Positions 1 to 64,000 of a stretch of 64,000 nucleotides of DNA are shown piece by piece (position 1 is the first letter of the stretch; every line of letters starts with the position of its first letter). Source of the stretch: Helicobacter sp. 'house sparrow 1' (GTDB taxonomy: Bacteria > Campylobacterota > Campylobacteria > Campylobacterales > Helicobacteraceae); the NCBI RefSeq assembly GCF_900199585.1, contig NZ_FZQY01000011.1, forward strand, positions 1 to 64,000, in the 5' to 3' direction. Both the position numbers and the translations under genes were made by a program. A model generated the notes under the pieces. It was not told where the DNA came from, did no database searches, and was given only the letters and a program-made list of their open reading frames with translations.

Positions 1-79
1 TATATTATTTAATTCATTGTTAAAAAAGTATAAAAAATGTAGAATTAGGGTTTAAAAAGGGGTGATAAGGGAGCTTTTA

Positions 80-1003
80 ATGGTTAATCTTAAAAGATGG
101 ATTTATATAAAAACAAGAAAATCTGGAAGCAGTTTTTTTTATATAAAGATGTTTTTTGATTTTTTAAAGGCAATAAGAAAACAATCTATTTATGCAGAGA
201 GTCAGTTTTTAATAGATCTTAATCGCAAAATCTGCACCACAGATTATAAAAGTTTAATGACCAACTCCACAAGAGATAAAAGAATAATAATTTCTCTTAC
301 TACTCATAAGGATAGAATCAATTATGTTCATTATTTACTTGATTCTTTATTTTTTCAAAGTTTGCATCCAGATGAAGTATGGCTTTATCTTTCTCAAGGG
401 GAATATAAACAAATTCCAGAGGTTCTTGATAGGTTTAAACCTTGGTTGAGGATTATTGAGACAGAGGATATAGGGAGTTTTAAAAAATTTATTCCTGCAC
501 TCAAAGAGTTAGGAGGAGGGGAGGAGTATTTGATTAGTCTTGATGATGATATTATGGTTAGACCTGATTTTATTTCACAACTCGTAAGACTTAAAGAAAA
601 ATATCCTCACGCAATGATTGGTTATATTGGACTTAAGGATAAGAATAATCAAACTTTGGGGTTGGCTGGTGCAACTGGTATTTTATGGGATTTAAAAACT
701 TTTAATATAAAAAAACATCCCTTTTTCTTTAAAAAAGAACTTTTTATTGATGCAATGGGTATTAAGAATAATGATGATCCTTGGATATCTTTTAGTGCAT
801 ATGCCTTAGGCGTGGATATACAGTATTTAAGTGATGATTTTTTTACAACCTATCGTAGGGATTTTATCGCATTGCCAAATGAAAAAATGTATGCACTTAG
901 TGCAGCACCTTCTGATTTAAATATTGTAAAAAAATCTCTAATGATTGAAAAAAATCTTAAGAGAATTATCAAAAATGCTATTGAAGCGGAAAAGAAGAGT
1001 TGA
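80..1003 (+). CDS. Glycosyltransferase, GT-A type
   Basis: Probable glycosyltransferase for surface polysaccharide or LOS. The middle of the protein has a GT-A style core: a strand with ISLTTHKDR, then a LISLDDDIMV segment whose DDD looks like the metal- and sugar-nucleotide-binding DxD motif, and a conserved NNDDPWIS stretch near residue 240. No signal peptide or membrane segment is evident. An in-frame GTG lies at 62, but AAGGGAG at 67-73 is correctly spaced only for the ATG at 80, so I start there (307 residues). It stands alone on this strand; its sugar donor and acceptor cannot be told from sequence. Confidence 0.75.
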   Translation: MVNLKRWIYIKTRKSGSSFFYIKMFFDFLKAIRKQSIYAESQFLIDLNRKICTTDYKSLMTNSTRDKRIIISLTTHKDRINYVHYLLDSLFFQSLHPDEVWLYLSQGEYKQIPEVLDRFKPWLRIIETEDIGSFKKFIPALKELGGGEEYLISLDDDIMVRPDFISQLVRLKEKYPHAMIGYIGLKDKNNQTLGLAGATGILWDLKTFNIKKHPFFFKKELFIDAMGIKNNDDPWISFSAYALGVDIQYLSDDFFTTYRRDFIALPNEKMYALSAAPSDLNIVKKSLMIEKNLKRIIKNAIEAEKKS

Positions 1004-1358
1004 TATTTTATTTTGATATCTTTATTAATGATCATTTTTTTATTTAAGATAAGTTTTTAGAAGTTGATGTTGAGAGATTAAGTATAAACAACTTATTGGG
1101 ATGGTGATAAAAAGATGAAAAAGCCTTATTTTTTGGTGTATTTGATGCAGGGTATGATGTTAGAAAAGTCTTAATGAAATTCTCTTTAATATCTTTATTT
1201 GAGACATAACTTTAATAGGGTTTAATTCTTAGAAGAGATGCGTGGAGTAGTTAGAATTTTATGAGGTAGTTAGGATTAAAAAATTATTTAAGATAAATTA
1301 TAGAAGCTATAGATTGCCTTTAGTATCTAGTTGAGTAATAAACTAGATTATTTTTAAA
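1004..1358. other. Gene-free interval between two converging genes
   Basis: 355 bases between the glycosyltransferase end and the rpoN end. All frames are broken by many stops. One plus-strand frame around 1109-1190 reads FFGVFDAGYDVRKVLMKF, which looks protein-like and could be a fragment of a lost gene, but I cannot assign it. A terminator-like hairpin lies at its right end. Confidence 0.5.
1325..1354 (+). terminator. Hairpin terminator candidate
   Basis: ATCTAGTT (1325-1332) and AACTAGAT (1341-1348) form a perfect 8-bp stem with an 8-base loop, followed on the plus strand by TATTTTT. The stem is AT-rich and so weak. It would end plus-strand transcripts from the glycosyltransferase; the minus strand lacks a T tail here. 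Confidence 0.4.
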
Positions 1359-2636
1359 CTAATGTGCACTAATAGCATAGTTTTTCTTGCGCTCACTAGA
1401 GCTTGGTATATTGAGTTGTTTTCGATATTTTGTGATGGTTCTTCTTACCATTTTAAGCGAGAATTTTTCTTCAATAAGTTGAAGGATACTAAGATCACTT
1501 AATGGTTTTTGCTTGTTTTCATTTTTGATAAGATCATTGATAAAATCTTTAATAGAGGCATTGCTTGTATCTCCATCAATGGCAGTAGTGAAGAAGTTTT
1601 TGATTGGGAATATACCGCGATTGCATTCAAGATATTTATTAGAGATAGCCCTTGAAATTGTGCTTGGGGCATGTCCAAACTCTTCTGCAAGATCTTTTAA
1701 CTTCATAGGCTTAATATCTTTTCCCATAAAAAAGTCATATTGATACTCCACAATCATTAGACCAATTTTTCTAAGAGTTTGTTTGCGCATATCAAGTGCA
1801 TCGATAAGATCTCTTGCTTCTTTTAACTTGGTTTTTAAGTAAGAATCTTGTTGTTTAACCTTAAGAGTATCAATTGTAATTTGAGGATAATAATCATCAT
1901 TAAGCATCACAGATATTTCCCCATCCTCATAAGCAACAAAAATATCTGGAATAATGCAGATATCAGATTCCATATAAGCAATTGCTGGTGGAGTTTGAAA
2001 TGTTTTAATTAATTGAAGTGCTTCTTGATAAAGAGGATTTTTTTTAAATTGAGTATGATTATCTAAGTCTTTGATGATTTTTGAGGCAATATTATATAGA
2101 TCATCACTAATAGATTCTAAATCTTGTAAATGGAATAGCAAACATTCTTTAATATTTTTAGAGCCTATCCCTTTTGGATCTAAAAAACAAAATCTTTGAC
2201 GAATTTTTTCATATTGTTCAGAATCTATACCAAGTTCTTTTGCCCTTATTTTGGTATCTGCATCAAAATATCCTTCTTCGTTTATATTATCAATAATATC
2301 TAGTGCAATTTGTTGAGAAATTTCTGTAGGAAATAATGGAGGAACAATTTGTTCTTCTAAAACTTGATAGAGACTTTTTTCTTGTATGCTTAGCATTTCT
2401 ATTTTGTCACTAATAGAATTTTTGACCGAAGAATTAGAATGGGGTTTTTTGAGCTTTGAACTAAAATCTTGGGTAATAGAACTTTGGATAGTGATATAAG
2501 GATTTTCTATAGCATATTCACTAATTGTCTCCTCAATCTCTAAGATATTGCTTTGAAGAATAGGGAGCCAGTTTTTTAGAGTATTTGAAAGTTTGCCCTT
2601 GACTTGTAGATTATGTCGTATCTTGGGGGCTGCCAT
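1359..2636 (-). CDS. rpoN: RNA polymerase sigma-54 factor RpoN
   Basis: Alternative sigma factor that directs RNA polymerase to -24/-12 promoters; in Helicobacter and Campylobacter it drives the middle flagellar genes (hook, basal body, minor flagellin) with an NtrC-type activator. Seen here: an N-terminal activator-interacting region (about residues 5-50), a core-binding region (about 90-280), a helix-turn-helix with LAEEFGHAPSTISRAI, and the RpoN box VRRTITKYRK at 397-406, the diagnostic motif that reads the -24 element. 425 residues, shorter than the roughly 480 of enterobacteria but usual for this group. It follows lptB with one base between them, so translation is probably coupled. Confidence 0.95.
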   Translation of the reverse strand: MAAPKIRHNLQVKGKLSNTLKNWLPILQSNILEIEETISEYAIENPYITIQSSITQDFSSKLKKPHSNSSVKNSISDKIEMLSIQEKSLYQVLEEQIVPPLFPTEISQQIALDIIDNINEEGYFDADTKIRAKELGIDSEQYEKIRQRFCFLDPKGIGSKNIKECLLFHLQDLESISDDLYNIASKIIKDLDNHTQFKKNPLYQEALQLIKTFQTPPAIAYMESDICIIPDIFVAYEDGEISVMLNDDYYPQITIDTLKVKQQDSYLKTKLKEARDLIDALDMRKQTLRKIGLMIVEYQYDFFMGKDIKPMKLKDLAEEFGHAPSTISRAISNKYLECNRGIFPIKNFFTTAIDGDTSNASIKDFINDLIKNENKQKPLSDLSILQLIEEKFSLKMVRRTITKYRKQLNIPSSSERKKNYAISAH

Positions 2637-2637
2637 T

Positions 2638-3360
2638 TTATACCTTGAAGTTTTCGCCTAAGTAGTATTTGCGCACCAATGGATTGTCATAGATTTCATT
2701 ACTAGGACCACTTGCAAGAAGAGTACCACTTTTTATGACATAGGCGTGATTGCAAACTGATAGGGTTTCTCTAACATTGTGGTCAGTAATTAATACGCCA
2801 ATATTAAGGGTCACCAACTTTTGAATGATTTTTTGTATGTCAATCACTGCAATAGGATCTACACCAGCAAAAGGTTCATCAAGCAAAATAAATTTAGGAT
2901 TCTTTACCAAGGCTCTAGCAATTTCAACCCTTCTTCTTTCCCCTCCACTTAAACTTACACCCTTACGATGTCTAATTGGTTCGATATTAAAGGCTTGTAG
3001 CATCTCTTCGATTCTATCTTGAGCCTCTCTTTTGTTTTTAAAGCTAGTTTCAGCAGAAATATTTAGATTATCTTCAACACTTAAATCCTTAAAAATACTT
3101 GATTCTTGAGGTAAATAACCAATCCCCATATTAGATCTTTGATGCAAAGGGGCATTGGATAAGTCCTCTCCATTTAACAAAACTTTTCCACCACTTGGTT
3201 TTAAAAGTCCGCAAATCATATAAAAAGTTGTTGTTTTTCCCGCACCATTAGGTCCAAGAAGGCCTACTACTTCACCACTATTAACTTCAATGGAAACATC
3301 TTTTACAATAAGATTTTTTTTGATTTGTTTGCTTAGATTTTGTGCCACCAACTTATTCAT
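2638..3360 (-). CDS. lptB: LPS export ABC transporter ATPase LptB
   Basis: Cytoplasmic ATPase of the LptB2FGC complex, which extracts LPS/LOS from the inner membrane and pushes it along the Lpt bridge. ABC motifs are complete: Walker [10 protein letters not shown] (36-44), signature LSGGE (137-141), Walker B FILLDEP (157-163) and the switch histidine in ITDHN (H194). 240 residues, the usual LptB length. Its start overlaps the end of tsaE by 8 bases and its stop abuts rpoN. The lptC and lptA genes are in the same window near 26 kb; lptF and lptG are not in the window. Confidence 0.95.
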
Positions 3361-3766
3361 ATATGATCCTATAGATTCTATGCGTAGTTTCTTTTGTAAT
3401 CTTCAAAGTGAGATAATTATACCCACTATTTTTTAGAATATCAGCTAAATCCTCTTCGCCCCATTCAATAAAGTGGATGCCATCATTTTCAAGTTGCTCT
3501 AAAAAACCAAAATAGAGAAATTTTTCAAGACTATGGTGGTAGAGATCATAATGATAAAAGTTTCCATATTGTTGGACAAAATTAAAAGTTGGAGAAGTGG
3601 CTTGAAATTTTGGATTTTTAGATTTAATGTATTTTTGCACCAAAGTGGTTTTGCCACTTGCTAAATCCCCTTGTAATAGGATAATTCTTACACCTTTGCA
3701 GATGTAATCATCTATTATTGGGAATAAAATCTGTAGATCTTTTTCTTGTAAAGCTTTTTCAATCAT
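3353..3766 (-). CDS. tsaE: tRNA threonylcarbamoyladenosine biosynthesis ATPase TsaE
   Basis: Small P-loop ATPase that works with TsaB and TsaD to make the universal t6A modification at position 37 of ANN-decoding tRNAs. Walker A GDLASGKT lies at 33-40, followed by the family marks SPTF (58-61), HYDLY (72-76) and EWGE (101-104). 137 residues, the normal size. Its start overlaps the dnaX stop by 4 bases and its end overlaps the lptB start, so the run dnaX-tsaE-lptB-rpoN is tightly packed and probably co-transcribed. Confidence 0.93.
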
Positions 3767-5481
3767 TGTTTTACTCTTTTAACTTCTTTGATATCTAGAT
3801 GTTGTTGCATACTCTGAATGAGCGTTTTGTTTTTTTCATAAAATTCTTGAAATTTTGTATTAGTTGCTTTGGTATCTGATGGGGTAGATATAAGATCTTG
3901 ATTGTGGGCAGAATCTGTTGTATTGCTTGTGTATACTGGGTTTTCTTGTTGTGTAGTTTGTGGTGTATTAACTGGGATATTTGTTTGAGTTTGTGTGTCT
4001 GTAGAATGTGAATTTATTTGTGCTGTTTGAGATGAGATTGTGGATTGCTCTTGTAGATCTATCTTAGGTGGTGTGTTTATGGCTTGAGATTCTTGGACTG
4101 TTGTTTGATTTAATGGAGATGAGTCTTTAAATTCTGATTGTTGGGGGATAATTTTTGTGTGAATACCAAAAATTTCTTGAGCAAAATTTTTGATTGTTGC
4201 GTAATTTTCTCTCAATAAATCTTTAGAAGATCCAATAGCTTTGCTCTCCCATATTAGAGTATTATTTTCAAAACTTATAAAAGTGATGTTATCCTCAAAA
4301 GTCTTTCCTAGTTCAAAATTACGATCATAAATTTTTGCAACAAGTTGTTCAAAAGATGTCAAGCCTGTATTTTTTATTGGAGTGATAACATTGGGTTGGG
4401 ATTGAGAGACAAAGGGTTGTTGTTTGATTTGTCTTTCAAGTCCTTGTATTTCCTCAGATATGAGATTATATTTTTGAGCCTCCTGCATTTTTAATCTTGT
4501 GAGTAATAAAACAAAACCCCCATCGCAATTAAGGCTTAAAAGATTCTTTGCTTGTGCAATGATTTGCAAATATCTATCAAGTATAAGCATTGATATGTTT
4601 GTTCTTTCTTTTATATGATCTTTTAGATAGAGCATCATCTCATCTAAGATTATTTCAGCTTCATATTCCTCAAAGATTTCAAGAATAGAATCTAGCTCAC
4701 TTTCATCTTGTGAGATTAATGCATTGAAATATCTTTGTAATATTTCTGTATCAACTGCTCCAAGCATTTCTGAGACTTTTGATCTTGTGATATTTTGATT
4801 GCAATAATTAATTGCTTGATCTGTGATGGTAAGAGTGTCTCTTAAACTTCCACTGCCACTTCTTGCAATAATCTCAATAGCATCTTTTTCATAAACAATA
4901 TTTTCTTTATCAAGAATGGAATATAAATGCTGAATAATGGCCTTATGGGGTATTTTTTTAAATCTAAAATGCTGTGTTCTGCTGAGTATTGTTGCAGGTA
5001 ATTTTAGGGGATCTGTTGTTGCAAGTATAAATTTTACATAGCTTGGAGGCTCTTCTAAAGTCTTTAAGAGAGCATTGAAAGCTTCTTTGGTAAGCATATG
5101 CACTTCATCAATAATAAAAATTTTATACCTTCCATAACTAGGTGCATAACGGGTTTGTTCAATAAGATTTCTAATATCATCAATTTTTCTACTTGAGGCT
5201 GCATCCATTTCTATAATATCAAGATGTCTTCCCTCAAGAGATTGTAAACAGCTATCACATTGATTACAGGGATCGCTAATTGGTGCTTTTTGGCATTGCA
5301 GGGCTCTTGCAAATATTCTTGCAGAGCTTGTTTTTCCACTACCTCTAAGTCCGCTAAAAAGGTAAGCATGTGCGATTCTATTACTCTGGAGTGCTAGGGA
5401 GAGAGTTTTTGCAACACTTTCTTGAGCTACTAAATCAGAGAATGTTGTGGGTCGGTATTTTAGTGCTAATGCTAAAGCCAT
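3763..5481 (-). CDS. dnaX: DNA polymerase III subunit gamma/tau
   Basis: ATPase of the clamp loader that places the beta sliding clamp on primed DNA. The AAA+ core shows Walker A GLRGSGKTS (44-52), four zinc-binding cysteines (63, 72, 75, 78), Walker B DEVHM (125-129) and the SRTQ sensor/arginine-finger motif (167-170). The C-terminal 200 residues are low-complexity, rich in Q, T and S (roughly 425-540), and unlike the structured tau domains of enterobacteria. I saw no obvious slippery A run with a hairpin that would make a separate gamma form. First gene of the dnaX-tsaE-lptB-rpoN run; 74 bases separate it from rnhB. Confidence 0.95.
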   Translation of the reverse strand: MALALALKYRPTTFSDLVAQESVAKTLSLALQSNRIAHAYLFSGLRGSGKTSSARIFARALQCQKAPISDPCNQCDSCLQSLEGRHLDIIEMDAASSRKIDDIRNLIEQTRYAPSYGRYKIFIIDEVHMLTKEAFNALLKTLEEPPSYVKFILATTDPLKLPATILSRTQHFRFKKIPHKAIIQHLYSILDKENIVYEKDAIEIIARSGSGSLRDTLTITDQAINYCNQNITRSKVSEMLGAVDTEILQRYFNALISQDESELDSILEIFEEYEAEIILDEMMLYLKDHIKERTNISMLILDRYLQIIAQAKNLLSLNCDGGFVLLLTRLKMQEAQKYNLISEEIQGLERQIKQQPFVSQSQPNVITPIKNTGLTSFEQLVAKIYDRNFELGKTFEDNITFISFENNTLIWESKAIGSSKDLLRENYATIKNFAQEIFGIHTKIIPQQSEFKDSSPLNQTTVQESQAINTPPKIDLQEQSTISSQTAQINSHSTDTQTQTNIPVNTPQTTQQENPVYTSNTTDSAHNQDLISTPSDTKATNTKFQEFYEKNKTLIQSMQQHLDIKEVKRVKQ

Positions 5482-5555
5482 TTATTCCTCTTTTGTTGGA
5501 TACTTAATTTCTGGGCTTATTGTATTGAGTTTTGTTTTAAAAACACATTACAAAA

Positions 5556-6152
5556 CTAGAATAATGAAGTATTTTTTTGAGAAGATTTAATAACAAAGCT
5601 TTTCCTATGATAGGGTGTGTAGCCTAACTTTTGAATCCTGTCAAGATGAGATTTTGTGCCATAACCTGCATTTTGTATAAAATTATATTCTGGATAGTTT
5701 TGATGCAATTTCTCCATTTCTTTATCTTTTGCATTCTTTGCCAAAATTGAAGCAGCAGATATCTGAGGAATTTTATTATCACCCTGTATGATGCTTATTA
5801 GTTTTAAGGAATCGGGTAATTTAATGCCAAAAGTAGTATTTCCATCTAGGTAAAAATTTGTAATTTTTGTTTGAAAGGCTTGAATAATTTCAATAATAGA
5901 TTCTTTTAGACATAAACTAAGGCCTTTGGAATCTATCTCCTTAGCATTCTTTTCTATAGTGATAAAAACTAAATTAGGTGTATTTTGTATGATCGAACTC
6001 ATTTTGTATCGAGCATCCTTAGATAGCTTTTTACTATCTTTTATCCCATTTTCTTGTAATAAAAGAGCAGTTTTTTCATCACATCCCACTCCAGAGACAA
6101 ACAAGCTTCCACATAAACTTCCTCTACCAGCCTCATCAATTCCACAAATCAT
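5556..6152 (-). CDS. rnhB: Ribonuclease HII
   Basis: Endonuclease that cuts the RNA strand of RNA-DNA hybrids and nicks at single ribonucleotides misincorporated in DNA. The metal-binding residues are present: GIDEAGRG at 4-11 (D6, E7), D103 in YLDGN and D125 in IQGDNK; the 2'-OH sensing GYGT loop is at 163-166. 198 residues, a normal length. Its start overlaps the end of the upstream ATPase gene by 4 bases (ATGA type), so the pair is translationally coupled. Confidence 0.95.
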   Translation of the reverse strand: MICGIDEAGRGSLCGSLFVSGVGCDEKTALLLQENGIKDSKKLSKDARYKMSSIIQNTPNLVFITIEKNAKEIDSKGLSLCLKESIIEIIQAFQTKITNFYLDGNTTFGIKLPDSLKLISIIQGDNKIPQISAASILAKNAKDKEMEKLHQNYPEYNFIQNAGYGTKSHLDRIQKLGYTPYHRKSFVIKSSQKNTSLF

Positions 6153-7189
6153 TCTACATGCTCCTTTAGTGCAAAGCTAATAAAATCGATAATTTTACAG
6201 CTAGGGTGATCAGACTTATTGATAGCAATGATAATAATCTGTTTATTAGGATTTTCTTTTAGGATTTTTTCAATATGCTGTTGATTGGGAAAGGCAATTG
6301 CAAAAAATAAAGTTTGATTTACAATAAAATGAGTATTTTGATCATAAACAATTTTTTCTTTATATTGTTGGTAAAGCTCTAAAAATACCATATTTTCAAA
6401 AATTGCTTGGAAGTTCGGATTGGGACAGAGTGCATAAGGAAGTGAAAAATCATAAAAATAGAGTTTTTTTTGAAAATTAGAGGAATCTTTTTGAGGAACT
6501 AAAAAAATTATTTTGCAAAGTTGAAGATAAGAGAGCAGAGCATAAAGCTTATCTTTGGAGATTTTGAGATATTTTTTGACATAAAGATAGATTTGGTTGG
6601 TCGTGATTTTTTGAGATTGAAAATTTAAAAGGAGGATAAAAGTAGCATAATCCTCTTTAAAAAATAACATCATATTATTTTGTTTTTTTGATATTTTTTG
6701 AAAATCTAGGCTATGAAAAGATTCTAATGAATTTCCCTCTTTAATGAAGTGATTTAGCAGTTGATTGGTATTTTCTTGAGAATTAATAAGGCTGATATAT
6801 TCTTCAAAAGTCAAAGGCATGATAAGCTTTGAAATAAAGGAAGTAAGATTGCCCTCTTTGGTTAGGTCTTTATGGTGAATGAGAATGATATTATCAATGT
6901 TAGGAATGGTAAAAATTGGTTGATAATTATCCAAAATTAAAAGATCGATCTTTTTTTCTAAAAAGGCCTTTAGTATTTTATTTTTAAGATCATCTATATT
7001 GTTTCTAGGATCCTGACAGTCTATATAGATGGGGTGTTTATAGTTTTTTGCAAATAAAAGTGCCAAAGATGTTTTTCCGCTTTTTGGAGGGCCATATAAG
7101 AGAGTTTTACCTTTTTTGATTCCAAATCTTCTAGGAAGCAATAAAAAATTTTGGGTTTTTTCTTCTAAAATTTTTTCTAATTCTTGCAT
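6149..7189 (-). CDS. P-loop ATP-binding protein of unknown role (HP1321-like)
   Basis: AAA-type ATPase with Walker A GPPKSGKT at 33-40 and Walker B LLILDN at 83-88. The layout resembles the DUF4143-like ATPases: an N-terminal nucleotide-binding domain, a helical or winged-helix middle part (about 165-230) and a C-terminal nuclease-like fold ending near 335. From memory, H. pylori HP1321 is an ATP-binding protein in the same place, next to rpsJ and close to rnhB, so position supports orthology. No partner toxin or membrane gene is nearby. Function unknown; it could take part in a DNA or RNA transaction, but that is only a guess. Confidence 0.6.
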   Translation of the reverse strand: MQELEKILEEKTQNFLLLPRRFGIKKGKTLLYGPPKSGKTSLALLFAKNYKHPIYIDCQDPRNNIDDLKNKILKAFLEKKIDLLILDNYQPIFTIPNIDNIILIHHKDLTKEGNLTSFISKLIMPLTFEEYISLINSQENTNQLLNHFIKEGNSLESFHSLDFQKISKKQNNMMLFFKEDYATFILLLNFQSQKITTNQIYLYVKKYLKISKDKLYALLSYLQLCKIIFLVPQKDSSNFQKKLYFYDFSLPYALCPNPNFQAIFENMVFLELYQQYKEKIVYDQNTHFIVNQTLFFAIAFPNQQHIEKILKENPNKQIIIIAINKSDHPSCKIIDFISFALKEHVE

Positions 7190-7229
7190 TTAATTCCAAT
7201 ATTTTTAATTTTTCTATGAAGTATATTAT

Positions 7230-7248
7230 TTTCCTTTAAATAAGGAAA
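7230..7248. repeat. Palindrome between divergent ATPase and rpsJ genes
   Basis: TTTCCTT (7230-7236) and AAGGAAA (7242-7248) form a perfect 7-bp inverted repeat around a 5-base centre. It lies between two divergent transcription units, 131 bases before rpsJ. It could be an operator or chance in AT-rich DNA. Confidence 0.3.
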
Positions 7249-7310
7249 CAAAATTTGTATTTTTATACCTAAAATGGCTATTAGAGATTGATTTAAAGAC
7301 TATTTTTTAG

Positions 7311-7316
7311 TAGAAT
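7311..7316 (+). promoter_or_regulatory. Likely -10 box of the ribosomal protein supercluster
   Basis: TAGAAT preceded by a T-rich stretch, the usual sigma-70 promoter shape in Campylobacterota, where the -35 box is not conserved. It is 64 bases before the rpsJ ATG and is the best candidate I see in the 190-base gap. Confidence 0.45.
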
Positions 7317-7379
7317 TTTGCTTCCATTTTTGGTAAATTACACCATTTTTAAGGTGAGTTCTTTTGTTGAAGGATATTT

Positions 7380-7691
7380 ATGGAAAAAATTAGACTTAAG
7401 TTAAAGGCTTATGACCACAGAGTTTTAGATAGATCTGTTGCTTCTATCGTTGAAGCGGTAAAAAGAACAGGTTCAGATATAAAAGGTCCAATACCTTTGC
7501 CAACAAAAAATAGGAGATATACTGTTTTACGCTCTCCACATATTAATAAGGATTCTAGAGAGCAGTTTGAAATAAGAGTGCATAGTAGAATCATTGATAT
7601 TATGTCAGCTACTCCAGATACGGTAGATAGCTTGATGAAACTAGACTTAGCTCCAGAAGTTGATGTTGAAGTTACACAAATGGGCAAATAA
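7380..7691 (+). CDS. rpsJ: 30S ribosomal protein S10
   Basis: First gene of the S10-spc-alpha supercluster. S10 binds the 3' domain of 16S rRNA in the 30S head, and in many bacteria also links NusB/NusG to transcription antitermination. 103 residues with the typical start [13 protein letters not shown] and the family loop around [24 protein letters not shown] precedes the ATG at proper spacing. Genes follow at 3-12 base gaps or with short overlaps up to rplO, consistent with one polycistronic message. Confidence 0.97.
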
Positions 7692-7701
7692 GGATTAAGT
7701 T

Positions 7702-8280
7702 ATGGAATTTTTAGTAGAAAAAATTGGAATGAGTAGAACAATTGACACACAAAGCGTTGCGGTTACTTTACTCAAAGTTCTTAATGCAAAAGTGTGTGAG
7801 GTATATGAAAACAAGAAGGCATTGATTGCTTATTCTAAAGGCAAGGCATTGAACAAAGCAATTGCAGGTCAGCAAAAAAAATACAATCTTAGTAAAGAAT
7901 TCAATCGTTTTGCAACAATCAATGTTGAAGGTGCACAGATTGGTGATTTAGATATGAGCGCTCTAGAAAGTGCTAAAAGACTAAAAGTAACCTTTAAAAC
8001 AAAAGGTAGAGGTTTTAGTGGTGCGATGAAGCGTTGGAATTTCCAAGGTGGTCCTGCAGCACATGGTAGTAGATTTCATAGAAGACTTGGTTCTATTGGT
8101 AATAGAGAGTGGCCTGGTAGAGTTCAACCTGGAAAGAAAATGGCAGGACATTATGGAAATGAAACTGTGACTGCTCAAAATGAGGTTATTTCTTTTGATA
8201 AAGAAAGCAATATTTTGGTATTAAAGGGCTCTGTAGCAGGTTTTTCTGGAGCTTATGGCAGAATTCAAATCATAAAGTAA
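7702..8280 (+). CDS. rplC: 50S ribosomal protein L3
   Basis: Early-assembly 23S rRNA-binding protein lying near the peptidyl transferase centre. 192 residues, with the conserved [23 protein letters not shown] region (about 108-130) that forms the extended tip, including the FxGGPxxHGS stretch. The glutamine that PrmB methylates in some bacteria falls in this region (Q115 here by count). Sits 10 bases after rpsJ. Confidence 0.97.
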
Positions 8281-8291
8281 GGTGAATAACA

Positions 8292-8909
8292 ATGAGCAAG
8301 GCAATAGTATTAGATAAGGAATTTAAGAAAAATAGCGAGGTAGAATTGCCACAAAGCTATAATGAGATAAAAGAACATAATCTTTACCTCTATGTAAAGT
8401 CTTATTTAGCTTCTCTGCGTAACAACACTGCAAAGGCAAAGAATCGTGGTGAAGTAAGTGGTGGTGGAAAGAAACCTTGGAGTCAAAAAGGTGGCGGTAG
8501 AGCTAGAGCAGGAAGTATTACTTCTCCTGTATTTGTTGGGGGTGGTGTTGCACATGGTCCTAGCAATAATAGAAACTATGACCTTAAGGTGAATAAAAAA
8601 CAAAAAAGATTGGCATTAGAGTTTGCTTTGAAACAAAAGGCAGATCAAGGGAAACTTTATCTAGTAGATTCTCTAGAAGTAGCAAGTGGAAAAACAAAAG
8701 ATGCATATAGTATGTTTAAATCACTCAATGAAAGAAGCACTTTATTTGTAGCTCAAATGAGCAATGAGAATACATTTTTGGCTTTTAGAAATTTAAGAGA
8801 ATGTTATTTAGTAGATTCTAATGAATTAAATGCTTACTTGGTGGCTGCTTTTAGATCTGTAGTGATGGAAAAAGCAGTATTTGATGAAATTGTTCAGGTA
8901 AATAAGTAA
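8292..8909 (+). CDS. rplD: 50S ribosomal protein L4
   Basis: 23S rRNA-binding protein whose extended loop lines the exit tunnel (macrolide resistance changes map here in other species). 205 residues; the loop is visible as [18 protein letters not shown] (about 57-74). In enterobacteria L4 represses the S10 operon through the leader RNA, but I see no comparable leader structure before rpsJ here. Confidence 0.97.
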
Positions 8910-8920
8910 GGGAGGATAGA

Positions 8921-9202
8921 ATGGCAGATATAACAGATATAAAATCAATCCTTTATACTGAAAAATCTCTAGCTCTTCAAGAGAGTGGAGTATTGGTAGT
9001 GCAAACTTCTAGTAAGGTAACTAAGAATCAATTAAAACAAGTTTTTAAAGATTATTTTGGTTTTACCCCATTGAGAATCAACTCTCTCAAGCAAGATGGA
9101 AAGGTGAAAAGATTTAGAGGTAGAATTGGGCAAAGAAGCTCATTTAAGAAGTTCTATGTTAAAGTTCCAGAGGGTGCGAAGATTGATTCGCTCACAGTTT
9201 AA
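8921..9202 (+). CDS. rplW: 50S ribosomal protein L23
   Basis: Binds 23S rRNA beside the tunnel exit and forms the docking site for trigger factor and SRP. 93 residues, with the typical YTEKSL start region and the [17 protein letters not shown] loop. Follows rplD by 11 bases with a GGGAGG-type ribosome binding site. Confidence 0.96.
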
Positions 9203-9213
9203 GGAGTAATACA

Positions 9214-10041
9214 ATGGCAATAAAAACATATAAACCCTATACACCTAGCAGAAGGTTTATGTCTGGATTAAGTTCTAGCGATATTACAGCAAAACCTAGT
9301 GTTAGAAAACTATTAATAAAGCTTCCTGTAACAGCAGGTAGAAATAATAATGGTCGTATTACAAGCCGACATAAGCAAGGTGGTGCAAAAAAGCTTTATC
9401 GTATTATTGATTTTAAGCGTAATAAGTTTAATGTTGAAGGTAGAGTAGTTGCAATTGAGTATGATCCATATAGAAATTGTAGAATTGCTCTTATTAGCTA
9501 TAAAGATGGAGATAAGAGATATATTATTCAACCTAGTGGTCTTAAGGTTGGAGATATTGTAATTGCAGCAGAATCTGGATTAGATATTAAAACAGGTTAT
9601 GCAATGAAATTAAAAAATATTCCTGTTGGAACCATTATTCATAATATTGAGATGCATCCTGGGGCTGGTGGACAGTTAGCAAGAAGTGCGGGTGCAAGTG
9701 CTCAAATTATGGGAAGAGAAGGAAAATATACAATCATTAGAATGCCTAGTGGTGAAATGAGATATATCCTAGGTGAGTGTATGGCTTCAATTGGTGTAGT
9801 TGGTAATGAAGATTTTATCAATATTAATATTGGTAAGGCTGGTAGAAATAGACATCGAGGTATCCGTCCTCAAACAAGAGGTAGTGCGATGAACCCTGTA
9901 GATCACCCACATGGTGGTGGTGAAGGTAAAACAGGTTCAAGTGGTCATCCAGTTTCTCCTTGGGGAACTCCTGCTAAAGGTTATAAGACTAGAAAGAAAA
10001 AAGCAAGCGATAAGCTGATTATTTCAAGAAAGAAAAAATAA
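9214..10041 (+). CDS. rplB: 50S ribosomal protein L2
   Basis: Highly conserved 23S rRNA protein needed for subunit joining and peptidyl transfer. 275 residues, standard length. The C-terminal signature with [14 protein letters not shown] (about 226-239) holds the histidine implicated in activity, and the protein ends in the usual lysine-rich tail. Confidence 0.98.
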
Positions 10042-10051
10042 GGAATAAAAG

Positions 10052-10333
10052 ATGGCAAGATCAGTAAAAAAAGGTCCTTTCATTGATGATTATTTGGTAA
10101 AGAAAGTGCTTAAAGCAAAAGAAACTAAGGATAATAAGCCTATTAAAACTTGGTCAAGAAGAAGTACGATTTTACCTGATATGATTGGGCTTACATTCAA
10201 TGTTCATAATGGTAGAGTTTTTGTTCCTGTGTATGTTACAGAGAATCATGTAGGCTATAAGTTAGGTGAGTTTGCACCAACAAGAACTTTTAAAGGGCAC
10301 AAAGGTAGTGTCCAGAAGAAAATTGGTAAGTAA
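10052..10333 (+). CDS. rpsS: 30S ribosomal protein S19
   Basis: 30S head protein that pairs with S13 and contacts A-site tRNA. 93 residues. The start [15 protein letters not shown] and the stretch [15 protein letters not shown] are family-typical. Lies 10 bases after rplB and 13 before rplV. Confidence 0.97.
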
Positions 10334-10346
10334 GAGGAGTTAAGGA

Positions 10347-10757
10347 ATGAGTAAAGCATTGTTAAGATATATTAGACTTTCTCCTACAAAGGCAAGATTG
10401 ATTGCTAGAGAAGTCCAAGGTATGAATGCAGAGTATGCAATTGCAAGTCTCGAATTCACTCCAAATAAAGCAGCAAGATTAATCTCAAAAGTAATTGCTT
10501 CGGCTGTGGCAAATGGTGGTTTTGACGCACAAAATGTGATTGTAAAATCTTGTCGCGTTGATGCAGGTCCTGTTTTGAGAAGATTTATGCCACGTGCAAG
10601 AGGTAGGGCTACTCCTATTAGGAAACCAACTTCTCATATTTTTGTAGAGGTTGCTCAAGTACCTTCAAAAGAAAAAACAGAAAGAGAAGCTAAGGCAAAG
10701 AAGGAAGTGCAAGCAAAAAAGACAGTGAAGAAAACTACAAAAGGCGAGGATAAGTAA
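10347..10757 (+). CDS. rplV: 50S ribosomal protein L22
   Basis: Lines the nascent-chain tunnel with L4. The conserved core covers about residues 1-112 and ends in [18 protein letters not shown]. The last 25 residues are a lysine- and glutamate-rich tail longer than in E. coli L22 (136 against 110 residues), as seen in other Campylobacterota. Only two bases separate it from rpsC. Confidence 0.96.
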
Positions 10758-10759
10758 GT

Positions 10760-11458
10760 ATGGGACAAAAAGTTAATCCGATAGGTTTAAGATTAGGTAT
10801 TAATAGAAATTGGATTTCAAGATGGTTTCCAGGTGCTCAAAATACTCCGGCAAATATTGCTGAAGATCACAAGATTAGAAAGTTCTTGAAAAAAGAGTTG
10901 TATTATGCAGGTATTAGTGAAATTGTGATTGAGCGTGCTGCAAAAAAAATTCGTGTTACAGTAATTGCTGCTAGACCAGGACTAATTATTGGTAAAAAAG
11001 GTGCAGATATTGAGAAAGTAAAAGATTCTCTAAAAGCAGTGATTAAAAAAGAAGTGGCTATCAATATTAAAGAAGTAAAGAGACCACAAGCAAATGCACA
11101 ATTAGCAGCAGAAAATGTTGCAATTCAATTAGAAAAAAGAGTTGCTTTTAGAAGAGCAATGAAAAAAGTAATGCAAAGTGCAATTAAAGCAGGAGCAAAG
11201 GGTATAAAAGTTAAAGTATCTGGAAGATTAGCAGGTGCTGAAATGGCTAGAACAGAGTGGTATATGGAAGGAAGAGTTCCATTACATACTTTGCGTGCAA
11301 AAATTGATTATGGTTTTGCTGAGGCTGTAACTACCTATGGAATCATTGGTGTGAAAGTTTGGATATTTAAGGGTGAAGTACTCCAAAAAGGTATCCAACC
11401 TGAAAAAAAAGAAGAAGCAACAGAGACAAAAGCTAGAACTAAAAGAGGGAGACAATAA
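10760..11458 (+). CDS. rpsC: 30S ribosomal protein S3
   Basis: 30S head protein at the mRNA entry site with helicase-like activity toward mRNA. 232 residues. The KH domain shows the GxxG loop as IIGKKGADI (about 75-83), and the C-terminal S3 domain has the [16 protein letters not shown] signature. The tail is rich in E, K and T. Confidence 0.97.
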
Positions 11459-11460
11459 TT

Positions 11461-11886
11461 ATGTTGATGCCTAAGAGAACAAAATATAGAAAGCAGATGA
11501 AAGGCAGAAATAGAGGAAAGTCTTTCAGAGGTGCGCAGTTAGCATTTGGTGATATTGGTATTAAAGCATTGGAGCATGGCAGAATTGATTCTAGACAAAT
11601 TGAATCTGCAAGGGTTGCAATGACTCGTCATATCAAAAGAGCTGGTAAGGTTTGGATTAGGGTATTCCCTGATAAGCCACTAACAGCAAAGCCTTTAGCA
11701 ACTAGGATGGGTAAGGGTAAAGGTTCTGTAGAAAAGTGGGTAATGAATATTAAGCCAGGTAGAATCATATATGAAATGATTGGTATTGATGAGGCTACAG
11801 CAAGAGATGCGTTGGCTCTAGCACAAAGTAAATTGCCTTTTAAAACAAAGATTGTAACAAGCGAGAGTGAAAATGAAATTTATTGA
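11461..11886 (+). CDS. rplP: 50S ribosomal protein L16
   Basis: Binds 23S rRNA at the base of the central protuberance and helps place A-site tRNA. 141 residues, with the family start [19 protein letters not shown] and a [11 protein letters not shown] segment near 80-90. Its last 14 bases overlap the rpmC start. Confidence 0.97.
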
Positions 11887-12079
11887 ATTAAAAGACAAAA
11901 ATGTAGATGAATTAAAAAAGTTATTAAAAGAAAAGAAGGCAGAGCTCTTCAAACTAAAATTAGAGCTTAAGACAATGCAATTAACAAACCCAAGTCAAAT
12001 TGCAATGGTAAGAAAGGATATTGCGCGCATTAACACTGCAATATCAGCAAAGAATGAACAAGAAGAGAGGATAAGCTAA
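11873..12079 (+). CDS. rpmC: 50S ribosomal protein L29
   Basis: Small helical-hairpin protein beside L23 at the tunnel exit. I start at the ATG at 11873, giving [14 protein letters not shown] as in relatives; a GTG two codons upstream is also in frame. 68 residues. The reading frame begins inside the rplP end and stops at the first base of the rpsQ start (TAATG overlap), so translation is coupled on both sides. Confidence 0.94.
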
Positions 12080-12339
12080 TGAGTGAAAAACAAGCACATA
12101 AGAGAATTATCCAAGGTGAGGTAGTAAGTAAGTCTGGACAAAAGAGTGTGACCATTTTAGTTGAAAGAAAAGTGGTGCATCCAAAGTATAGAAAGATTGT
12201 TAAAAGATTTAAGAAATATACAATTCATGATGAAAATAATTCTGCAAAAGTAGGTGATGTAGTTACAGCAATTGAGTGCAGACCTATTTCTAAAACCAAA
12301 GCCTTTAAACTTAAAGATATAGTGCTAGTAGGGGTGTGA
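12079..12339 (+). CDS. rpsQ: 30S ribosomal protein S17
   Basis: Primary 16S rRNA-binding protein with an OB fold. 86 residues, with the family stretch [19 protein letters not shown] and [11 protein letters not shown] near the C terminus. Starts on the last base of the rpmC stop codon. Confidence 0.96.
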
Positions 12340-12340
12340 G

Positions 12341-12709
12341 ATGATACAAAGTTTTACAAGATTAAATGTTGCTGATAATAGTGGTGCCAAGGAAATTATG
12401 TGTATAAAAGTTTTGGGTGGTAGCCACAAGCGTTATGCAAGTGTTGGTGATGTGATTGTTGCTTCTGTTAAAAAAGCTATTCCAAATGGAAAAGTGAAAA
12501 AAGGACAGGTAGTAAAAGCAGTAATTGTTAGAACAAAGAAAGAGGTGCACAGAGAAAATGGTTCTTTAGTACGATTTGATGATAATGCAGCAGTTATTTT
12601 AGATGCAAAGAGAGAACCAATCGGGACAAGGATTTTTGGACCTGTGAGTAGAGAAGTGCGATATGCAAATTTTATGAAGATAGTATCGTTGGCTCCGGAG
12701 GTATTATAA
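12341..12709 (+). CDS. rplN: 50S ribosomal protein L14
   Basis: 23S rRNA protein in the bridge with the 30S subunit; also the docking site of the silencing factor RsfS. 122 residues, with the classic start [18 protein letters not shown] and the RFDDNAAVI stretch. Its last base overlaps the rplX ATG. Confidence 0.97.
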
Positions 12710-12939
12710 TGAAAGTTAAGATTAAAAAAGGTGATATGGTAAAAGTTATCGCCGGTGATGATAAGGGAAAGGTAGCTAAAGTTTTGAGTGTTTTCCCTAA
12801 AAAATCTCAAGTTATTGTCGAGGGATGCAAGATTGCAAAAAAGGCAATTAAACCAGATGAGAAAAATCCCAAGGGTGGTTTTATATCAAAAGAAATGCCT
12901 ATTGATATTTCCAATGTAAAGAAAGCTGAGGAGAAGTAA
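12709..12939 (+). CDS. rplX: 50S ribosomal protein L24
   Basis: Early assembly initiator that binds near the 5' end of 23S rRNA. 76 residues, shorter than E. coli L24 (about 104), which is usual in this group. The KOW motif is visible as [20 protein letters not shown] (6-25). Confidence 0.95.
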
Positions 12940-12942
12940 GAA

Positions 12943-13488
12943 ATGTTTGATTTAAAAAGAAAGTATAATGAAGAAATTAAGCAAAAACTTGCTACAGAGC
13001 TTGATATTAAAAATCCAATGTTGTTGCCAAGACTTGAGAAGATTGTAATTAGTGTTGGTGCGGGAGATTATGCTAAGGATGCAAAGATTATTCAAAATAT
13101 TGCTGATACAATTTCTCTAATTGCTGGTCAGAGAGCTGTTATTACATTGGCTAAAAAATCTGTTGCAGGTTTTAAAATGCGTGAAGGAATGCCTATGGGT
13201 GTGAAGGTAACTTTACGCGGCAACCAAATGTATAACTTTTTGGAAAAATTAATTGTGATCTCTTTGCCAAGAGTGAAGGATTTTAGAGGTGTTCCTCGCA
13301 ATGGATTTGATGGAAGAGGAAACTATAACTTTGGTTTAAATGAGCAACTTATGTTCCCAGAAGTTGTATATGATGACATTATGGTAAGTCATGGAATGAA
13401 TATTACAATGGTTACATCAACAAATAGTGATAAAGAAGCATTCAAGCTTTTAGAAATGCTTGGTATGCCTTTTGCAAAAGGAAGATAA
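12943..13488 (+). CDS. rplE: 50S ribosomal protein L5
   Basis: Binds 5S rRNA together with L18 and links it to the central protuberance. 181 residues, with family stretches [23 protein letters not shown] (split around residues 67-89) and the C-terminal [15 protein letters not shown]. One base separates its stop from the rpsN start. Confidence 0.97.
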
Positions 13489-13489
13489 T

Positions 13490-13675
13490 ATGGCAAAAAA
13501 ATCAATGATTGCAAAAACAAAAAGAAAGGCTAAGTTTAGTTCAAGAGCTTACACAAGATGCCAAGTTTGTGGTAGGCCACACTCTGTATATAGAGATTTT
13601 GGATTGTGTAGAGTATGTCTAAGAAAGATGGGTAATGAGGGTTTAATACCCGGACTTCGTAAGGCAAGTTGGTAA
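13490..13675 (+). CDS. rpsN: 30S ribosomal protein S14, zinc-ribbon type
   Basis: Short, zinc-binding form of S14 (61 residues) located in the 30S head. The ATG at 13490 follows the rplE stop by one base; a longer frame running back into rplE is not the real start. Zinc ligands are C24, C27, C40 and C43 (CQVC and CRVC). Annotators sometimes call this form rpsZ or 'S14 type Z'. Confidence 0.96.
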
Positions 13676-13686
13676 GGAGTAAAAAT

Positions 13687-14082
13687 ATGGTAAATGATAT
13701 TATTGCAGATTCTTTGACACGAATTAGAAATGCTTCAATGAGAAGATTAGATTCCACAACGCTTTATTATGCAAAAATTGTAGTATCTATTTTGGAAGTA
13801 TTTAAATCTAAAGGTTTTATCAAAGATTTTAGTGTAAATGATAAAGATGGTAAGCAGTCAATTTTAGTTCAGTTGGCTTATGATGATAGAGGTTGCTCTA
13901 TGATTAATGAGATTAAAAGAATTAGTAAGCCAGGTAGAAGAGTGTATAAAAGCCATACAGAACTAAAAAGATTTAAAAATGGTTATGGAACTATCGTAGT
14001 GAGCACAAATAAAGGTGTGATCGGGAATGAGGAAGCCTATAAGGCAAATGTTGGCGGTGAAGCGCTTTGTAGTATATGGTAG
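13687..14082 (+). CDS. rpsH: 30S ribosomal protein S8
   Basis: Primary 16S rRNA-binding protein of the central domain; in enterobacteria it also represses the spc operon. AAGGAG at 13676-13681 sets the ATG at 13687, giving [17 protein letters not shown] and 131 residues. The C-terminal [19 protein letters not shown] stretch matches the family. Confidence 0.97.
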
Positions 14083-14091
14083 GAGAATAAT

Positions 14092-14628
14092 ATGTCAAGA
14101 GTTGGAAAAAAACCTATTAGCATCCCAAGCACTGTTGAAGTGAGCGTTGAAGGGAGCAAAATTGTGTTTAAAAGCAATAAAATGCAAAAAGAGTTAGAAA
14201 CATATGGAAGAGTTCAAATTGATTATAGCAATAATGAACTTAGTTTTAAGTCCATAGACCAAGAACCACAATCTCGTGCATATTGGGGAACATATAGAGC
14301 ATTGGCAAATAATATTGTTATTGGTATAACCACAGGTTTTACAAAAGTTTTAGAAGTAAATGGTGTGGGTTATAAGGTTGCTGTATCTGGAAAAACCTTA
14401 GAACTTGCCCTAGGCTTTTCGCACCCTGTAAAATACCCAATTCCAGATGGAATTGAGATGAGTGTTGAGAAGAATCTAATTACTATAAAGGGAAGTGATA
14501 AGCAACAAGTAGGTCAAATTGCTGCAGAAATTAGAGAATTTCGTCCTCCTGAGCCATACAAAGGCAAGGGTATTAAGTATAGTGATGAAGTTATTATCCG
14601 AAAAGCTGGTAAAACTGCTAAGAAGTAA
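14092..14628 (+). CDS. rplF: 50S ribosomal protein L6
   Basis: 23S rRNA protein near the factor-binding site. 178 residues, start [13 protein letters not shown] and the C-terminal signature [16 protein letters not shown]. Two L6 repeats are expected for this family and length. Lies 9 bases after rpsH. Confidence 0.97.
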
Positions 14629-14643
14629 GGGAAGGTTGATAGT

Positions 14644-15000
14644 ATGACAAGTAAGATTTTAGCAAGAAAAAAAAGATTAAGAGATAAAAGAAAGCTAAGA
14701 ATTAGAAGCTCTATTTTTGGGACAGCTACTAAGCCAAGAATCAGTATTTTTAGATCAAATAAATATCTCTATGCACAAGCAATTGATGATCAAAAGCAAG
14801 TAACATTAGCATGTGTAGATGGTAAAAAAATGAAATTAGGTAACAATAAGGAAAATGCAAAGGAGATTGCAAAGACCTTTGCTCAAACTCTAAAAGATCT
14901 TAATATTACTACAGTAGTGTTTGATAGAAATGGTTACTTATATCATGGCGTTGTTGCTGCTTTTGCAGAATCACTTAGAGAAAATGGTATTACGCTGTAA
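14644..15000 (+). CDS. rplR: 50S ribosomal protein L18
   Basis: 5S rRNA-binding protein of the central protuberance. 118 residues, with a basic N terminus and the C-terminal [20 protein letters not shown] motif. GGAAGG precedes the start. Confidence 0.96.
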
Positions 15001-15009
15001 AGGAAGAAA

Positions 15010-15450
15010 ATGGAAATTAATAGAGAAGAATTTAGCGAGGTTGTTGTAAATATTGGTAGGGTGACAAAAGTTGTTAAAGGTGGAAGAAGATTCCGCTTTA
15101 ACGCTTTAGTGGTTGTTGGTAACAAAAATGGACTTGTTGGATTTGGTCTTGGAAAAGCAAAAGAAGTGCCTGATGCAATCAAAAAGGCAGTTGATGATGC
15201 TTTTAAAAATATTATTCAGATCAATATTAAAGGAACTACGATTGCTCATGATATTGAGCATAAGTATAATGCAAGTAGAATTTTATTAAAACCTGCAAGT
15301 GAGGGAACTGGTATTATTGCTGGTGGTTCTGCAAGACCTGTAATTGAATTAGCAGGGATTAAAGATATTCTTACTAAATCTCTTGGCTCTAATAATCCTT
15401 ATAATGTTGTGAGAGCTACAGTTGATGCTTTAGCAAGAATTAAGGCATAA
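15010..15450 (+). CDS. rpsE: 30S ribosomal protein S5
   Basis: 30S protein at the mRNA entry site involved in decoding accuracy. 146 residues; the double-stranded-RNA-binding-like domain carries [18 protein letters not shown], the loop where spectinomycin-resistance changes occur in other species. The C-terminal half has the [19 protein letters not shown] motif. Confidence 0.97.
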
Positions 15451-15465
15451 GTAAAGGAGTAAGTA

Positions 15466-15864
15466 ATGGCATTAGAAAATATTAAACCTGCACAAGGTAG
15501 TGTAAAAGATATTAAGAGAGTTGGTAGAGGCCAAGGTAGTGGTATGGGAAAAACCTCTACAAGGGGTGGAAAAGGACAGACTGCAAGAACAGGTTATAAG
15601 GCTAAAAGAGGTTTTGAAGGTGGTCAGCAACCACTACAAAGAAGATTGCCAAAAGTTGGCTTTAGAGTACAAAATGAAAAACCTTATGTAATCAATACTG
15701 ATAGAATCTTAGTCTTAAAGGATTTATCAGAGCTTACTTTTGAAAGCATTAAAGGTGTTCATAAATTTCCAAAATACACTAAGCAGATTAAACTTATTGG
15801 AAAAAATGCAAGTGAGTTAAAAACTAAAATAAAAGATGAGCGTATTATCACTAGTGGTAATTGA
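15466..15864 (+). CDS. rplO: 50S ribosomal protein L15
   Basis: Late-assembly 23S rRNA protein. 132 residues, with the glycine-rich [18 protein letters not shown] stretch and [17 protein letters not shown]. Slightly shorter than E. coli L15 (144). Its stop overlaps the in-frame TTG before secY. Confidence 0.96.
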
Positions 15865-15866
15865 GA

Positions 15867-17135
15867 ATGAGTAAATCTATAGTTAATAAAATTCTTATTA
15901 CTTTATTATTCTTGTTTGCATATAGGGTATTGGCATATATTCCCATCCCAGGTGTAGATGTTGAAGTAATCAAGGAGTTCTTTAGGTCAGCAGGGGGCTC
16001 TCAAAATGCACTGGGATTATTTAATATGTTTAGTGGTCATGCAGTAGAGCGCTTGAGTATTATTTCTCTAGGGATTATGCCTTATATTACAGCTTCGATT
16101 GTAATGGAATTATTAGCAGCAACATTTTCTGGATTAGCAAAGATGAAAAAAGAGCGTGATGGTATGCAAAAGTATATGCAAATTGTGCGTTATCTAACAA
16201 TAGTGGTTACTATTGTGCAAGCTATCAGTGTATCTTTCTTATTAAAGAATATGGGAAATTCTGGTAATGGCGCTGTGATGATTGATATGCAAACATTTAT
16301 AGTTCTTGCAGTTTTTTCAATGCTAACAGGTACGATGCTCTTAATGTGGATTGGAGAACAAATTACACAAAGAGGAATTGGCAATGGTGTTAGCTTAATT
16401 ATTTTCTCTGGTATTGTGTCTGGAATTCCATCTGCTATAGAGGGGACATTTGGATTGGTTAATACAGGAGAGATCAATTATCTTGTTTTAATTGCTCTTA
16501 TTGCAATTATTATCTTTACTGTTTTGGCTATTATTTATGTTGAGTCTGGAGAGAGAAGGATACCGGTTTCATATGCGCGTAAGGTAATTATGCAAAATCA
16601 AGGTAAGATGAGGGTAATGAATTTTATTCCCATTAAAATTAATTTAAGTGGGGTAATTCCTCCAATTTTTGCTTCTGCAATTTTGGTTTTTCCCTCAACA
16701 ATTTTACACGCCTCTTCAAATGAAATTTTAAAATCTATTGCTGATTTTCTGGGGCCAGATAAATATACTTATAACATTTTAATGTTTTTACTCGTGATAT
16801 TTTTTGCTTATTTTTATGCTTCTATTGCATTTAATTCTAAGGATATTGCTGAGAACTTAAAGAGACAGGGAGGATACATTCCAGGTATGAGACCAGGAGA
16901 AGGAACTGTTCATTTTTTAAATAATGTAGCAGGTCGTCTTACTTTCTTTGGTTCTTTGTATTTGGCTTTGATATCAACTTTGCCTTGGATTTTAGTAAAA
17001 AGTATGGGCGTTCCTTTTTATTTTGGTGGAACTGCAGTATTGATTGTGGTTCAAGTTGCAATTGATACGATGCGAAAAATTGAAGCTCAGGTTTATATGA
17101 ATAAGTATAAAACATTAAGTGTTACAGGTTTTTGA
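15867..17135 (+). CDS. secY: Protein translocase channel subunit SecY
   Basis: Core of the SecYEG channel in the inner membrane that exports unfolded proteins and inserts membrane proteins. About ten hydrophobic segments are visible; the plug/TM2 region with LSIISLGIMPYITASIVMEL (about 62-81) and the cytosolic loop with MRPGEGT (about 340) are family marks. I use the ATG at 15867 (MSKSIVNKI), not the TTG at 15861. The adk gene that often follows secY in other phyla is absent; map follows directly. Confidence 0.97.
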   Translation: MSKSIVNKILITLLFLFAYRVLAYIPIPGVDVEVIKEFFRSAGGSQNALGLFNMFSGHAVERLSIISLGIMPYITASIVMELLAATFSGLAKMKKERDGMQKYMQIVRYLTIVVTIVQAISVSFLLKNMGNSGNGAVMIDMQTFIVLAVFSMLTGTMLLMWIGEQITQRGIGNGVSLIIFSGIVSGIPSAIEGTFGLVNTGEINYLVLIALIAIIIFTVLAIIYVESGERRIPVSYARKVIMQNQGKMRVMNFIPIKINLSGVIPPIFASAILVFPSTILHASSNEILKSIADFLGPDKYTYNILMFLLVIFFAYFYASIAFNSKDIAENLKRQGGYIPGMRPGEGTVHFLNNVAGRLTFFGSLYLALISTLPWILVKSMGVPFYFGGTAVLIVVQVAIDTMRKIEAQVYMNKYKTLSVTGF

Positions 17136-17893
17136 TGGCAATTGCAATACGAAGTTTAAATGAAATTGAGAAATTACGCCTCGCAAGCCAGGTTGTAGGT
17201 AAAACACTTGAGTATATACAGGGTTTTATCCAACCTGGAATATCACTTTTAGAGCTTGATCGTTTAGTTGAGCAATATATTCTTTCTTGTGGTGCAAGAC
17301 CTGCTTTTAAAGGCTTATACGGTTTTCCTAATGCTGCTTGTATTTCTGTAAATGAAGTTATCATTCATGGTATTCCATCTTCTTATTGCTTGAAAAATGG
17401 GGATATTGTAGGGATTGACATTGGAACAGAGATAGATGGATGGTATGGGGATGGTGCTATAACTGTTGGAGTAGGAAGTATTTCACAACAAGATAAAAGG
17501 TTGATTGATTGTGCTAAGGATACTCTTATGGAAGCAATTTCTAATATTCACGAGGGGATGTATTTCAAAGAGTTAAGCAAGATGATACAAGATTCTATTT
17601 TTAATAAAGGGTTTGTTCCATTAAGGGAGTATTGTGGTCATGGTATTGGGAGAAAGCCTCACGATGAACCTAGTATTTTAAATTATATTGATACTCCTAA
17701 CTATAGGCAGGGACCTAAAATTAAAAATGGTATGGTATTTTGTATTGAACCTATGATTTGTAACAGAAGTGGTAACCCAAAAATTTTAAGCGATGGTTGG
17801 AGTGTTGTATCAGAAGATGGACTGCGAGGAAGTCATTATGAACACACAGTTGCTATTATTAATGGGGTTGCAGAAATTTTAACGGAGGTTTGA
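17135..17893 (+). CDS. map: Methionine aminopeptidase, type I
   Basis: Removes the initiator methionine from new proteins after deformylation. The dinuclear metal ligands of the family are all recognisable: D in DIGTEIDGWYGDGA (two aspartates), H in EYCGHGIGRKPHDEP, E in FCIEPM and E in YEHTVA. 252 residues. The ATG at 17135 overlaps the secY stop by one base (TGATG), so coupling is likely. Confidence 0.97.
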   Translation: MAIAIRSLNEIEKLRLASQVVGKTLEYIQGFIQPGISLLELDRLVEQYILSCGARPAFKGLYGFPNAACISVNEVIIHGIPSSYCLKNGDIVGIDIGTEIDGWYGDGAITVGVGSISQQDKRLIDCAKDTLMEAISNIHEGMYFKELSKMIQDSIFNKGFVPLREYCGHGIGRKPHDEPSILNYIDTPNYRQGPKIKNGMVFCIEPMICNRSGNPKILSDGWSVVSEDGLRGSHYEHTVAIINGVAEILTEV

Positions 17894-18112
17894 GTGGCAA
17901 AAGATGATGTGATTGAAATTGATGGCAAGGTTGTGGAAGCATTACCAAATGCTACCTTTAGAGTAGAGCTAGATAATGGACATATAGTTTTATGTCATAT
18001 ATCTGGAAAAATGAGGATGCATTACATCAAGATTTTACCTGGAGACAAGGTAAAAATCGAATTAACTCCCTATAGTTTAGATAAAGGAAGAATTACTTTT
18101 AGGTATAAATAA
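17894..18112 (+). CDS. infA: Translation initiation factor IF-1
   Basis: Binds the 30S A site during initiation. 72 residues, a single OB fold with [20 protein letters not shown] and the C-terminal [19 protein letters not shown] start one base after the map stop. A 100-base gap with its own promoter-like box follows before rpmJ. Confidence 0.97.
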
Positions 18113-18135
18113 GAAGTTTTTAAACTTTTTTATAC

Positions 18136-18141
18136 TATAAT
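18136..18141 (+). promoter_or_regulatory. Internal -10 box before rpmJ
   Basis: A perfect TATAAT in a T-rich context 72 bases before the rpmJ ATG. The 100-base gap here is the longest inside the ribosomal cluster, so the rpmJ-rpsM-rpsK-rpsD-rpoA-rplQ part probably has its own promoter. Confidence 0.55.
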
Positions 18142-18142
18142 T

Positions 18143-18190
18143 CACACTTTTATTCTGAACTTTTTTGTAGGGATAATAAACTAAAGTGTG
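18143..18190. repeat. Inverted repeat at the rpmJ promoter
   Basis: CACACTTT (18143-18150) and AAAGTGTG (18183-18190) are exact reverse complements with 32 bases between. The left arm would lie at the expected transcription start and the right arm just before the ribosome binding site, so it could form a leader hairpin or bind a regulator. It may also be chance. Confidence 0.35.
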
Positions 18191-18212
18191 CATAGCACCT
18201 AAGGAGTTTTAA

Positions 18213-18326
18213 ATGAAAGTGAGACCATCGGTCAAAAAAATGTGTGACAAATGTAAGGTCATTAAGAGAAAAGGCGTAGTTCGTGTGATATGTTCTACCC
18301 CTAAACATAAACAAAGACAAGGATAA
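18213..18326 (+). CDS. rpmJ: 50S ribosomal protein L36
   Basis: Very small zinc-ribbon protein (37 residues, start [15 protein letters not shown]). Zinc ligands are C11, C14, C27 and H32, the classic CxxC-C-H pattern. AAGGAG lies 7 bases before the ATG and the gene ends 3 bases before rpsM. Too short for most ORF cut-offs but unmistakable. Confidence 0.96.
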
Positions 18327-18329
18327 AAC

Positions 18330-18692
18330 ATGGCTAGAATTGCTGGTGTAGATTTGCCAAAAAAGAAAAGAGTAGAGTATGCTCTAACATATATTTATGG
18401 TATTGGGTTAAAAACCTCAAGAGATATTCTTAATGCTGTAAATATTTCTTTTGATAAGCGAGTTAATGATCTCAGCGAGGATGAAGTTTCAACAATCGCA
18501 AAAAAGATTCAAGAGAGCTACATGGTTGAGGGTGATTTGAGAAAAAAAGTTCAAATGGATATAAAAGCCCTGATGGATTTAGGAAATTATCGTGGTTTAA
18601 GACATAGAAAAGGCTTGCCTGTCCGTGGTCAAACAACCAAAAACAATGCCCGAACAAGAAAGGGCAAGAAAAAAACTGTTGGTAGCAAGTAA
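18330..18692 (+). CDS. rpsM: 30S ribosomal protein S13
   Basis: 30S head protein that contacts P-site tRNA and bridges to the 50S subunit. 120 residues, start [14 protein letters not shown] and the C-terminal [19 protein letters not shown]-type tail (here beginning KGLPVRGQ). Follows rpmJ by three bases. Confidence 0.97.
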
Positions 18693-18703
18693 GGAGGCAT
18701 ACA

Positions 18704-19099
18704 ATGGCTAAGAGAAATATAGCGACAAAGAAGCGTATTGTCAGAAAAAATATTGCAAAGGGTATTGTGTGTATCTCAGCTTCTTTCAATAACACAAATG
18801 TAACAGTAACCGATGAAATGGGTAATGTAATTTGCTGGGCTACAGCTGGAGGACTTGGTTTTAAGGGTTCAAAGAAATCTACTCCTTATGCAGCACAACA
18901 AGCTGTTGAGAGTGCAATGCTAAAAGCTAAAGAGCATGGAATTAAAGAGGTAGGGATTAAAGTTCAAGGACCAGGTAGTGGGAGAGAAACAGCAATCAAA
19001 AGTGTAGGTGTAATTGAAGGAATTAAAGTATTGTGGATAAAAGATGTTACTCCACTACCTCATAATGGTTGTAGACCACCAAAAAGAAGAAGAGTATAA
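18704..19099 (+). CDS. rpsK: 30S ribosomal protein S11
   Basis: Platform protein near the E site that helps hold the mRNA Shine-Dalgarno helix. 131 residues with the family stretches [23 protein letters not shown] and the C-terminal [25 protein letters not shown] precedes the ATG. Confidence 0.97.
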
Positions 19100-19110
19100 G
19101 GGGCAAGAAT

Positions 19111-19737
19111 ATGGCAAGATATAGAGGACCTGTTGAAAAGTTAGAAAGAAGATTTGGAGTTTCTCTTGCGCTTAAGGGTGAGAGAAGATTATCTGGCAAG
19201 AGTGCCTTAGATAAGAGACCATATGGACCAGGACAGCATGGTCAAAAAAGAGGGAAGGTTTCTGAGTATGGTTTGCAACTCCGTGAAAAGCAAAAAGCAA
19301 AAGTAATGTATGGTGTTTCTGAAAAGCAGTTTAGATCTATTTTTGCTGAAGCAAACAGATTAGAAGGAAATACAGGAGAAAATCTAATCCGCTTGATTGA
19401 GAGAAGGTTGGATAATGTCGTTTATAGAATGGGGTTTGCTACGACAAGAAGATTTGCGCGTCAGCTTGTAACTCATGGACATATTCTTGTAGATGGTAAA
19501 AAAGTGGATATTCCTTCATTCTTTGTAAAGCAAGGACAAAAGATTGAGATTTCTCAAAAAATAAAGGATAATCCACAAGTTGTTCGTGCTATTGATTTAA
19601 CTTCACAAACTGGTATTTCACCTTGGGTAGATGTTGACAAGGAAAAGAGATTTGGAATTTTTACGAGATATCCAGAGAGAGAAGAGGTTGTTATTCCAAT
19701 TGAGGAAAGACTTATCGTAGAGTTATATTCTAAGTAA
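19111..19737 (+). CDS. rpsD: 30S ribosomal protein S4
   Basis: Primary 16S rRNA-binding protein at the mRNA entry channel and, in many bacteria, a translational regulator of the alpha operon. 208 residues with an N-terminal zinc-free S4 domain and the RNA-binding S4 domain at [20 protein letters not shown] (about 93-112). Confidence 0.97.
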
Positions 19738-19749
19738 TCGGAGTAAGTA

Positions 19750-20757
19750 ATGAAGACTATTAAGACAACACCATATATCCCTACTACTATTGAGGTAGAG
19801 GAGTTAGGGAAGAATAAAGTGAGGGTAATGGCTTATCCATTTGAGTCTGGATATGCTGTTACTTTAGCTCATCCTTTAAGAAGATTACTTTTGTCAAGTT
19901 CTGTTGGATTTGCTCCAATCGCTTTAAAGATTGAAGGGGTTTCGCATGAGTTTGATTCAATAAGAGGGATTGTTGAGGATGTTTCTCCTTTTATTGTTAA
20001 CCTTAAAAATATTCGCTTTTTAAATAAGGTTGATATGGATGCAGAGGATAGGATTACTCTAAATTACTCTTTTAAGGGACCATTGGTTTTAATGGGATCT
20101 CATCTTGTAAATGATCAAATTGATGTAGTAAATCAAGATGCCATATTGGCTACAATTAATGAAGATGCTGTATTGAATTTTTCTGTTATTGTACAAAGAG
20201 GTATAGGTTATGTACCTAGTGAAGATATCAGAGGATTGATTCCTGAGGATTATATTCCACTTGATGCATACTTTACTCCTGTAAGAAAAGCAATGTATGA
20301 GATTGAGAATGTTTTAGTAGAGGATAATCCAACTTATGAAAAAATTATTTTTGATGTTGAAACTGATGGACAGATTGATCCTTATGAAGCTTTCAAACAA
20401 GCAATAGCGATTATGCATTCTCAAATGAGTATTTTTGGTGCAGATATCAGTTCTGTTCCTATGGCGCAGAAAGGAAATATTGAAGATAATTTTGATTTTA
20501 AGGATTTGATGATTAAGCTTGATAGCTTAAATCTAAGTGCTAGATGTTTTAATTGTCTAGATAGAATTGGTATTCGCTATATTGGTGAACTTGTTTTAAT
20601 GAGTGAGAATGATTTAAAAAATGTGAAGAATATGGGTAAAAAATCTTATGATGAGATTGCAGAAAAACTTCAAGAGCTCGGATATCCAGTAGGAACAGAG
20701 TTGGAGGAAGATAAGAAGCTAGCCCTTAGCAAGAAGATTGCAAAATTAAAAGCTTAA
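19750..20757 (+). CDS. rpoA: RNA polymerase subunit alpha
   Basis: Scaffold for RNA polymerase assembly; its C-terminal domain contacts UP elements and activators. 335 residues: N-terminal dimerisation domain (about 1-235, including [13 protein letters not shown]) and C-terminal domain (about 260-320, with [19 protein letters not shown] and MGKKSYDEI). Lies between rpsD and rplQ as in most bacteria. Confidence 0.98.
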
Positions 20758-20767
20758 GGAAAATGAG

Positions 20768-21118
20768 ATGAGACATAATCATGATTACAGAAAACTAGGA
20801 AGAACTTCTTCTCACAGAAAAGCTCTTCTTAAAAATTTATCTATTGCACTTATTGAGCATGGAAAGATAGAAACAGGTATTTTTAAGGCTAAAGAATTAC
20901 AGTCTTATATTGAGAAATTAGTTACTACAGCAAGAGTAGGTGATTTTAACGCTCACAGAGCTGTTTTTGCAGTATTACAAAATAAGAGTGCAACTAAGAA
21001 AATTATCACTGAAATTGCTCCAAAATATAAAGATAGAAATGGTGGATATACAAGGATTCAAAGAACTAGAGTAAGAAGAGGTGATGCTTCTACCTTGGCT
21101 GTGATTGAATTTGTATAA
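20768..21118 (+). CDS. rplQ: 50S ribosomal protein L17
   Basis: Last gene of the ribosomal supercluster; a tunnel-exit protein. 116 residues, start [19 protein letters not shown] and C-terminal [19 protein letters not shown]-rich hairpin follows its stop. Confidence 0.97.
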
Positions 21119-21128
21119 AGAGAGATAC

Positions 21129-21149
21129 TTTAGGGGAAACCCCCCTAGA
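21129..21149. terminator. GC hairpin ending the ribosomal supercluster
   Basis: TAGGGG (21131-21136) and CCCCTA (21142-21147) form a 6-bp stem with loop AAACC, extendable by a G-T and a T-A pair. It lies in the gap between convergent rplQ and flhX. There is no clean T run after it (a second C6 tract follows), so it is an atypical terminator. Confidence 0.45.
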
Positions 21150-21198
21150 ATATCCCCCCTCCTATTAACTTTTAATAACCTGACTTTTTCTTAATCTT

Positions 21199-21468
21199 TT
21201 AATAATTTTTACTAACTTGTGCTTGAGTTTCTATTTTGTTTAACCAAATAAAAACTTCTACAGTACTACTATAGAGTTCTTGAGGAATTTCATCATCAAT
21301 CTCAATTTTTAGTAGAGAATCAACTAGGGCACGATTACTAAATAAAGGAACATCAAACTCTTTTGCCTTTTGGATTATTTTTTCTGCAATGGCACCTTTT
21401 CCCGAAGCTACAACTTTTGGTGCATGATCTATTTGTTTTTGATAAGAAAGTGCTGCTGCTTTTTTCAT
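21199..21468 (-). CDS. flhX: FlhX, paralogue of the FlhB cytoplasmic domain
   Basis: Matches the cytoplasmic C-terminal part of the flagellar export switch FlhB (AALSYQK, APKVVASGKG, then DVPLFSNRALVDSL and EIPQELYSSTVEVF) but has no membrane domain and starts just after where FlhB's autocleaved NPTH would be. 89 residues. In H. pylori the homologue (HP1575, FlhX) is reported to substitute for the cleaved FlhB fragment. The gene follows ribE with 3 bases between on the minus strand, the H. pylori order. FlhB itself is not in the window. Confidence 0.88.
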   Translation of the reverse strand: MKKAAALSYQKQIDHAPKVVASGKGAIAEKIIQKAKEFDVPLFSNRALVDSLLKIEIDDEIPQELYSSTVEVFIWLNKIETQAQVSKNY

Positions 21469-21471
21469 GAT

Positions 21472-22086
21472 TTAATATTTTAAGACCTGAAAGTCAAAAT
21501 CACTCCAACTATTTGTTTTATTTTGTTGTTTTTGTAAAAGATGATAAACACTTCGTACTAATATGTCAGTTTCTATATTTACTCTTCTATTAATTTGATA
21601 AGAATGAAAAAGTGTGTTCTGATATGTATGAGGGATGATTGTGACTTGAAAACTATCTTGATAGACTTCTGATATAGTTAAGCTAATTCCATCTATTGCA
21701 ATTGAACCCTTAGGAATGCATAAAAGTAGTATGGATTTAGGAGCTTGGATGGTAAATTCTACTTGATTTGCAATCTTTTTAATTCCTAAAATTTTTCCAA
21801 CACCATCAATATGCCCTTGTAAAATATGCCCATCCAATCTATCTTGAATTGTAATTGCAGGCTCAATATGAACGCTTTTTGTGTAGTTCTCTAAGGCAAT
21901 AAGATTCTTTGTATTTTGGCTTAACTCTAGAGCAAACCCATCTTGGGTATTTTTGATAACTGTAAGACAGGTTCCATTGACTGCAATACTATCACCTATA
22001 TTTGGCTTATGTTTTGATTGGAGAGTAAGAATATTATTTTTAAAATCTTTAACTAATGCAATTTCGCGTATTACTCCACTAAACAC
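21472..22086 (-). CDS. ribE: Riboflavin synthase alpha chain
   Basis: Converts two molecules of 6,7-dimethyl-8-ribityllumazine into riboflavin. Two lumazine-binding repeats are visible: residues about 1-95 (FSGVIREIALV, then GDSIAVNGTCLTV) and about 96-190 (HILQGHIDGVG, then GSIAIDGISLTI). I place the start at the GTG at 22086, preceded by AAAAGGA, giving M-FSGVIREI as in the family (204 residues); an upstream ATG would add 14 residues unlike the family. Probably co-transcribed with flhX. Confidence 0.93.
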   Translation of the reverse strand: MFSGVIREIALVKDFKNNILTLQSKHKPNIGDSIAVNGTCLTVIKNTQDGFALELSQNTKNLIALENYTKSVHIEPAITIQDRLDGHILQGHIDGVGKILGIKKIANQVEFTIQAPKSILLLCIPKGSIAIDGISLTISEVYQDSFQVTIIPHTYQNTLFHSYQINRRVNIETDILVRSVYHLLQKQQNKTNSWSDFDFQVLKY

Positions 22087-22102
22087 TTTTTTCCTTTTAT
22101 GC

Positions 22103-22126
22103 GTTAAAATAGCACAAAATTTTAAC
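22103..22126. repeat. Palindrome between divergent ribE and tatD
   Basis: GTTAAAAT (22103-22110) and ATTTTAAC (22119-22126) form a perfect 8-bp inverted repeat with an 8-base centre in the 61-base gap between the two divergent starts. It may be an operator for one or both genes. Confidence 0.35.
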
Positions 22127-22147
22127 AAAATAAAATAAGGAAAAACA

Positions 22148-22906
22148 ATGTTTATTGATACGCATTGTCATCTCAATGATGAAAAGTTTCATCAAGATAT
22201 AGATAAGGTAATTTTAAATGCTACAGATGCAAATATAGGAAAAATAATCATACCAGGAGCAGATCCAAGAGAACTAAAAAAGGCTATTGTACTTGCACAA
22301 AAATATGAGCATGTCTATTTTGCTGTAGGAATACATCCTTATGATCTAGAGTATGGAGATACGCAAGAGCTAAAAAAATTTATTAACCATCCAAAGTGTG
22401 TTGCAGTGGGTGAGTGTGGGTTGGATTATTTTAGATTGCCTCATGATGGCGTAGAAGAATATAAGGCCTATCAAAAAAAGAGATTTATGGAACAAATACT
22501 TTTGGCAATAGAATTTGATAAACCCTTGATATTGCATGTCAGAGAAGCAAGTCATGATGCTTTTGAGATTTTAAGTAAGTTTTCACAGATTAGGGGGGTA
22601 TTGCATTGCTATAATGCAGATGAAATACTTTTAAAGTTAAAGGATAATTTTTATTATGGCATTGGTGGAGTATGCACTTTTACTAATTCAAAAAAAATCA
22701 TTAATGTTTTACCAAAGATTCCTTTAGAGCGATTATTGTTAGAAACTGATGCACCTTATCTTACACCCACTCCATTTAGAGGACATCGTAATGAGCCTGC
22801 TTATATTCCTCTAATTGCAAAAAAAATTGCTGAGATTTTGAGCATTCCCTTACAAGATGTTCAGAGTATTACAACACAAAATGCACAAAAATTATTTAGG
22901 ATTTAG
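22148..22906 (+). CDS. tatD: TatD-family metal-dependent deoxyribonuclease
   Basis: TIM-barrel hydrolase of the TatD family, reported as 3'-5' DNA exonuclease in E. coli and linked to DNA repair. Metal ligands of the family are present: HCH in FIDTHCHLN (H6, H8), E in GECGLDYF (near 93), two later histidines (LILHVREA and GVLHCYN) and D in LETDAPYLTP (near 204). 252 residues. Followed after 54 bases by mltD. Confidence 0.92.
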   Translation: MFIDTHCHLNDEKFHQDIDKVILNATDANIGKIIIPGADPRELKKAIVLAQKYEHVYFAVGIHPYDLEYGDTQELKKFINHPKCVAVGECGLDYFRLPHDGVEEYKAYQKKRFMEQILLAIEFDKPLILHVREASHDAFEILSKFSQIRGVLHCYNADEILLKLKDNFYYGIGGVCTFTNSKKIINVLPKIPLERLLLETDAPYLTPTPFRGHRNEPAYIPLIAKKIAEILSIPLQDVQSITTQNAQKLFRI

Positions 22907-22929
22907 CTATAAGTTAAGCAAAAATGAAG

Positions 22930-22935
22930 TAAAAT
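22930..22935 (+). promoter_or_regulatory. Possible -10 box before mltD
   Basis: TAAAAT 26 bases before the mltD GTG start, in AT-rich DNA between tatD and mltD. A weak but plausible promoter for the envelope gene cluster. Confidence 0.3.
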
Positions 22936-22960
22936 AAGGGTTTTTATTTGAAGGAGTAGA

Positions 22961-24070
22961 GTGTTTAAAATTAGATTACTAGGCTTAGTTTTTGTAACTT
23001 TGGCACCATTATTTGGAGATTTTAATCGTTTACTCCATGATCGTTATAGCGAGGGCATTTTAAATTCTTTTGGAGTAAGTGGGAGCTTTTTAACAAAACT
23101 TCAACAAAAAAATATTACAAATCCAAATCGTTTATATACAAAATGGGATTTCTTCTTAGAGCAATTTGATAATGGGTATGAATTTATCCCTGTTTTACGC
23201 TCCATTATGGTTGAAGCAGGCATACCTCAAGAGTTTTTATTTTTAGCAATGGCAGAATCTGGTTTTTCTGTTCGTGCATATAGCTCAAAAAAAGCAGCAG
23301 GTATTTGGCAAATTATGCCAAATACTGCCAAGAGCTTGGGACTAAAAATTAATGAATATATTGATGAAAGAAGAGACCCAATAAAAAGTACCCAAGCAGC
23401 GGCTAGATATCTAAGATATCTTTATAAGAATACAGGAGAATGGTATTTGGCTGCTATGGCTTATAATTGTGGTATTGGGAGATTAAAAAAAGCAATCCAA
23501 AAAGCTGGAAGTAGTGATATAGAGGTTTTATTGGATGAAGAAAAAAAATATGTTCCAAAAGAAACCAGGGAATATATTAGAATGATTCTAGAGATGTCTT
23601 TAGCTTTTAATAACTATGAGAGACTTCAAAGTAGTGATAAAAAATACCTTTTAAATCGTGGAGCCAATGATAGTATCGTTGGAGTCAAAATAAAATCAGG
23701 AACCACTCTGGAATATATTGCAGAACAATTGGATATGTCCCTAGTGGATCTAAAAAAATACAATCGGCAATTTAGATACAACTTCTTACCTCCAGGAGGG
23801 GGTGACTACACAGTTTATATTCCTTATGAAAAGCTCTCATATTTCCGACAAGCTTATATTCCTGATGAGAATCCTAATAAGATATTTGTGTTGCATCAGA
23901 TTAAAAAAGGCGATACTCTTTATGCGCTGGCAAAAAAATATAATGTAAGTATTGAAAAAATCAAGATTGCCAACCAGATGGATAAGGTTTCTTTGAAGAT
24001 AAATCAAAAAATCATTATTCCGGTAGTTCGCGAAGAGAATAAAAAAGTCGCTCATAAGGGAAGTTATTGA
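22961..24070 (+). CDS. mltD: Membrane-bound lytic murein transglycosylase with LysM domain
   Basis: Cleaves the glycan strands of peptidoglycan, forming 1,6-anhydro ends. A signal peptide covers about residues 1-19. The SLT domain (about 80-210) has the catalytic glutamate E99 in AMAESGF and the GIWQIMPNTA and AYNCGIGRL motifs. One LysM peptidoglycan-binding module lies at about 318-362 (IKKGDTLYALAKKYNV), with a weaker one before it near 235-275. GTG start after AAGGAG. Its stop overlaps the TTG start of rlpA. Confidence 0.9.
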   Translation: MFKIRLLGLVFVTLAPLFGDFNRLLHDRYSEGILNSFGVSGSFLTKLQQKNITNPNRLYTKWDFFLEQFDNGYEFIPVLRSIMVEAGIPQEFLFLAMAESGFSVRAYSSKKAAGIWQIMPNTAKSLGLKINEYIDERRDPIKSTQAAARYLRYLYKNTGEWYLAAMAYNCGIGRLKKAIQKAGSSDIEVLLDEEKKYVPKETREYIRMILEMSLAFNNYERLQSSDKKYLLNRGANDSIVGVKIKSGTTLEYIAEQLDMSLVDLKKYNRQFRYNFLPPGGGDYTVYIPYEKLSYFRQAYIPDENPNKIFVLHQIKKGDTLYALAKKYNVSIEKIKIANQMDKVSLKINQKIIIPVVREENKKVAHKGSY

Positions 24071-25029
24071 AACGATTTGCCCCCCTTATTATAACTGTGG
24101 GAATTTTTTTTTGGGGATGCGCACCTCAGAGTTCTTATAAAGGCGGAGTAGGAGCCTTTAAAGAGTATGAAGGCTACCAAGAATGGAAGAATAAGGGATA
24201 TACCTTAAACTTTTCTAATCAAGATTATGGAGACTATACGCAAAATTTCTCTGGTGGAAATATCCCCTCAGATATTTTTAATAAAGATTCCTCTATGATG
24301 AATGGTATGAGAGAATCTGCAGCAATCCAGAGAGCCACGATGAGGCCTTATAAGATCGCGGGGAAGTGGTATTATCCTAGTCGTGTAGATGTGGGTGATA
24401 TTTTTGATGGTATCGCAAGTTGGTATGGCCCCAATTTCCATGACAAAAAAACCTCAAATGGTGAAGTTTATAATATGTATGCACATACAGCAGCGAGTAA
24501 AACTTTGCCTATGAATACAATTGTTAAAGTGTATAACAAAGAAAATGGAAAGATTACAATTGTAAGAATCAATGATAGGGGACCCTTTGTTGATGGAAGA
24601 ATTATTGATCTATCTAATGTAGCAGCGCATGATATTGGAATGGTAGATAAAGGGACTGCACAGGTAAGAATTGAAGTGATTGGTTTTGGTGGAATGGTGG
24701 CAAAGAATTATGAAAAGAAATTTCAAAAAGACTTACAAAAGGCTTCAAGCGAACTGAGCAGTGAGTTTAAAGTGGGAGATTCTGAGGAGGCTGTAGAGGG
24801 TGGTAATTTTGCTCTCCAAGTAGGGGCTTTTAAGCGTGAAGAGGGTGCCAATGAGGTAAAACAAAGATTTGAAAGGATTATTCAAAATAACACAAATGGC
24901 TATAGTGTAGAAATTAGAAAAGATGAAAAGCTTTATCGTGTATTTGTGAAAGGTTTTCGTAGTGAAGATGAAGCAAGTGATTTTGGATTAAATAATGAGC
25001 TGGAGAATCCTATTGTAGTAAGAGAATAG
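24067..25029 (+). CDS. rlpA: RlpA-like septal lipoprotein with SPOR domain
   Basis: Periplasmic or outer-membrane lipoprotein acting on denuded peptidoglycan glycans. Signal peptide with a lipobox ending at C18 (IFFWGC). The double-psi beta-barrel domain (about 115-200) carries ASWYGPNFHDKKTSNGE and NDRGPF with the catalytic-type aspartate and histidine (H128 area, D178 area). A SPOR domain that binds septal peptidoglycan occupies about 248-318 (FALQVGAFKREEGA). TTG start overlapping the mltD stop, so the two wall enzymes are probably coupled. Confidence 0.9.
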   Translation: MKRFAPLIITVGIFFWGCAPQSSYKGGVGAFKEYEGYQEWKNKGYTLNFSNQDYGDYTQNFSGGNIPSDIFNKDSSMMNGMRESAAIQRATMRPYKIAGKWYYPSRVDVGDIFDGIASWYGPNFHDKKTSNGEVYNMYAHTAASKTLPMNTIVKVYNKENGKITIVRINDRGPFVDGRIIDLSNVAAHDIGMVDKGTAQVRIEVIGFGGMVAKNYEKKFQKDLQKASSELSSEFKVGDSEEAVEGGNFALQVGAFKREEGANEVKQRFERIIQNNTNGYSVEIRKDEKLYRVFVKGFRSEDEASDFGLNNELENPIVVRE

Positions 25030-25068
25030 GATAAATTTTTAAGCAAGACAATAAAATAAGGTGATGGT

Positions 25069-25362
25069 AAAATTAAAATAATTCTTCATGGTAGTAGGTT
25101 TGGAATAAAAGATATAGTGAAGAAGGCTATGGAATTGCAATAAGAGATAATTAAGAGGGGGTAATTTTCATATGCGGAGTTTTGAAAAAGTAGATATGAT
25201 AACAAATAAACACAGAGTACCATTAATCTAAAAAAAATTAAAGAGGGGAGAAAATTAGTGTTTTTGATGATAAAAAATTTTAGGGTATTTATGATTGCAT
25301 TACATAGGGTGTTTGATCTATGTGATAAGATTGTGATACGAAATATAAAGGGATGTATATGA
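25069..25362 (+). pseudogene. hisB: Decayed hisB (imidazoleglycerol-phosphate dehydratase) remnant
   Basis: The 329-base gap between rlpA and kdsC holds three fragments that line up in order with HisB. Near 25069: KIKIILHGSRFGIKDI, like the N-terminal LxLxGSG...I region. Near 25202 in another frame: a stretch ending KKLKRGEN, like the part before HHxxE. From 25261: NFRVFMIALHRVF followed with the same spacing by IRNIKGCI, matching FKAxAxALRxA and IPSTKGxL at the HisB end. The old stop (TGA at 25360-25362) overlaps the kdsC ATG in an ATGA. In-frame stops, frameshifts and a missing middle make it non-functional (about 290 of 570 bases remain). Identification is by eye. Confidence 0.55.
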
Positions 25363-25856
25363 TTGAACTTTTGTTGCTTGATATGGATGGGACTTTAACA
25401 GATGGTAAGCTTTATTATCTACATACAAGAGAGGAGTTTAAGGCATTTAATGTTCAAGATGGTATGGGGATTACTTGTTGGCTTGAGCTTAAAAAGAAAA
25501 TTGCAATAATTTCTGGAAGAGCTTCTCAAAGTGCTATGGCACGGACAAAAGACTTGGGGATAGATGAATGTTTTTTTGGGATAAAAGATAAAGGAGAAGT
25601 TGCACTAGAGCTTATGAAAAAATATAAACTTCAAGCAGACCAGGTTGCTTGTATGGGTGATGATATTAATGACTTGTTAATGTTTGATGTTTGTGGATTA
25701 AAGATAGCACCCGCAAATGCTGTGCAAAGAGTAAAAGAAAATGCTGATTTGATATTAAATCATAGCGGTGGTGAAGGTGCTGTCAGGGAAGCCATTGATT
25801 ATATATTACAAAAAGAAGGATTAGAGGGAAAGGTTCTTGAATTTTTTAAAAAATAA
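25359..25856 (+). CDS. kdsC: KDO-8-phosphate phosphatase, HAD family
   Basis: Removes phosphate from 3-deoxy-manno-octulosonate 8-phosphate in CMP-KDO synthesis for the LPS inner core. HAD motif I is LDMDGTLTDG (D8, D10), motif II IISGRAS, and motif IV GDDINDLLMF. 165 residues without a cap domain, as in KdsC. The AAAGGG at 25347-25352 suits the ATG at 25359 better than the one at 25353. It lies in front of lptC and lptA, and WaaA, the user of CMP-KDO, is at 35.6 kb. Confidence 0.92.
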   Translation: MIELLLLDMDGTLTDGKLYYLHTREEFKAFNVQDGMGITCWLELKKKIAIISGRASQSAMARTKDLGIDECFFGIKDKGEVALELMKKYKLQADQVACMGDDINDLLMFDVCGLKIAPANAVQRVKENADLILNHSGGEGAVREAIDYILQKEGLEGKVLEFFKK

Positions 25857-26382
25857 TACAATTTTATGTTTTTTTTTAGTTCTGCTGTTTATTACAATTT
25901 TTGCTTTATTCTCTTTCAAGCCAAGGGGAGAAGTCTTTGCTGATGTAGATGGTGTTGATATTGCAAAGATAGATGTGCATAACTTTACAATGCATCAAAT
26001 GAAAAAGGATGTAATTGATACTCTCATACAAGGGCAGGATGCAACGCAGTATCAAGGGTATGAAGTTTTTAAAAATATTACTGTGAGTAGAAGCTTAGAA
26101 AATAATTTAATTGAAACAATTAGTAGTAAGTATGTGCATCGAAAGAAAGATATTTATAGTTTTTATGATGGAGTTGATTATAAGCGTAGTGATGGATTTG
26201 CATTTTATTCCCAAGCAGGAGTTTTGAATCTTGATAGGGAGCTTTTTAAGGGAAAGGGTAATTTTAGGCTACGCAATAAAGATGGAAATGTGAGGGGCAA
26301 AGACATTGTTTATGATAGAAAAAATGCTATGATTTTTGCTCAAAAGATTCAAGCAGAAACCATTTTAGAGGGTGATAAGTGA
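25837..26382 (+). CDS. lptC: LPS export periplasmic protein LptC
   Basis: Inner-membrane-anchored part of the Lpt bridge that passes LPS from LptB2FG to LptA. One N-terminal membrane segment (about 8-28) followed by a periplasmic beta-jellyroll region with alternating hydrophobic strands and the GFAFYSQAGVLNLDRELF stretch. TTG start, overlapping the kdsC end by 20 bases, and 4 bases overlap with lptA. Sequence identity in this family is low; the assignment rests on topology and position. Confidence 0.8.
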   Translation: MNFLKNNTILCFFLVLLFITIFALFSFKPRGEVFADVDGVDIAKIDVHNFTMHQMKKDVIDTLIQGQDATQYQGYEVFKNITVSRSLENNLIETISSKYVHRKKDIYSFYDGVDYKRSDGFAFYSQAGVLNLDRELFKGKGNFRLRNKDGNVRGKDIVYDRKNAMIFAQKIQAETILEGDK

Positions 26383-26849
26383 AAAGAAGTATCTTTTTTA
26401 TGCTATTTGCTTTAAGCTATATGTTTGGTGCGGAATTGCTTGAAATTAGTGCAGATAGATTCTCAAGTAATGAAAAAACAGGGGAAAGTATTGTTGAGGG
26501 GAATGTCCGTGTTACAAAAGGTCGAGATAAGCTTGATGCAAAAAAAATGTTTGTTTATACCAATGAAAAGAGACAGTTGGTTAAAATAGTTGCACAAGGG
26601 AGTGTTATGTTCTCTATCACCACACAAGATGGTAGAAAAATGAATGGAAAAACAGAAACACTAACCTATAATGCAGTAGATGGGGAATATCATCTTCAAA
26701 AAAATGCAGAGATTCAAGAGGAGGGAAAGGAGAATAGTATTAGAGGAGATGAGATCTTTTTAAATAATAAAACAGGTTATATCAATGTGGTAGGAAATAA
26801 AAATAAGCCTGCTAAATTAATTTTTAATCTTGAAGAAACCAAACAATGA
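26379..26849 (+). CDS. lptA: LPS transport periplasmic protein LptA
   Basis: OstA-like protein forming the periplasmic bridge for LPS. Signal peptide about 1-18, ending FGAELLEISAD. The OstA fold shows in SSNEKTGESIVEGNVRVTKGRDKLDAKKMFVYTN-like repeats (about 27-60), each strand pair spaced like the family. GTG start in a 4-base overlap with lptC, and its stop overlaps the engB start. Confidence 0.88.
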   Translation: MKRSIFFMLFALSYMFGAELLEISADRFSSNEKTGESIVEGNVRVTKGRDKLDAKKMFVYTNEKRQLVKIVAQGSVMFSITTQDGRKMNGKTETLTYNAVDGEYHLQKNAEIQEEGKENSIRGDEIFLNNKTGYINVVGNKNKPAKLIFNLEETKQ

Positions 26850-27463
26850 TACAGGTTAAGAAATCTTATTTTTTAACTTCTGCTAAGACTTTATCTTCGT
26901 GTCCTCCTGCAGAGATTGCAGAGGTTGCATTACTTGGAAGAAGTAATGTTGGCAAAAGCACTTTTATTAATCTGATTTTAGATTCTGCTAAGTTGGCAAA
27001 GAGTTCTTCTACTCCAGGTAAAACCCAGTTAATTAATTTTTTTAAAACCTGTTGGAGATATAAAGAACAAGATTTTAATTTTTGTTTTGTAGATTTGCCT
27101 GGGTTTGGATATGCCAAGATTTCAAAACAAATAAAACAGGAATGGGAAAAAAATCTTTGGTTTTTTTTACAAAATCGCTCTTCGATTAAGTTGTTTATCC
27201 ATCTTATTGATTCTAGACATCAAGACTTGGAGATTGATAAGAGGGTTTATGAGGTTTTAGCTTCTCATTGTCGCGGAGATCAAAGAATATTGAAAATCTA
27301 TACAAAGTGTGACAAGATTACATCAAATCAAAGAGGAGCTCTCATCCAGAAAAATGGAGTTATTATAAGCAGTAATGAAGCTATTTTAAAAAAGCACTCT
27401 CTTTCTAAAAATACAGTGAGAGAGGCTATCTTGCATCAGGTTTTTGAAAATGATAGTTTATAA
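26846..27463 (+). CDS. engB: Ribosome biogenesis GTPase EngB (YsxC/YihA)
   Basis: Essential-type GTPase for late 50S assembly. G1 is GRSNVGKS (31-38), G2 STPGKTQ, G3 DLPGFGYAK and G4 TKCDK. 205 residues. Starts in a 4-base overlap with lptA and overlaps the next gene's region. Its presence next to lptA is the usual order in this lineage. Confidence 0.95.
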   Translation: MIQVKKSYFLTSAKTLSSCPPAEIAEVALLGRSNVGKSTFINLILDSAKLAKSSSTPGKTQLINFFKTCWRYKEQDFNFCFVDLPGFGYAKISKQIKQEWEKNLWFFLQNRSSIKLFIHLIDSRHQDLEIDKRVYEVLASHCRGDQRILKIYTKCDKITSNQRGALIQKNGVIISSNEAILKKHSLSKNTVREAILHQVFENDSL

Positions 27464-27908
27464 AAAACCCTGTGTAGAGGATGTGGATTCTATCTTTTTA
27501 ATCCTTCAAAAAGAGGTAGAAAAAGGCCTTGTTTTGTTTAAGAGCAAGGAGGATATTTTAAAAGACATCCGCTCTTATTTTGTTGCAAAAGATGGAGATA
27601 GGGTTGTTGGATTTTGTGCCTTGAGAATCTATACTCAAGATCTTGCAGAAATTAGAAGCCTTGTAGTTGATGAAGCTTATCGAAAGCAAGGTATTGCAAA
27701 AAAACTAATCTTGCATAATTTGCAAGAAGGAGAAGAGTTAGGAATTAAAAGCTTTCTTGTTTTGACTTATAGACCAAATTTGTTTAAACTTCTAGGATTT
27801 AAAGAAATACAAAAGGATGAGGTGCCTCATCAAAAAATATGGGCGGATTGTGTTGTATGCAAGAATTTTCCAGTATGTCAAGAAATAGCTCTGTTAAAAA
27901 CATTATAG
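27450..27908 (+). CDS. argA: GNAT acetyltransferase, probably short-form N-acetylglutamate synthase
   Basis: GNAT fold with the acetyl-CoA-binding motif as RSLVVDEAYRKQGIAKKLI (about 72-90). The C-terminal stretch KIWADCVVCKNFPVCQE with three cysteines resembles the tail of short ArgA-type enzymes that acetylate glutamate as the first step of arginine synthesis. 152 residues from the ATG at 27450. The ArgA role is an inference from this tail; a different GNAT substrate is possible. The start lies inside engB. Confidence 0.6.
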   Translation: MIVYKKPCVEDVDSIFLILQKEVEKGLVLFKSKEDILKDIRSYFVAKDGDRVVGFCALRIYTQDLAEIRSLVVDEAYRKQGIAKKLILHNLQEGEELGIKSFLVLTYRPNLFKLLGFKEIQKDEVPHQKIWADCVVCKNFPVCQEIALLKTL

Positions 27909-28330
27909 CTAATGTAATTCTTTTAGTTGTTTTTGTTTGCTACCTATCTTTAAGCAGTATTTATGTGATTTTTCCACCATTATTGGGTATTTTGTTTGCA
28001 AAATATATCAGGGACTGTAGGGAAGCAAATTTTTTTGGAATGTTTATAGTTTTGCTTTTGTGTGTATTTTTTGAATTAGAAAAATCAAATATGATTGGTC
28101 CTTTGTATCTGCTTTTTTTGTTTTTGTCTTATGTGGTTTCAAAAACTGCTCTGATTTTGCAAGAAACAACTAGGATGTTTCGATTGATTTATGTTTTCTT
28201 GCCCTATATTTTTTATTTTTTTATTTTGCAAAGCTTGACAATTATAAATCATCAACCACCTATCCCTTTTAATGCATTGGTTTTATGGTATTTATTTTGT
28301 GAGAGTGTGATTATATTATGGAAAAAATAA
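27857..28330 (+). CDS. Inner-membrane protein, candidate MreD
   Basis: About 157 residues with four to five hydrophobic segments and few charged residues. No motif names it, but its size, topology and position directly before PBP2 are those of MreD, the rod-shape membrane protein encoded next to PBP2 in many bacteria. ATGs at 27857 and 27875 both lie inside the upstream acetyltransferase gene; neither has a clear ribosome binding site. Its end overlaps the PBP2 start by 13 bases. Confidence 0.45.
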   Translation: MQEFSSMSRNSSVKNIIANVILLVVFVCYLSLSSIYVIFPPLLGILFAKYIRDCREANFFGMFIVLLLCVFFELEKSNMIGPLYLLFLFLSYVVSKTALILQETTRMFRLIYVFLPYIFYFFILQSLTIINHQPPIPFNALVLWYLFCESVIILWKK

Positions 28331-30105
28331 ATTTTAGAATCACTGTTATTGTTGTATTCTTTATCGTGATTTGGTGTATTTTATTATTGCGTATTTTTGC
28401 AATCAGCATTCAGTCTAACCAATATTATACACAGCTTGCACAAAAGAATATTACAAGAAAAGATATCGATGTTCCATTTAGGGGTCTAATTAGGGATAGA
28501 AATGGAACTCTGGTTGCACTAAATCAACTAGGCTTTTCAATTTCTTTTGATCCTTATTTGAAAAAACAACAACTAAAAGAACAGATTGAGTTTTTGTTGA
28601 AATGCTTTCCAGAATTAAAACCACAAGATATAGAAAAAAATTATATGCGTGAGAGATCCTCTTACAATCATACGCCCATTAAGGTTGTGAAGTTTCTTGA
28701 TTATGAAAGAGTGCAAAAAAAATATGCCTATCTCATTCAAAATCCTTTTATTTTTGTAGAACCATCTTCAAGGCGCCATTATCCTTTTAACTCTAGCGCA
28801 TCTCATATTATTGGGTATGTAGGGGCTAGCGATGAGGGAGATTTAGCTAAAAATAGTGTTAGTAAATATACAGGTGTGGTTGGAAAAACAGGAATTGAGA
28901 AAAAATACAATTCATTTTTGCAAGGTGAGATTGGAGAGAAAATTGTTACAGTAGATTCTCATAACCGGATAGTGTCTGTGAGATATGAAAAGGATAGTGC
29001 AAGTCAAAATGAGTTGAGTATCACCATTGATATGAGATTGCAAAAGATTGCAGATGAGGCATTTTTAGGCAAAAATGGTGCTGTGATTGTAATGGATGTA
29101 AAAACAGGAGAGATCTTAGTTGCAGGGAGTTATCCAGAATACAATCTTAATGACTTTGTAGGAGGGATAAGTCACGCAAAATGGAATGCCTTGCAAGAAG
29201 ATCTCTCAAATCCACTTCTAAATAAGCTTGTAAATGGGCTTTATGCTCCAGGATCTGTTATAAAAATGGGAATGGCACTCGCACTCCTTGAATATGCTGG
29301 AATTAATGAGCGTACTTTGATTGATACACCAGGGTATATTGAGCTTGGAGGAAGAAAATTTAGAGATTGGAAGGTAGGAGGGCATGGAAAAAGTGATGTG
29401 GTAAAGGCTATTAGAGAATCTGTAGATGTGTATTTTTATAAATTATCCCAACAAGCAGGAATGACTAATATTGCTAATGTTTTAGGTGAAATGGGGTTTG
29501 GACAAAAAACAGGAGTAGATTTGCCTAATGAATTTGTGGGAATTCTTCCAAGTCCTGAGTGGAAAATGTCAAAAGGCCAGCCCTGGTATTTAGGAGATAC
29601 AGTTGTAACTTCAATTGGGCAAGGTTCTTTTTTGGTTACTCCAATGCAAATTGCAAGATATACAGGGTTGATGGCTACAGGATTGTTGGTTACTCCACAT
29701 TTTGCAAAATCTTTTCGAAATATCGCAAGTGAATTTGAAGTAAAAGATGTGCTAAATGATTTTCAAAAATCAAAAATTAAGTTCATACAAGAAGGAATGT
29801 ATCAAGCTTGTAATGCACATGGAGGAACAGCTAGAAGATCTACAGTAGATTCTTTGGTATCCATTGCATGTAAAACAGGAACAGCACAGGTTGTAAGTAT
29901 TCCGCAAAATATTAAAGTGCGGATTAAAGAGAGCGAGTTACCTTATTATCACAGATCGCATGCTTGGATGACAGGATATGCTCCCTATAAGAATCCAAAG
30001 TATGCAATTACAGTTTTTATCGAACATGGAGAGAGTGGAGGAAATGCAGGCCCTATTATGGCAAAGATGGTAAATGCACTTAAGAAGTATCACTACATCA
30101 AGTAA
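28318..30105 (+). CDS. mrdA: Penicillin-binding protein 2 (elongation transpeptidase)
   Basis: Cross-links peptidoglycan during lateral cell-wall growth as part of the elongasome. One membrane segment (about 7-27), a PBP dimerisation/pedestal domain (about 45-215), and the transpeptidase domain with the active serine in SVIK (S313-K316), SVD (368-370, the PBP2 version of SxN) and KTG (519-521). 595 residues. Last gene of the envelope cluster; the next gene converges. Confidence 0.93.
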   Translation: MEKINFRITVIVVFFIVIWCILLLRIFAISIQSNQYYTQLAQKNITRKDIDVPFRGLIRDRNGTLVALNQLGFSISFDPYLKKQQLKEQIEFLLKCFPELKPQDIEKNYMRERSSYNHTPIKVVKFLDYERVQKKYAYLIQNPFIFVEPSSRRHYPFNSSASHIIGYVGASDEGDLAKNSVSKYTGVVGKTGIEKKYNSFLQGEIGEKIVTVDSHNRIVSVRYEKDSASQNELSITIDMRLQKIADEAFLGKNGAVIVMDVKTGEILVAGSYPEYNLNDFVGGISHAKWNALQEDLSNPLLNKLVNGLYAPGSVIKMGMALALLEYAGINERTLIDTPGYIELGGRKFRDWKVGGHGKSDVVKAIRESVDVYFYKLSQQAGMTNIANVLGEMGFGQKTGVDLPNEFVGILPSPEWKMSKGQPWYLGDTVVTSIGQGSFLVTPMQIARYTGLMATGLLVTPHFAKSFRNIASEFEVKDVLNDFQKSKIKFIQEGMYQACNAHGGTARRSTVDSLVSIACKTGTAQVVSIPQNIKVRIKESELPYYHRSHAWMTGYAPYKNPKYAITVFIEHGESGGNAGPIMAKMVNALKKYHYIK

Positions 30106-30172
30106 AAATTCAAAAGTGAGGGTAGAAAAGATTTCTTTGTCCCAATTCCACCCTAATATAAGGACTTAAATA

Positions 30173-31711
30173 TTAATGTAAGAAATGTCTGATTCCACTA
30201 AAGTATAAAGCAATATTATTTGCATCAGCACATTGGATAATTTCATCATCTCGGATACTTCCTCCAGGCTCAATAATTGCCTTTACTCCTATGCTTGCAG
30301 CCATTTCAATACTATCTTTAAAAGGGAAAAAAGCTTCAGAAGCTAAAACACAACCTTCAAGATCTAAACCCATCTCTTTTGCTTTTTTTATGGCTGCATA
30401 AGAGGCATCAATACGACTAGTCATTCCCATACCAATTGCTACCAATGCTTGATTTTTAACATAAGCAACACAATTGGATTTGGTTAAAGCAGCAATGATA
30501 TATGCAATTTCTAAGTCTTCTAAGGTTTTTTCTGAAGCAGAAATTTTTCCCATTTGCTTGGAGTTTTTAACTTCATCATCTAATATTTTGTCATTTTGTT
30601 GATAAACCAATCCACCCTCAATACGCTTAAAATCATATAAATCTCTATGCTGATATAAAATTCCCTCACCAAAGCTAAAAATTTTGGTTCTTTTTTTATT
30701 TTCAAAAATTTTTAGGGCTTCCTTTGTAATCCCCGCACTTACTAAAACCTCAATATAGGTTTTTGATATTTCAATTGCTAATTCTTCATCAATTACCCCA
30801 TTTACTGCGACAACACCACCATAAGCACTGATATTATCACATTTTAAAGCCTCTTGATAACTTTGGAGCAAGCTGTCTTTGATTGCAAAGCCACAGGGGT
30901 TACCATGTTTTATAATGCTTACAGCCTTTGCATCTTTAAAGCTAGAAGCAAGTTTGATGGCTGCATTAATATCTGTAAGATTATTAAAACTAGCTTCACC
31001 TTTTAGGATTTTTAAATGGTTTTTATAAATACTATTAAACTCATAGAAAGCACCCTTTTGATGAGGATTTTCTCCATATCTTGTGGGGAATACTTTTTTA
31101 GCACAGATAAAAACATTTTCTCCAAATCCATTATGATATTTTTGATTCATATAATTTGCAATAACTGCATCATAGTATGCTGTATGATTAAAGGCTTTAA
31201 TCATCATCTCTCTTCTAAACTCTAGTGTGTTTTGATTATTTTTTAATCTTTCTAGCACTAAGGAATAATCATCTTTGTTTGTTATAACAAGAACATCTTT
31301 AAAATTTTTTGCTGCTGCCCTAATCATAGTAGGGCCTCCGATATCTATATTTTCAATAATAGTTTCAAAATCATCGGTTTTTTGAATAGTTTCTTCAAAA
31401 GGATAGAGATTTACACATACAATATCTATTGCTTCTATACCCTTTTGCTTTGCAATTTCCACATCGGCTTTTTTATCTCTCTGGTATAGGATTCCACCAT
31501 GTATTTTTGGATGCAAGGTCTTTACTCTTCCTTCAAACATCTCTTCACTTTGTGTATAGTTTCCGATATCTAGAGCTTCAACCCCATTATCTTGTAGAGT
31601 TTTTAGTGTCCCTCCTGTGCTTAAAATTGTAAAACCTAATTCTCTTAATCCCTTTGCAAAATCAACAATCCCTTCTTTATTGCTTACGCTTAATAATGCA
31701 TGCATTGCCAT
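30173..31711 (-). CDS. purH: Bifunctional AICAR formyltransferase/IMP cyclohydrolase
   Basis: Last two steps of purine synthesis: formylation of AICAR and closure to IMP. The N-terminal MGS-type cyclohydrolase domain (about 1-190) has STGGT and [13 protein letters not shown]; the C-terminal formyltransferase has [10 protein letters not shown] (with the catalytic KH) and the ending SGIRHFLH. 512 residues. Two near starts are possible (31711 and 31705). Follows miaA by 25 bases on the minus strand; a purine permease lies upstream. Confidence 0.96.
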
Positions 31712-31736
31712 TCATCCTTGAGTAAAATTTATTGCA

Positions 31737-32630
31737 TTATGCCTGATAAAGCCTTAGAATCTCATCAAACAAAAGATCTTTTGATAAAAATTTAATCTCC
31801 TTAAACTGATTTTTATTAAAGGTTTTTTGACGTTTTGCAAGTTGCATTGTATGATTGATAATTTGCTCCTTTAGACATTCCAAGTTTATTTTATTTTCTA
31901 AAAAATCTATGCATTCTTTTGGGCCTATTGCTTTAAAAGGTTGAGAGGTTTTTTTATATTTTTTCAACAAATTTTCCATTTCTAAAATACCTCCATTAAG
32001 AAGCATTTCTTCTGTGCGCTTGATAATTCTTTGTCGCAAAACTTCCCGATTTATATCAATACAAAAAATGTCAATAGGATAGGGAAATGGCAAGGGAGGG
32101 TTATCTTTAAAATATTGAGATGGGGGAGTATTTGTGCTAAAAAGTATTTCCAAGCCTTTTTGGATTCTATAACTATCTTGAGGTTTTATGTTTTTAGCAA
32201 AAAATTCATCTTTTTCTAGCAAGGTCTTATAAGGATTTTTAAGGCAAGAAATTTGATTTTTAATCTCTTGAGAGATTGGAGGCAATGGACTTAGTCCCTG
32301 AATGATGGCTTTGAGATAAAAACTACTTCCACCTACAATCAATAAAATTTTTTTTTGAGTTTCTTTGATTGCTTCTAAAAGAAGATTCTTAAAAATAGTA
32401 GCATTGTTTTCTTCAAAGATTTCTAATCGATCAACACCATAATGTGTGATCTCTGTTCTATCCTTTAAACTTGGTTTTGCAGATAAAATATCGATCTCTT
32501 TATAAATACTCAAAGAATCTAAAGAAAAAATTTCTGCATCAAGCTCTTTTGCAAGTGAGATTGCAAGATCACTCTTGCCACTCCCACTAGATCCTAAAAT
32601 GGCTATTAATTTTGGTGCTATAAGTTCCAT
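31737..32630 (-). CDS. miaA: tRNA dimethylallyltransferase MiaA
   Basis: Adds the dimethylallyl group to A37 of tRNAs reading codons that start with U. P-loop LGSSGSGKSD at 12-21, then the substrate-binding DSLSIYKEIDI (the DSxxxY motif) and LIVGGSSFYLKAIIQGL. 297 residues. Upstream of purH; a hairpin separates it from the permease gene before it. Confidence 0.94.
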   Translation of the reverse strand: MELIAPKLIAILGSSGSGKSDLAISLAKELDAEIFSLDSLSIYKEIDILSAKPSLKDRTEITHYGVDRLEIFEENNATIFKNLLLEAIKETQKKILLIVGGSSFYLKAIIQGLSPLPPISQEIKNQISCLKNPYKTLLEKDEFFAKNIKPQDSYRIQKGLEILFSTNTPPSQYFKDNPPLPFPYPIDIFCIDINREVLRQRIIKRTEEMLLNGGILEMENLLKKYKKTSQPFKAIGPKECIDFLENKINLECLKEQIINHTMQLAKRQKTFNKNQFKEIKFLSKDLLFDEILRLYQA

Positions 32631-32678
32631 AGGCAGATTCTAACAAATTTTAGAGATTGAGATTGATGAATAAATTAG

Positions 32679-32702
32679 AGCATAGGAGAAGAGACCTATG
32701 CT
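32679..32702 (-). terminator. Hairpin after the purine permease gene
   Basis: AGCATAGG (32679-32686) and CCTATGCT (32695-32702) form a perfect 8-bp stem with an 8-base loop; the right arm contains the permease stop codon. On the minus strand CTAATTTATT follows. It probably ends the permease transcript and keeps it separate from miaA-purH. Confidence 0.5.
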
Positions 32703-34018
32703 TTTAAAAAGATTCCATTTACAACAATTGGCAATATACTCAAGATTCCTAAAAAAATTACTCCAAAGTTTAAGCGATGGTATTGCTTGAGTGCAAGCGA
32801 AGTGATAATATATGTTAGAAATCCTCCAGCCAAACCATTTGCAATAGAGTAAGTTAGGGGCATTAAAATAATTGCAAAAAACGCACTAATACCCACGGGT
32901 AAATCAGAAAAATCAATATTTTTGATCTCTAAAAACATCAATGCACCCACAACTACCAATGCAGGATAGATTGCAAAATCAGGTATGGAAGCAAAAAGTG
33001 GAAATAAGAATAAGCTTAGTGCAAAAAAGAGTGCGCAAAATACAGAAGTTAGACCCGTTCTTCCTCCCTCACTCACGCCACTAGCACTTTCTAAAAAACT
33101 TGTTGTGGTGGATACACCAAGACTTGCACCTACAACTGTCGCAGCAGCATCAACACCAAGAGTTCTCTCTAGTGTCTTATCGCCTTTGTTATCCTTATTT
33201 TGAAAAAGTCCAATTTTAGCCCCAACACCTGCAAGTGTGCCTAGGGAATCAAATAAATCTAGAATGAGTAGCGAGATGATTGTAGGTATCAGCGCTACAC
33301 TTAAGATACCCATAAAGTCCATTTTAAGGGCTATTGGTGCAATAGAAGCGGGAATTGAAAAAATACTTTGAGGCAAAGAAGTAAGATTAAAAAAATAACC
33401 TAAGACAGAGCAAGAAACAATTCCAATCAAAAATGAAGCATAAATATTTTTAGCACTTAGAAATAAAATAATCATAATCCCAAATAAACCAATCCAAATT
33501 TTTGGAGAATTTAGATTCCCTAATTCGGGTAATCCAATGGGAGATATTTGAATAATGCCAAGAGATCTGAGTCCAATTGCGCAGATAAAAGCACCAAGAC
33601 CACCGGCAAGAGCAAATCTCAAACCAGAAGGAATATTTTTAATCAACCAAGTTCGTAGTTTTGTCAAAGAAACAATTAAAAAGATCACACCAGAGAGAAA
33701 AACAGCTCCAAGGGCTTGTTCCCAAGATAAACCCATTCCCTTTACCATTCCATAGGAAAAATATGCATTTAATCCCATTCCAACACTCATTGCCACAGGA
33801 ACCTTAGCTATGATTCCACTTAGAAGTGTTGCAATAATAGTAGCAAGAGTAACAGCAGTGATTAGAGCTTCTTTGGGCATACCTGAATCTGAGAGAACAG
33901 AAGAGGCTACAGGAACAATATAAAGCATTGATAAAAAGGTTGTAAAACCTGCTATAGCTTCAGTCTTTATACTACTTCCGCTTTGTGTGATTTTAAAATA
34001 TCTATCTAAGAATTGCAT
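32696..34018 (-). CDS. NCS2 family purine permease, AzgA type
   Basis: Inner-membrane proton symporter for adenine, guanine or hypoxanthine. About 12-14 hydrophobic segments; the family marks are the start ITQSGSSIKTEAIAGFTTFLSMLY, VGMGLNAYFSY, and GVSTTTSFLESASGVSEGGRTG with the conserved SxxExxxG pattern. 440 residues. It sits upstream of miaA and purH, fitting purine supply, but the exact base is not readable from sequence. Confidence 0.88.
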   Translation of the reverse strand: MQFLDRYFKITQSGSSIKTEAIAGFTTFLSMLYIVPVASSVLSDSGMPKEALITAVTLATIIATLLSGIIAKVPVAMSVGMGLNAYFSYGMVKGMGLSWEQALGAVFLSGVIFLIVSLTKLRTWLIKNIPSGLRFALAGGLGAFICAIGLRSLGIIQISPIGLPELGNLNSPKIWIGLFGIMIILFLSAKNIYASFLIGIVSCSVLGYFFNLTSLPQSIFSIPASIAPIALKMDFMGILSVALIPTIISLLILDLFDSLGTLAGVGAKIGLFQNKDNKGDKTLERTLGVDAAATVVGASLGVSTTTSFLESASGVSEGGRTGLTSVFCALFFALSLFLFPLFASIPDFAIYPALVVVGALMFLEIKNIDFSDLPVGISAFFAIILMPLTYSIANGLAGGFLTYIITSLALKQYHRLNFGVIFLGILSILPIVVNGIFLKA

Positions 34019-34075
34019 AGGACATCCTTGAGTTAAAAATACTAAACTAATGGGAAGAACTAGAAAAAGTCGTGT

Positions 34076-34081
34076 ATTATA
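34076..34081 (-). promoter_or_regulatory. Likely -10 box of the purine permease gene
   Basis: TATAAT on the minus strand, 58 bases before the permease ATG, with no other good candidate in the 160-base divergent gap. A 22-base palindrome lies just upstream. Confidence 0.5.
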
Positions 34082-34090
34082 ATTTATATT

Positions 34091-34112
34091 TGATTAAAAT
34101 ACCTTTTAATCA
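34091..34112. promoter_or_regulatory. Palindromic operator candidate at the permease promoter
   Basis: TGATTAAAA (34091-34099), TACC, TTTTAATCA (34104-34112): a perfect 9-bp inverted repeat with a 4-base centre. It covers the -35 position of the permease promoter, so a dimeric repressor bound here would block transcription. As RNA it could also be a hairpin, but it lies upstream of the expected start site. Confidence 0.45.
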
Positions 34113-34180
34113 TTTAAAATATTTTTGATTTTTTTTTATAAAGAGGTAAGAGTAATTTTTAGTAATGTTGAGGTATGTGG

Positions 34181-34918
34181 ATGAGAGTAAGAGAAATTTA
34201 TGATTTTTTACAGAGTGTTTCACCCTTTGAAAAGCAGGAGGAATGGGATAATGGAGGGTTGCAAATTGGAAGTCTTGAAGATGAAATAGAAGAAATTGTA
34301 TTGGCACTAGAGGTGGATGATTGGGTGGTGGAGAATCTAAAACCAAAAAGCTTATTAATTGTACATCATCCCTTGATTTTTAAAGGACTAAGGATGTTGG
34401 ATTTTAGATCTTATCCAAGCTTATTTATTAGGAAAATTATTCAAAAAGAATGTGCTCTTATTGCAATGCATACAAGTTTTGATGTATCCCATCTTAATAT
34501 TCATGTCGCAAAAGAGATTTTGGGATTTAGGGATGCCAATCAAGATGAAAATGGTATTGTATATGCGCAGTTGCAGACTATGACATTAAAAGAATTAACC
34601 CTAAACATAAAACAATCTTTAAGATTACCTCATATAAGATTTTGTGATGCAGGGAATAAAATTTCAAGAGTTGCAGTTGTTTGTGGTTCGGGTTTTTCTC
34701 TCTTCTCAAAAATCAAAAATAAGGAAGAATTATGTTTTCTAACAGGAGATGTGAAATATCATGATGCAATGATTGCAAAGGCTTTAGGAGTTAGCACAAT
34801 TGATATTACACATTATGAGAGTGAAATTGTCTTTGGAGAAATTCTACAAAGAATTTTGCAAAAACAAGGATATAAGGCTATAATTACAAATCCTAAAAAT
34901 CCATTTACTTACATATAA
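34181..34918 (+). CDS. Nif3-like dinuclear metal-centre protein
   Basis: Member of the conserved Nif3/YqfO/YbgI family, which forms toroidal hexamers with two metal ions; its reaction is unsettled (GTP cyclohydrolase I type 2 is one annotation). Family marks: EEWDNGGLQIGS, VHHPLIFKG (metal histidines), MHTSFDVSHLN and HYESEI near the end. 245 residues from the ATG at 34181, which has GAGG at a better distance than the ATG at 34175. First gene of the nif3-flgZ-waaA-rluA-lgt run. Confidence 0.88.
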   Translation: MRVREIYDFLQSVSPFEKQEEWDNGGLQIGSLEDEIEEIVLALEVDDWVVENLKPKSLLIVHHPLIFKGLRMLDFRSYPSLFIRKIIQKECALIAMHTSFDVSHLNIHVAKEILGFRDANQDENGIVYAQLQTMTLKELTLNIKQSLRLPHIRFCDAGNKISRVAVVCGSGFSLFSKIKNKEELCFLTGDVKYHDAMIAKALGVSTIDITHYESEIVFGEILQRILQKQGYKAIITNPKNPFTYI

Positions 34919-34929
34919 AGGTAGAAATA

Positions 34930-35634
34930 ATGAATAAACATCTACAGCAGCTTATTGAAGTAGCAAACTTAGATAAAGAGATTGATGCATTAGAACCAAA
35001 AATTTTAGAAAAAAGAGCAAAGCTTGATAGGATGCTAAGAGAAAAGGCCTCAAGAGAACAGCAAATTCAAGACTTGCAGGCACAAAAAGAAGAAATAAAT
35101 CTAAAAATTAGAAGCACCAATAACTTAATTGAGGAAACAGGGATTCATCTAGAGCATATTGCTAAAAAACATCACGAAGTAAAATCAGAAAGAGAACTAA
35201 AGGCTTTAAATATTGAAGAAGAGCTTGCAAAAGAGCAACTAACAAAAGCAAATCAAGATATCGAAGTTTTACAAAAAGACATCCAGCTAAAAGATGAGGC
35301 TTTGTTGGGATTAGAGGTTCAAAACAAGGAGCTTGATGAAGAAATCAAGCAAGAAGAAATTAGTATTTCTAAAGAAATTGATGTAATCAAAAAAGAGCAA
35401 GAGGCACTCTTTCATAAAAAACAGAGTATGTATGAGATGCTAGATCAAAAGCTTGCGGTATTCTATGAAAAGATTAGAAAGTGGGCTAAAAATACCAGTG
35501 TAGTTTTAGTAAAAAAACAAGCTTGTGGTGGTTGCTTTATTAAAATCAATGATAGAGTGTTTGCAGAGATAAAACAAAGCAATGATATTGTTACTTGCCC
35601 ACATTGTGGAAGAATTCTTTATATTGAAAGCTAG
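34930..35634 (+). CDS. flgZ: FlgZ, coiled-coil zinc-ribbon partner of RpoN (HP0958-like)
   Basis: In H. pylori the homologue HP0958 stabilises sigma-54, binds flaA mRNA and is needed for flagella. Here the first 175 residues are a long coiled-coil hairpin (heptads rich in L, K and E), followed by a C4 zinc ribbon with C199, C202, C223 and C226. 234 residues. Its neighbours (nif3 before, waaA after) match H. pylori. Its partner rpoN is in the same window at 1.4 kb. Confidence 0.87.
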   Translation: MNKHLQQLIEVANLDKEIDALEPKILEKRAKLDRMLREKASREQQIQDLQAQKEEINLKIRSTNNLIEETGIHLEHIAKKHHEVKSERELKALNIEEELAKEQLTKANQDIEVLQKDIQLKDEALLGLEVQNKELDEEIKQEEISISKEIDVIKKEQEALFHKKQSMYEMLDQKLAVFYEKIRKWAKNTSVVLVKKQACGGCFIKINDRVFAEIKQSNDIVTCPHCGRILYIES

Positions 35635-35636
35635 AG

Positions 35637-36815
35637 TTGAGATTTTTTGAATTCTTCTATCTTTTATTTTTAGGAATTATTTACTGCCTATTATCGCCCA
35701 TTGTTTGTATTTTAATGTTTAAGCAAAAATACAAACAATCCCTCAGGGCCAGATTCTTTTATTGCCAAAAAAAACCCTTAAATAACACAGAAATTTGGTT
35801 TCATGCCTGTTCTTTTGGAGAGGTTAGATCTCTAGAAGTCGTTTTGAGGGAGCTCTCAAAACAGGGGAAACAGATTTTACTTACTACAACTACACAAACG
35901 GGTCATAACCTTGCTACAAGAGCATTTGAAGATACAAAGAATATACAAGTCTTATATTTGCCTTTTGAGATATTTTTACCTTTATGGAAGAAATATCTTA
36001 TAAATTTAAAAACTCTTGTAGTAACAGAATCAGAGCTTTGGTTTATGCTGTTTTTTGTTTCTAAAGCCTTGGGAGCTAAAACACTTTTGATTAACGCAAG
36101 AATCTCAGATCGATCTTATAGGAGTTACTTATATTTTAGATTCTATTACTCTAGAGTGTTTTTATATATTGATAGGGTTTTTGCGCAGGGGAAAGTGGAT
36201 TATTTGAGGTTGGATGCAATAGGTGCAAAAAATATTGAAGTTTTTGGCAACTTAAAAATTTTTACACCCATTGCAGTTACAAAAGAATATAAAAAGCCAA
36301 AAAAATTAGTGATTGTAGCAGGAAGCACTCATATGGAGGAAGAAAAGCTTGTTTTGAAGGCTTTCTTAGACTTTAAAAAGAAATACCCACAATCCCTACT
36401 TATCATTGCGCCACGCCATCCTGAAAGATTTGATGATGTTTTTAAAATGCTTGATGGGTTAAGGGCATCTAGAATATCCAAAGATGGGATAAAAGAAGAG
36501 AATGATGTTTTATTGCTTGATGTTTTAGGAGAATTAAATAATATTTATGCAATTGCTGATATTGTGGTTTTATGTGGAAGCTTTGTAAAAGTTGGAGGAC
36601 ATAACCCATTGGAACCTGCCTATTTTGGTGTTAAACTTTTAAGTGGTCCTTATATTTTCAATCAATATGCACTTTTTGATTGTATCGAGGGATATACTTT
36701 TGTGCAAGATGTCTCGGATTTAACGCAAAAACTTCTAAATTATGAAGAACTCCCACAAACTGCAATAAAAAATCAAAATCAAAAACTTGACACACTTCTA
36801 GGAGAGATTATATGA
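35637..36815 (+). CDS. waaA: 3-deoxy-D-manno-octulosonic acid transferase (KDO transferase)
   Basis: Adds KDO from CMP-KDO to the lipid A precursor. An N-terminal membrane anchor (about 5-25) is followed by a GT-B fold: WFHACSFGEVRSLEVVL, TTTTQTGH, LVVTESELWF in the N domain and GSTHMEEE, IAPRHPERF, CGSFVKVGGHNPLEPA in the C domain. 392 residues. TTG start two bases after the flgZ stop; 4 bases overlap with the next gene. Confidence 0.93.
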   Translation: MRFFEFFYLLFLGIIYCLLSPIVCILMFKQKYKQSLRARFFYCQKKPLNNTEIWFHACSFGEVRSLEVVLRELSKQGKQILLTTTTQTGHNLATRAFEDTKNIQVLYLPFEIFLPLWKKYLINLKTLVVTESELWFMLFFVSKALGAKTLLINARISDRSYRSYLYFRFYYSRVFLYIDRVFAQGKVDYLRLDAIGAKNIEVFGNLKIFTPIAVTKEYKKPKKLVIVAGSTHMEEEKLVLKAFLDFKKKYPQSLLIIAPRHPERFDDVFKMLDGLRASRISKDGIKEENDVLLLDVLGELNNIYAIADIVVLCGSFVKVGGHNPLEPAYFGVKLLSGPYIFNQYALFDCIEGYTFVQDVSDLTQKLLNYEELPQTAIKNQNQKLDTLLGEII

Positions 36816-37540
36816 ATGATAAAGCTTATAAAATTTTAAGCATTCAGGAGGGAATCTCTAATAAAAAAGCAAAGGAATTAATTGATAGGGGTCTTGTGAG
36901 TTTTAAAGGAAAAAAAGTTTTACTTGCAAGGGCAGATTTTCCCATGGGCACAATTTTTGAAATACAGAAGATAAAAAAACCCCAAGTGATTTTTGAAGAT
37001 AAGAATATATTAGCTCTTAATAAGCCTGCTTTTGTTGAGAGCTATGAACTAGCAAGTTATTTTAGAGATTGGGTATTGCTACATCGCTTAGATCAAGAGA
37101 CAAGCGGAGTGATTTTGCTTGTAAAAGAAGATAGTCTTTTTCATAAAAAGGCAAAACAAGAGTTTAGAGAACAAAAAGTTTATAAAGAATATTTTGCATT
37201 GGTAAGTGGCTTTATTAGTGAGGAAATGACAATTGATAAACCTATTTTGACACTAAAAAATGGTTATGCAAAAAGTAAAATTAGTAAAGATGGACTTCCT
37301 GCCCTCACACAGATAAAACCTGTAAGTATTTTTGGTAAAAAAACACTGGTTAGAGCAATTATAAAAACTGGTAGGACGCATCAAATCCGCGTTCATCTTA
37401 GAAGTATTGGACATAGTATTGTAGGAGATAGGTTTTATGGTGGGATTGAAGCAAGTCGTATGATGTTACACTCAAGTAAGATAAAAATTTTTGATTATGA
37501 ATTTTATGCACCATTACCAAAAGAATTTGAGGCAAACTAA
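36812..37540 (+). CDS. RluA-family 23S rRNA/tRNA pseudouridine synthase
   Basis: Isomerises specific uridines to pseudouridine. An S4-like RNA-binding segment at about 14-50 (ISNKKAKELIDRGLVSF), then the catalytic domain with HRLDQETSGVILL, whose D94 is the nucleophile, and GRTHQIRVHLRSIGH near 188-203. 242 residues, a short family member. Which uridines it modifies is not readable from the sequence. Its ATG overlaps the waaA stop by 4 bases. Confidence 0.88.
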   Translation: MNDKAYKILSIQEGISNKKAKELIDRGLVSFKGKKVLLARADFPMGTIFEIQKIKKPQVIFEDKNILALNKPAFVESYELASYFRDWVLLHRLDQETSGVILLVKEDSLFHKKAKQEFREQKVYKEYFALVSGFISEEMTIDKPILTLKNGYAKSKISKDGLPALTQIKPVSIFGKKTLVRAIIKTGRTHQIRVHLRSIGHSIVGDRFYGGIEASRMMLHSSKIKIFDYEFYAPLPKEFEAN

Positions 37541-37854
37541 TGCGGGTTGAAGTCTCAAAAGAGCTTAGTGATTGTTTAATTTTGAATGGAAGAATAAAAG
37601 ACTATGACGAGTTTTTGGAATTTAAGGCAGATTTAAAGGATTTATTAGAAAGATATAACAAGGAGGAGCCGATTTGCTTTTTCTTAAATCAAGCTTATCC
37701 TTTGGAATTTTGCGCAATCGGATATTTTTTAAAACTCAAGGAGTTTGATTCTTGGGATATTAGTATCCACACAAATGATATTAGAATTTTTAAATTTTTT
37801 GAAAAATTAGGACTGAGTGAGAAATTTAAAGTTATGGTTAGAGAGTTACGATGA
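37540..37854 (+). CDS. Small STAS-like protein
   Basis: 104 residues with the outline of a STAS (anti-sigma factor antagonist) fold: a central hydrophobic strand CFFLNQAYPLEFCAIGYFLKL (about 47-66) and a C-terminal stretch ISIHTNDIRIFKFFEKLGL like the RLxxxLELxGL end of STAS proteins. The place of the phosphorylatable DSSG serine is EFCA, so there is no obvious phospho-switch. Coupled on both sides: first base shared with the rluA stop, and its stop overlaps lgt. Role unknown; STAS membership is an inference from pattern. Confidence 0.4.
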   Translation: MRVEVSKELSDCLILNGRIKDYDEFLEFKADLKDLLERYNKEEPICFFLNQAYPLEFCAIGYFLKLKEFDSWDISIHTNDIRIFKFFEKLGLSEKFKVMVRELR

Positions 37855-38699
37855 ATCGATGGAATGAAGTTTATTATCATTTTAATCCTATAGCTTTTGA
37901 AGTATTTGGATATCCTATTCATTGGTATGGAATCGCATATGCTTTTGCCTTATTTGTTGTGTTATATCTTGCAAGGTATTTTCTAAAAAAAGATCGGAAA
38001 TATTTTAATCTTGATAATGTAACTTTGGATTATTACTTCATATGGGCAGAAGTTGGAATCATATTGGGAGCTAGGATAGGATATATTTTAATCTATGATC
38101 CTTTAAAAATAGAATATCTAGCCCACCCTTGGCAAATCTTTAATCCCTTTAATGATAATGGAGAGTTTATTGGAATTAGAGGGATGAGCTATCATGGAGG
38201 TGTGGTTGGATTTTTGATTGCTACTTATTTATTTGCAATCTATAAGAAAAAGAATTTTTTTCTATTAATGGATTTGATGGCTTTGAGTATTCCTTTAGGT
38301 TATATTTTTGGACGCATTGGCAATTTTTTAAATCAAGAGCTTTTTGGTAGAGTAGTGCAAAGTGATGGATTTGGTAAAAGTATTGGTATTTTAGTGCAGG
38401 GAGAGTTGCGTTATCCTAGCCAATTGATTGAAGCCTTTCTTGAAGGATTTGTAGTTTTTTTAGTAGTGTTTTTTGTTTATAAGAAAGTCAGAATCAAGGG
38501 TATTTTAATCGCAGTTTATGGGATTGCTTACTCAATTGCTAGATTTATTTCAGAATATTTTAGGGAGCCAGATGAGCAGATAGGAACTTATGTTTTTGGT
38601 CTAAGTATGGGACAAATTCTAAGCTTATTGATGATCTTGTCTGCCTGCATATTAATGTGTTTTGTCTTAAAACAAGGTCAAAAAAATAGAGTTTGTTGA
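37851..38699 (+). CDS. lgt: Prolipoprotein diacylglyceryl transferase
   Basis: Inner-membrane enzyme that transfers diacylglycerol from phosphatidylglycerol to the lipobox cysteine, the first step of lipoprotein maturation. Seven hydrophobic segments; conserved YAFALF near the first segment, IRGMSYHGGVVGF with the essential histidine (about 108-120) and GRIGNFLNQELFGR (about 146-159), the Lgt signature. 282 residues. Clients in this window include RlpA. Confidence 0.95.
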   Translation: MNRWNEVYYHFNPIAFEVFGYPIHWYGIAYAFALFVVLYLARYFLKKDRKYFNLDNVTLDYYFIWAEVGIILGARIGYILIYDPLKIEYLAHPWQIFNPFNDNGEFIGIRGMSYHGGVVGFLIATYLFAIYKKKNFFLLMDLMALSIPLGYIFGRIGNFLNQELFGRVVQSDGFGKSIGILVQGELRYPSQLIEAFLEGFVVFLVVFFVYKKVRIKGILIAVYGIAYSIARFISEYFREPDEQIGTYVFGLSMGQILSLLMILSACILMCFVLKQGQKNRVC

Positions 38700-38757
38700 G
38701 TATTGGAGTTTTAGGATTTTGACAATTGATAGAACTCTCTTAATTTTTACTTAACTT

Positions 38758-38939
38758 TTTTCCCTCTCCTACCACCACTTGATCGCATCGTTATATAAAG
38801 GAGTTGGTTATTAAGATATACTCAAAACTTTCAAAAAAGTACATCTTCGTCTTTTTAAGATATTTCAGAAGAGGATTTTTATAAAACCCCGAAAAAAAAT
38901 GAATGAAAAGCATATCAAGTGGTGGCAAGAGAGGGAAAA
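38758..38939 (-). ncRNA. Candidate structured RNA closed by a 26-bp stem
   Basis: Arms 38758-38783 and 38914-38939 are reverse complements at 24 of 26 positions and enclose 130 bases. The two mismatches are A-C pairs on the plus strand but become U-G wobble pairs on the minus strand, so a minus-strand RNA would pair at all 26. An inner hairpin (GG-A-TTTT / AAAA-C-CC around 38872-38890) shows the same: A-C on plus, G-U on minus. This hints at selection on a minus-strand RNA about 180 bases long, the size of 6S RNA, though no known family signature was found. A mobile inverted-repeat element is the main alternative. Confidence 0.35.
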
Positions 38940-39459
38940 TTTCCAACTAAAACAACCTCTAATAGCCTTTACTTTATCTTAACTCTCAAATATCTGTGAC
39001 TCTTTTATTAATTAAAAAATCCTGACACTTTGGACTAAAAAAATCTAATCTAGAGATTAAATTAGTTTATTTTACTTCTAAAATAGTAAATATTAGGTTC
39101 TAATTTTTTGAGAATTTCCTTAAATTTTTAATGTTTTTATATAACTTTCTTATTGTTAAATGAACTGATGAGATAATTTTTAATCTTTTTAAAATTTTAG
39201 ATTCTAAGCTCTTGGTTAAAGTTCTTAAGGTCGTATCTAGGTTTGATTTAACTCTAGTTCTTAGAATAAAAAATCTTAAATGTCATTTAAAGTGGCTATA
39301 TCGAGTTTTTATTTATACAATGGTTCTTAAAATAATTTCTTTCTAATTTTTATCATAATTTACATAAATTAGATTTACACTAAGAAAAAGAATTGCAAAG
39401 TGAGTAATAATAGATTTAGAAACTAAAATTTAAAAGGTTCTTACAAGAGGGAAGCTTAA

Positions 39460-39477
39460 GGGGGTACCCCCCCCCCC
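39460..39477. repeat. G5-TA-C11 homopolymer tract
   Basis: GGGGG, TA, then eleven C in a row, followed by A and seven T. In Helicobacter and Campylobacter, C or G tracts longer than about eight often change length by slippage. This one lies 38 bases after the lutC stop, in no gene. The G5 and part of the C run can pair into a hairpin with a T tail on the plus strand. Confidence 0.6.
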
Positions 39478-39515
39478 ATTTTTTGTTTCTATTTTATTTC
39501 AAAAATATCTAAGCA

Positions 39516-40142
39516 TTAGTAGAGAAGAACATATACTTTTTGGGGACCATGAACCCCAAATACAACTTGAAGTTCGATATCTGCAGTTCTTGATGGACCA
39601 GCAATAAATAAAATGTTGCTAGGTAGAACATCAGGATAGTTTCTCTTGATTGCAGTGATTGCTTCAGAGAGATTACTCAAAATTTTATTTTTTTCTAAAA
39701 GAATAATGCAGTGCTTAGTAATGAGTGAAAGAAGTCGTGGTTGATTATGATTTGAAGTCAAAGTAATTACTCCAAGGTTGGATATTCCATAATCTGCCTG
39801 TAAGATTCCACACTCAATACTAAAAAGTTTGTCTTTAATTATCTCCATTGGTGTATCATAAACCAAAGTAGGGATAGAAATATCTATCTCTTTTTGCAAG
39901 CTTGCAGAAATTAGAGTTTGAGAGATATTTTCTCTTTGAAAAATTTCATTTAATATTTGTGAAATTTCATCTTTTTGTATATCAAAGACTTCTGCTTTAT
40001 TGGCTTCTTGCAAACGCTTATACTCTTTAATTTTGTCCTGCTCTTGGGGAATTATAATATCTTGATATATTGCTTGTTCGTTTTGAAGTGGATTTTGGAT
40101 AAGAGCTTGAGAAATACTTTGTAATATTTTTGCTTTACTCAT
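39516..40142 (-). CDS. lutC: L-lactate utilisation protein LutC, LUD domain
   Basis: Third subunit of the LutABC L-lactate oxidising complex. 208 residues ending in the LUD-domain motif with SNLGVITLTSNHNQPRLLSLI, a pattern seen for the nucleotide/lactate-binding half, and IAGPSRTADIELQVVFGVHGPQ (about 180-201), the clearest mark of LutC. Its start overlaps the lutB stop by 8 bases. Last gene of lldP-lutA-lutB-lutC. Confidence 0.92.
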   Translation of the reverse strand: MSKAKILQSISQALIQNPLQNEQAIYQDIIIPQEQDKIKEYKRLQEANKAEVFDIQKDEISQILNEIFQRENISQTLISASLQKEIDISIPTLVYDTPMEIIKDKLFSIECGILQADYGISNLGVITLTSNHNQPRLLSLITKHCIILLEKNKILSNLSEAITAIKRNYPDVLPSNILFIAGPSRTADIELQVVFGVHGPQKVYVLLY

Positions 40143-41556
40143 AGATCACTCCTTTTATATTTTGGGGTTGAAAGCTGGCATCAAGATCAGGATAGGATCT
40201 GCAAGAAGTCCATTGTTTAAGCATTGGAATCATTGAAGCAAATGGTTTTCCAAGAGATCCAAAGAGACGCACATTCCAAAGCATCAATCTCCAAGCCCAA
40301 GGCTTTGAAGCCAAAAAGGCAAAAATTTTAAACCCAATCTTTTCGGCTATTTTAGGTTTTACTCGTGAGATGCCAAGAATATTTGCATTGCTTCCCTGTC
40401 CTACTTTTTCGCTTCTTAAGTCTCTAATCATTTCAGCTAAAGGAATTTTAACGGGACAAACTTCAGAGCATCTTCCACAAAGTGAACATAAATTTAAGAT
40501 ATACCCATAAGTATCAATCCCAAAAATTTGAGGTGAAATTACTTCCCCAATTGGTCCAGGATAAGTCGCTCCATATGCGTGTCCTCCAACCTTATCATAC
40601 ACAGGACAATGATTCATACAAGTACCACATCTAATACAACTTAAGGCCTTGGAATAGTGTTTATGTGAGAGAATATCACTCCTATGATGGTCCAATAAAA
40701 TGATATGCACTTCCTTTGGACCATCAAGATCCCCTTCTTTTCTAGGTGAAGTAATGATATTGTTATAGCAAGTTATGCTTTGACCTGTAGCAGATGGAAC
40801 CAATAGAGTGTCCAGGATTATGGCATCATCAAAACTTTCAACAATTTTTTCAATTCCACAAATTGCAACATGGATATCAGAAGCTGTTGTGCTCATTCTT
40901 CCATTCCCCTCATTTTCAAGAAGCCATATTGCACCATCTTGAGCAATCGCAAAATTTACACCAGTAATTCCCATTTTAAATTCTTGAAATTCTTTACGCA
41001 GATATGTGCGTGCCACAGAATTTAAGTCTTCTGGCTTGCTGTATCTTTCTACCTTAAGGTGTTCTTCAAAAATTTTTCCAATTTCATAGCGATTCTTATG
41101 GATAGCGGGAACAACAATATGCACAGGGGGTTCATCAATAAGTTGGATAATAATTTCTCCAAGATCTGTTTCTAGGGCTTGAACTCCTCTTTTTTTAAGA
41201 TAGGCATTTAGATGAATCTCTTCACTTGCCATAGACTTGCCTTTGAGAATCTTTGTGATGTTATTTTTTTTAGCAAGATTAAAAATAATTTCATTAGCTT
41301 CTTCTGCATTGCTTGCCCAATGGACTTGCATTCCATTTTTTGTAGCATTTGCTTCAAATTTTTCTAATAATTCTGGAAGCCTTGAGAGTGTGTTTTGCTT
41401 GACTTTGCGCCCCTCTTCCCTCAAAGTCTCCCAATCTCTATATCGATCTTTAATCAGCTTTTTGCGGTTAGTTTGGAGCATATCCATTGCAAAATGAAGA
41501 TTTTTTCTAAGTTGGGTATCATTGAGTTTTTCTGAAATAAGATCGCTTGTTTTCAT
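40135..41556 (-). CDS. lutB: L-lactate utilisation iron-sulfur protein LutB
   Basis: Iron-sulfur subunit of the LutABC L-lactate oxidising system, passing electrons toward the quinone pool. N-terminal LUD domain (about 60-290), then two 4Fe-4S clusters: CIRCGTCMNHCPVYDK near 305 and CSLCGRCSEVCPVKIP near 357, and a C-terminal LutB domain (about 375-460). 473 residues. Ten bases after lutA. Confidence 0.94.
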   Translation of the reverse strand: MKTSDLISEKLNDTQLRKNLHFAMDMLQTNRKKLIKDRYRDWETLREEGRKVKQNTLSRLPELLEKFEANATKNGMQVHWASNAEEANEIIFNLAKKNNITKILKGKSMASEEIHLNAYLKKRGVQALETDLGEIIIQLIDEPPVHIVVPAIHKNRYEIGKIFEEHLKVERYSKPEDLNSVARTYLRKEFQEFKMGITGVNFAIAQDGAIWLLENEGNGRMSTTASDIHVAICGIEKIVESFDDAIILDTLLVPSATGQSITCYNNIITSPRKEGDLDGPKEVHIILLDHHRSDILSHKHYSKALSCIRCGTCMNHCPVYDKVGGHAYGATYPGPIGEVISPQIFGIDTYGYILNLCSLCGRCSEVCPVKIPLAEMIRDLRSEKVGQGSNANILGISRVKPKIAEKIGFKIFAFLASKPWAWRLMLWNVRLFGSLGKPFASMIPMLKQWTSCRSYPDLDASFQPQNIKGVIYE

Positions 41557-41566
41557 TATCTTCTCC

Positions 41567-42295
41567 TTATTCTATGCCAATGCGTTGTGCTAGGAATTCA
41601 TAAAGATGCATAGGTTTGACATCACAACCCATTTTTTTCATTGCTCCACTAATATTAAGCAAACAACCCCCATCACCACTGATAATATATTCCACATTGC
41701 GGCTAAGAATATCATCTATTTTTCTTTCAACCATTGCTTTTGAGATTTCGGGCTCTTTAATACTAAAAGTCCCTCCAAAACCACAACATTCCTCTTCTTT
41801 CTCTAATTCAACTAAATCCACATTATCTAGCATCCTTATAAGGGTTTTTGAGGAATCTACGCACTTTGCTACCCTAAGAGCATGGCAATTGGAATGCCAG
41901 GTTGCAGTAGTTTTATGCCCTTTGTCAGAAAGACTGGCATTTAACTGATTGAGTAAAAAATCACTAAGTTCATAAACACGCGAACTAAAATCTTGTATTT
42001 GAGATTGATAAGGGGTATCTTTAAAAAGCTCTATATAATCGTGCATCATCATCCCAGCACAAGATCCTGATGGGACAACGATAGGGTAGGGCTTATCAAA
42101 AAGCTTGACATTAGCAAGAACTACCTGGCGAGTTTCTTTATAATAGCCTGAATTAAAGCTTGGTTGCCCACAACAACTTTGATCTTTTTTATAAATAACT
42201 TCTGCCCCAAAATGTTGCAGAAGTTTGATAGAGCTTACAAGTGCCTTGGAGTAAGCCATACTTCCAAGACAGGTGCCAAAAAAATAGACCTTCAT
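41567..42295 (-). CDS. lutA: L-lactate utilisation protein LutA, CCG domains
   Basis: Subunit with two cysteine-rich CCG domains, related to GlpC/HdrB-type heterodisulfide-reductase proteins. The CCG motifs are CCGQPSFNSGYY near 42 and CCGFGGTFSIKEP near 165. 242 residues, the LutA length. Follows lldP by 21 bases and precedes lutB, as in H. pylori and Campylobacter. Confidence 0.94.
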   Translation of the reverse strand: MKVYFFGTCLGSMAYSKALVSSIKLLQHFGAEVIYKKDQSCCGQPSFNSGYYKETRQVVLANVKLFDKPYPIVVPSGSCAGMMMHDYIELFKDTPYQSQIQDFSSRVYELSDFLLNQLNASLSDKGHKTTATWHSNCHALRVAKCVDSSKTLIRMLDNVDLVELEKEEECCGFGGTFSIKEPEISKAMVERKIDDILSRNVEYIISGDGGCLLNISGAMKKMGCDVKPMHLYEFLAQRIGIE

Positions 42296-42316
42296 TTCTA
42301 TTCTCCTTTATGATTT

Positions 42317-43948
42317 TTAGAGCAAGAAGATTGCTACAGTAATTGCAATAATACAATAAAGGAAGCAAGGTAGAATATTATAAGTGAGCAAACGATGTTC
42401 CCCTTTATTAATCAATCCAACTGTTGCACAGACTGCCACGATATTATTGATACAAATCATATTTCCAGCAGCTCCTCCGATATTTTGCAGAGCCATAATT
42501 ACTTGAGTTTTTAATCCTACAAGTGAGGCAGCTTCAAATTGTAGCGGAGCAAAAAGAAAGTTGGAGACAGTATTAGAACCAGAAAAAAATGCTCCAAGAA
42601 CTCCAATAAGAGGAGAGACAATAAAATAAAAATGCCCTGAAGTGTCTGCAAAGAATTTTGCCATCAGTCGCAACATAGAATCAAGATCTTTAGGATTATT
42701 CCCTGTATTAATGATAAGCTGAACAATTGCTACTCCAGCAAAGAGAGGAATGATAGCTAAGCTTACCTGCTTAAGCGTAGATGACCAAGCTAGTTTGACT
42801 TCACTAAAATTCATCTTGTGTAAAAAGATTGTCAAAATAGCAACAGGAATAAAAGGAACAATCCCAGGTAAATAACCATAGACAAAACTATAAGCAGTGT
42901 TTGTTACACCAAAGATCTCAGGAAATGAAACTCTTAATGAGCTAAAGTAATCCTTTAGTCCAAGCTCTGGGATTCTAGTAAGCACAAGGATAAGACTAAT
43001 GAGAAGATAGGGTATCCAAGCAAGAAGGATATTAATTTTCTTAGTGCCTAGCGAAACATTATCTTTAACAGATCCAATCCAATACTCTGGCCATCTATCT
43101 TTTGTATCAAAGTCCCAAGATTGTTTTGGTGTAAGAAAACCAACCTTTGCACTTAAAACTAAAATTCCAAGACTTACCAAACCTCCTATAAGAGATGGAA
43201 TTTCAAATCCACCATATTTTGCAATCAGAAGATAGGGAATTACAAACACAACAGACGCAAAGAGTGAAAAAGGCAGTATAGGTAAGGCATCTTTAAAATT
43301 TTTGTTCTTACCAAAGATTCTTACCAGTAGAAAAACTACAAGGGTTGGAATTATCATAGCCGCAACTGAGTGAATGAAGGCAGTGATCACAGTGACTTCT
43401 TGCATATATGGAGCAATCTTATCAGAACCTACTAGAGAATTAATGGTAATTTGAATCCCATTTGTTGGAGTTCCCACGGCACCAAAACTTACAGGACTTG
43501 AGTTCATAATTAATGTACTCATTGCAGCAGCAAGGGCTGGGAATCCTAGTCCCACTAGAAGAGGAGCAGCAAGTGCCGCAGGAGCTCCATATCCAGCTGC
43601 TCCCTCAATAAAGGCACTAAAAGCCCAACCGATAATTATAACTTGCACGCGCCGGTCGGTTGAGATATTGTTAAAAGCACGATTAATAGCATCCATTCCA
43701 CCACTATATTTGAGAGTATTTAAAATCAAAATCGCACCAAAAATAATCGTTAGAATGTCAAATGCCTTAAGGAATCCAAAAAGAACATAAGCACTAATAT
43801 CAACCCATTTCATATCCCAAGCAAAGAGAGCAAGAATAATACTTAGAATAAGAGCAATGCTAAGAGATAGTCTTGAGGATTGTCTAAAGCCAATCATAAG
43901 GATAAGAATTACTAAGATTGGTAGAAAAGCCAATGATGTATAAAGCAT
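42317..43948 (-). CDS. lldP: L-lactate permease LldP/LctP family
   Basis: Inner-membrane proton symporter importing lactate (and possibly glycolate). 543 residues with 12 or more hydrophobic segments; the family signature with [24 protein letters not shown] (about 112-135) and the C-terminal [14 protein letters not shown] and [18 protein letters not shown] are clear. First gene of the lactate operon, with a promoter and direct repeats just upstream. Confidence 0.95.
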
Positions 43949-43978
43949 CGTATTTCTCCTTTTGAGTAAAGTAAAGAT

Positions 43979-43984
43979 ATTCTA
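43979..43984 (-). promoter_or_regulatory. -10 box of the lactate operon
   Basis: TAGAAT on the minus strand, within TTAGTATAGAATA, about 31 bases before the lldP ATG. T/A-rich upstream sequence fits the sigma-70 promoters of this group. Confidence 0.5.
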
Positions 43985-43998
43985 TACTAAAATAAAGT

Positions 43999-44034
43999 TT
44001 TTTATAAAAATGGATAAAAATTTTTATAAAAATG
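43999..44034. promoter_or_regulatory. Paired direct repeats upstream of lldP
   Basis: TTTTTATAAAAATG occurs at 43999-44012 and again at 44021-44034, exactly 22 bases apart (two helical turns). Each copy holds the palindrome TTTTTATAAAAA. The nearer copy lies at the -35 position of the lldP promoter. This spacing is typical of two regulator sites on one DNA face; which regulator is unknown. Confidence 0.45.
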
Positions 44035-44362
44035 TTAAAAAAAATGTGAAGATATACAACAAATAGTAAAAAATAATTTAAATATTCTTTAGAGAATTCT
44101 TTAAAAATATAAATTGAAAGAGGGGGTATTGAAGGTAGGATGAGATTTTGTATAGGTTAAAACAATAGAGATTCTATTTGATGTTAGATTTTTAAAATTT
44201 GTTGTTATTGAATAATTTTATTGTGGAAGTTAGCTTTTTTTATTGCTGAATTCTTCTTTAGTATTTTTAATAAAAAACTAGAGGTAAAGATAAAAGTGAT
44301 TTTAAACTCAATTGTGGGTGGAATGGACAATTTGAAGTAAAAGAAACTCTTGTGTTATATGG

Positions 44363-44368
44363 TAAAAT
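44363..44368 (+). promoter_or_regulatory. -10 box of the SMR gene pair
   Basis: TAAAAT 29 bases before the TTG start at 44398. If right, the ATG at 44350 is upstream of the transcription start, which supports the shorter first SMR protein. Confidence 0.4.
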
Positions 44369-44397
44369 TCGCACTAAAATTTCTGGAGAATTTTAGA

Positions 44398-44727
44398 TTG
44401 AAAAAAGCTTGGATATTTCTGATTTTAGCAATTGTTACAGAAGTCGTAGGGACTACTTCTTTAAAGTTTTTTGAGGATGAAAAGTATCTTAGTTATGCTT
44501 TTATGGGGACATTTATTGGGGTATCCTATTATTTTATGGGTATGGCAGTTAAGAAGATTTCAATAAGTGTGGCCTATGCAATGTGGGAGGCATTGGGTAT
44601 TGTTTTGATTTCTTTGGTTGGGTTTTTTGTCTTTGAAGAAATGTTAAGTTTATATCAAAGACTTGGGATTATACTAAGCGTAATAGGTATTATTCTTATT
44701 AATTTTGGCGAGGAAGTGCATTCGTGA
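44398..44727 (+). CDS. Small multidrug resistance family transporter, first subunit
   Basis: Four membrane segments and the SMR core glutamate (E15 in AIVTEVVGTTSLK), the proton/substrate site in EmrE. ISVAYAMWEALGIVLISLVG marks the third segment (a WxGxG-like stretch where the first glycine is E). I start at TTG 44398, preceded by GGAG, giving 109 residues, the normal SMR size; the ATG at 44350 would add 16 residues. It overlaps the second SMR gene by 4 bases, pointing to a heterodimer such as MdtJI or EbrAB. Confidence 0.8.
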   Translation: MKKAWIFLILAIVTEVVGTTSLKFFEDEKYLSYAFMGTFIGVSYYFMGMAVKKISISVAYAMWEALGIVLISLVGFFVFEEMLSLYQRLGIILSVIGIILINFGEEVHS

Positions 44728-45038
44728 TTGGAGTTTTCTTTGTTTTACTTGCTGGAATTTTAGATGTGATTGCCAACTTGTTGCTTAAAAAATCACAAGG
44801 TTTTGCTTATAAATTTTATGGTGTGAGTGCAATTATTGTTGTTTTTGGAGCCTTTATTTGTTTATCTTTTGCAATTAAAACAATTCCTTTGAGTGTAGCC
44901 TACGCAACTTGGGGAGCTTTGGGTATTATTGGGACAATTAGTGGAGGATACCTACTCTTTAATGAAAGATTAAATAAAAAAGGCATCCTTGGAGTGTTTT
45001 GTATTCTTGTATCTATTGTGTTATTGCACTTAGAATAG
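44724..45038 (+). CDS. Small multidrug resistance family transporter, second subunit
   Basis: 104 residues with four membrane segments and the canonical VAYATWGALGIIGTISGGYLLF third-segment motif. The core acid residue is D14 (GILDVIANLLLKKS) instead of glutamate. GTG start in a GTGA overlap with the first subunit. In paired SMR systems the two proteins insert in opposite directions; substrates range from polyamines to guanidinium and cationic dyes. Its end overlaps the convergent gene by 9 bases. Confidence 0.8.
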   Translation: MIGVFFVLLAGILDVIANLLLKKSQGFAYKFYGVSAIIVVFGAFICLSFAIKTIPLSVAYATWGALGIIGTISGGYLLFNERLNKKGILGVFCILVSIVLLHLE

Positions 45039-45455
45039 GAACATTAATTTTGCTATAAGAACAATGATAATACAAATTGTAAATACAAGAGGGTGGATAT
45101 ACTTACCAAGAGGGTTTGGCTTCTTTAATATAAAATAACAAGTAAGTGAAAAACAAACAAGAGCCAAAATACCGCTAGCAAGTATTATTTTTATAAGAAG
45201 TAAAATTTGGAAGAGAGATTCAATAGGGGAAGTGAAATATTTACTTGCCATGGCTCCACCACTAATAAAAAGCATTAGTATCATAAAGGGCATTATTTTT
45301 GTAGTAATATCGCCAATTTTGCTTTTAAACTCTTGAAAATTTCGTATTTTCTTTTTTGCTAGTCCTAAAATTACAACATCAAAAAAAAGATAACCTATAA
45401 ATACAATTGCACAAAAAAGATGAATGATAAGAAAAAAAGTATAATAATTTTGCAT
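45030..45455 (-). CDS. Four-helix integral membrane protein, CopD-like outline
   Basis: 141 residues with four hydrophobic segments (about 5-28, 54-72, 82-107, 117-138). The start FLIIHLFCAIVFIGYLFFDVVIL with histidine in the first helix, and a histidine before the last helix (YIHPLVF), resemble the CopD/DUF2269-type membrane proteins that may bind haem or copper, but the match is only in outline. A minus-strand TAGAAT lies at 45489-45494. It converges on and overlaps the second SMR gene. Confidence 0.45.
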   Translation of the reverse strand: MQNYYTFFLIIHLFCAIVFIGYLFFDVVILGLAKKKIRNFQEFKSKIGDITTKIMPFMILMLFISGGAMASKYFTSPIESLFQILLLIKIILASGILALVCFSLTCYFILKKPNPLGKYIHPLVFTICIIIVLIAKLMFLF

Positions 45456-45488
45456 TTTTAACCTCGATATTTTTTTATATGTGAGAGC

Positions 45489-45494
45489 ATTCTA
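45489..45494 (-). promoter_or_regulatory. -10 box of the four-helix membrane protein gene
   Basis: TAGAAT on the minus strand within TTTATATAGAATG, 34 bases before the ATG. The gene therefore seems to have its own promoter and not to depend on clpA. Confidence 0.45.
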
Positions 45495-45677
45495 TATAAA
45501 AGTGAGATAATAAAAATTAATTAAGATCAATAATTTTATAAAATAGAATCTTAAAGTGAGAGACTGTCTTTTGTTTAGATGATTTGCTTGAGATAAAATG
45601 CAAAACTTTATTACAAAGATTCTCCTTGAATATATTTTGCAAATAAAAACCCAAAGGCTTAGGATTAATTAATAGAC

Positions 45678-47825
45678 CTAGTATTTTAGAAAAATTTCCT
45701 CTTTTTTTAGAGCAATTTTTATTACCGTCTTTTTGGTGATTTTTTCAAACAAAATAATTTCGCTAAGCTTTGCTTTGATATCATTTTGTATGATTTTTTC
45801 AATCTCTCTTGCCCCAAATTTAGGATTTAGAGCTTTTGAAGCAATAAAATCTAGAGCATTGCTTTGAATCTCAAGAATAAGATTTTTATCTTGAAGTTGT
45901 AAATTTAATTGATGGATGAATTTTTTTGTTATATTTTTATAATCTTGTAGGTTTAAACTATTAAAATGAATAATTCCATCCAATCTTCCTTGAAATTCTG
46001 GAGAAAAAAAGTTCCTAACTGCACGATCTTGTTTGTTGCTTTGGGAATTGTGGAATCCTAACGATAAGCTTTCTTGATTCCCGATATTGGATGTCATTAT
46101 TAGAATTACATTTTTAAAATCAGCCTTATTGCCTAAATTATCACTCAAGGTTGCATTATCCATTACTTGCAAAAAGAGGTTGAAAATATCATGATGGGCT
46201 TTTTCTAGCTCATCTAATAACAAAACACAATGAGGAGATTTTTTGATTAAATCTATAAGCAATCCCCCTTGTTCAAATCCAACATAGCCACTGGGAGCAC
46301 CAATGAGTTTTGAGACACTATGTGGTTCCATATACTCACTCATATCAATACGATGAAAGGCGATACCTAGAGCCTTTGCAATAGTTTGTGCTAGTGCTGT
46401 CTTTCCAACGCCACTAGGACCTACAAATAAGAAGCTCCCTATTGGTTTATAAGGCGTGTTAAGTCCTGCTTTATTAATTTTTATCACTGTGGTAACTTTT
46501 TTAATCGCTTCATCTTGAGAAAAAATTTCTCTCCTAAGGGTATTTTCTAGATTCTTAATAGAGACTTTTTCATCAGAATCTAGAGTTTCTTTTGGAATAT
46601 TGATAAAGCGAGAGAGTGTTTCTTGGACTTGTTTTTTCCCTATAGTGCGTTTTCTATTTTTTAGATTCACGCCTGCTTCATCTAATAAATCTAAGGCTTT
46701 ATCAGGTAAAAATTTATCGTTGATGTAATAGTGTGATAGATCCACACAAGCTTTAATCGCATCTTTTGTATAGCTTACATTATGGTGTTTCTCATAAAGA
46801 GGTGCTAGTCTTGTGAGAATTTTATAGCAATCAGCAATACTAGGCTCTAATACTTCCACACTCATAAATCTTCTATTTAAGGCCTTATCTTTAGAAAAGT
46901 GTTTATACTCTTGATGGGTTGTAGCTCCAATGCACTTAAGGGATCCATTTACTAGAAGGGGTTTTAAAATATTTGCAGCATCCATATTGCTATTACCGCT
47001 TGAACCTGCACCAATTAACATATGAATTTCATCAATAAATAGTATGATGTTCTTTTTTTGATGAGCTTGATCTAAAACAGATTTTAAGCGTTTTTCAAAA
47101 TCACCTCTAAACTTACTTCCAGCAATCATACTTACAAGATCTAGGCTAAAAACTTCAAAATTTTTTAGTGCATCAACACAGGTTTGATTTACAATACTTA
47201 GTGCAATTCCCTCTGCAATAGCAGTTTTTCCAACACCTGCTTCACCTACTAAGATTGCATTATTTTTTTTTCGCTTACAAAGAATTTCACTTACGCGTAA
47301 TATTTCCTTATCTCTTCCGATTATGGGATCAATCTTTCCATCTCTTGCAAGATCATTGAGATTCTTTGCATACTGTGTTAGGGGGTCTTTTTGTTCTTTA
47401 AGATGGACAGAATCTTGTATTTTTACTTTTGTAATATCAAGAGTGGCAAGAATTTGTGCACTATAGCTTTTTTCTTCAAGTAGAATGAAAATAAAGAAGT
47501 CTTGGATTTCTATTCTTTTTTGACTGGAGCTATTAAAATGATTTACCATATTGATAAAAACTCTCTGTAACGCTGGAGTTTGATGTGGAATTGCATTACT
47601 GGGAGATTTTTCTTTAGGAAGATATTTTAAAAGATAGTTTGTGATATTCTCTTGGGTTGATGAGATATCCAAGCCACAGTCTTGAAGTATTTTATTTGCC
47701 TGATCATCAAGTAGAGAAGCCAAAAATATATGTTCAATGGTTAGGATATTGTGCTTCATTTCTCTTGCAATATTAACAGCTTGGTTGATAATGCTTGAGA
47801 AATGAGGACTTAATAGATTTTGCAT
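45678..47825 (-). CDS. clpA: ATP-dependent Clp protease ATPase ClpA
   Basis: Hexameric unfoldase that feeds proteins to ClpP. Clp N-domain repeats (about 1-140), then two AAA modules: Walker A GEAGVGKT (about 195-202) with Walker B FIDEIHML, and Walker A GPSGVGKT (about 467-474) with LLLDELEKAH. The C-terminal module carries the IGLF-like ClpP loop in a divergent form (SLGFHNSQ near 580). 715 residues. Nine bases after clpS, its adaptor, as in H. pylori. Confidence 0.95.
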   Translation of the reverse strand: MQNLLSPHFSSIINQAVNIAREMKHNILTIEHIFLASLLDDQANKILQDCGLDISSTQENITNYLLKYLPKEKSPSNAIPHQTPALQRVFINMVNHFNSSSQKRIEIQDFFIFILLEEKSYSAQILATLDITKVKIQDSVHLKEQKDPLTQYAKNLNDLARDGKIDPIIGRDKEILRVSEILCKRKKNNAILVGEAGVGKTAIAEGIALSIVNQTCVDALKNFEVFSLDLVSMIAGSKFRGDFEKRLKSVLDQAHQKKNIILFIDEIHMLIGAGSSGNSNMDAANILKPLLVNGSLKCIGATTHQEYKHFSKDKALNRRFMSVEVLEPSIADCYKILTRLAPLYEKHHNVSYTKDAIKACVDLSHYYINDKFLPDKALDLLDEAGVNLKNRKRTIGKKQVQETLSRFINIPKETLDSDEKVSIKNLENTLRREIFSQDEAIKKVTTVIKINKAGLNTPYKPIGSFLFVGPSGVGKTALAQTIAKALGIAFHRIDMSEYMEPHSVSKLIGAPSGYVGFEQGGLLIDLIKKSPHCVLLLDELEKAHHDIFNLFLQVMDNATLSDNLGNKADFKNVILIMTSNIGNQESLSLGFHNSQSNKQDRAVRNFFSPEFQGRLDGIIHFNSLNLQDYKNITKKFIHQLNLQLQDKNLILEIQSNALDFIASKALNPKFGAREIEKIIQNDIKAKLSEIILFEKITKKTVIKIALKKEEIFLKY

Positions 47826-47834
47826 TGAAGACCT

Positions 47835-48131
47835 TTATAAGTCTTTGAGTGTAAATTGCAATGGATAATCATTTGATCTAGCCTTTTGCTCCGCAAGATG
47901 GAGCTTTAGTTCTGCAATATCATAGGGATAGGTTCCACAAATTCCACTTCCATTATTATGGACACTTAGCATTGTCTGATTTGCTTGATTATAACCTTGA
48001 TCAAAGATCTGGATTAAAATTTCAACAACAAAATCCATAGGTGTATAATCATCATTTAACATAATCACTTGTGCCATATTTGGGGTTTGAAGAAAGGTTT
48101 TTATATCTTGTTGTATTTGTTCTTGAGACAT
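47835..48131 (-). CDS. clpS: ATP-dependent Clp protease adaptor ClpS
   Basis: Binds N-degron substrates and hands them to ClpA. 98 residues with a flexible N terminus and the ClpS core: VIMLNDDYTPMDFVVEIL (N-degron pocket residues), then HNNGSGICGTYPYDIAELK. The usual VH...G motif is HNNGSGI here. Its start overlaps the upstream gene by one base. Confidence 0.95.
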   Translation of the reverse strand: MSQEQIQQDIKTFLQTPNMAQVIMLNDDYTPMDFVVEILIQIFDQGYNQANQTMLSVHNNGSGICGTYPYDIAELKLHLAEQKARSNDYPLQFTLKDL

Positions 48132-48547
48132 TAGAGTAATCCTGCACGAATTTCTACAATTTGATTAATTTGATTTTTCATATTAGGGTTAAGCCTTGTA
48201 AGATCTGTTTGAACCCTTAAGATGATTTGAGCATTAGTATTTTGATGCAAACATACAGCTTTTAAAAAATCTATTTTTTGCATATTTGTAGGACTCATTG
48301 AATGATAGTGTTTGAAAAACAAGTCAATATTTTGCCGTAAATCTTCTTGTGTGCTATAAGAGGATTTTAGCGAAGAGATAATAACTTCAGGAGAAGTAGC
48401 AATAGTCTTTGAGTCTTTTGTATTCTGTTTGGGTCGGTATAATAAAACAAAGGTGATGATTGCAATAAGGATCACTCCTCCAAAGCAAAATAATATAAAA
48501 AATAATTCAGGGGTCAAGACTGCACCTTGCTTCTTAAAATCTTTCAA
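48131..48547 (-). CDS. Single-pass membrane protein of unknown function
   Basis: 138 residues: one membrane segment (about 13-36, LFFILFCFGGVILIAIITFVL) followed by a soluble, mostly helical domain of about 100 residues with no motif I know. From memory a small protein occupies this position before clpS-clpA in H. pylori (HP0031). One-base overlap with clpS implies coupled translation. Divergent from lysA. Confidence 0.6.
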   Translation of the reverse strand: MKDFKKQGAVLTPELFFILFCFGGVILIAIITFVLLYRPKQNTKDSKTIATSPEVIISSLKSSYSTQEDLRQNIDLFFKHYHSMSPTNMQKIDFLKAVCLHQNTNAQIILRVQTDLTRLNPNMKNQINQIVEIRAGLL

Positions 48548-48556
48548 AATTTAAGA

Positions 48557-48562
48557 TAAAAT
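48557..48562 (+). promoter_or_regulatory. Possible -10 box of lysA
   Basis: TAAAAT within GATAAAATTATACC, 40 bases before the lysA ATG, in the 55-base gap between divergent genes. Confidence 0.35.
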
Positions 48563-48602
48563 TATACCAACAATAAGTATATCAAGTTGTCTTGAGGAAA
48601 AA

Positions 48603-49826
48603 ATGATTGATTTTTATGAGTTAGTAAAAAGATACCAAACCCCTCTTTATGTATATGACTTACAAAAGATTAGGGAAAAATTTAAAGAATATAAAACTTC
48701 ATTTAGTGGAAGAAAGTCCCTTATTTGCTACGCACTTAAGGCAAACTCTAATCTTTCAATAGTTAATGAAATTGCAAAACTTGAGGGTGGGGCTGATTGC
48801 GTGTCAATTGGTGAGGTAAAAAGAGCTATTTTAGCTGGAATTAAACCCTATAGGATTATTTTTAGTGGAGTGGGCAAGAGTGATGATGAAATAAAAGAAG
48901 CTTTAAATCTTAATATCTTATTTATTAATACAGAATCTTATCAAGAGCTCTTAAGAATTGAGATGATTGCTAAAGATTTAAAAAGAAGCGCAAGAATTTC
49001 TATTAGAGTTAATCCAAATATTGACCCAAAAACACATCCTTATATTTCTACAGGCTTGAGTGAAAATAAGTTTGGAGTTGAGATTGAGGAAGCAAAAAAG
49101 ATGTATCTTTATGCGCACAAATCAGAGTTTCTTCAACCTATTGGAATCCACTTTCACATAGGCTCGCAACTTACAGAACTAGATCCTATTATCCAATCTA
49201 CTCAAAAGATTGCAGATTTTGCAAGAAGCTTGCTTGCATTGGGAATTGAGATTAAATTTTTTGATGTTGGCGGGGGTATTGGTATTTGTTATAAAGATGA
49301 AGAAACTATCAATTTATATGATTATGCACAAGGAATCTTATCCAAGCTTAATGGGCTTGATTTTACGATCATTTGCGAGCCTGGAAGGTCGATTGTTGGA
49401 GAGAGCGGTTATTTTGTAACAAAAGTGTTGTATGAAAAACACACACAAAATAAGCGATTTGTAATTGTGGATGGGGCAATGAATGATCTTTTAAGACCTA
49501 GTTTATATGGGGCTTTTCATCGGGCTAGAGTTCTAGATAAAAAGATGGAAAATGTTAGTAGGGCAGATGTTGTGGGCCCAATCTGTGAGAGTGGAGATTT
49601 TTTAGCAAAAGATATAGAGCTTCCAGAAATGCAAACAGGGGATTGTATTGTTTTTGAAAATGCAGGAGCCTATGGTTATTCTATGAGTAGTAATTACAAT
49701 ACAAGGGCTAGAAGTGCAGAAGTTGGGGTTGATCATGATAAGATTTTGCTACTTAAAAATAGAGAAAAATTTGAAGATATGATTGCAGATGAGCTTGAGA
49801 ATCTAAGGTTTAATTATGAATCATGA
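48603..49826 (+). CDS. lysA: Diaminopimelate decarboxylase
   Basis: Last step of lysine synthesis: decarboxylates meso-diaminopimelate. PLP enzyme of the alanine-racemase fold; the PLP lysine is K46 in CYALKANSN, and HFHIGSQ, DVGGGIGI and CEPGRSIVG are family motifs. The C-terminal domain has CESGDFLAKD (active-site cysteine) and ENAGAYGYSMSSNYN. 407 residues. Its end overlaps pheA by 11 bases. Confidence 0.96.
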   Translation: MIDFYELVKRYQTPLYVYDLQKIREKFKEYKTSFSGRKSLICYALKANSNLSIVNEIAKLEGGADCVSIGEVKRAILAGIKPYRIIFSGVGKSDDEIKEALNLNILFINTESYQELLRIEMIAKDLKRSARISIRVNPNIDPKTHPYISTGLSENKFGVEIEEAKKMYLYAHKSEFLQPIGIHFHIGSQLTELDPIIQSTQKIADFARSLLALGIEIKFFDVGGGIGICYKDEETINLYDYAQGILSKLNGLDFTIICEPGRSIVGESGYFVTKVLYEKHTQNKRFVIVDGAMNDLLRPSLYGAFHRARVLDKKMENVSRADVVGPICESGDFLAKDIELPEMQTGDCIVFENAGAYGYSMSSNYNTRARSAEVGVDHDKILLLKNREKFEDMIADELENLRFNYES

Positions 49827-50877
49827 GATCTCAATACTAAGAGAAGAAATTGATAAAATTGATGATGATATTCTTGCTTTGCTTGAAAAAAGAATGGAGT
49901 GTGCCCAGAACATTGGTAGGATTAAGGCTTTACAAAATAGCACAATTTATGTTCCAGAAAGAGAAAAATCCATCCTTCTTAGATTGCAACAAAAAAACAC
50001 GAGGTTTTTAAGTCCTCAAGCAATCCAAACAATTTATCAAGAAATTTTTGCAGTTTCTAGGAGTTTAGAGTCTCTAGAAAAGGTTGCTTTTTTAGGATCT
50101 ATTGGGGATTTTGCTCATCAGGCTTTGGAAAAAAGATTTAAAGTGACAAATAATTGTTTGGCAATGAATAACATAGAATCCGTTTTTGAAGCATTAAAAT
50201 CCCAAAGAGTAAAATATGGATTAATACCTCTAGAGAGTCAAGATGGTATAACTGGGGAGAGTATTAAATTATTACTGCAGAATAATTTTAAAATCATTGC
50301 TGAAATTTTTTTACCTACACATTATTGTCTTATGGGTGATATGGATAATTTACAAGAGATTAAAAAGATTTATTCTAAAGATAATGCTTTTAAGCAATGC
50401 AAAAAATTTTTACAATCACATCATCTAGACTTGGTTCAAAAAGTTTCTGTGGATACTTTTTCTAAGGCAGGCTATCTTGTCTCAGGAGAAAAGAATACGG
50501 TTGCTATTTGTCCAAAGATTACGGCAAAATATTGCAATATTCCAGTGATACTTGAAGATATTGAAGATTCTTGTAATGAAGAGCGGTTTATAATTGTGAG
50601 TGATTTTTCCAATCAATCAACAAGCAATGATAAAACCTCTGTTTTTGTAGTATGTGAGAATCAGGATAAAACAGAGAATTTATTAAAATTGTTGAGTGAT
50701 TTTAGTAAATATCAAATCAATATCACATCAATTGCCTTAAAAAGAATTGATATGGATTTTAAAACTGGTTTTTATATTGATTTTGATGGACATTATGATG
50801 ATTTTAATGTTCAAAAATTATTTAAAGAAAGCCAAATGCAAATAAAGTGGTTAGGTAGTTATATAAAGGAGAAATAG
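49816..50877 (+). CDS. pheA: Chorismate mutase/prephenate dehydratase PheA, with eroded dehydratase motifs
   Basis: Phenylalanine branch enzyme. The N-terminal AroQ chorismate mutase (about 1-88) looks intact, with R9, R26, K37 and R49 in the expected places. The prephenate dehydratase (about 89-265) is recognisable but lacks usual motifs: ENS...G is LESQDG (139-144) and the catalytic TRF is ERF (256-258, preceded by NE). The ACT domain (272-350) lacks ESRP (ALKR at 307-310) and GALV. Length and end (WLGSYI) match the Campylobacter protein as I remember it. Either the dehydratase has changed or it is failing. Coupled with lysA. Confidence 0.8.
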   Translation: MNHEISILREEIDKIDDDILALLEKRMECAQNIGRIKALQNSTIYVPEREKSILLRLQQKNTRFLSPQAIQTIYQEIFAVSRSLESLEKVAFLGSIGDFAHQALEKRFKVTNNCLAMNNIESVFEALKSQRVKYGLIPLESQDGITGESIKLLLQNNFKIIAEIFLPTHYCLMGDMDNLQEIKKIYSKDNAFKQCKKFLQSHHLDLVQKVSVDTFSKAGYLVSGEKNTVAICPKITAKYCNIPVILEDIEDSCNEERFIIVSDFSNQSTSNDKTSVFVVCENQDKTENLLKLLSDFSKYQINITSIALKRIDMDFKTGFYIDFDGHYDDFNVQKLFKESQMQIKWLGSYIKEK

Positions 50878-51774
50878 ATGTTGAATTTTAAGGAGATTGA
50901 GTTAGAAGACCAAGAGATTATCCAAAAGTTTTTACAAGAAGATGAATTTAAAATCTCTGATATTAGCTTTGTTAATTTGTTTCTTTGGAGAAAAGCTCGA
51001 AGGATTGCATATGCAATTTTTAGAGATTGTTTGATTATCCAAACAACTTATAAAAATCAGAATCCTTTTTATTTTTTTCCAATAGGTAAGGGTGATAAAC
51101 TTGAAGCTATTAAGATATTAGTAGAGTTTTGCAAAGCAAGAAGTGAGGTTTTAGAATTTCATTCTTTAGAGCAAACATCTGTGGATTTTTTGAAGAAATT
51201 TTTTGGAGAAGCATTTATTTTTACACTAAATAGAGATAGAAGCGACTATGTTTATAGCATTGAGGAGTTGATCTCTTTGAGTGGAAGAAAGTATCACAAG
51301 AAGAAGAATCACCTGAATAGATTTTTGCAAACTTATCCAAATTTTACTTTTGAAAGAATTGATGAGAAAAATACAAATGAGCTTCTAGAGGTTTGGAAAC
51401 AGTGGTTTGAGATACAAGAAAATCCATCTATTGGATTGATCAATGAAAATATTGGGATCATTGAAGTTTTAAAGAACTGGGGAGAGTTAGAAGTTAGTGG
51501 AGGGTTAATTCGAGTGAATAATAAGATTATTGCTTTTAGCTTTGGAGAAGTTGTTAGCAAAGAGATGGCGGTGATTCATATTGAAAAAGCAGATTCTAAT
51601 TTTCATGGAGCTTATCAAATCATTAATCAGCAATTATTGGCAAATATTTTCTCTCATATAAAATACGCAAATAGGGAGGAGGATTTAGGGATTGAAGGCT
51701 TAAGAAGAGCAAAGATGAGTTACAATCCTGTCTTTTTGGTTGAAAAATACGAAGCAAGTCTCAATCAGAGATAA
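50878..51774 (+). CDS. DUF2156 (phosphatidylglycerol lysyltransferase C-terminal-like) protein
   Basis: 298 residues of a double-GNAT-like fold; the pattern FVNLFLWRKARRIAYAIFRDCLIIQ and GRKYHKKKNHLNRFLQTYPNF is that of DUF2156, the soluble acyltransferase half of MprF, here without the membrane part. In MprF this half adds lysine from Lys-tRNA to phosphatidylglycerol; stand-alone DUF2156 proteins have no firm function. GHxxxE-like pattern EVVSKEMAVIHIEKADSNFHGAYQIINQQ sits near 225-252. One base after pheA. Confidence 0.75.
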   Translation: MLNFKEIELEDQEIIQKFLQEDEFKISDISFVNLFLWRKARRIAYAIFRDCLIIQTTYKNQNPFYFFPIGKGDKLEAIKILVEFCKARSEVLEFHSLEQTSVDFLKKFFGEAFIFTLNRDRSDYVYSIEELISLSGRKYHKKKNHLNRFLQTYPNFTFERIDEKNTNELLEVWKQWFEIQENPSIGLINENIGIIEVLKNWGELEVSGGLIRVNNKIIAFSFGEVVSKEMAVIHIEKADSNFHGAYQIINQQLLANIFSHIKYANREEDLGIEGLRRAKMSYNPVFLVEKYEASLNQR

Positions 51775-51812
51775 ACATATCTACTGATGTATAAAAATCA
51801 GTAGATATGTTT
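51773..51812. terminator. Strong bidirectional terminator hairpin
   Basis: A perfect 16-bp stem: arm AAACATATCTACTGAT (51773-51788), 8-base loop, arm 51797-51812. The plus strand continues with TT. It lies between the convergent DUF2156 and transporter genes; the left arm begins at the DUF2156 stop. The A run at the left gives a T tail on the minus strand, so it can end both transcripts. Confidence 0.85.
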
Positions 51813-51822
51813 TTAAATCTTC

Positions 51823-53154
51823 TTAATCCTTAATAAAGATATTATAAATCAGTATCACAATGATTGTGACAGGCGCTAGATATCTCAATGAGAATAACCA
51901 GATATTGAAAGCAAAATCATTAAAATAATGCTGTGTAAAATCTCTTAAAGTATTCTTATTAAGAACCCATCCTACAAATATACAAGATGCTAAACCACCT
52001 AGTGTAAGTAAGATATTTGCACTAATCCAATCTGTCCAATCAAATAAACTTTTCCCCATAATAGAGAGATGATTATTAGGATTTAAAGAAAAGAGTAGAA
52101 CAATTCCAACTATAAAAATTATTGCAGAAAGAATACAAGTTGCACTAATGCGGTTAAGACTTGTTTTCTCTTCTAACCATTTTACAGAAGGTTCAAGTAA
52201 AGAAACTGTACTTGAGATTCCAGCAAAAGCAAGACCTATCATAAATAATAAACAAATAATATTTCCTGCTAATCCCATTTCCTTAAACACTAAAGGTAGT
52301 GTGATAAAAATTAATCCAGCACCTCCTGATGGTTCTGCATTATGTTCAAAAACAAAAGTAAAAATCATTACTCCAGCAATCAAAGAGATAACGATGCCAG
52401 GGATTACAACCCACATTGCACTTGAAAAGAGATTTTGCTTTTCATCTGTTGTGGCAGCATAGGTAATAATAATGCAAAGTCCAATAGATAAGGAATAAAA
52501 TGATTGCCCCAATGCATCAATTAAAACTTTAGATGTAATCTTGCTAAAATCAAAATTAAACATAAAATACAAGCCTTGTCCAAAAGAAGGCAAAGTCATT
52601 GCATAAAATAAAAGCCCAATAAAAATGATAAATAACAAGGGCATTAGAACAAAATTTAAGCTTTCAATTCCACTTTTAATACCTCTAGCAACAAAATAAG
52701 CAGTAATTGCAACAATGCTAAAAAGACAAACAATCTGGGCTAGGGTATTTTGCATCAATAATCCCTCAAATAAATTTTGAGATTCCTCTAAGCTAGAAGG
52801 TAAATTAAAACTCAGCATTACAAGATAATAGATTACCCAGCCTAAGACTATGCAATAATATGTCAGAATCACAGGACCTGAAATAATGAAAAAACCTGCC
52901 CATTTCCACTTTTTAGATTGTGTTGGGTCTAATACATTAAAAGAATCTTGAACATTTTTTTTACCCCTATTGCCTATGATCATTTCTGCAATAATAAGAG
53001 AAATGCCAATAATAAAGGTAATAGCTAAATAAAGTAATACAAAAGCCCCACCACCACTAGTTCCAGTAACATAGGGAAAACGCCAAATATGGCCCAACCC
53101 TATAGAGCTTCCTAATGTCGCCAGTATAAAACCAAATTTAGAAAAATTATTCAT
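51823..53154 (-). CDS. Sodium-dependent transporter, NSS (SNF) family
   Basis: Inner-membrane Na+-coupled symporter of the LeuT family, probably for an amino acid. The N-terminal signature GSSIGLGHIWRFPY (about 16-29, the unwound TM1 with Na+ and substrate sites), TGTSGGGAFVLLYLA, and 11-12 hydrophobic segments are visible. 443 residues, shorter than LeuT-type (about 510). From memory H. pylori has tandem copies near ybgC (HP0497/HP0498); here there is one. Substrate unknown. Confidence 0.88.
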   Translation of the reverse strand: MNNFSKFGFILATLGSSIGLGHIWRFPYVTGTSGGGAFVLLYLAITFIIGISLIIAEMIIGNRGKKNVQDSFNVLDPTQSKKWKWAGFFIISGPVILTYYCIVLGWVIYYLVMLSFNLPSSLEESQNLFEGLLMQNTLAQIVCLFSIVAITAYFVARGIKSGIESLNFVLMPLLFIIFIGLLFYAMTLPSFGQGLYFMFNFDFSKITSKVLIDALGQSFYSLSIGLCIIITYAATTDEKQNLFSSAMWVVIPGIVISLIAGVMIFTFVFEHNAEPSGGAGLIFITLPLVFKEMGLAGNIICLLFMIGLAFAGISSTVSLLEPSVKWLEEKTSLNRISATCILSAIIFIVGIVLLFSLNPNNHLSIMGKSLFDWTDWISANILLTLGGLASCIFVGWVLNKNTLRDFTQHYFNDFAFNIWLFSLRYLAPVTIIVILIYNIFIKD

Positions 53155-53319
53155 AATTCAAAGTATCCTTATTTCTATGTATTTTACAGCTATATATGTA
53201 GAACCTAGAGTCTTGTTTAAGCATCATGTTAAACCTAAGATTCTATCAAAAAAAAGTTTTAAGGTGCATAAAAATGTTGATTTTTACTAATAAATGGCAA
53301 AAATTGTTACTATCATCAG

Positions 53320-53325
53320 TATAAT
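53320..53325 (+). promoter_or_regulatory. -10 box of the ybgC gene
   Basis: A perfect TATAAT 36 bases before the ybgC ATG (53361), in the 206-base gap between divergent genes. Confidence 0.5.
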
Positions 53326-53360
53326 TGCATAAGAGAATTTTGTGGAGAAAATGGTAGGAT

Positions 53361-53759
53361 ATGGACTTTAGAATTTATTATGAAGATACAGATTGTAGCG
53401 GTATTGTCTATCATGGTAGCTACTTTAAATTTTGTGAAAGAGCTAGGAGTGAGCTTTTTTTTCAAAAGATGTTGTCCCCACAAAATCAAGACGGTTTTTT
53501 TGTTGTAACAGATATTGAAGCAAAATTTTTAAACAGTGCTAAGCTTGGTGATCTAATCCAAGTAAAATCAAAGATCCTAGCAATAAAGAAGGTTTCTTTA
53601 TTGCTAGAACAAAAGGTTTTTTTAATTCGAGATAGCAGTGGTTTTGATGATATAAAAGAGCTTTTTAAAATGAATGTGCAACTTGCATTTTTAGATTCTA
53701 TTACAAAAAAACCCAAAAAAATGCCACAATATTTTTTGGAGGTAGTAAATGGAGGCTGA
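53361..53759 (+). CDS. ybgC: YbgC-family acyl-CoA thioesterase
   Basis: Hot-dog fold thioesterase. The active-site segment YYEDTDCSGIVYHGSYFKF with D11 and H19-type positions and FCERARSE (ligand helix) is diagnostic. 132 residues, the usual size. H. pylori YbgC (HP0496) is reported to act on long-chain acyl-CoA. Its end overlaps the following DUF493 gene by 11 bases. Confidence 0.9.
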   Translation: MDFRIYYEDTDCSGIVYHGSYFKFCERARSELFFQKMLSPQNQDGFFVVTDIEAKFLNSAKLGDLIQVKSKILAIKKVSLLLEQKVFLIRDSSGFDDIKELFKMNVQLAFLDSITKKPKKMPQYFLEVVNGG

Positions 53760-53991
53760 GATTAAATACCCATGTAAATGGGAGTATAGGATTATAGGAG
53801 ATGATGAGGATAGAATCAAAGGAGCTGTTTTTGAAGTAGTAGATAAAGAATATCAATTAAGTAAGAAAAACACTTCCGCAAAAGGAAACTATGTCTCAAT
53901 GCACCTGATTGTGGAAGTAGAAAATGAACAAATGCGTAATGAAATTTTTCAAAAGTTGCAAAAATTACCATTCATTAAGATGGTTATTTAG
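53749..53991 (+). CDS. DUF493 family protein (HP0495/YbeD-like)
   Basis: 80 residues with the ferredoxin-like ACT-type pattern of DUF493: YPCKWEYRIIGDDEDRIK at the start and VSMHLIVEVENEQMRNEIFQKLQKLPFIKMVI at the end. In E. coli YbeD has a regulatory-looking fold, but no firm function; the H. pylori HP0495 structure shows the same fold. Coupled to ybgC by overlap. A hairpin follows immediately after its stop. Confidence 0.82.
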   Translation: MEAEIKYPCKWEYRIIGDDEDRIKGAVFEVVDKEYQLSKKNTSAKGNYVSMHLIVEVENEQMRNEIFQKLQKLPFIKMVI

Positions 53992-53992
53992 T

Positions 53993-54023
53993 GTTACAAA
54001 AAGTAATGGTATCTTTTTGTAAC
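53993..54023. terminator. Hairpin after the DUF493 gene
   Basis: GTTACAAAAAG (53993-54003) and CTTTTTGTAAC (54013-54023) make a perfect 11-bp stem with a 9-base loop two bases after the stop codon. There is no T run after the stem, so a factor-independent terminator is not certain; it may also protect the message end. Confidence 0.5.
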
Positions 54024-54056
54024 CGCGATTCTAAGCATTTTAGATGACGCAATTGA

Positions 54057-54062
54057 TATAAT
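54057..54062 (+). promoter_or_regulatory. -10 box of the alanine/sodium symporter gene
   Basis: TATAAT within TTGATATAATT, 62 bases before the symporter ATG (54125). A perfect palindrome starts immediately downstream. Confidence 0.6.
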
Positions 54063-54076
54063 TTACAGTTCTGTAA
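54063..54076. promoter_or_regulatory. Palindrome at the symporter transcription start
   Basis: TTACAG TT CTGTAA, a perfect 6-bp inverted repeat with 2-base centre, directly after the -10 box and so over the expected start site. A repressor dimer bound here would block the promoter. Confidence 0.45.
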
Positions 54077-54082
54077 TGTGTC

Positions 54083-54110
54083 TTTAGGACTAGGTTTATC
54101 CTAAATTTTT
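54083..54110 (+). promoter_or_regulatory. Terminator-like leader hairpin before the symporter
   Basis: TTTAGGA (54083-54089), 9-base loop, TCCTAAA (54099-54105), then five T. It lies in the predicted 5' leader, 15 bases before the ATG and just ahead of the GGAGG ribosome binding site. A short intrinsic terminator or an RNA switch in this position could control expression; equally it may be chance. Confidence 0.5.
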
Positions 54111-54124
54111 GATGGAGGTCATTT

Positions 54125-55567
54125 ATGAGTATTGATAATCTGATGGAATTTTTAGGAGGGGTAAATACTTGGCTCTATACTTATTATTTAGTTGCCCTGT
54201 TAGTTTTTGTTGGTATCTTTTATAGCATTAAGCTTGGTTTTGTCCAACTAAGGCTTTTTGGTGAGAGCATTAGAGTAGTAACAGAGAGATCTCAAAGAAC
54301 AGAAAAGCACGCAGAGCATATCAGTCCATTTCAAGCCTTAATGATTTCTACAGCTTCAAGAGTTGGAATTGGAAATATTGCTGGGATTGCTGTTGCAATT
54401 ACTACAGGTGGGTCAGGGGCTGTATTTTGGATGTGGGTAATGGCTTTTTTTGGAGGTGCAAGTGCTTTTGCAGAGAGCACACTAGCTCAAATTTACAAAA
54501 CAAAAGATGGGAATGGTTTTAAAGGTGGTCCTGCATATTATATGCAAAAAGCACTCAATGCAAAATGGATGGGATCTTTGTTTGCAGTAACGCTGATTTT
54601 AACTTACGCCTATGGTTTTAATGGATTACAATCCTATACTATGACCTCTGCTTTTGAGGTTTATTACAATCGAATTAACACAAGTGATTTAACTTTTTCC
54701 CAGAGTAATTGGACGCTTTATATAGGTCTTGTTTTAGCATCTTTCTCTATCATAATGTTTTTTAGCAAAAGTCATTTTATTGGAAAGGTAAGTTCAGTCG
54801 TAGTTCCATATATGGCATTGGCGTATATCTTTCTTGCTGTTTATGTGGTTGTTGTTAATTTTAGTTTTATACCTAATGTGTTAAAGGATATTATTACACA
54901 TGCTTTTGACTTCAAAGCTATTTTTGGAGGTTTTGCAGGAAGTGCTATTGTAATTGGTATTAAAAGAGGGTTATTTTCTAATGAAGCGGGTATGGGATCA
55001 GCTCCTAACGCAGCTGCTGCAGCACATACAACACATCCTGTAAAACAAGGTCTTGTCCAATCTTTGAGCGTTTTTATTGATGTTTTGGTGTGTTCAAGTT
55101 CGGCATTTTTGGTTCTTTTTTCAGGATTGTTTGTTCAAAAAGGACAAGAACTCACAGCAATGCCTTTAGTGCAAAATACTATGATTAAATATTTTGGATC
55201 TTGGGGACTCCACTTTGTAACTTTAGCAATTGTTCTTTTTGCCATTACTTCCTTAATAGGGAATTACTACTATGCACAAGCAAATATTAAATATCTCACG
55301 AATTCAAAAATTGTAATGAGACTTTTTCAATTTAGCGCTGTTTTAATGGTTTTTATCGGTTCTCAAATGAATTTAAGACTAGCTTGGGAATTAGCAGATA
55401 TCTTTATGGGATTGATGGCCACTTTAAATATTGTTGCAATCTTATTCCTTTCAAAAATTGTTTCAAGATCCTTGAAGGATTATTTAGATCAAAGAAAACA
55501 AGGAATAGAACCAAAGTTTAGTGCTAAGAAGCTTGGAATTAAGAACGCAGAGTGTTGGGAGGAATAA
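54125..55567 (+). CDS. Alanine/glycine:sodium symporter, AGCS family
   Basis: Inner-membrane Na+-coupled importer for alanine, glycine or similar amino acids. 480 residues with about ten hydrophobic segments; family marks are FQALMISTASRVGIGNIAGIAVAI (about 59-82), GSGAVFWMWVMAFFG and FSNEAGMGSAPNAAAAAHTTHPVKQGL (about 285-311). GGAGG lies before the ATG. Its end runs into the bidirectional terminator at 55567. Confidence 0.93.
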   Translation: MSIDNLMEFLGGVNTWLYTYYLVALLVFVGIFYSIKLGFVQLRLFGESIRVVTERSQRTEKHAEHISPFQALMISTASRVGIGNIAGIAVAITTGGSGAVFWMWVMAFFGGASAFAESTLAQIYKTKDGNGFKGGPAYYMQKALNAKWMGSLFAVTLILTYAYGFNGLQSYTMTSAFEVYYNRINTSDLTFSQSNWTLYIGLVLASFSIIMFFSKSHFIGKVSSVVVPYMALAYIFLAVYVVVVNFSFIPNVLKDIITHAFDFKAIFGGFAGSAIVIGIKRGLFSNEAGMGSAPNAAAAAHTTHPVKQGLVQSLSVFIDVLVCSSSAFLVLFSGLFVQKGQELTAMPLVQNTMIKYFGSWGLHFVTLAIVLFAITSLIGNYYYAQANIKYLTNSKIVMRLFQFSAVLMVFIGSQMNLRLAWELADIFMGLMATLNIVAILFLSKIVSRSLKDYLDQRKQGIEPKFSAKKLGIKNAECWEE

Positions 55568-55598
55568 AAATAATAGAAGCTTTTGCTTCTATTATTTT
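55567..55598. terminator. Bidirectional terminator between symporter and gatB
   Basis: Perfect 14-bp stem AAAATAATAGAAGC (55567-55580) / 55585-55598 with loop TTTT. A-runs on one side and T-runs on the other give U tails on both strands. It overlaps both stop codons (symporter at 55565-55567, gatB at 55592-55594). Confidence 0.85.
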
Positions 55599-57019
55599 AA
55601 TTTTTCTTTGAGTAGCTCATTTACTCTTGCAGGATTCGCACCTTTAGATTGTTTCATTACTTGACCAACAAAGAATCCAAATAATTTATCTTTACCACTT
55701 TTATATTCTTCTACCTTATCTTGATTTGCATTTAAAACTGCATCAATGATAGATAATATTGCTCCATCATCATTAATTTGAGCCAATCCCATAGAATCAA
55801 TTAATGAGTCAATATCACCACCCTTATCTTTTACAAGAATGTCTAATATGTCTTTGGCACTCTTTGCACTTATTTTTCCATCTTCAATGCGTTTAATTAA
55901 TGTAGATAATAATTTAGCATCAATCCCACAGGTTTGGAGATTATTTCCCTCTTTCAACCTTCCTTGAAGTTCTACAATAAGCCAAGTTACACAAGATTTT
56001 GGACTAGAACCTTCTTGGATCATTGCTTCAAAGAAAGTGGCAAGTTCTAGGCTTGAGGTTAATGTTTGTGCATCCTCTTCCTTGATTCCAAGTGCGCTGA
56101 TATATCTTAAGCGTTTTTCATCAGGCATTTCAGGGATTTTAGAACCTTCTTGCATTAGAACATCATCAATAAATACGGGCAATAAATCAGGATCTGGAAA
56201 ATACCTATAATCTGCACTTTCTTCCTTGCCACGCATTGATCTTGTGATACCCTTTGTTGTATCAAAAAGTCGGGTTTCTTGAACAACTTCAGTCTGATAC
56301 TTCCCGCTTTCCCAAGCATCAATTTGTCGTTCTACCTCATATTCAATAGCTTTTTGAATGAATTTAAAGGAATTGAGATTTTTTATTTCCACTCTTGTAT
56401 AAAGCTTAGTATCGCCAACTGGTCTTATGGAAACATTGGCATCACAACGAAAGCTACCTTCTTGCATATTTGCATCCGAAATACCCAAAAATCTCACAAT
56501 AGAATGCAACTTTTTAAGATAAGCCACTGCTTCATTGCTGTTTCTCATGTCAGGCTCGCTTACAATTTCAAGCAAAGGAGTGCAAGCGCGATTTAAATCT
56601 ATTTTAGAGATATTGCCATCATGGATATTTTTACCTGCATCCTCTTCCATATGGGCACGAGTGATACCAATTGTTTTTGTTTTACCATCAATATCAATCT
56701 CAAGACTACCTTTTCCTACAATTGGAATTTCAAACTGGCTGATTTGATAAGCCTTTGGTAAATCTGGATAGAAATAATTTTTCCTTGCAAAGATGGAATT
56801 TTGATTGATTGTTGCATTAATTGCAGTTCCAAAGGCAATTGCTTTTTTTACAACTTCGCGATTTAAAACAGGTAGCGCACCTGGCAACCCAAGACAAGTA
56901 GGGCATACATTTGTATTTGGATCTTCTCCAAAGCTTGTTGCACAAGAACAGAAAATTTTTGTATTTGTATTGAGTTGGACATGAACTTCAAGTCCTATAA
57001 TTGTTTCAAAAGCACTCAT
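55592..57019 (-). CDS. gatB: Aspartyl/glutamyl-tRNA amidotransferase subunit B
   Basis: Kinase/ester-activating subunit of GatCAB, which converts misacylated Glu-tRNA-Gln and Asp-tRNA-Asn to the correct amides; needed in Helicobacter, which lacks GlnRS and AsnRS. Family start [23 protein letters not shown] and zinc cysteines (C23, C25 with C38-C41 region CPTCLGLPG), then [16 protein letters not shown]. 475 residues with the C-terminal YqeY-like tail ending NELLKEKLK. Its start overlaps the M16 gene by 4 bases. Confidence 0.96.
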
Positions 57020-58302
57020 TTATCCTCCTGTAGAGTTAAAACACTAAAAGTTAATTGTTTTAATTCTGTATGTGATTTTATATAGGTATTGATTTCATCA
57101 AGTGTAATATTTTGAATTTGTTCAAGTTGTAATTGGTTAAAATCAAGAGGTAGGTCCAAATAATAGTTTTGAAATTTCTCATTCAACCTTTGTGCTAATG
57201 TCTCTCTTCTTAAAGGATCACTTCCTAGTAAGAATTGTTTAGCGCCATCTAGTTCTTCTTGTGTAATACCATTTGTAATAAAATTATTTACCACATCTTG
57301 AACAAGCTGTATAGCCTCATTTTGGTTTTCTAATTTTGTTTGCAAATAACCTGAGGCATAATTGATAATTTTTCCAGTATTTACTCTGAGATATGCAGAA
57401 TATGCCAATCCCCTTTTGACGCGTATTTCTTCCATAAGTCTGGAGCCAAAACCGCTAGATCCAAGAACAAAAGATAGAATTTTTGCCTTATAAGATTCTT
57501 TTTTTAGATCTGTGAGATAAAAAGGAGAACCAAAATAAATATATGCCTGTTGTGTGTCCTTATATATCGTGGATTGAGATGGTTTTGGGTTTGCTTCATA
57601 TTTATGGTTGGGTGCTTTTTTCCCAGTTTCTAAATGTGAAAGTAATTGTTTGATCTGATGGAGTATTTTTTCCTCATTTAAATCCCCACCTACTACCACT
57701 ACAATTCTTGATAACACTAGGTTATCTTCTAAAAAACTTTTAATATCTGATAATGTAATATTTTCTATTGTTTCTTTTGTAGCACTTTGTGCTAAAGGAG
57801 TATTTTCAAATAAATGTTTTGAGAGGTTTTTATCAGCAAGATAATCAAAATCATTTTCCTTTGCCAAAAGCATATTAATAGTATCTTGTTTGATTTTATC
57901 TAGAGTTTTTTGAGTGTAATTGGGATCAAGGAGAAGGTCTTGAAGCAATTGCAGTGCTTCTGTTTCTTTCTCTTTAAGGAAACTAAGTTCAATATTAAGC
58001 GTTTCAACTCCTGCTGAAGCATGCAAAGAAATCGCACGCTTATCTAGCTCTTCTGAGAATTTTATTACCCCAAGTGTTTTTGTCCCCTCATTTAGTAGTC
58101 TTGCACCCATAGAGGCAAGTCCCAGTAAGCTTCCATCATTGATCTTGCCACCACCTAAAAAGCTTAGTCGCATAAAACCCACAGGAATTACTTGAGATTT
58201 TTCAAAAATTACAGGAATTTCTTGGCGTTTAACTTCAATATATTGCATTGTTTTAGCCTGCATTATCACTCCTAGTAGTAGAATTAAAAGGATTTTTTTC
58301 AT
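57016..58302 (-). CDS. M16-family peptidase-like protein lacking the zinc motif
   Basis: Insulinase-fold protein (428 residues, signal peptide about 1-17). The catalytic HxxEH has been lost: where relatives read GLAHxLEHxLF, this has [14 protein letters not shown] (61-74), so H, E and H are S64, A67 and R68. The C-terminal R/Y pair domain is kept ([14 protein letters not shown]). In this lineage such a protein pairs with an active M16 partner elsewhere, like mitochondrial MPP alpha with beta. The H. pylori homologue is HP0657 by position (before gatB, after mqnC). 4-base overlap with gatB and a one-base overlap with mqnC. Confidence 0.82.
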
Positions 58303-59348
58303 TAAAAATACTCCAAAATTTCATAAGCAGTATTGCGTTTAGCAGGGGTATCTCCAACATCTCGGATTAATCTTATCATCTCTTGTTGATTCATAGAATT
58401 TGTAACACCCGCAGCAGCAACGACATTTTCTTCCATCATCGTGCTACCTAGGTCATTAGCACCAAAAAGTAGTGCGAGCTGTCCAATATAAGACCCCTGT
58501 GTTACCCAAGAGCTTTGTATATTCTTAAAATTATCAAGATAGATTCTGCTACAGGCAAGAAGTCTTAAATAACGATTTGAAGAAGCCTTAGTAAGATGAG
58601 GAAATTTATTTTTAAGAGGAGTGTTTTTGGGTTGGAAACTCCAGAGGATAAAAGCCCTAAATCCAGAGGTTTCATCTTGAAGAGAACGGATTCTATCCCA
58701 ATGTTCTATAATATCCTCATCATTATCAAGACTTCCAAACATCATTGTGGCAGTGCTTTTTATATCCAGTTTGTGTGCCTGTCTATGAATATCAATCCAC
58801 TCATCAGAATCTAACTTCTTAGGAGCAATAAGATCCCTTACTCTATCACTTAGTATTTCTGCACCTGCTCCTGGGATAGATGATAACCCCGCATCTTTTA
58901 AACATTGAAGAACTTCGGGAACACTAAGATTTGAAACTTTTGCAATATAGCTAATTTCAATAGCAGAAAAACCATGTATGGTAATTTGGGGGTATTTTTG
59001 ATGGATATGTGAAACTAGTTTTTGATAAAAATCTATCTTCAATTTTGGATGGACTCCACCTTGAAATAAAACTTGAGTTCCTCCTATTGCTAGAAGTTCA
59101 TCAATTTTTCTATCAATCTCTTCAAAACCTAAGATATAGGCATCGGCCTCACCAATTTTGCGTTTAAAAGCACAAAAATCACAATCTACCCAACAAATAT
59201 TTGTGTAGTTAATATTACGATCCACGATAAAGGTAGTAGTTCTTTTTGGATGTAGTTGTAACTTAATCTTATTTGCCATTGCTCCTAGATCTTTTAATGA
59301 AGCATTTTGCATCAGATATAAGATTTCTTTATTACTTATTCTTGCCAT
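58302..59348 (-). CDS. mqnC: Cyclic dehypoxanthinyl futalosine synthase MqnC
   Basis: Radical SAM enzyme of the futalosine route to menaquinone. The cluster cysteines are C52, C56 and C59 in NICWVDCDFCAFKR, followed by FQGGVHP and the later HGFSAIEI. I place the start at the ATG at 59348 (MARISNKEIL), which overlaps the bamA stop by 2 bases; a longer frame upstream lies within bamA. 348 residues. Menaquinone is the main quinone of Helicobacter and links to the LutABC lactate route in this window. Confidence 0.93.
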   Translation of the reverse strand: MARISNKEILYLMQNASLKDLGAMANKIKLQLHPKRTTTFIVDRNINYTNICWVDCDFCAFKRKIGEADAYILGFEEIDRKIDELLAIGGTQVLFQGGVHPKLKIDFYQKLVSHIHQKYPQITIHGFSAIEISYIAKVSNLSVPEVLQCLKDAGLSSIPGAGAEILSDRVRDLIAPKKLDSDEWIDIHRQAHKLDIKSTATMMFGSLDNDEDIIEHWDRIRSLQDETSGFRAFILWSFQPKNTPLKNKFPHLTKASSNRYLRLLACSRIYLDNFKNIQSSWVTQGSYIGQLALLFGANDLGSTMMEENVVAAAGVTNSMNQQEMIRLIRDVGDTPAKRNTAYEILEYF

Positions 59349-59349
59349 A

Positions 59350-61758
59350 TTAAAACCTCGTTCCAAGAGTAAATTCAAAGCTAGAGGTATAATCACCTGG
59401 TTGTTTATTAAATACCTTGATAGGGAAAACTAACACAATAGGCCCCATTGGAGAAACCCATTCTAATGCTACTCCTGTGGCAGCTCTCCAAGTAATTGCA
59501 TTATTTCCTGCACCCACAATACCAAAATCCTTAAAATTTGCAATATTCTTATCTGCGACCCCTGCATAAGTTCTATAATGCAATAATCCATAGTCAAAAT
59601 AAGCAGAGATACGCATTTTTGCAGCTTCCAAGATTCCATAACTCAATTCAATGGAGTTGGTAAACATTCCATCGCCACCTACCCATAATCCTAACTCATC
59701 TCTAGGTGAAATTGATCCACTTCTAAAGCCACGAATTGTGGTAACTCCACCCATATAAAAGGTGTTATTAATTGGTAGAAAACTTTCTCTATTGTAACGG
59801 AAGAAATAACCACCCTGTGCTTTATATCTCCCAATTAAATCAATCCCAAGATAATCTTTAAAATAAGTGTATGCAGCAAACTTTGCATAAAGTTTTGTAT
59901 TATAGACATCCCCTCCAATACCATTAAATTGAGCATATGCAGATACAATAAAGCCTCGTTTTGGAAAATAGTAGTCATCTGTATTATCAAAGTTGAGACT
60001 TGGTGTAAGAGAACTTGTAATTGGAAGCGAATATTCTTTGTCCCAAAGTCCGATTATAGAATAATTACCATAAGTGCCTACAACCCTATTATTTGAGGCA
60101 TAATAACGCTCATATAATGGAGAAGTAAAATTGCTTGTTTTTAAAACATTAAAATCATAACCAAGACTTGCTCTTAGCGTATTGGTAAGAAGTTTTCCAA
60201 CAGAGATTCCAAAACCAGCATTTTGTTGCACATAATTATAACTTACAGAATAGGTTGCATAGAGATTGATAGAAGAGCTATAGTAGCTATCAAAAAGTCT
60301 AGGATTTGTAAGTGAGATACTACCAGAATAGGATTTACCAGCATTCTTAATACCATAATACGAAAGACCAGAACCAGTAGAAATATTTGCATAAATACTT
60401 CCACTTTGCCCTGTTCCAAACAAGTTTCTCTCACTAATGGTTCCATTAATCATCAACCCACCATAACTACCATATCCCATACCAAACTGTAATTCTCCCG
60501 TGCGACCCTCAGAGACGCTAATGATAAGGTCCATTGTATTTTCAGAAAGTCTTTTTTGATCTATTTTTACACTTTCAAAAAACCCAAGTCTTCTTAAGGC
60601 ATTTTCAGAAGCCATAATTTTTGTAAGAGAGTAAGTATCATCGGGTGCAAGTAAAATTTCACGGCGAATGATTCTATCAGCTGTTCTTGTATTGCCTGTA
60701 ACAATCACATCATTGATTTTTACTTTTTGTCCCACTTGAATGTGATAGATTACCTTTACTGTTCCATTTTTTTCATCTTTATCCAAATCAGGATTTACAA
60801 CAGCAAATGCATAGCCATAATCCGCAACTGCTTGTTTTAAAAGTTGCATATCAATTCTTAATTCTTCAATATTGATATAAGTGTTTTTTTTGCTCTTTAG
60901 AAGTTTTTTTAGCTTTGCTATGGATTCTACTTCATTATCAATTTGAATATCAATATCAGAGATTTTATATTGAATTCCCTCATCGATTTTAAAATAAAGA
61001 TTGGCTGTGTAATTTGAGAAGTTAGTATCCAAAAAGGGTGCAGAAACATTTGCATCCAAAAATCCATGCCTCATATAAACATCTTGAATTCTCTTATTAT
61101 CAAAATCAAGTTCTTGGAGGCGCAATTTCCCATCATTTCTTCCCCACATCCACCCCATAAACTGTCTTTGTTTATTTGCAGAAAGGGATTCTACTTGTTT
61201 AACACTTAGTTTTTTTCTACCATCATAGAATGCTTTAGTGATATAGATGTTGCTTCCGCGATTTACATTAAAGGTGATTGCAAATACATTATCCCCAATC
61301 TCATCTCTTTGGATTTGGATAGTTGTTCCATAATAGCCTTGAATCTCTAGAATAGTTTGTAGGGTTTCTTTTGCTTTTTGTAGCTTTTGCTCATCAAATA
61401 CATCACCCTTTTTTACACCAAGTTGCTTATAGATAGTTTCTCTTTCTTGTTCTGTTCCATAGCCCTTAATCTCAAGACTTGCAATACGAGGTTTTTCAGC
61501 AAAATGAAAGACAAGCTCTCCTTGATTAAAAGTGGCATAAATATCTTTAAAATAACCCTGATCATAGAGGGCTAAAATTGCAGAATCTACCCTTTTTTCA
61601 TCTAACTTGTCTCCTTTTTTTATCCCTGTAACCTCTTGTGCAAGGAGATCAGACATATATACAAGTCCATCATATTTAATGGATTTAATCACTTCATCTG
61701 CATAGGTGTTAGAAATAACAACAAAGCTAATTGGGAAAATTAAACGTTTTAAAAACAA
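59350..61758 (-). CDS. bamA: Outer membrane protein assembly factor BamA
   Basis: Central beta-barrel of the BAM machine that inserts outer-membrane proteins. Signal peptide about 1-20 (cleavage near NTYADEV). Five POTRA-type repeats are expected over about 21-400, with [14 protein letters not shown] in the last. The barrel (about 410-802) contains [22 protein letters not shown], the VRGF-type loop of Omp85 proteins, and ends with phenylalanine (FTLGTRF) as needed for barrel recognition. 802 residues. Followed by mqnC on the same strand. Confidence 0.95.
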
Positions 61759-62199
61759 AAGTAGCCTTATTCTAGGTAATTAACAGAGCAAAGATTTTAC
61801 CTTAAACAAGGCTTTTTTTGGTAAATGCTTTGCTTTAATTTTTCTAAAAAATTAGAGAAAAATCAAATTGGCATTAAAAATATTCAGGTTAGAAACTTCA
61901 CTTGATATTGAAAAATTTTGAATTTAAACATCAAGTGAAACATTGATTTATTCACATTAATACCGTTTCAAGGGCTTGTAAGATAAGCTTTAGAGTAGGG
62001 TTAAGATAGGGCATTATAAAAATAGAGAAGGACTATATAAAATTTAATTTGATAAAAGCAGAAAAATAAACAAAAGTTTGGTTGAGGTATAAAAAAATCT
62101 AAAAAATAATAAAGCTAAAAGATAGAATCATTTTTTAAAAGTTCTATAAATAATAGAAAATAATAGGATTTTAAGATGCTGTGAGGGCATAGGTCGAAA
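61759..62199. other. Gene-free interval upstream of bamA
   Basis: 441 bases between the bamA start and the end of the glycosyltransferase gene. No frame is open for more than a short run. A perfect 10-bp inverted repeat (61897-61906 and 61930-61939) is the only structure of note. The bamA promoter should lie in the first 150 bases; I could not fix a -10 box. Confidence 0.5.
61897..61939. repeat. Inverted repeat upstream of bamA
   Basis: TTCACTTGAT (61897-61906) and ATCAAGTGAA (61930-61939) are perfect reverse complements with 23 bases between, themselves partly palindromic (TGAAAAATTTTGAA-like). It lies about 140-180 bases before bamA and 260 after the glycosyltransferase stop. It could be a regulatory site or an RNA hairpin. 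Confidence 0.45.
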
Positions 62200-63345
62200 C
62201 TAAGGCTTAATTAAAGAGTTAATGATTCTTAAAATTTTATTTTGGTTTTGCTTGTAGTTGAGGGTTTCTGAGGCCTTATGCGAGGCAAGTTTAAGTTTTA
62301 AGATCTGGTTTTTATCAAGTGAGTTGAGACTTGAAGCAATGCTTTTAGCACTAAAATTAGTTGAACAAACCCCCATTTTATACTGTGAAATAAAAGATAG
62401 AAGTGATGGCAGAGGTGTTGTGATAATGCCAAGTCTTGCTTGGATATATTCAAAAAACTTATTTGGCATTGCGTTGGCATTATTGAAGCTATTGGGGCTT
62501 AGGGTTAAGATTCCTAAATCAAACTGATTGGTAAAGGGAATAATCTCTTGCATTGCCACAGGTGGAATAAAGCTTATGTTATTAGGGGCATTGTTTTGTA
62601 AATTTTCTAAAAAATTAGCTTGATTACTTAGCCCTAAGATATAAAGATGGAATCTATCTTCAAGATTCTTTGCTATTTCTACTAAAAAGTGAGAATTTCT
62701 ATCAGGGCTTAAGAAGCCATGATATACAATTTTTATTTTTTCTTCCAAGGGGCTTGGGTTAAGATCAAAATAGGGTGGTAGGGAATAAAAAACTTCACAT
62801 CTTAGATTAAAAATTTCAAAATATTTTTTGGCAATTCCCTCGCTTACAGTGATAGCAAAATCTACTTCTTTAAGATAAGTTTTGCATAAAAAATAAAAAA
62901 AGTTTCCAAAAGTCTCTAACCACTGAGGGTTGTTTTCATACTCAAGAGGATAATATTCTCGCAAATCAATAAGAATCTTTGTTTTTGGATTTTTGTTTTT
63001 GTAATCACTAGCAAAAGGTAAAAGGGTAATATCTTCTACAATAATAAGGTCAGATTTTGGTAGGGAATCTAAGATTTTTGTAATTGTTCTACGATTTGGG
63101 GTATAGATTAGTGGAAGAAAATTTTTTGCCTTAAGTTTAGTCTCTAAGGCTTCTTGTTCCTCTTTGCTCCTTTGTTTTGCATTTTTATCAGCAGGATAGC
63201 TAAAGGTTTTTACTTTAGGGATAAAAGAGCATTCTCTTGCAATTGCATAGATGTTAAAATAATCCTTCAGCATTTCTATCATCCTATAAGGACGAGGTCT
63301 TTTGACAATATCAAAATCATTGAGTAGGATTATATTTTTTTGCAT
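62200..63345 (-). CDS. Glycosyltransferase, GT4-like (GT-B fold)
   Basis: 381 residues from the ATG at 63345, preceded by AAAGGA; longer frames upstream run inside the prepilin gene and are not credible. The C-terminal half is GT-B/GT4-like: KIVYHGFLSPDRNSHFLVEI opens the donor domain, FDLGILTLSPNSFNNANAMPNKFFEYIQARLGII carries the acidic/EX7E-type region with KFFEYIQA. Likely adds a sugar to LOS, capsule or a protein glycan; substrate unknown. Overlaps the prepilin-like gene by 16 bases. Confidence 0.75.
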   Translation of the reverse strand: MQKNIILLNDFDIVKRPRPYRMIEMLKDYFNIYAIARECSFIPKVKTFSYPADKNAKQRSKEEQEALETKLKAKNFLPLIYTPNRRTITKILDSLPKSDLIIVEDITLLPFASDYKNKNPKTKILIDLREYYPLEYENNPQWLETFGNFFYFLCKTYLKEVDFAITVSEGIAKKYFEIFNLRCEVFYSLPPYFDLNPSPLEEKIKIVYHGFLSPDRNSHFLVEIAKNLEDRFHLYILGLSNQANFLENLQNNAPNNISFIPPVAMQEIIPFTNQFDLGILTLSPNSFNNANAMPNKFFEYIQARLGIITTPLPSLLSFISQYKMGVCSTNFSAKSIASSLNSLDKNQILKLKLASHKASETLNYKQNQNKILRIINSLIKP

Positions 63346-64000
63346 AGTTTTCCTTTCAACACAGCCCCTGTTTTGGGTAAGATACAGACTTTTTCTTGAA
63401 GATCTTCTTTTTGCAAAACAATAACAAAAGGTTGGGTGATTGGGGTTTTTTGTGTTCCGCAATAAGGCTTTCCAAGATAATCAAAATAGATTCTATAAGT
63501 TTGTCTTTCCCTGCAAATATCTTGTGCATTTATTTTAATTTCTACCCCAAAAGATTCCATAAATCTAGTTGAGGTCTCAGCATTGTTTTTGCAAAAATCA
63601 GAAATATTATTGTTGTTATAGCCACTCAAGCATCTTAAATTTAGCCCTTGTGTAGCGATAATATCACCTGCCATTGGACGATTGTCATAATGTGTTGTTT
63701 GAGAGAATCTTGGTGTGTCTAAATAAATACTAAAACTATTTTGAGTGTATTTTCCACTTAGATGGAATTGAATTTGCCAAAATATTTGATTTGAAATTAA
63801 AATTTGAGGATTAATACTAGGAAAGCTATCACTTATCCATTTGGTTTGTTTTAAATCTGTGTAGTATGTGCTTTGAGTGAGTGCTAAATTTTTGGCATAA
63901 AGAATATTTTGATAAAGAAGATGCGCGCTTTTATGTACTTGATTGGTGATATTGGGTTTTGCAAAAAAAACCAATATCCCAAGAATACTAAAGGTCAATA
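63330..64000 (-). CDS. Prepilin-like (type IV pseudopilin) protein, 5' end outside the window
   Basis: C-terminal 223 residues of a longer gene running off the right edge. The visible N-terminal end reads LTFSILGILVFFAK, the hydrophobic helix of prepilins just after the FTLIE-type processing site, so the signal and methylation site lie beyond 64000. The rest has paired cysteines (CLSGYN..FCKN, CGTQ, CILP..LCKK) typical of pseudopilin-like proteins in Campylobacterota. No pilus assembly gene is in the window. Confidence 0.7.
   Translation of the reverse strand, partial: LTFSILGILVFFAKPNITNQVHKSAHLLYQNILYAKNLALTQSTYYTDLKQTKWISDSFPSINPQILISNQIFWQIQFHLSGKYTQNSFSIYLDTPRFSQTTHYDNRPMAGDIIATQGLNLRCLSGYNNNNISDFCKNNAETSTRFMESFGVEIKINAQDICRERQTYRIYFDYLGKPYCGTQKTPITQPFVIVLQKEDLQEKVCILPKTGAVLKGKLCKKI

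Follow-up and report, generated by a model that had tools for sequence, protein, structure and literature searches.

The window analysed here is a stretch of 64,000 nucleotides from Helicobacter sp. 'house sparrow 1' (contig NZ_FZQY01000011.1). Between two convergent genes, lgt and a gene for a LUD-domain protein, it contains a long inverted repeat (38758-38939) and the remains of an autotransporter gene (Table 1). The arms of the repeat are 26 nt each, enclose 130 nt, and are complementary at 24 of 26 positions as DNA, as an earlier note on this DNA had described. No other inverted repeat in the window scores as high: this one reaches 20 and the runner-up 16, and the best score per window is 12-17 in 20 random first-order Markov windows. 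The note had also read both arm mismatches, and one in an inner hairpin, as A-C on the plus strand and G-U on the minus strand; all three are confirmed. Folding of both strands, which it had proposed as a check, gives -66.2 kcal/mol for the minus-strand RNA (z -6.9; 0 of 200 shuffles are as good) and -53.1 kcal/mol for the plus strand (z -6.6). A 51-aa ORF with a TTG start runs across the hairpin, but its frame is not expected to be conserved, since the inner lengths of related copies differ by non-multiples of three.

Table 1. Features of the hairpin locus and its surroundings in the window
Feature	Position	Strand	Remarks
lgt (prolipoprotein diacylglyceryl transferase), convergent neighbour	37851..38699	+	name from sequence
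3' (right) arm, AUCAAGUGGUGGUAGGAGAGGGAAAA	38758..38783	-	similarity between copies ends at its outer edge
Variable inner part, 130 nt	38784..38913	-	
Inner hairpin, common to copies of this genome	38813..38847	-	GC-to-AU pair changes; G-U in window copy and L065
L039-like stretch (gene end, 3' UTR, left arm)	38893..39138	-	about 80% identical to autotransporter at G000:C4:456 kb
5' (left) arm in sense RNA, UUUUCCCUCUCUUGCCACCACUUGAU	38914..38939	-	matched by the left arms of 12 other copies in the genome
Remnant, autotransporter C-terminal tail	39071..39229	-	33% identity over 54 aa to p60; in-frame stops; 0/200 shuffles
Remnant, autotransporter N-terminal/signal-peptide region	39331..39468	-	36% over 47 aa to p58; in-frame stops; 0/200 shuffles
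Run of 11 C (G run in sense), start of dead gene	39467..39477	+	
LUD-domain protein (lactate-utilisation LutC-like), upstream neighbour	39516..40142	-	

The two remnants stand in gene order on the minus strand between the LUD-domain gene and the hairpin, the start before the end. At the same lgt locus of H. anseris, lgt adjoins the end of an autotransporter gene, which is followed by the hairpin. The ordered remnants, the L039-like flank and the H. anseris locus together indicate that the autotransporter gene of the window has been reduced to scraps of both its ends, and that the hairpin was left behind, still fully pairing. Runs resembling the one at the start of the dead gene are found near the starts of intact autotransporters (L061 and L050); it is possibly a former phase-variation tract.

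A whole-genome search finds diverged copies of the hairpin elsewhere in the same genome. The left-arm motif occurs 13 times in this genome and 18 times in Helicobacter anseris MIT 04-9362. Two more species of the genus (G003 and G004) have shorter relatives of 77-92 nt arm to arm, in which the arms are changed (CATCATTG in place of CACCACTT). The motif was not found in the other two genus members, G002 and G005, whose autotransporters are not followed by it. Outside the genus, pattern searches of 121 family genomes and 399 order genomes gave no recurring copies; such searches may miss more diverged relatives. Lone arm-like matches in other genera are taken as chance because none recurs within one genome as paired copies. 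The arm motif has a 17-base match in 15 contigs of IMG/VR. Within the window there is one lone arm-like match at 58142-58158 (2 mismatches; no partner arm reported close by). The hairpin belongs to an undescribed family that lies behind large autotransporter genes in some Helicobacter species. The copies are not uniform. L202 (G003:C13:477-543) carries its inner part in the orientation opposite to that of its sister copies, with the polarity of the arms unchanged; L042 (G000:C9, near 71.5 kb) has about 148 nt extra at its left edge compared with its sisters.

Placement is regular. Counting intact genus copies with enough upstream sequence, 13 follow the stop codon of a large autotransporter gene in sense orientation, at a distance of 64-336 nt, and a further copy does so at 811 nt; a structured 3'-UTR element should indeed stand in this way, in sense and at a regular place behind a stop codon. 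Four copies in this genome are preceded by long frames encoding proteins of 1215-1667 aa. Three of these proteins carry a Pfam autotransporter beta-domain; the fourth (C3) matches no Pfam model, and its last 574 residues are 76% identical to one with a beta-domain. Copies with no detectable upstream gene are the window copy, the copy at C4:571 kb, and some with merely 15-550 nt of contig ahead of them; the first two persist in this genome without an intact gene. The arm motif is absent near more distant autotransporters of this genome, such as those on C8 and at C7:80 kb. For many H. anseris copies and some in G003 and G004, the upstream gene is unseen because the contig ends. Many contig ends of this genome and of H. 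anseris fall within about 600 nt of a hairpin, and the draft assemblies are probably broken by autotransporter barrels; the copy numbers of intact autotransporter genes are therefore uncertain.

Selection for RNA pairing on the minus strand, which the note had proposed from the window copy, is supported by 35 arm pairs from four species, within the limits set by the relatedness of the copies. In the stem core there are 108 sense G-U cells and 1 A-C cell. By position the ratio is 10 to 1 (sign test p = 0.006); these counts are not independent, because the copies are related by shared history. All 35 arm pairs fold better in sense, and one G-U pair (left G, right U, adjoining GCC) is identical in all of them. 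When the 24 distinct rows are aligned (arms joined via an artificial four-base linker, which lies outside the counted pairs), 96% of cells are paired; one broken pair (U-U) occurs in H. anseris. The covariation score of these rows is 0.309, where shuffles give 0.164 and slid controls no more than 0.139; the number of two-sided pairs and the number of pair types are not exceptional against shuffles. The alignment with related Helicobacter genomes that the note had suggested reveals two-sided stem changes between species, for example CAC/GUG to CAU/AUG. Such pair-preserving changes are expected of a structured 3' UTR, although the related copies limit their independence. The inner hairpin follows the same pattern as the stem: in this genome its pairs occur as GC, AU or sense G-U, depending on the copy. 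It should be noted that some of the strand bias could instead reflect C-to-T mutation linked to transcription, in the non-template strand. In hairpins of single-stranded DNA, too, G-T is preferred to A-C, and the pairing evidence is therefore compatible with a role in DNA as well.

Hairpins of one species resemble each other more than their counterparts in the other. Mean identity within species is 0.67-0.87, and copies that occupy corresponding loci in this genome and in H. anseris are 0.36-0.45 identical (correspondence taken from flank matches and the lgt locus). That paralogues are closer than orthologues points to concerted evolution. The likeness is most simply explained if the hairpins are homogenised together with the ends of the autotransporter genes.

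The hairpin is probably a 3'-UTR module of large autotransporter mRNAs, which would act at the RNA level and be homogenised by gene conversion; the window copy would be a stranded one. The hairpin would be part of the sense mRNA, as a rule some 110-130 nt past the stop codon, and would close as a stem of 22-26 bp. Most likely it would set or protect the 3' end of the mRNA, with read-through transcripts trimmed back to the stem, and/or be cut by RNase III; RNase III and Rho are both encoded in the genome. No U-run follows either arm, and the sequence past the right arm is A- and purine-rich. A trimming barrier or an RNase III substrate thus fits better than an intrinsic terminator, which is an unlikely role given the missing U-run. 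Gene conversion among the autotransporter copies may keep the hairpins of one genome alike.

The earlier note had likened the hairpin to 6S RNA (RF00013) and had found no signature that it knew. The latter holds: an Rfam scan of the hairpin has no match at the gathering score, for 6S or for other families, and the long stem alone accounts for the matches by E-value to precursors of plant microRNAs (best 0.013; score 24.7, cut-off 230). The 6S model finds nothing in the window or in the whole genome and may not cover this group; since it detects no 6S RNA anywhere in the genome, this negative is weak by itself. The likeness to 6S is not supported by the comparison of copies. A length of about 180 nt, a long closing stem and a loose centre describe the window copy, but not the family, in which the inner part ranges from 27 to 208 nt (in a slightly wider arm frame used for comparing copies), so that length is not fixed. 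6S RNA is of single or low copy number and fixed length, with a conserved central bubble, whereas there are 13 and 18 left arms in the two genomes, and the intact copies with enough upstream sequence sit behind autotransporter genes. A free-standing regulatory RNA, whether 6S or an sRNA with its own promoter, would explain why the hairpin of the window outlives its gene; with this multiplicity and variable length, and with promoter-like sites not above chance, it is a very improbable reading. Equally improbable is a terminator between convergent transcripts. The window site lies suitably, between lgt and the lut-side gene, and has a strong stem, but the U-run that directly follows the G+C-rich stem of an intrinsic terminator is not found after either arm, and a scan finds no terminator-like site at the hairpin.

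Correia/NEMIS units of Neisseria are 100-160 bp long with bounding inverted repeats, and give rise to an mRNA hairpin that is bound or cut by RNase III (PMC2649163). The present hairpin, likened to them by description only, shares the terminal inverted repeats of about 26 bp that can form such a structure. Correia elements, however, are numerous, mobile and target-duplicating, and often lie 5' of many genes; the present family has 13-18 copies per genome behind one gene family, with neither insertion at unrelated sites nor target duplication seen. A MITE, or an element derived from one, that was caught behind an ancestral autotransporter gene and multiplied along with it would account for imperfect terminal repeats, discrete edges, a variable inner part and solo copies. 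By the note's standard, a mobile repeat would show itself in numerous copies placed at unrelated sites and flanked by target duplications, and numerous copies are indeed seen. The rest is not: the constant left flanks are 3' UTR common to the copies, those on the right vary, and a target duplication has no place in this arrangement. Copies also correspond in position between species, and in this genome no arm pair was seen to enclose a larger element of transposase size; a MITE origin is thus quite unlikely. The strongest rival, possible but distinctly less probable than a 3'-UTR module, is a DNA-level recombination boundary. The repeat would mark the end of the autotransporter unit and serve as a homology or hairpin site for gene conversion or cassette exchange between variable surface genes. 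Several traits agree with this: the compared copies are alike only as far as the outer end of the right arm, L042 has an insertion at its left edge, L202 of G003 has an inverted inner part, and the window copy combines an L038-like hairpin with an L039-like flank. The related Hsr autotransporter of Helicobacter mustelae, a protein of the same kind in a species of the genus, is varied by recombination of repeated cassettes (PMC2846917), although the term "inverted repeat" is absent from the text of that paper. Gene conversion alone does not need an inverted repeat, however, and a DNA site does not obviously explain the bias of imperfect pairs to one strand.

The 3'-UTR reading also has a parallel in the REP/BIME palindromes of E. 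coli, repeated hairpins which are reported to stabilise mRNA (PMC2267715). REPs are shorter, at 20-40 bp (PMC3733652), and are not tied to one gene family; the present hairpins have stems of 22-26 bp and span 77-258 nt. A bolder form of the 3'-UTR reading, which we regard as rather unlikely, is a shared 3'-end RNA code. A trans-acting factor (protein or RNA) would read the conserved stem, including the invariant G-U pair, and control all autotransporter mRNAs of the cell jointly. Arms and reader would drift in step between species, and orphan copies, if transcribed, would be decoys. If the 3'-UTR reading is correct, a family of variable surface proteins has one common 3'-UTR hairpin, alike throughout the genome, through which surface antigens could be jointly controlled or recombined. 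Strand-biased wobble pairs can reveal which strand of an inverted repeat works as RNA.

L179 of G004 (C27) has an additional left arm, at about 3645, that lacks a right arm, and palindromes of the GTCATTGCGAG type adjoin an autotransporter gene at 3080-3670.
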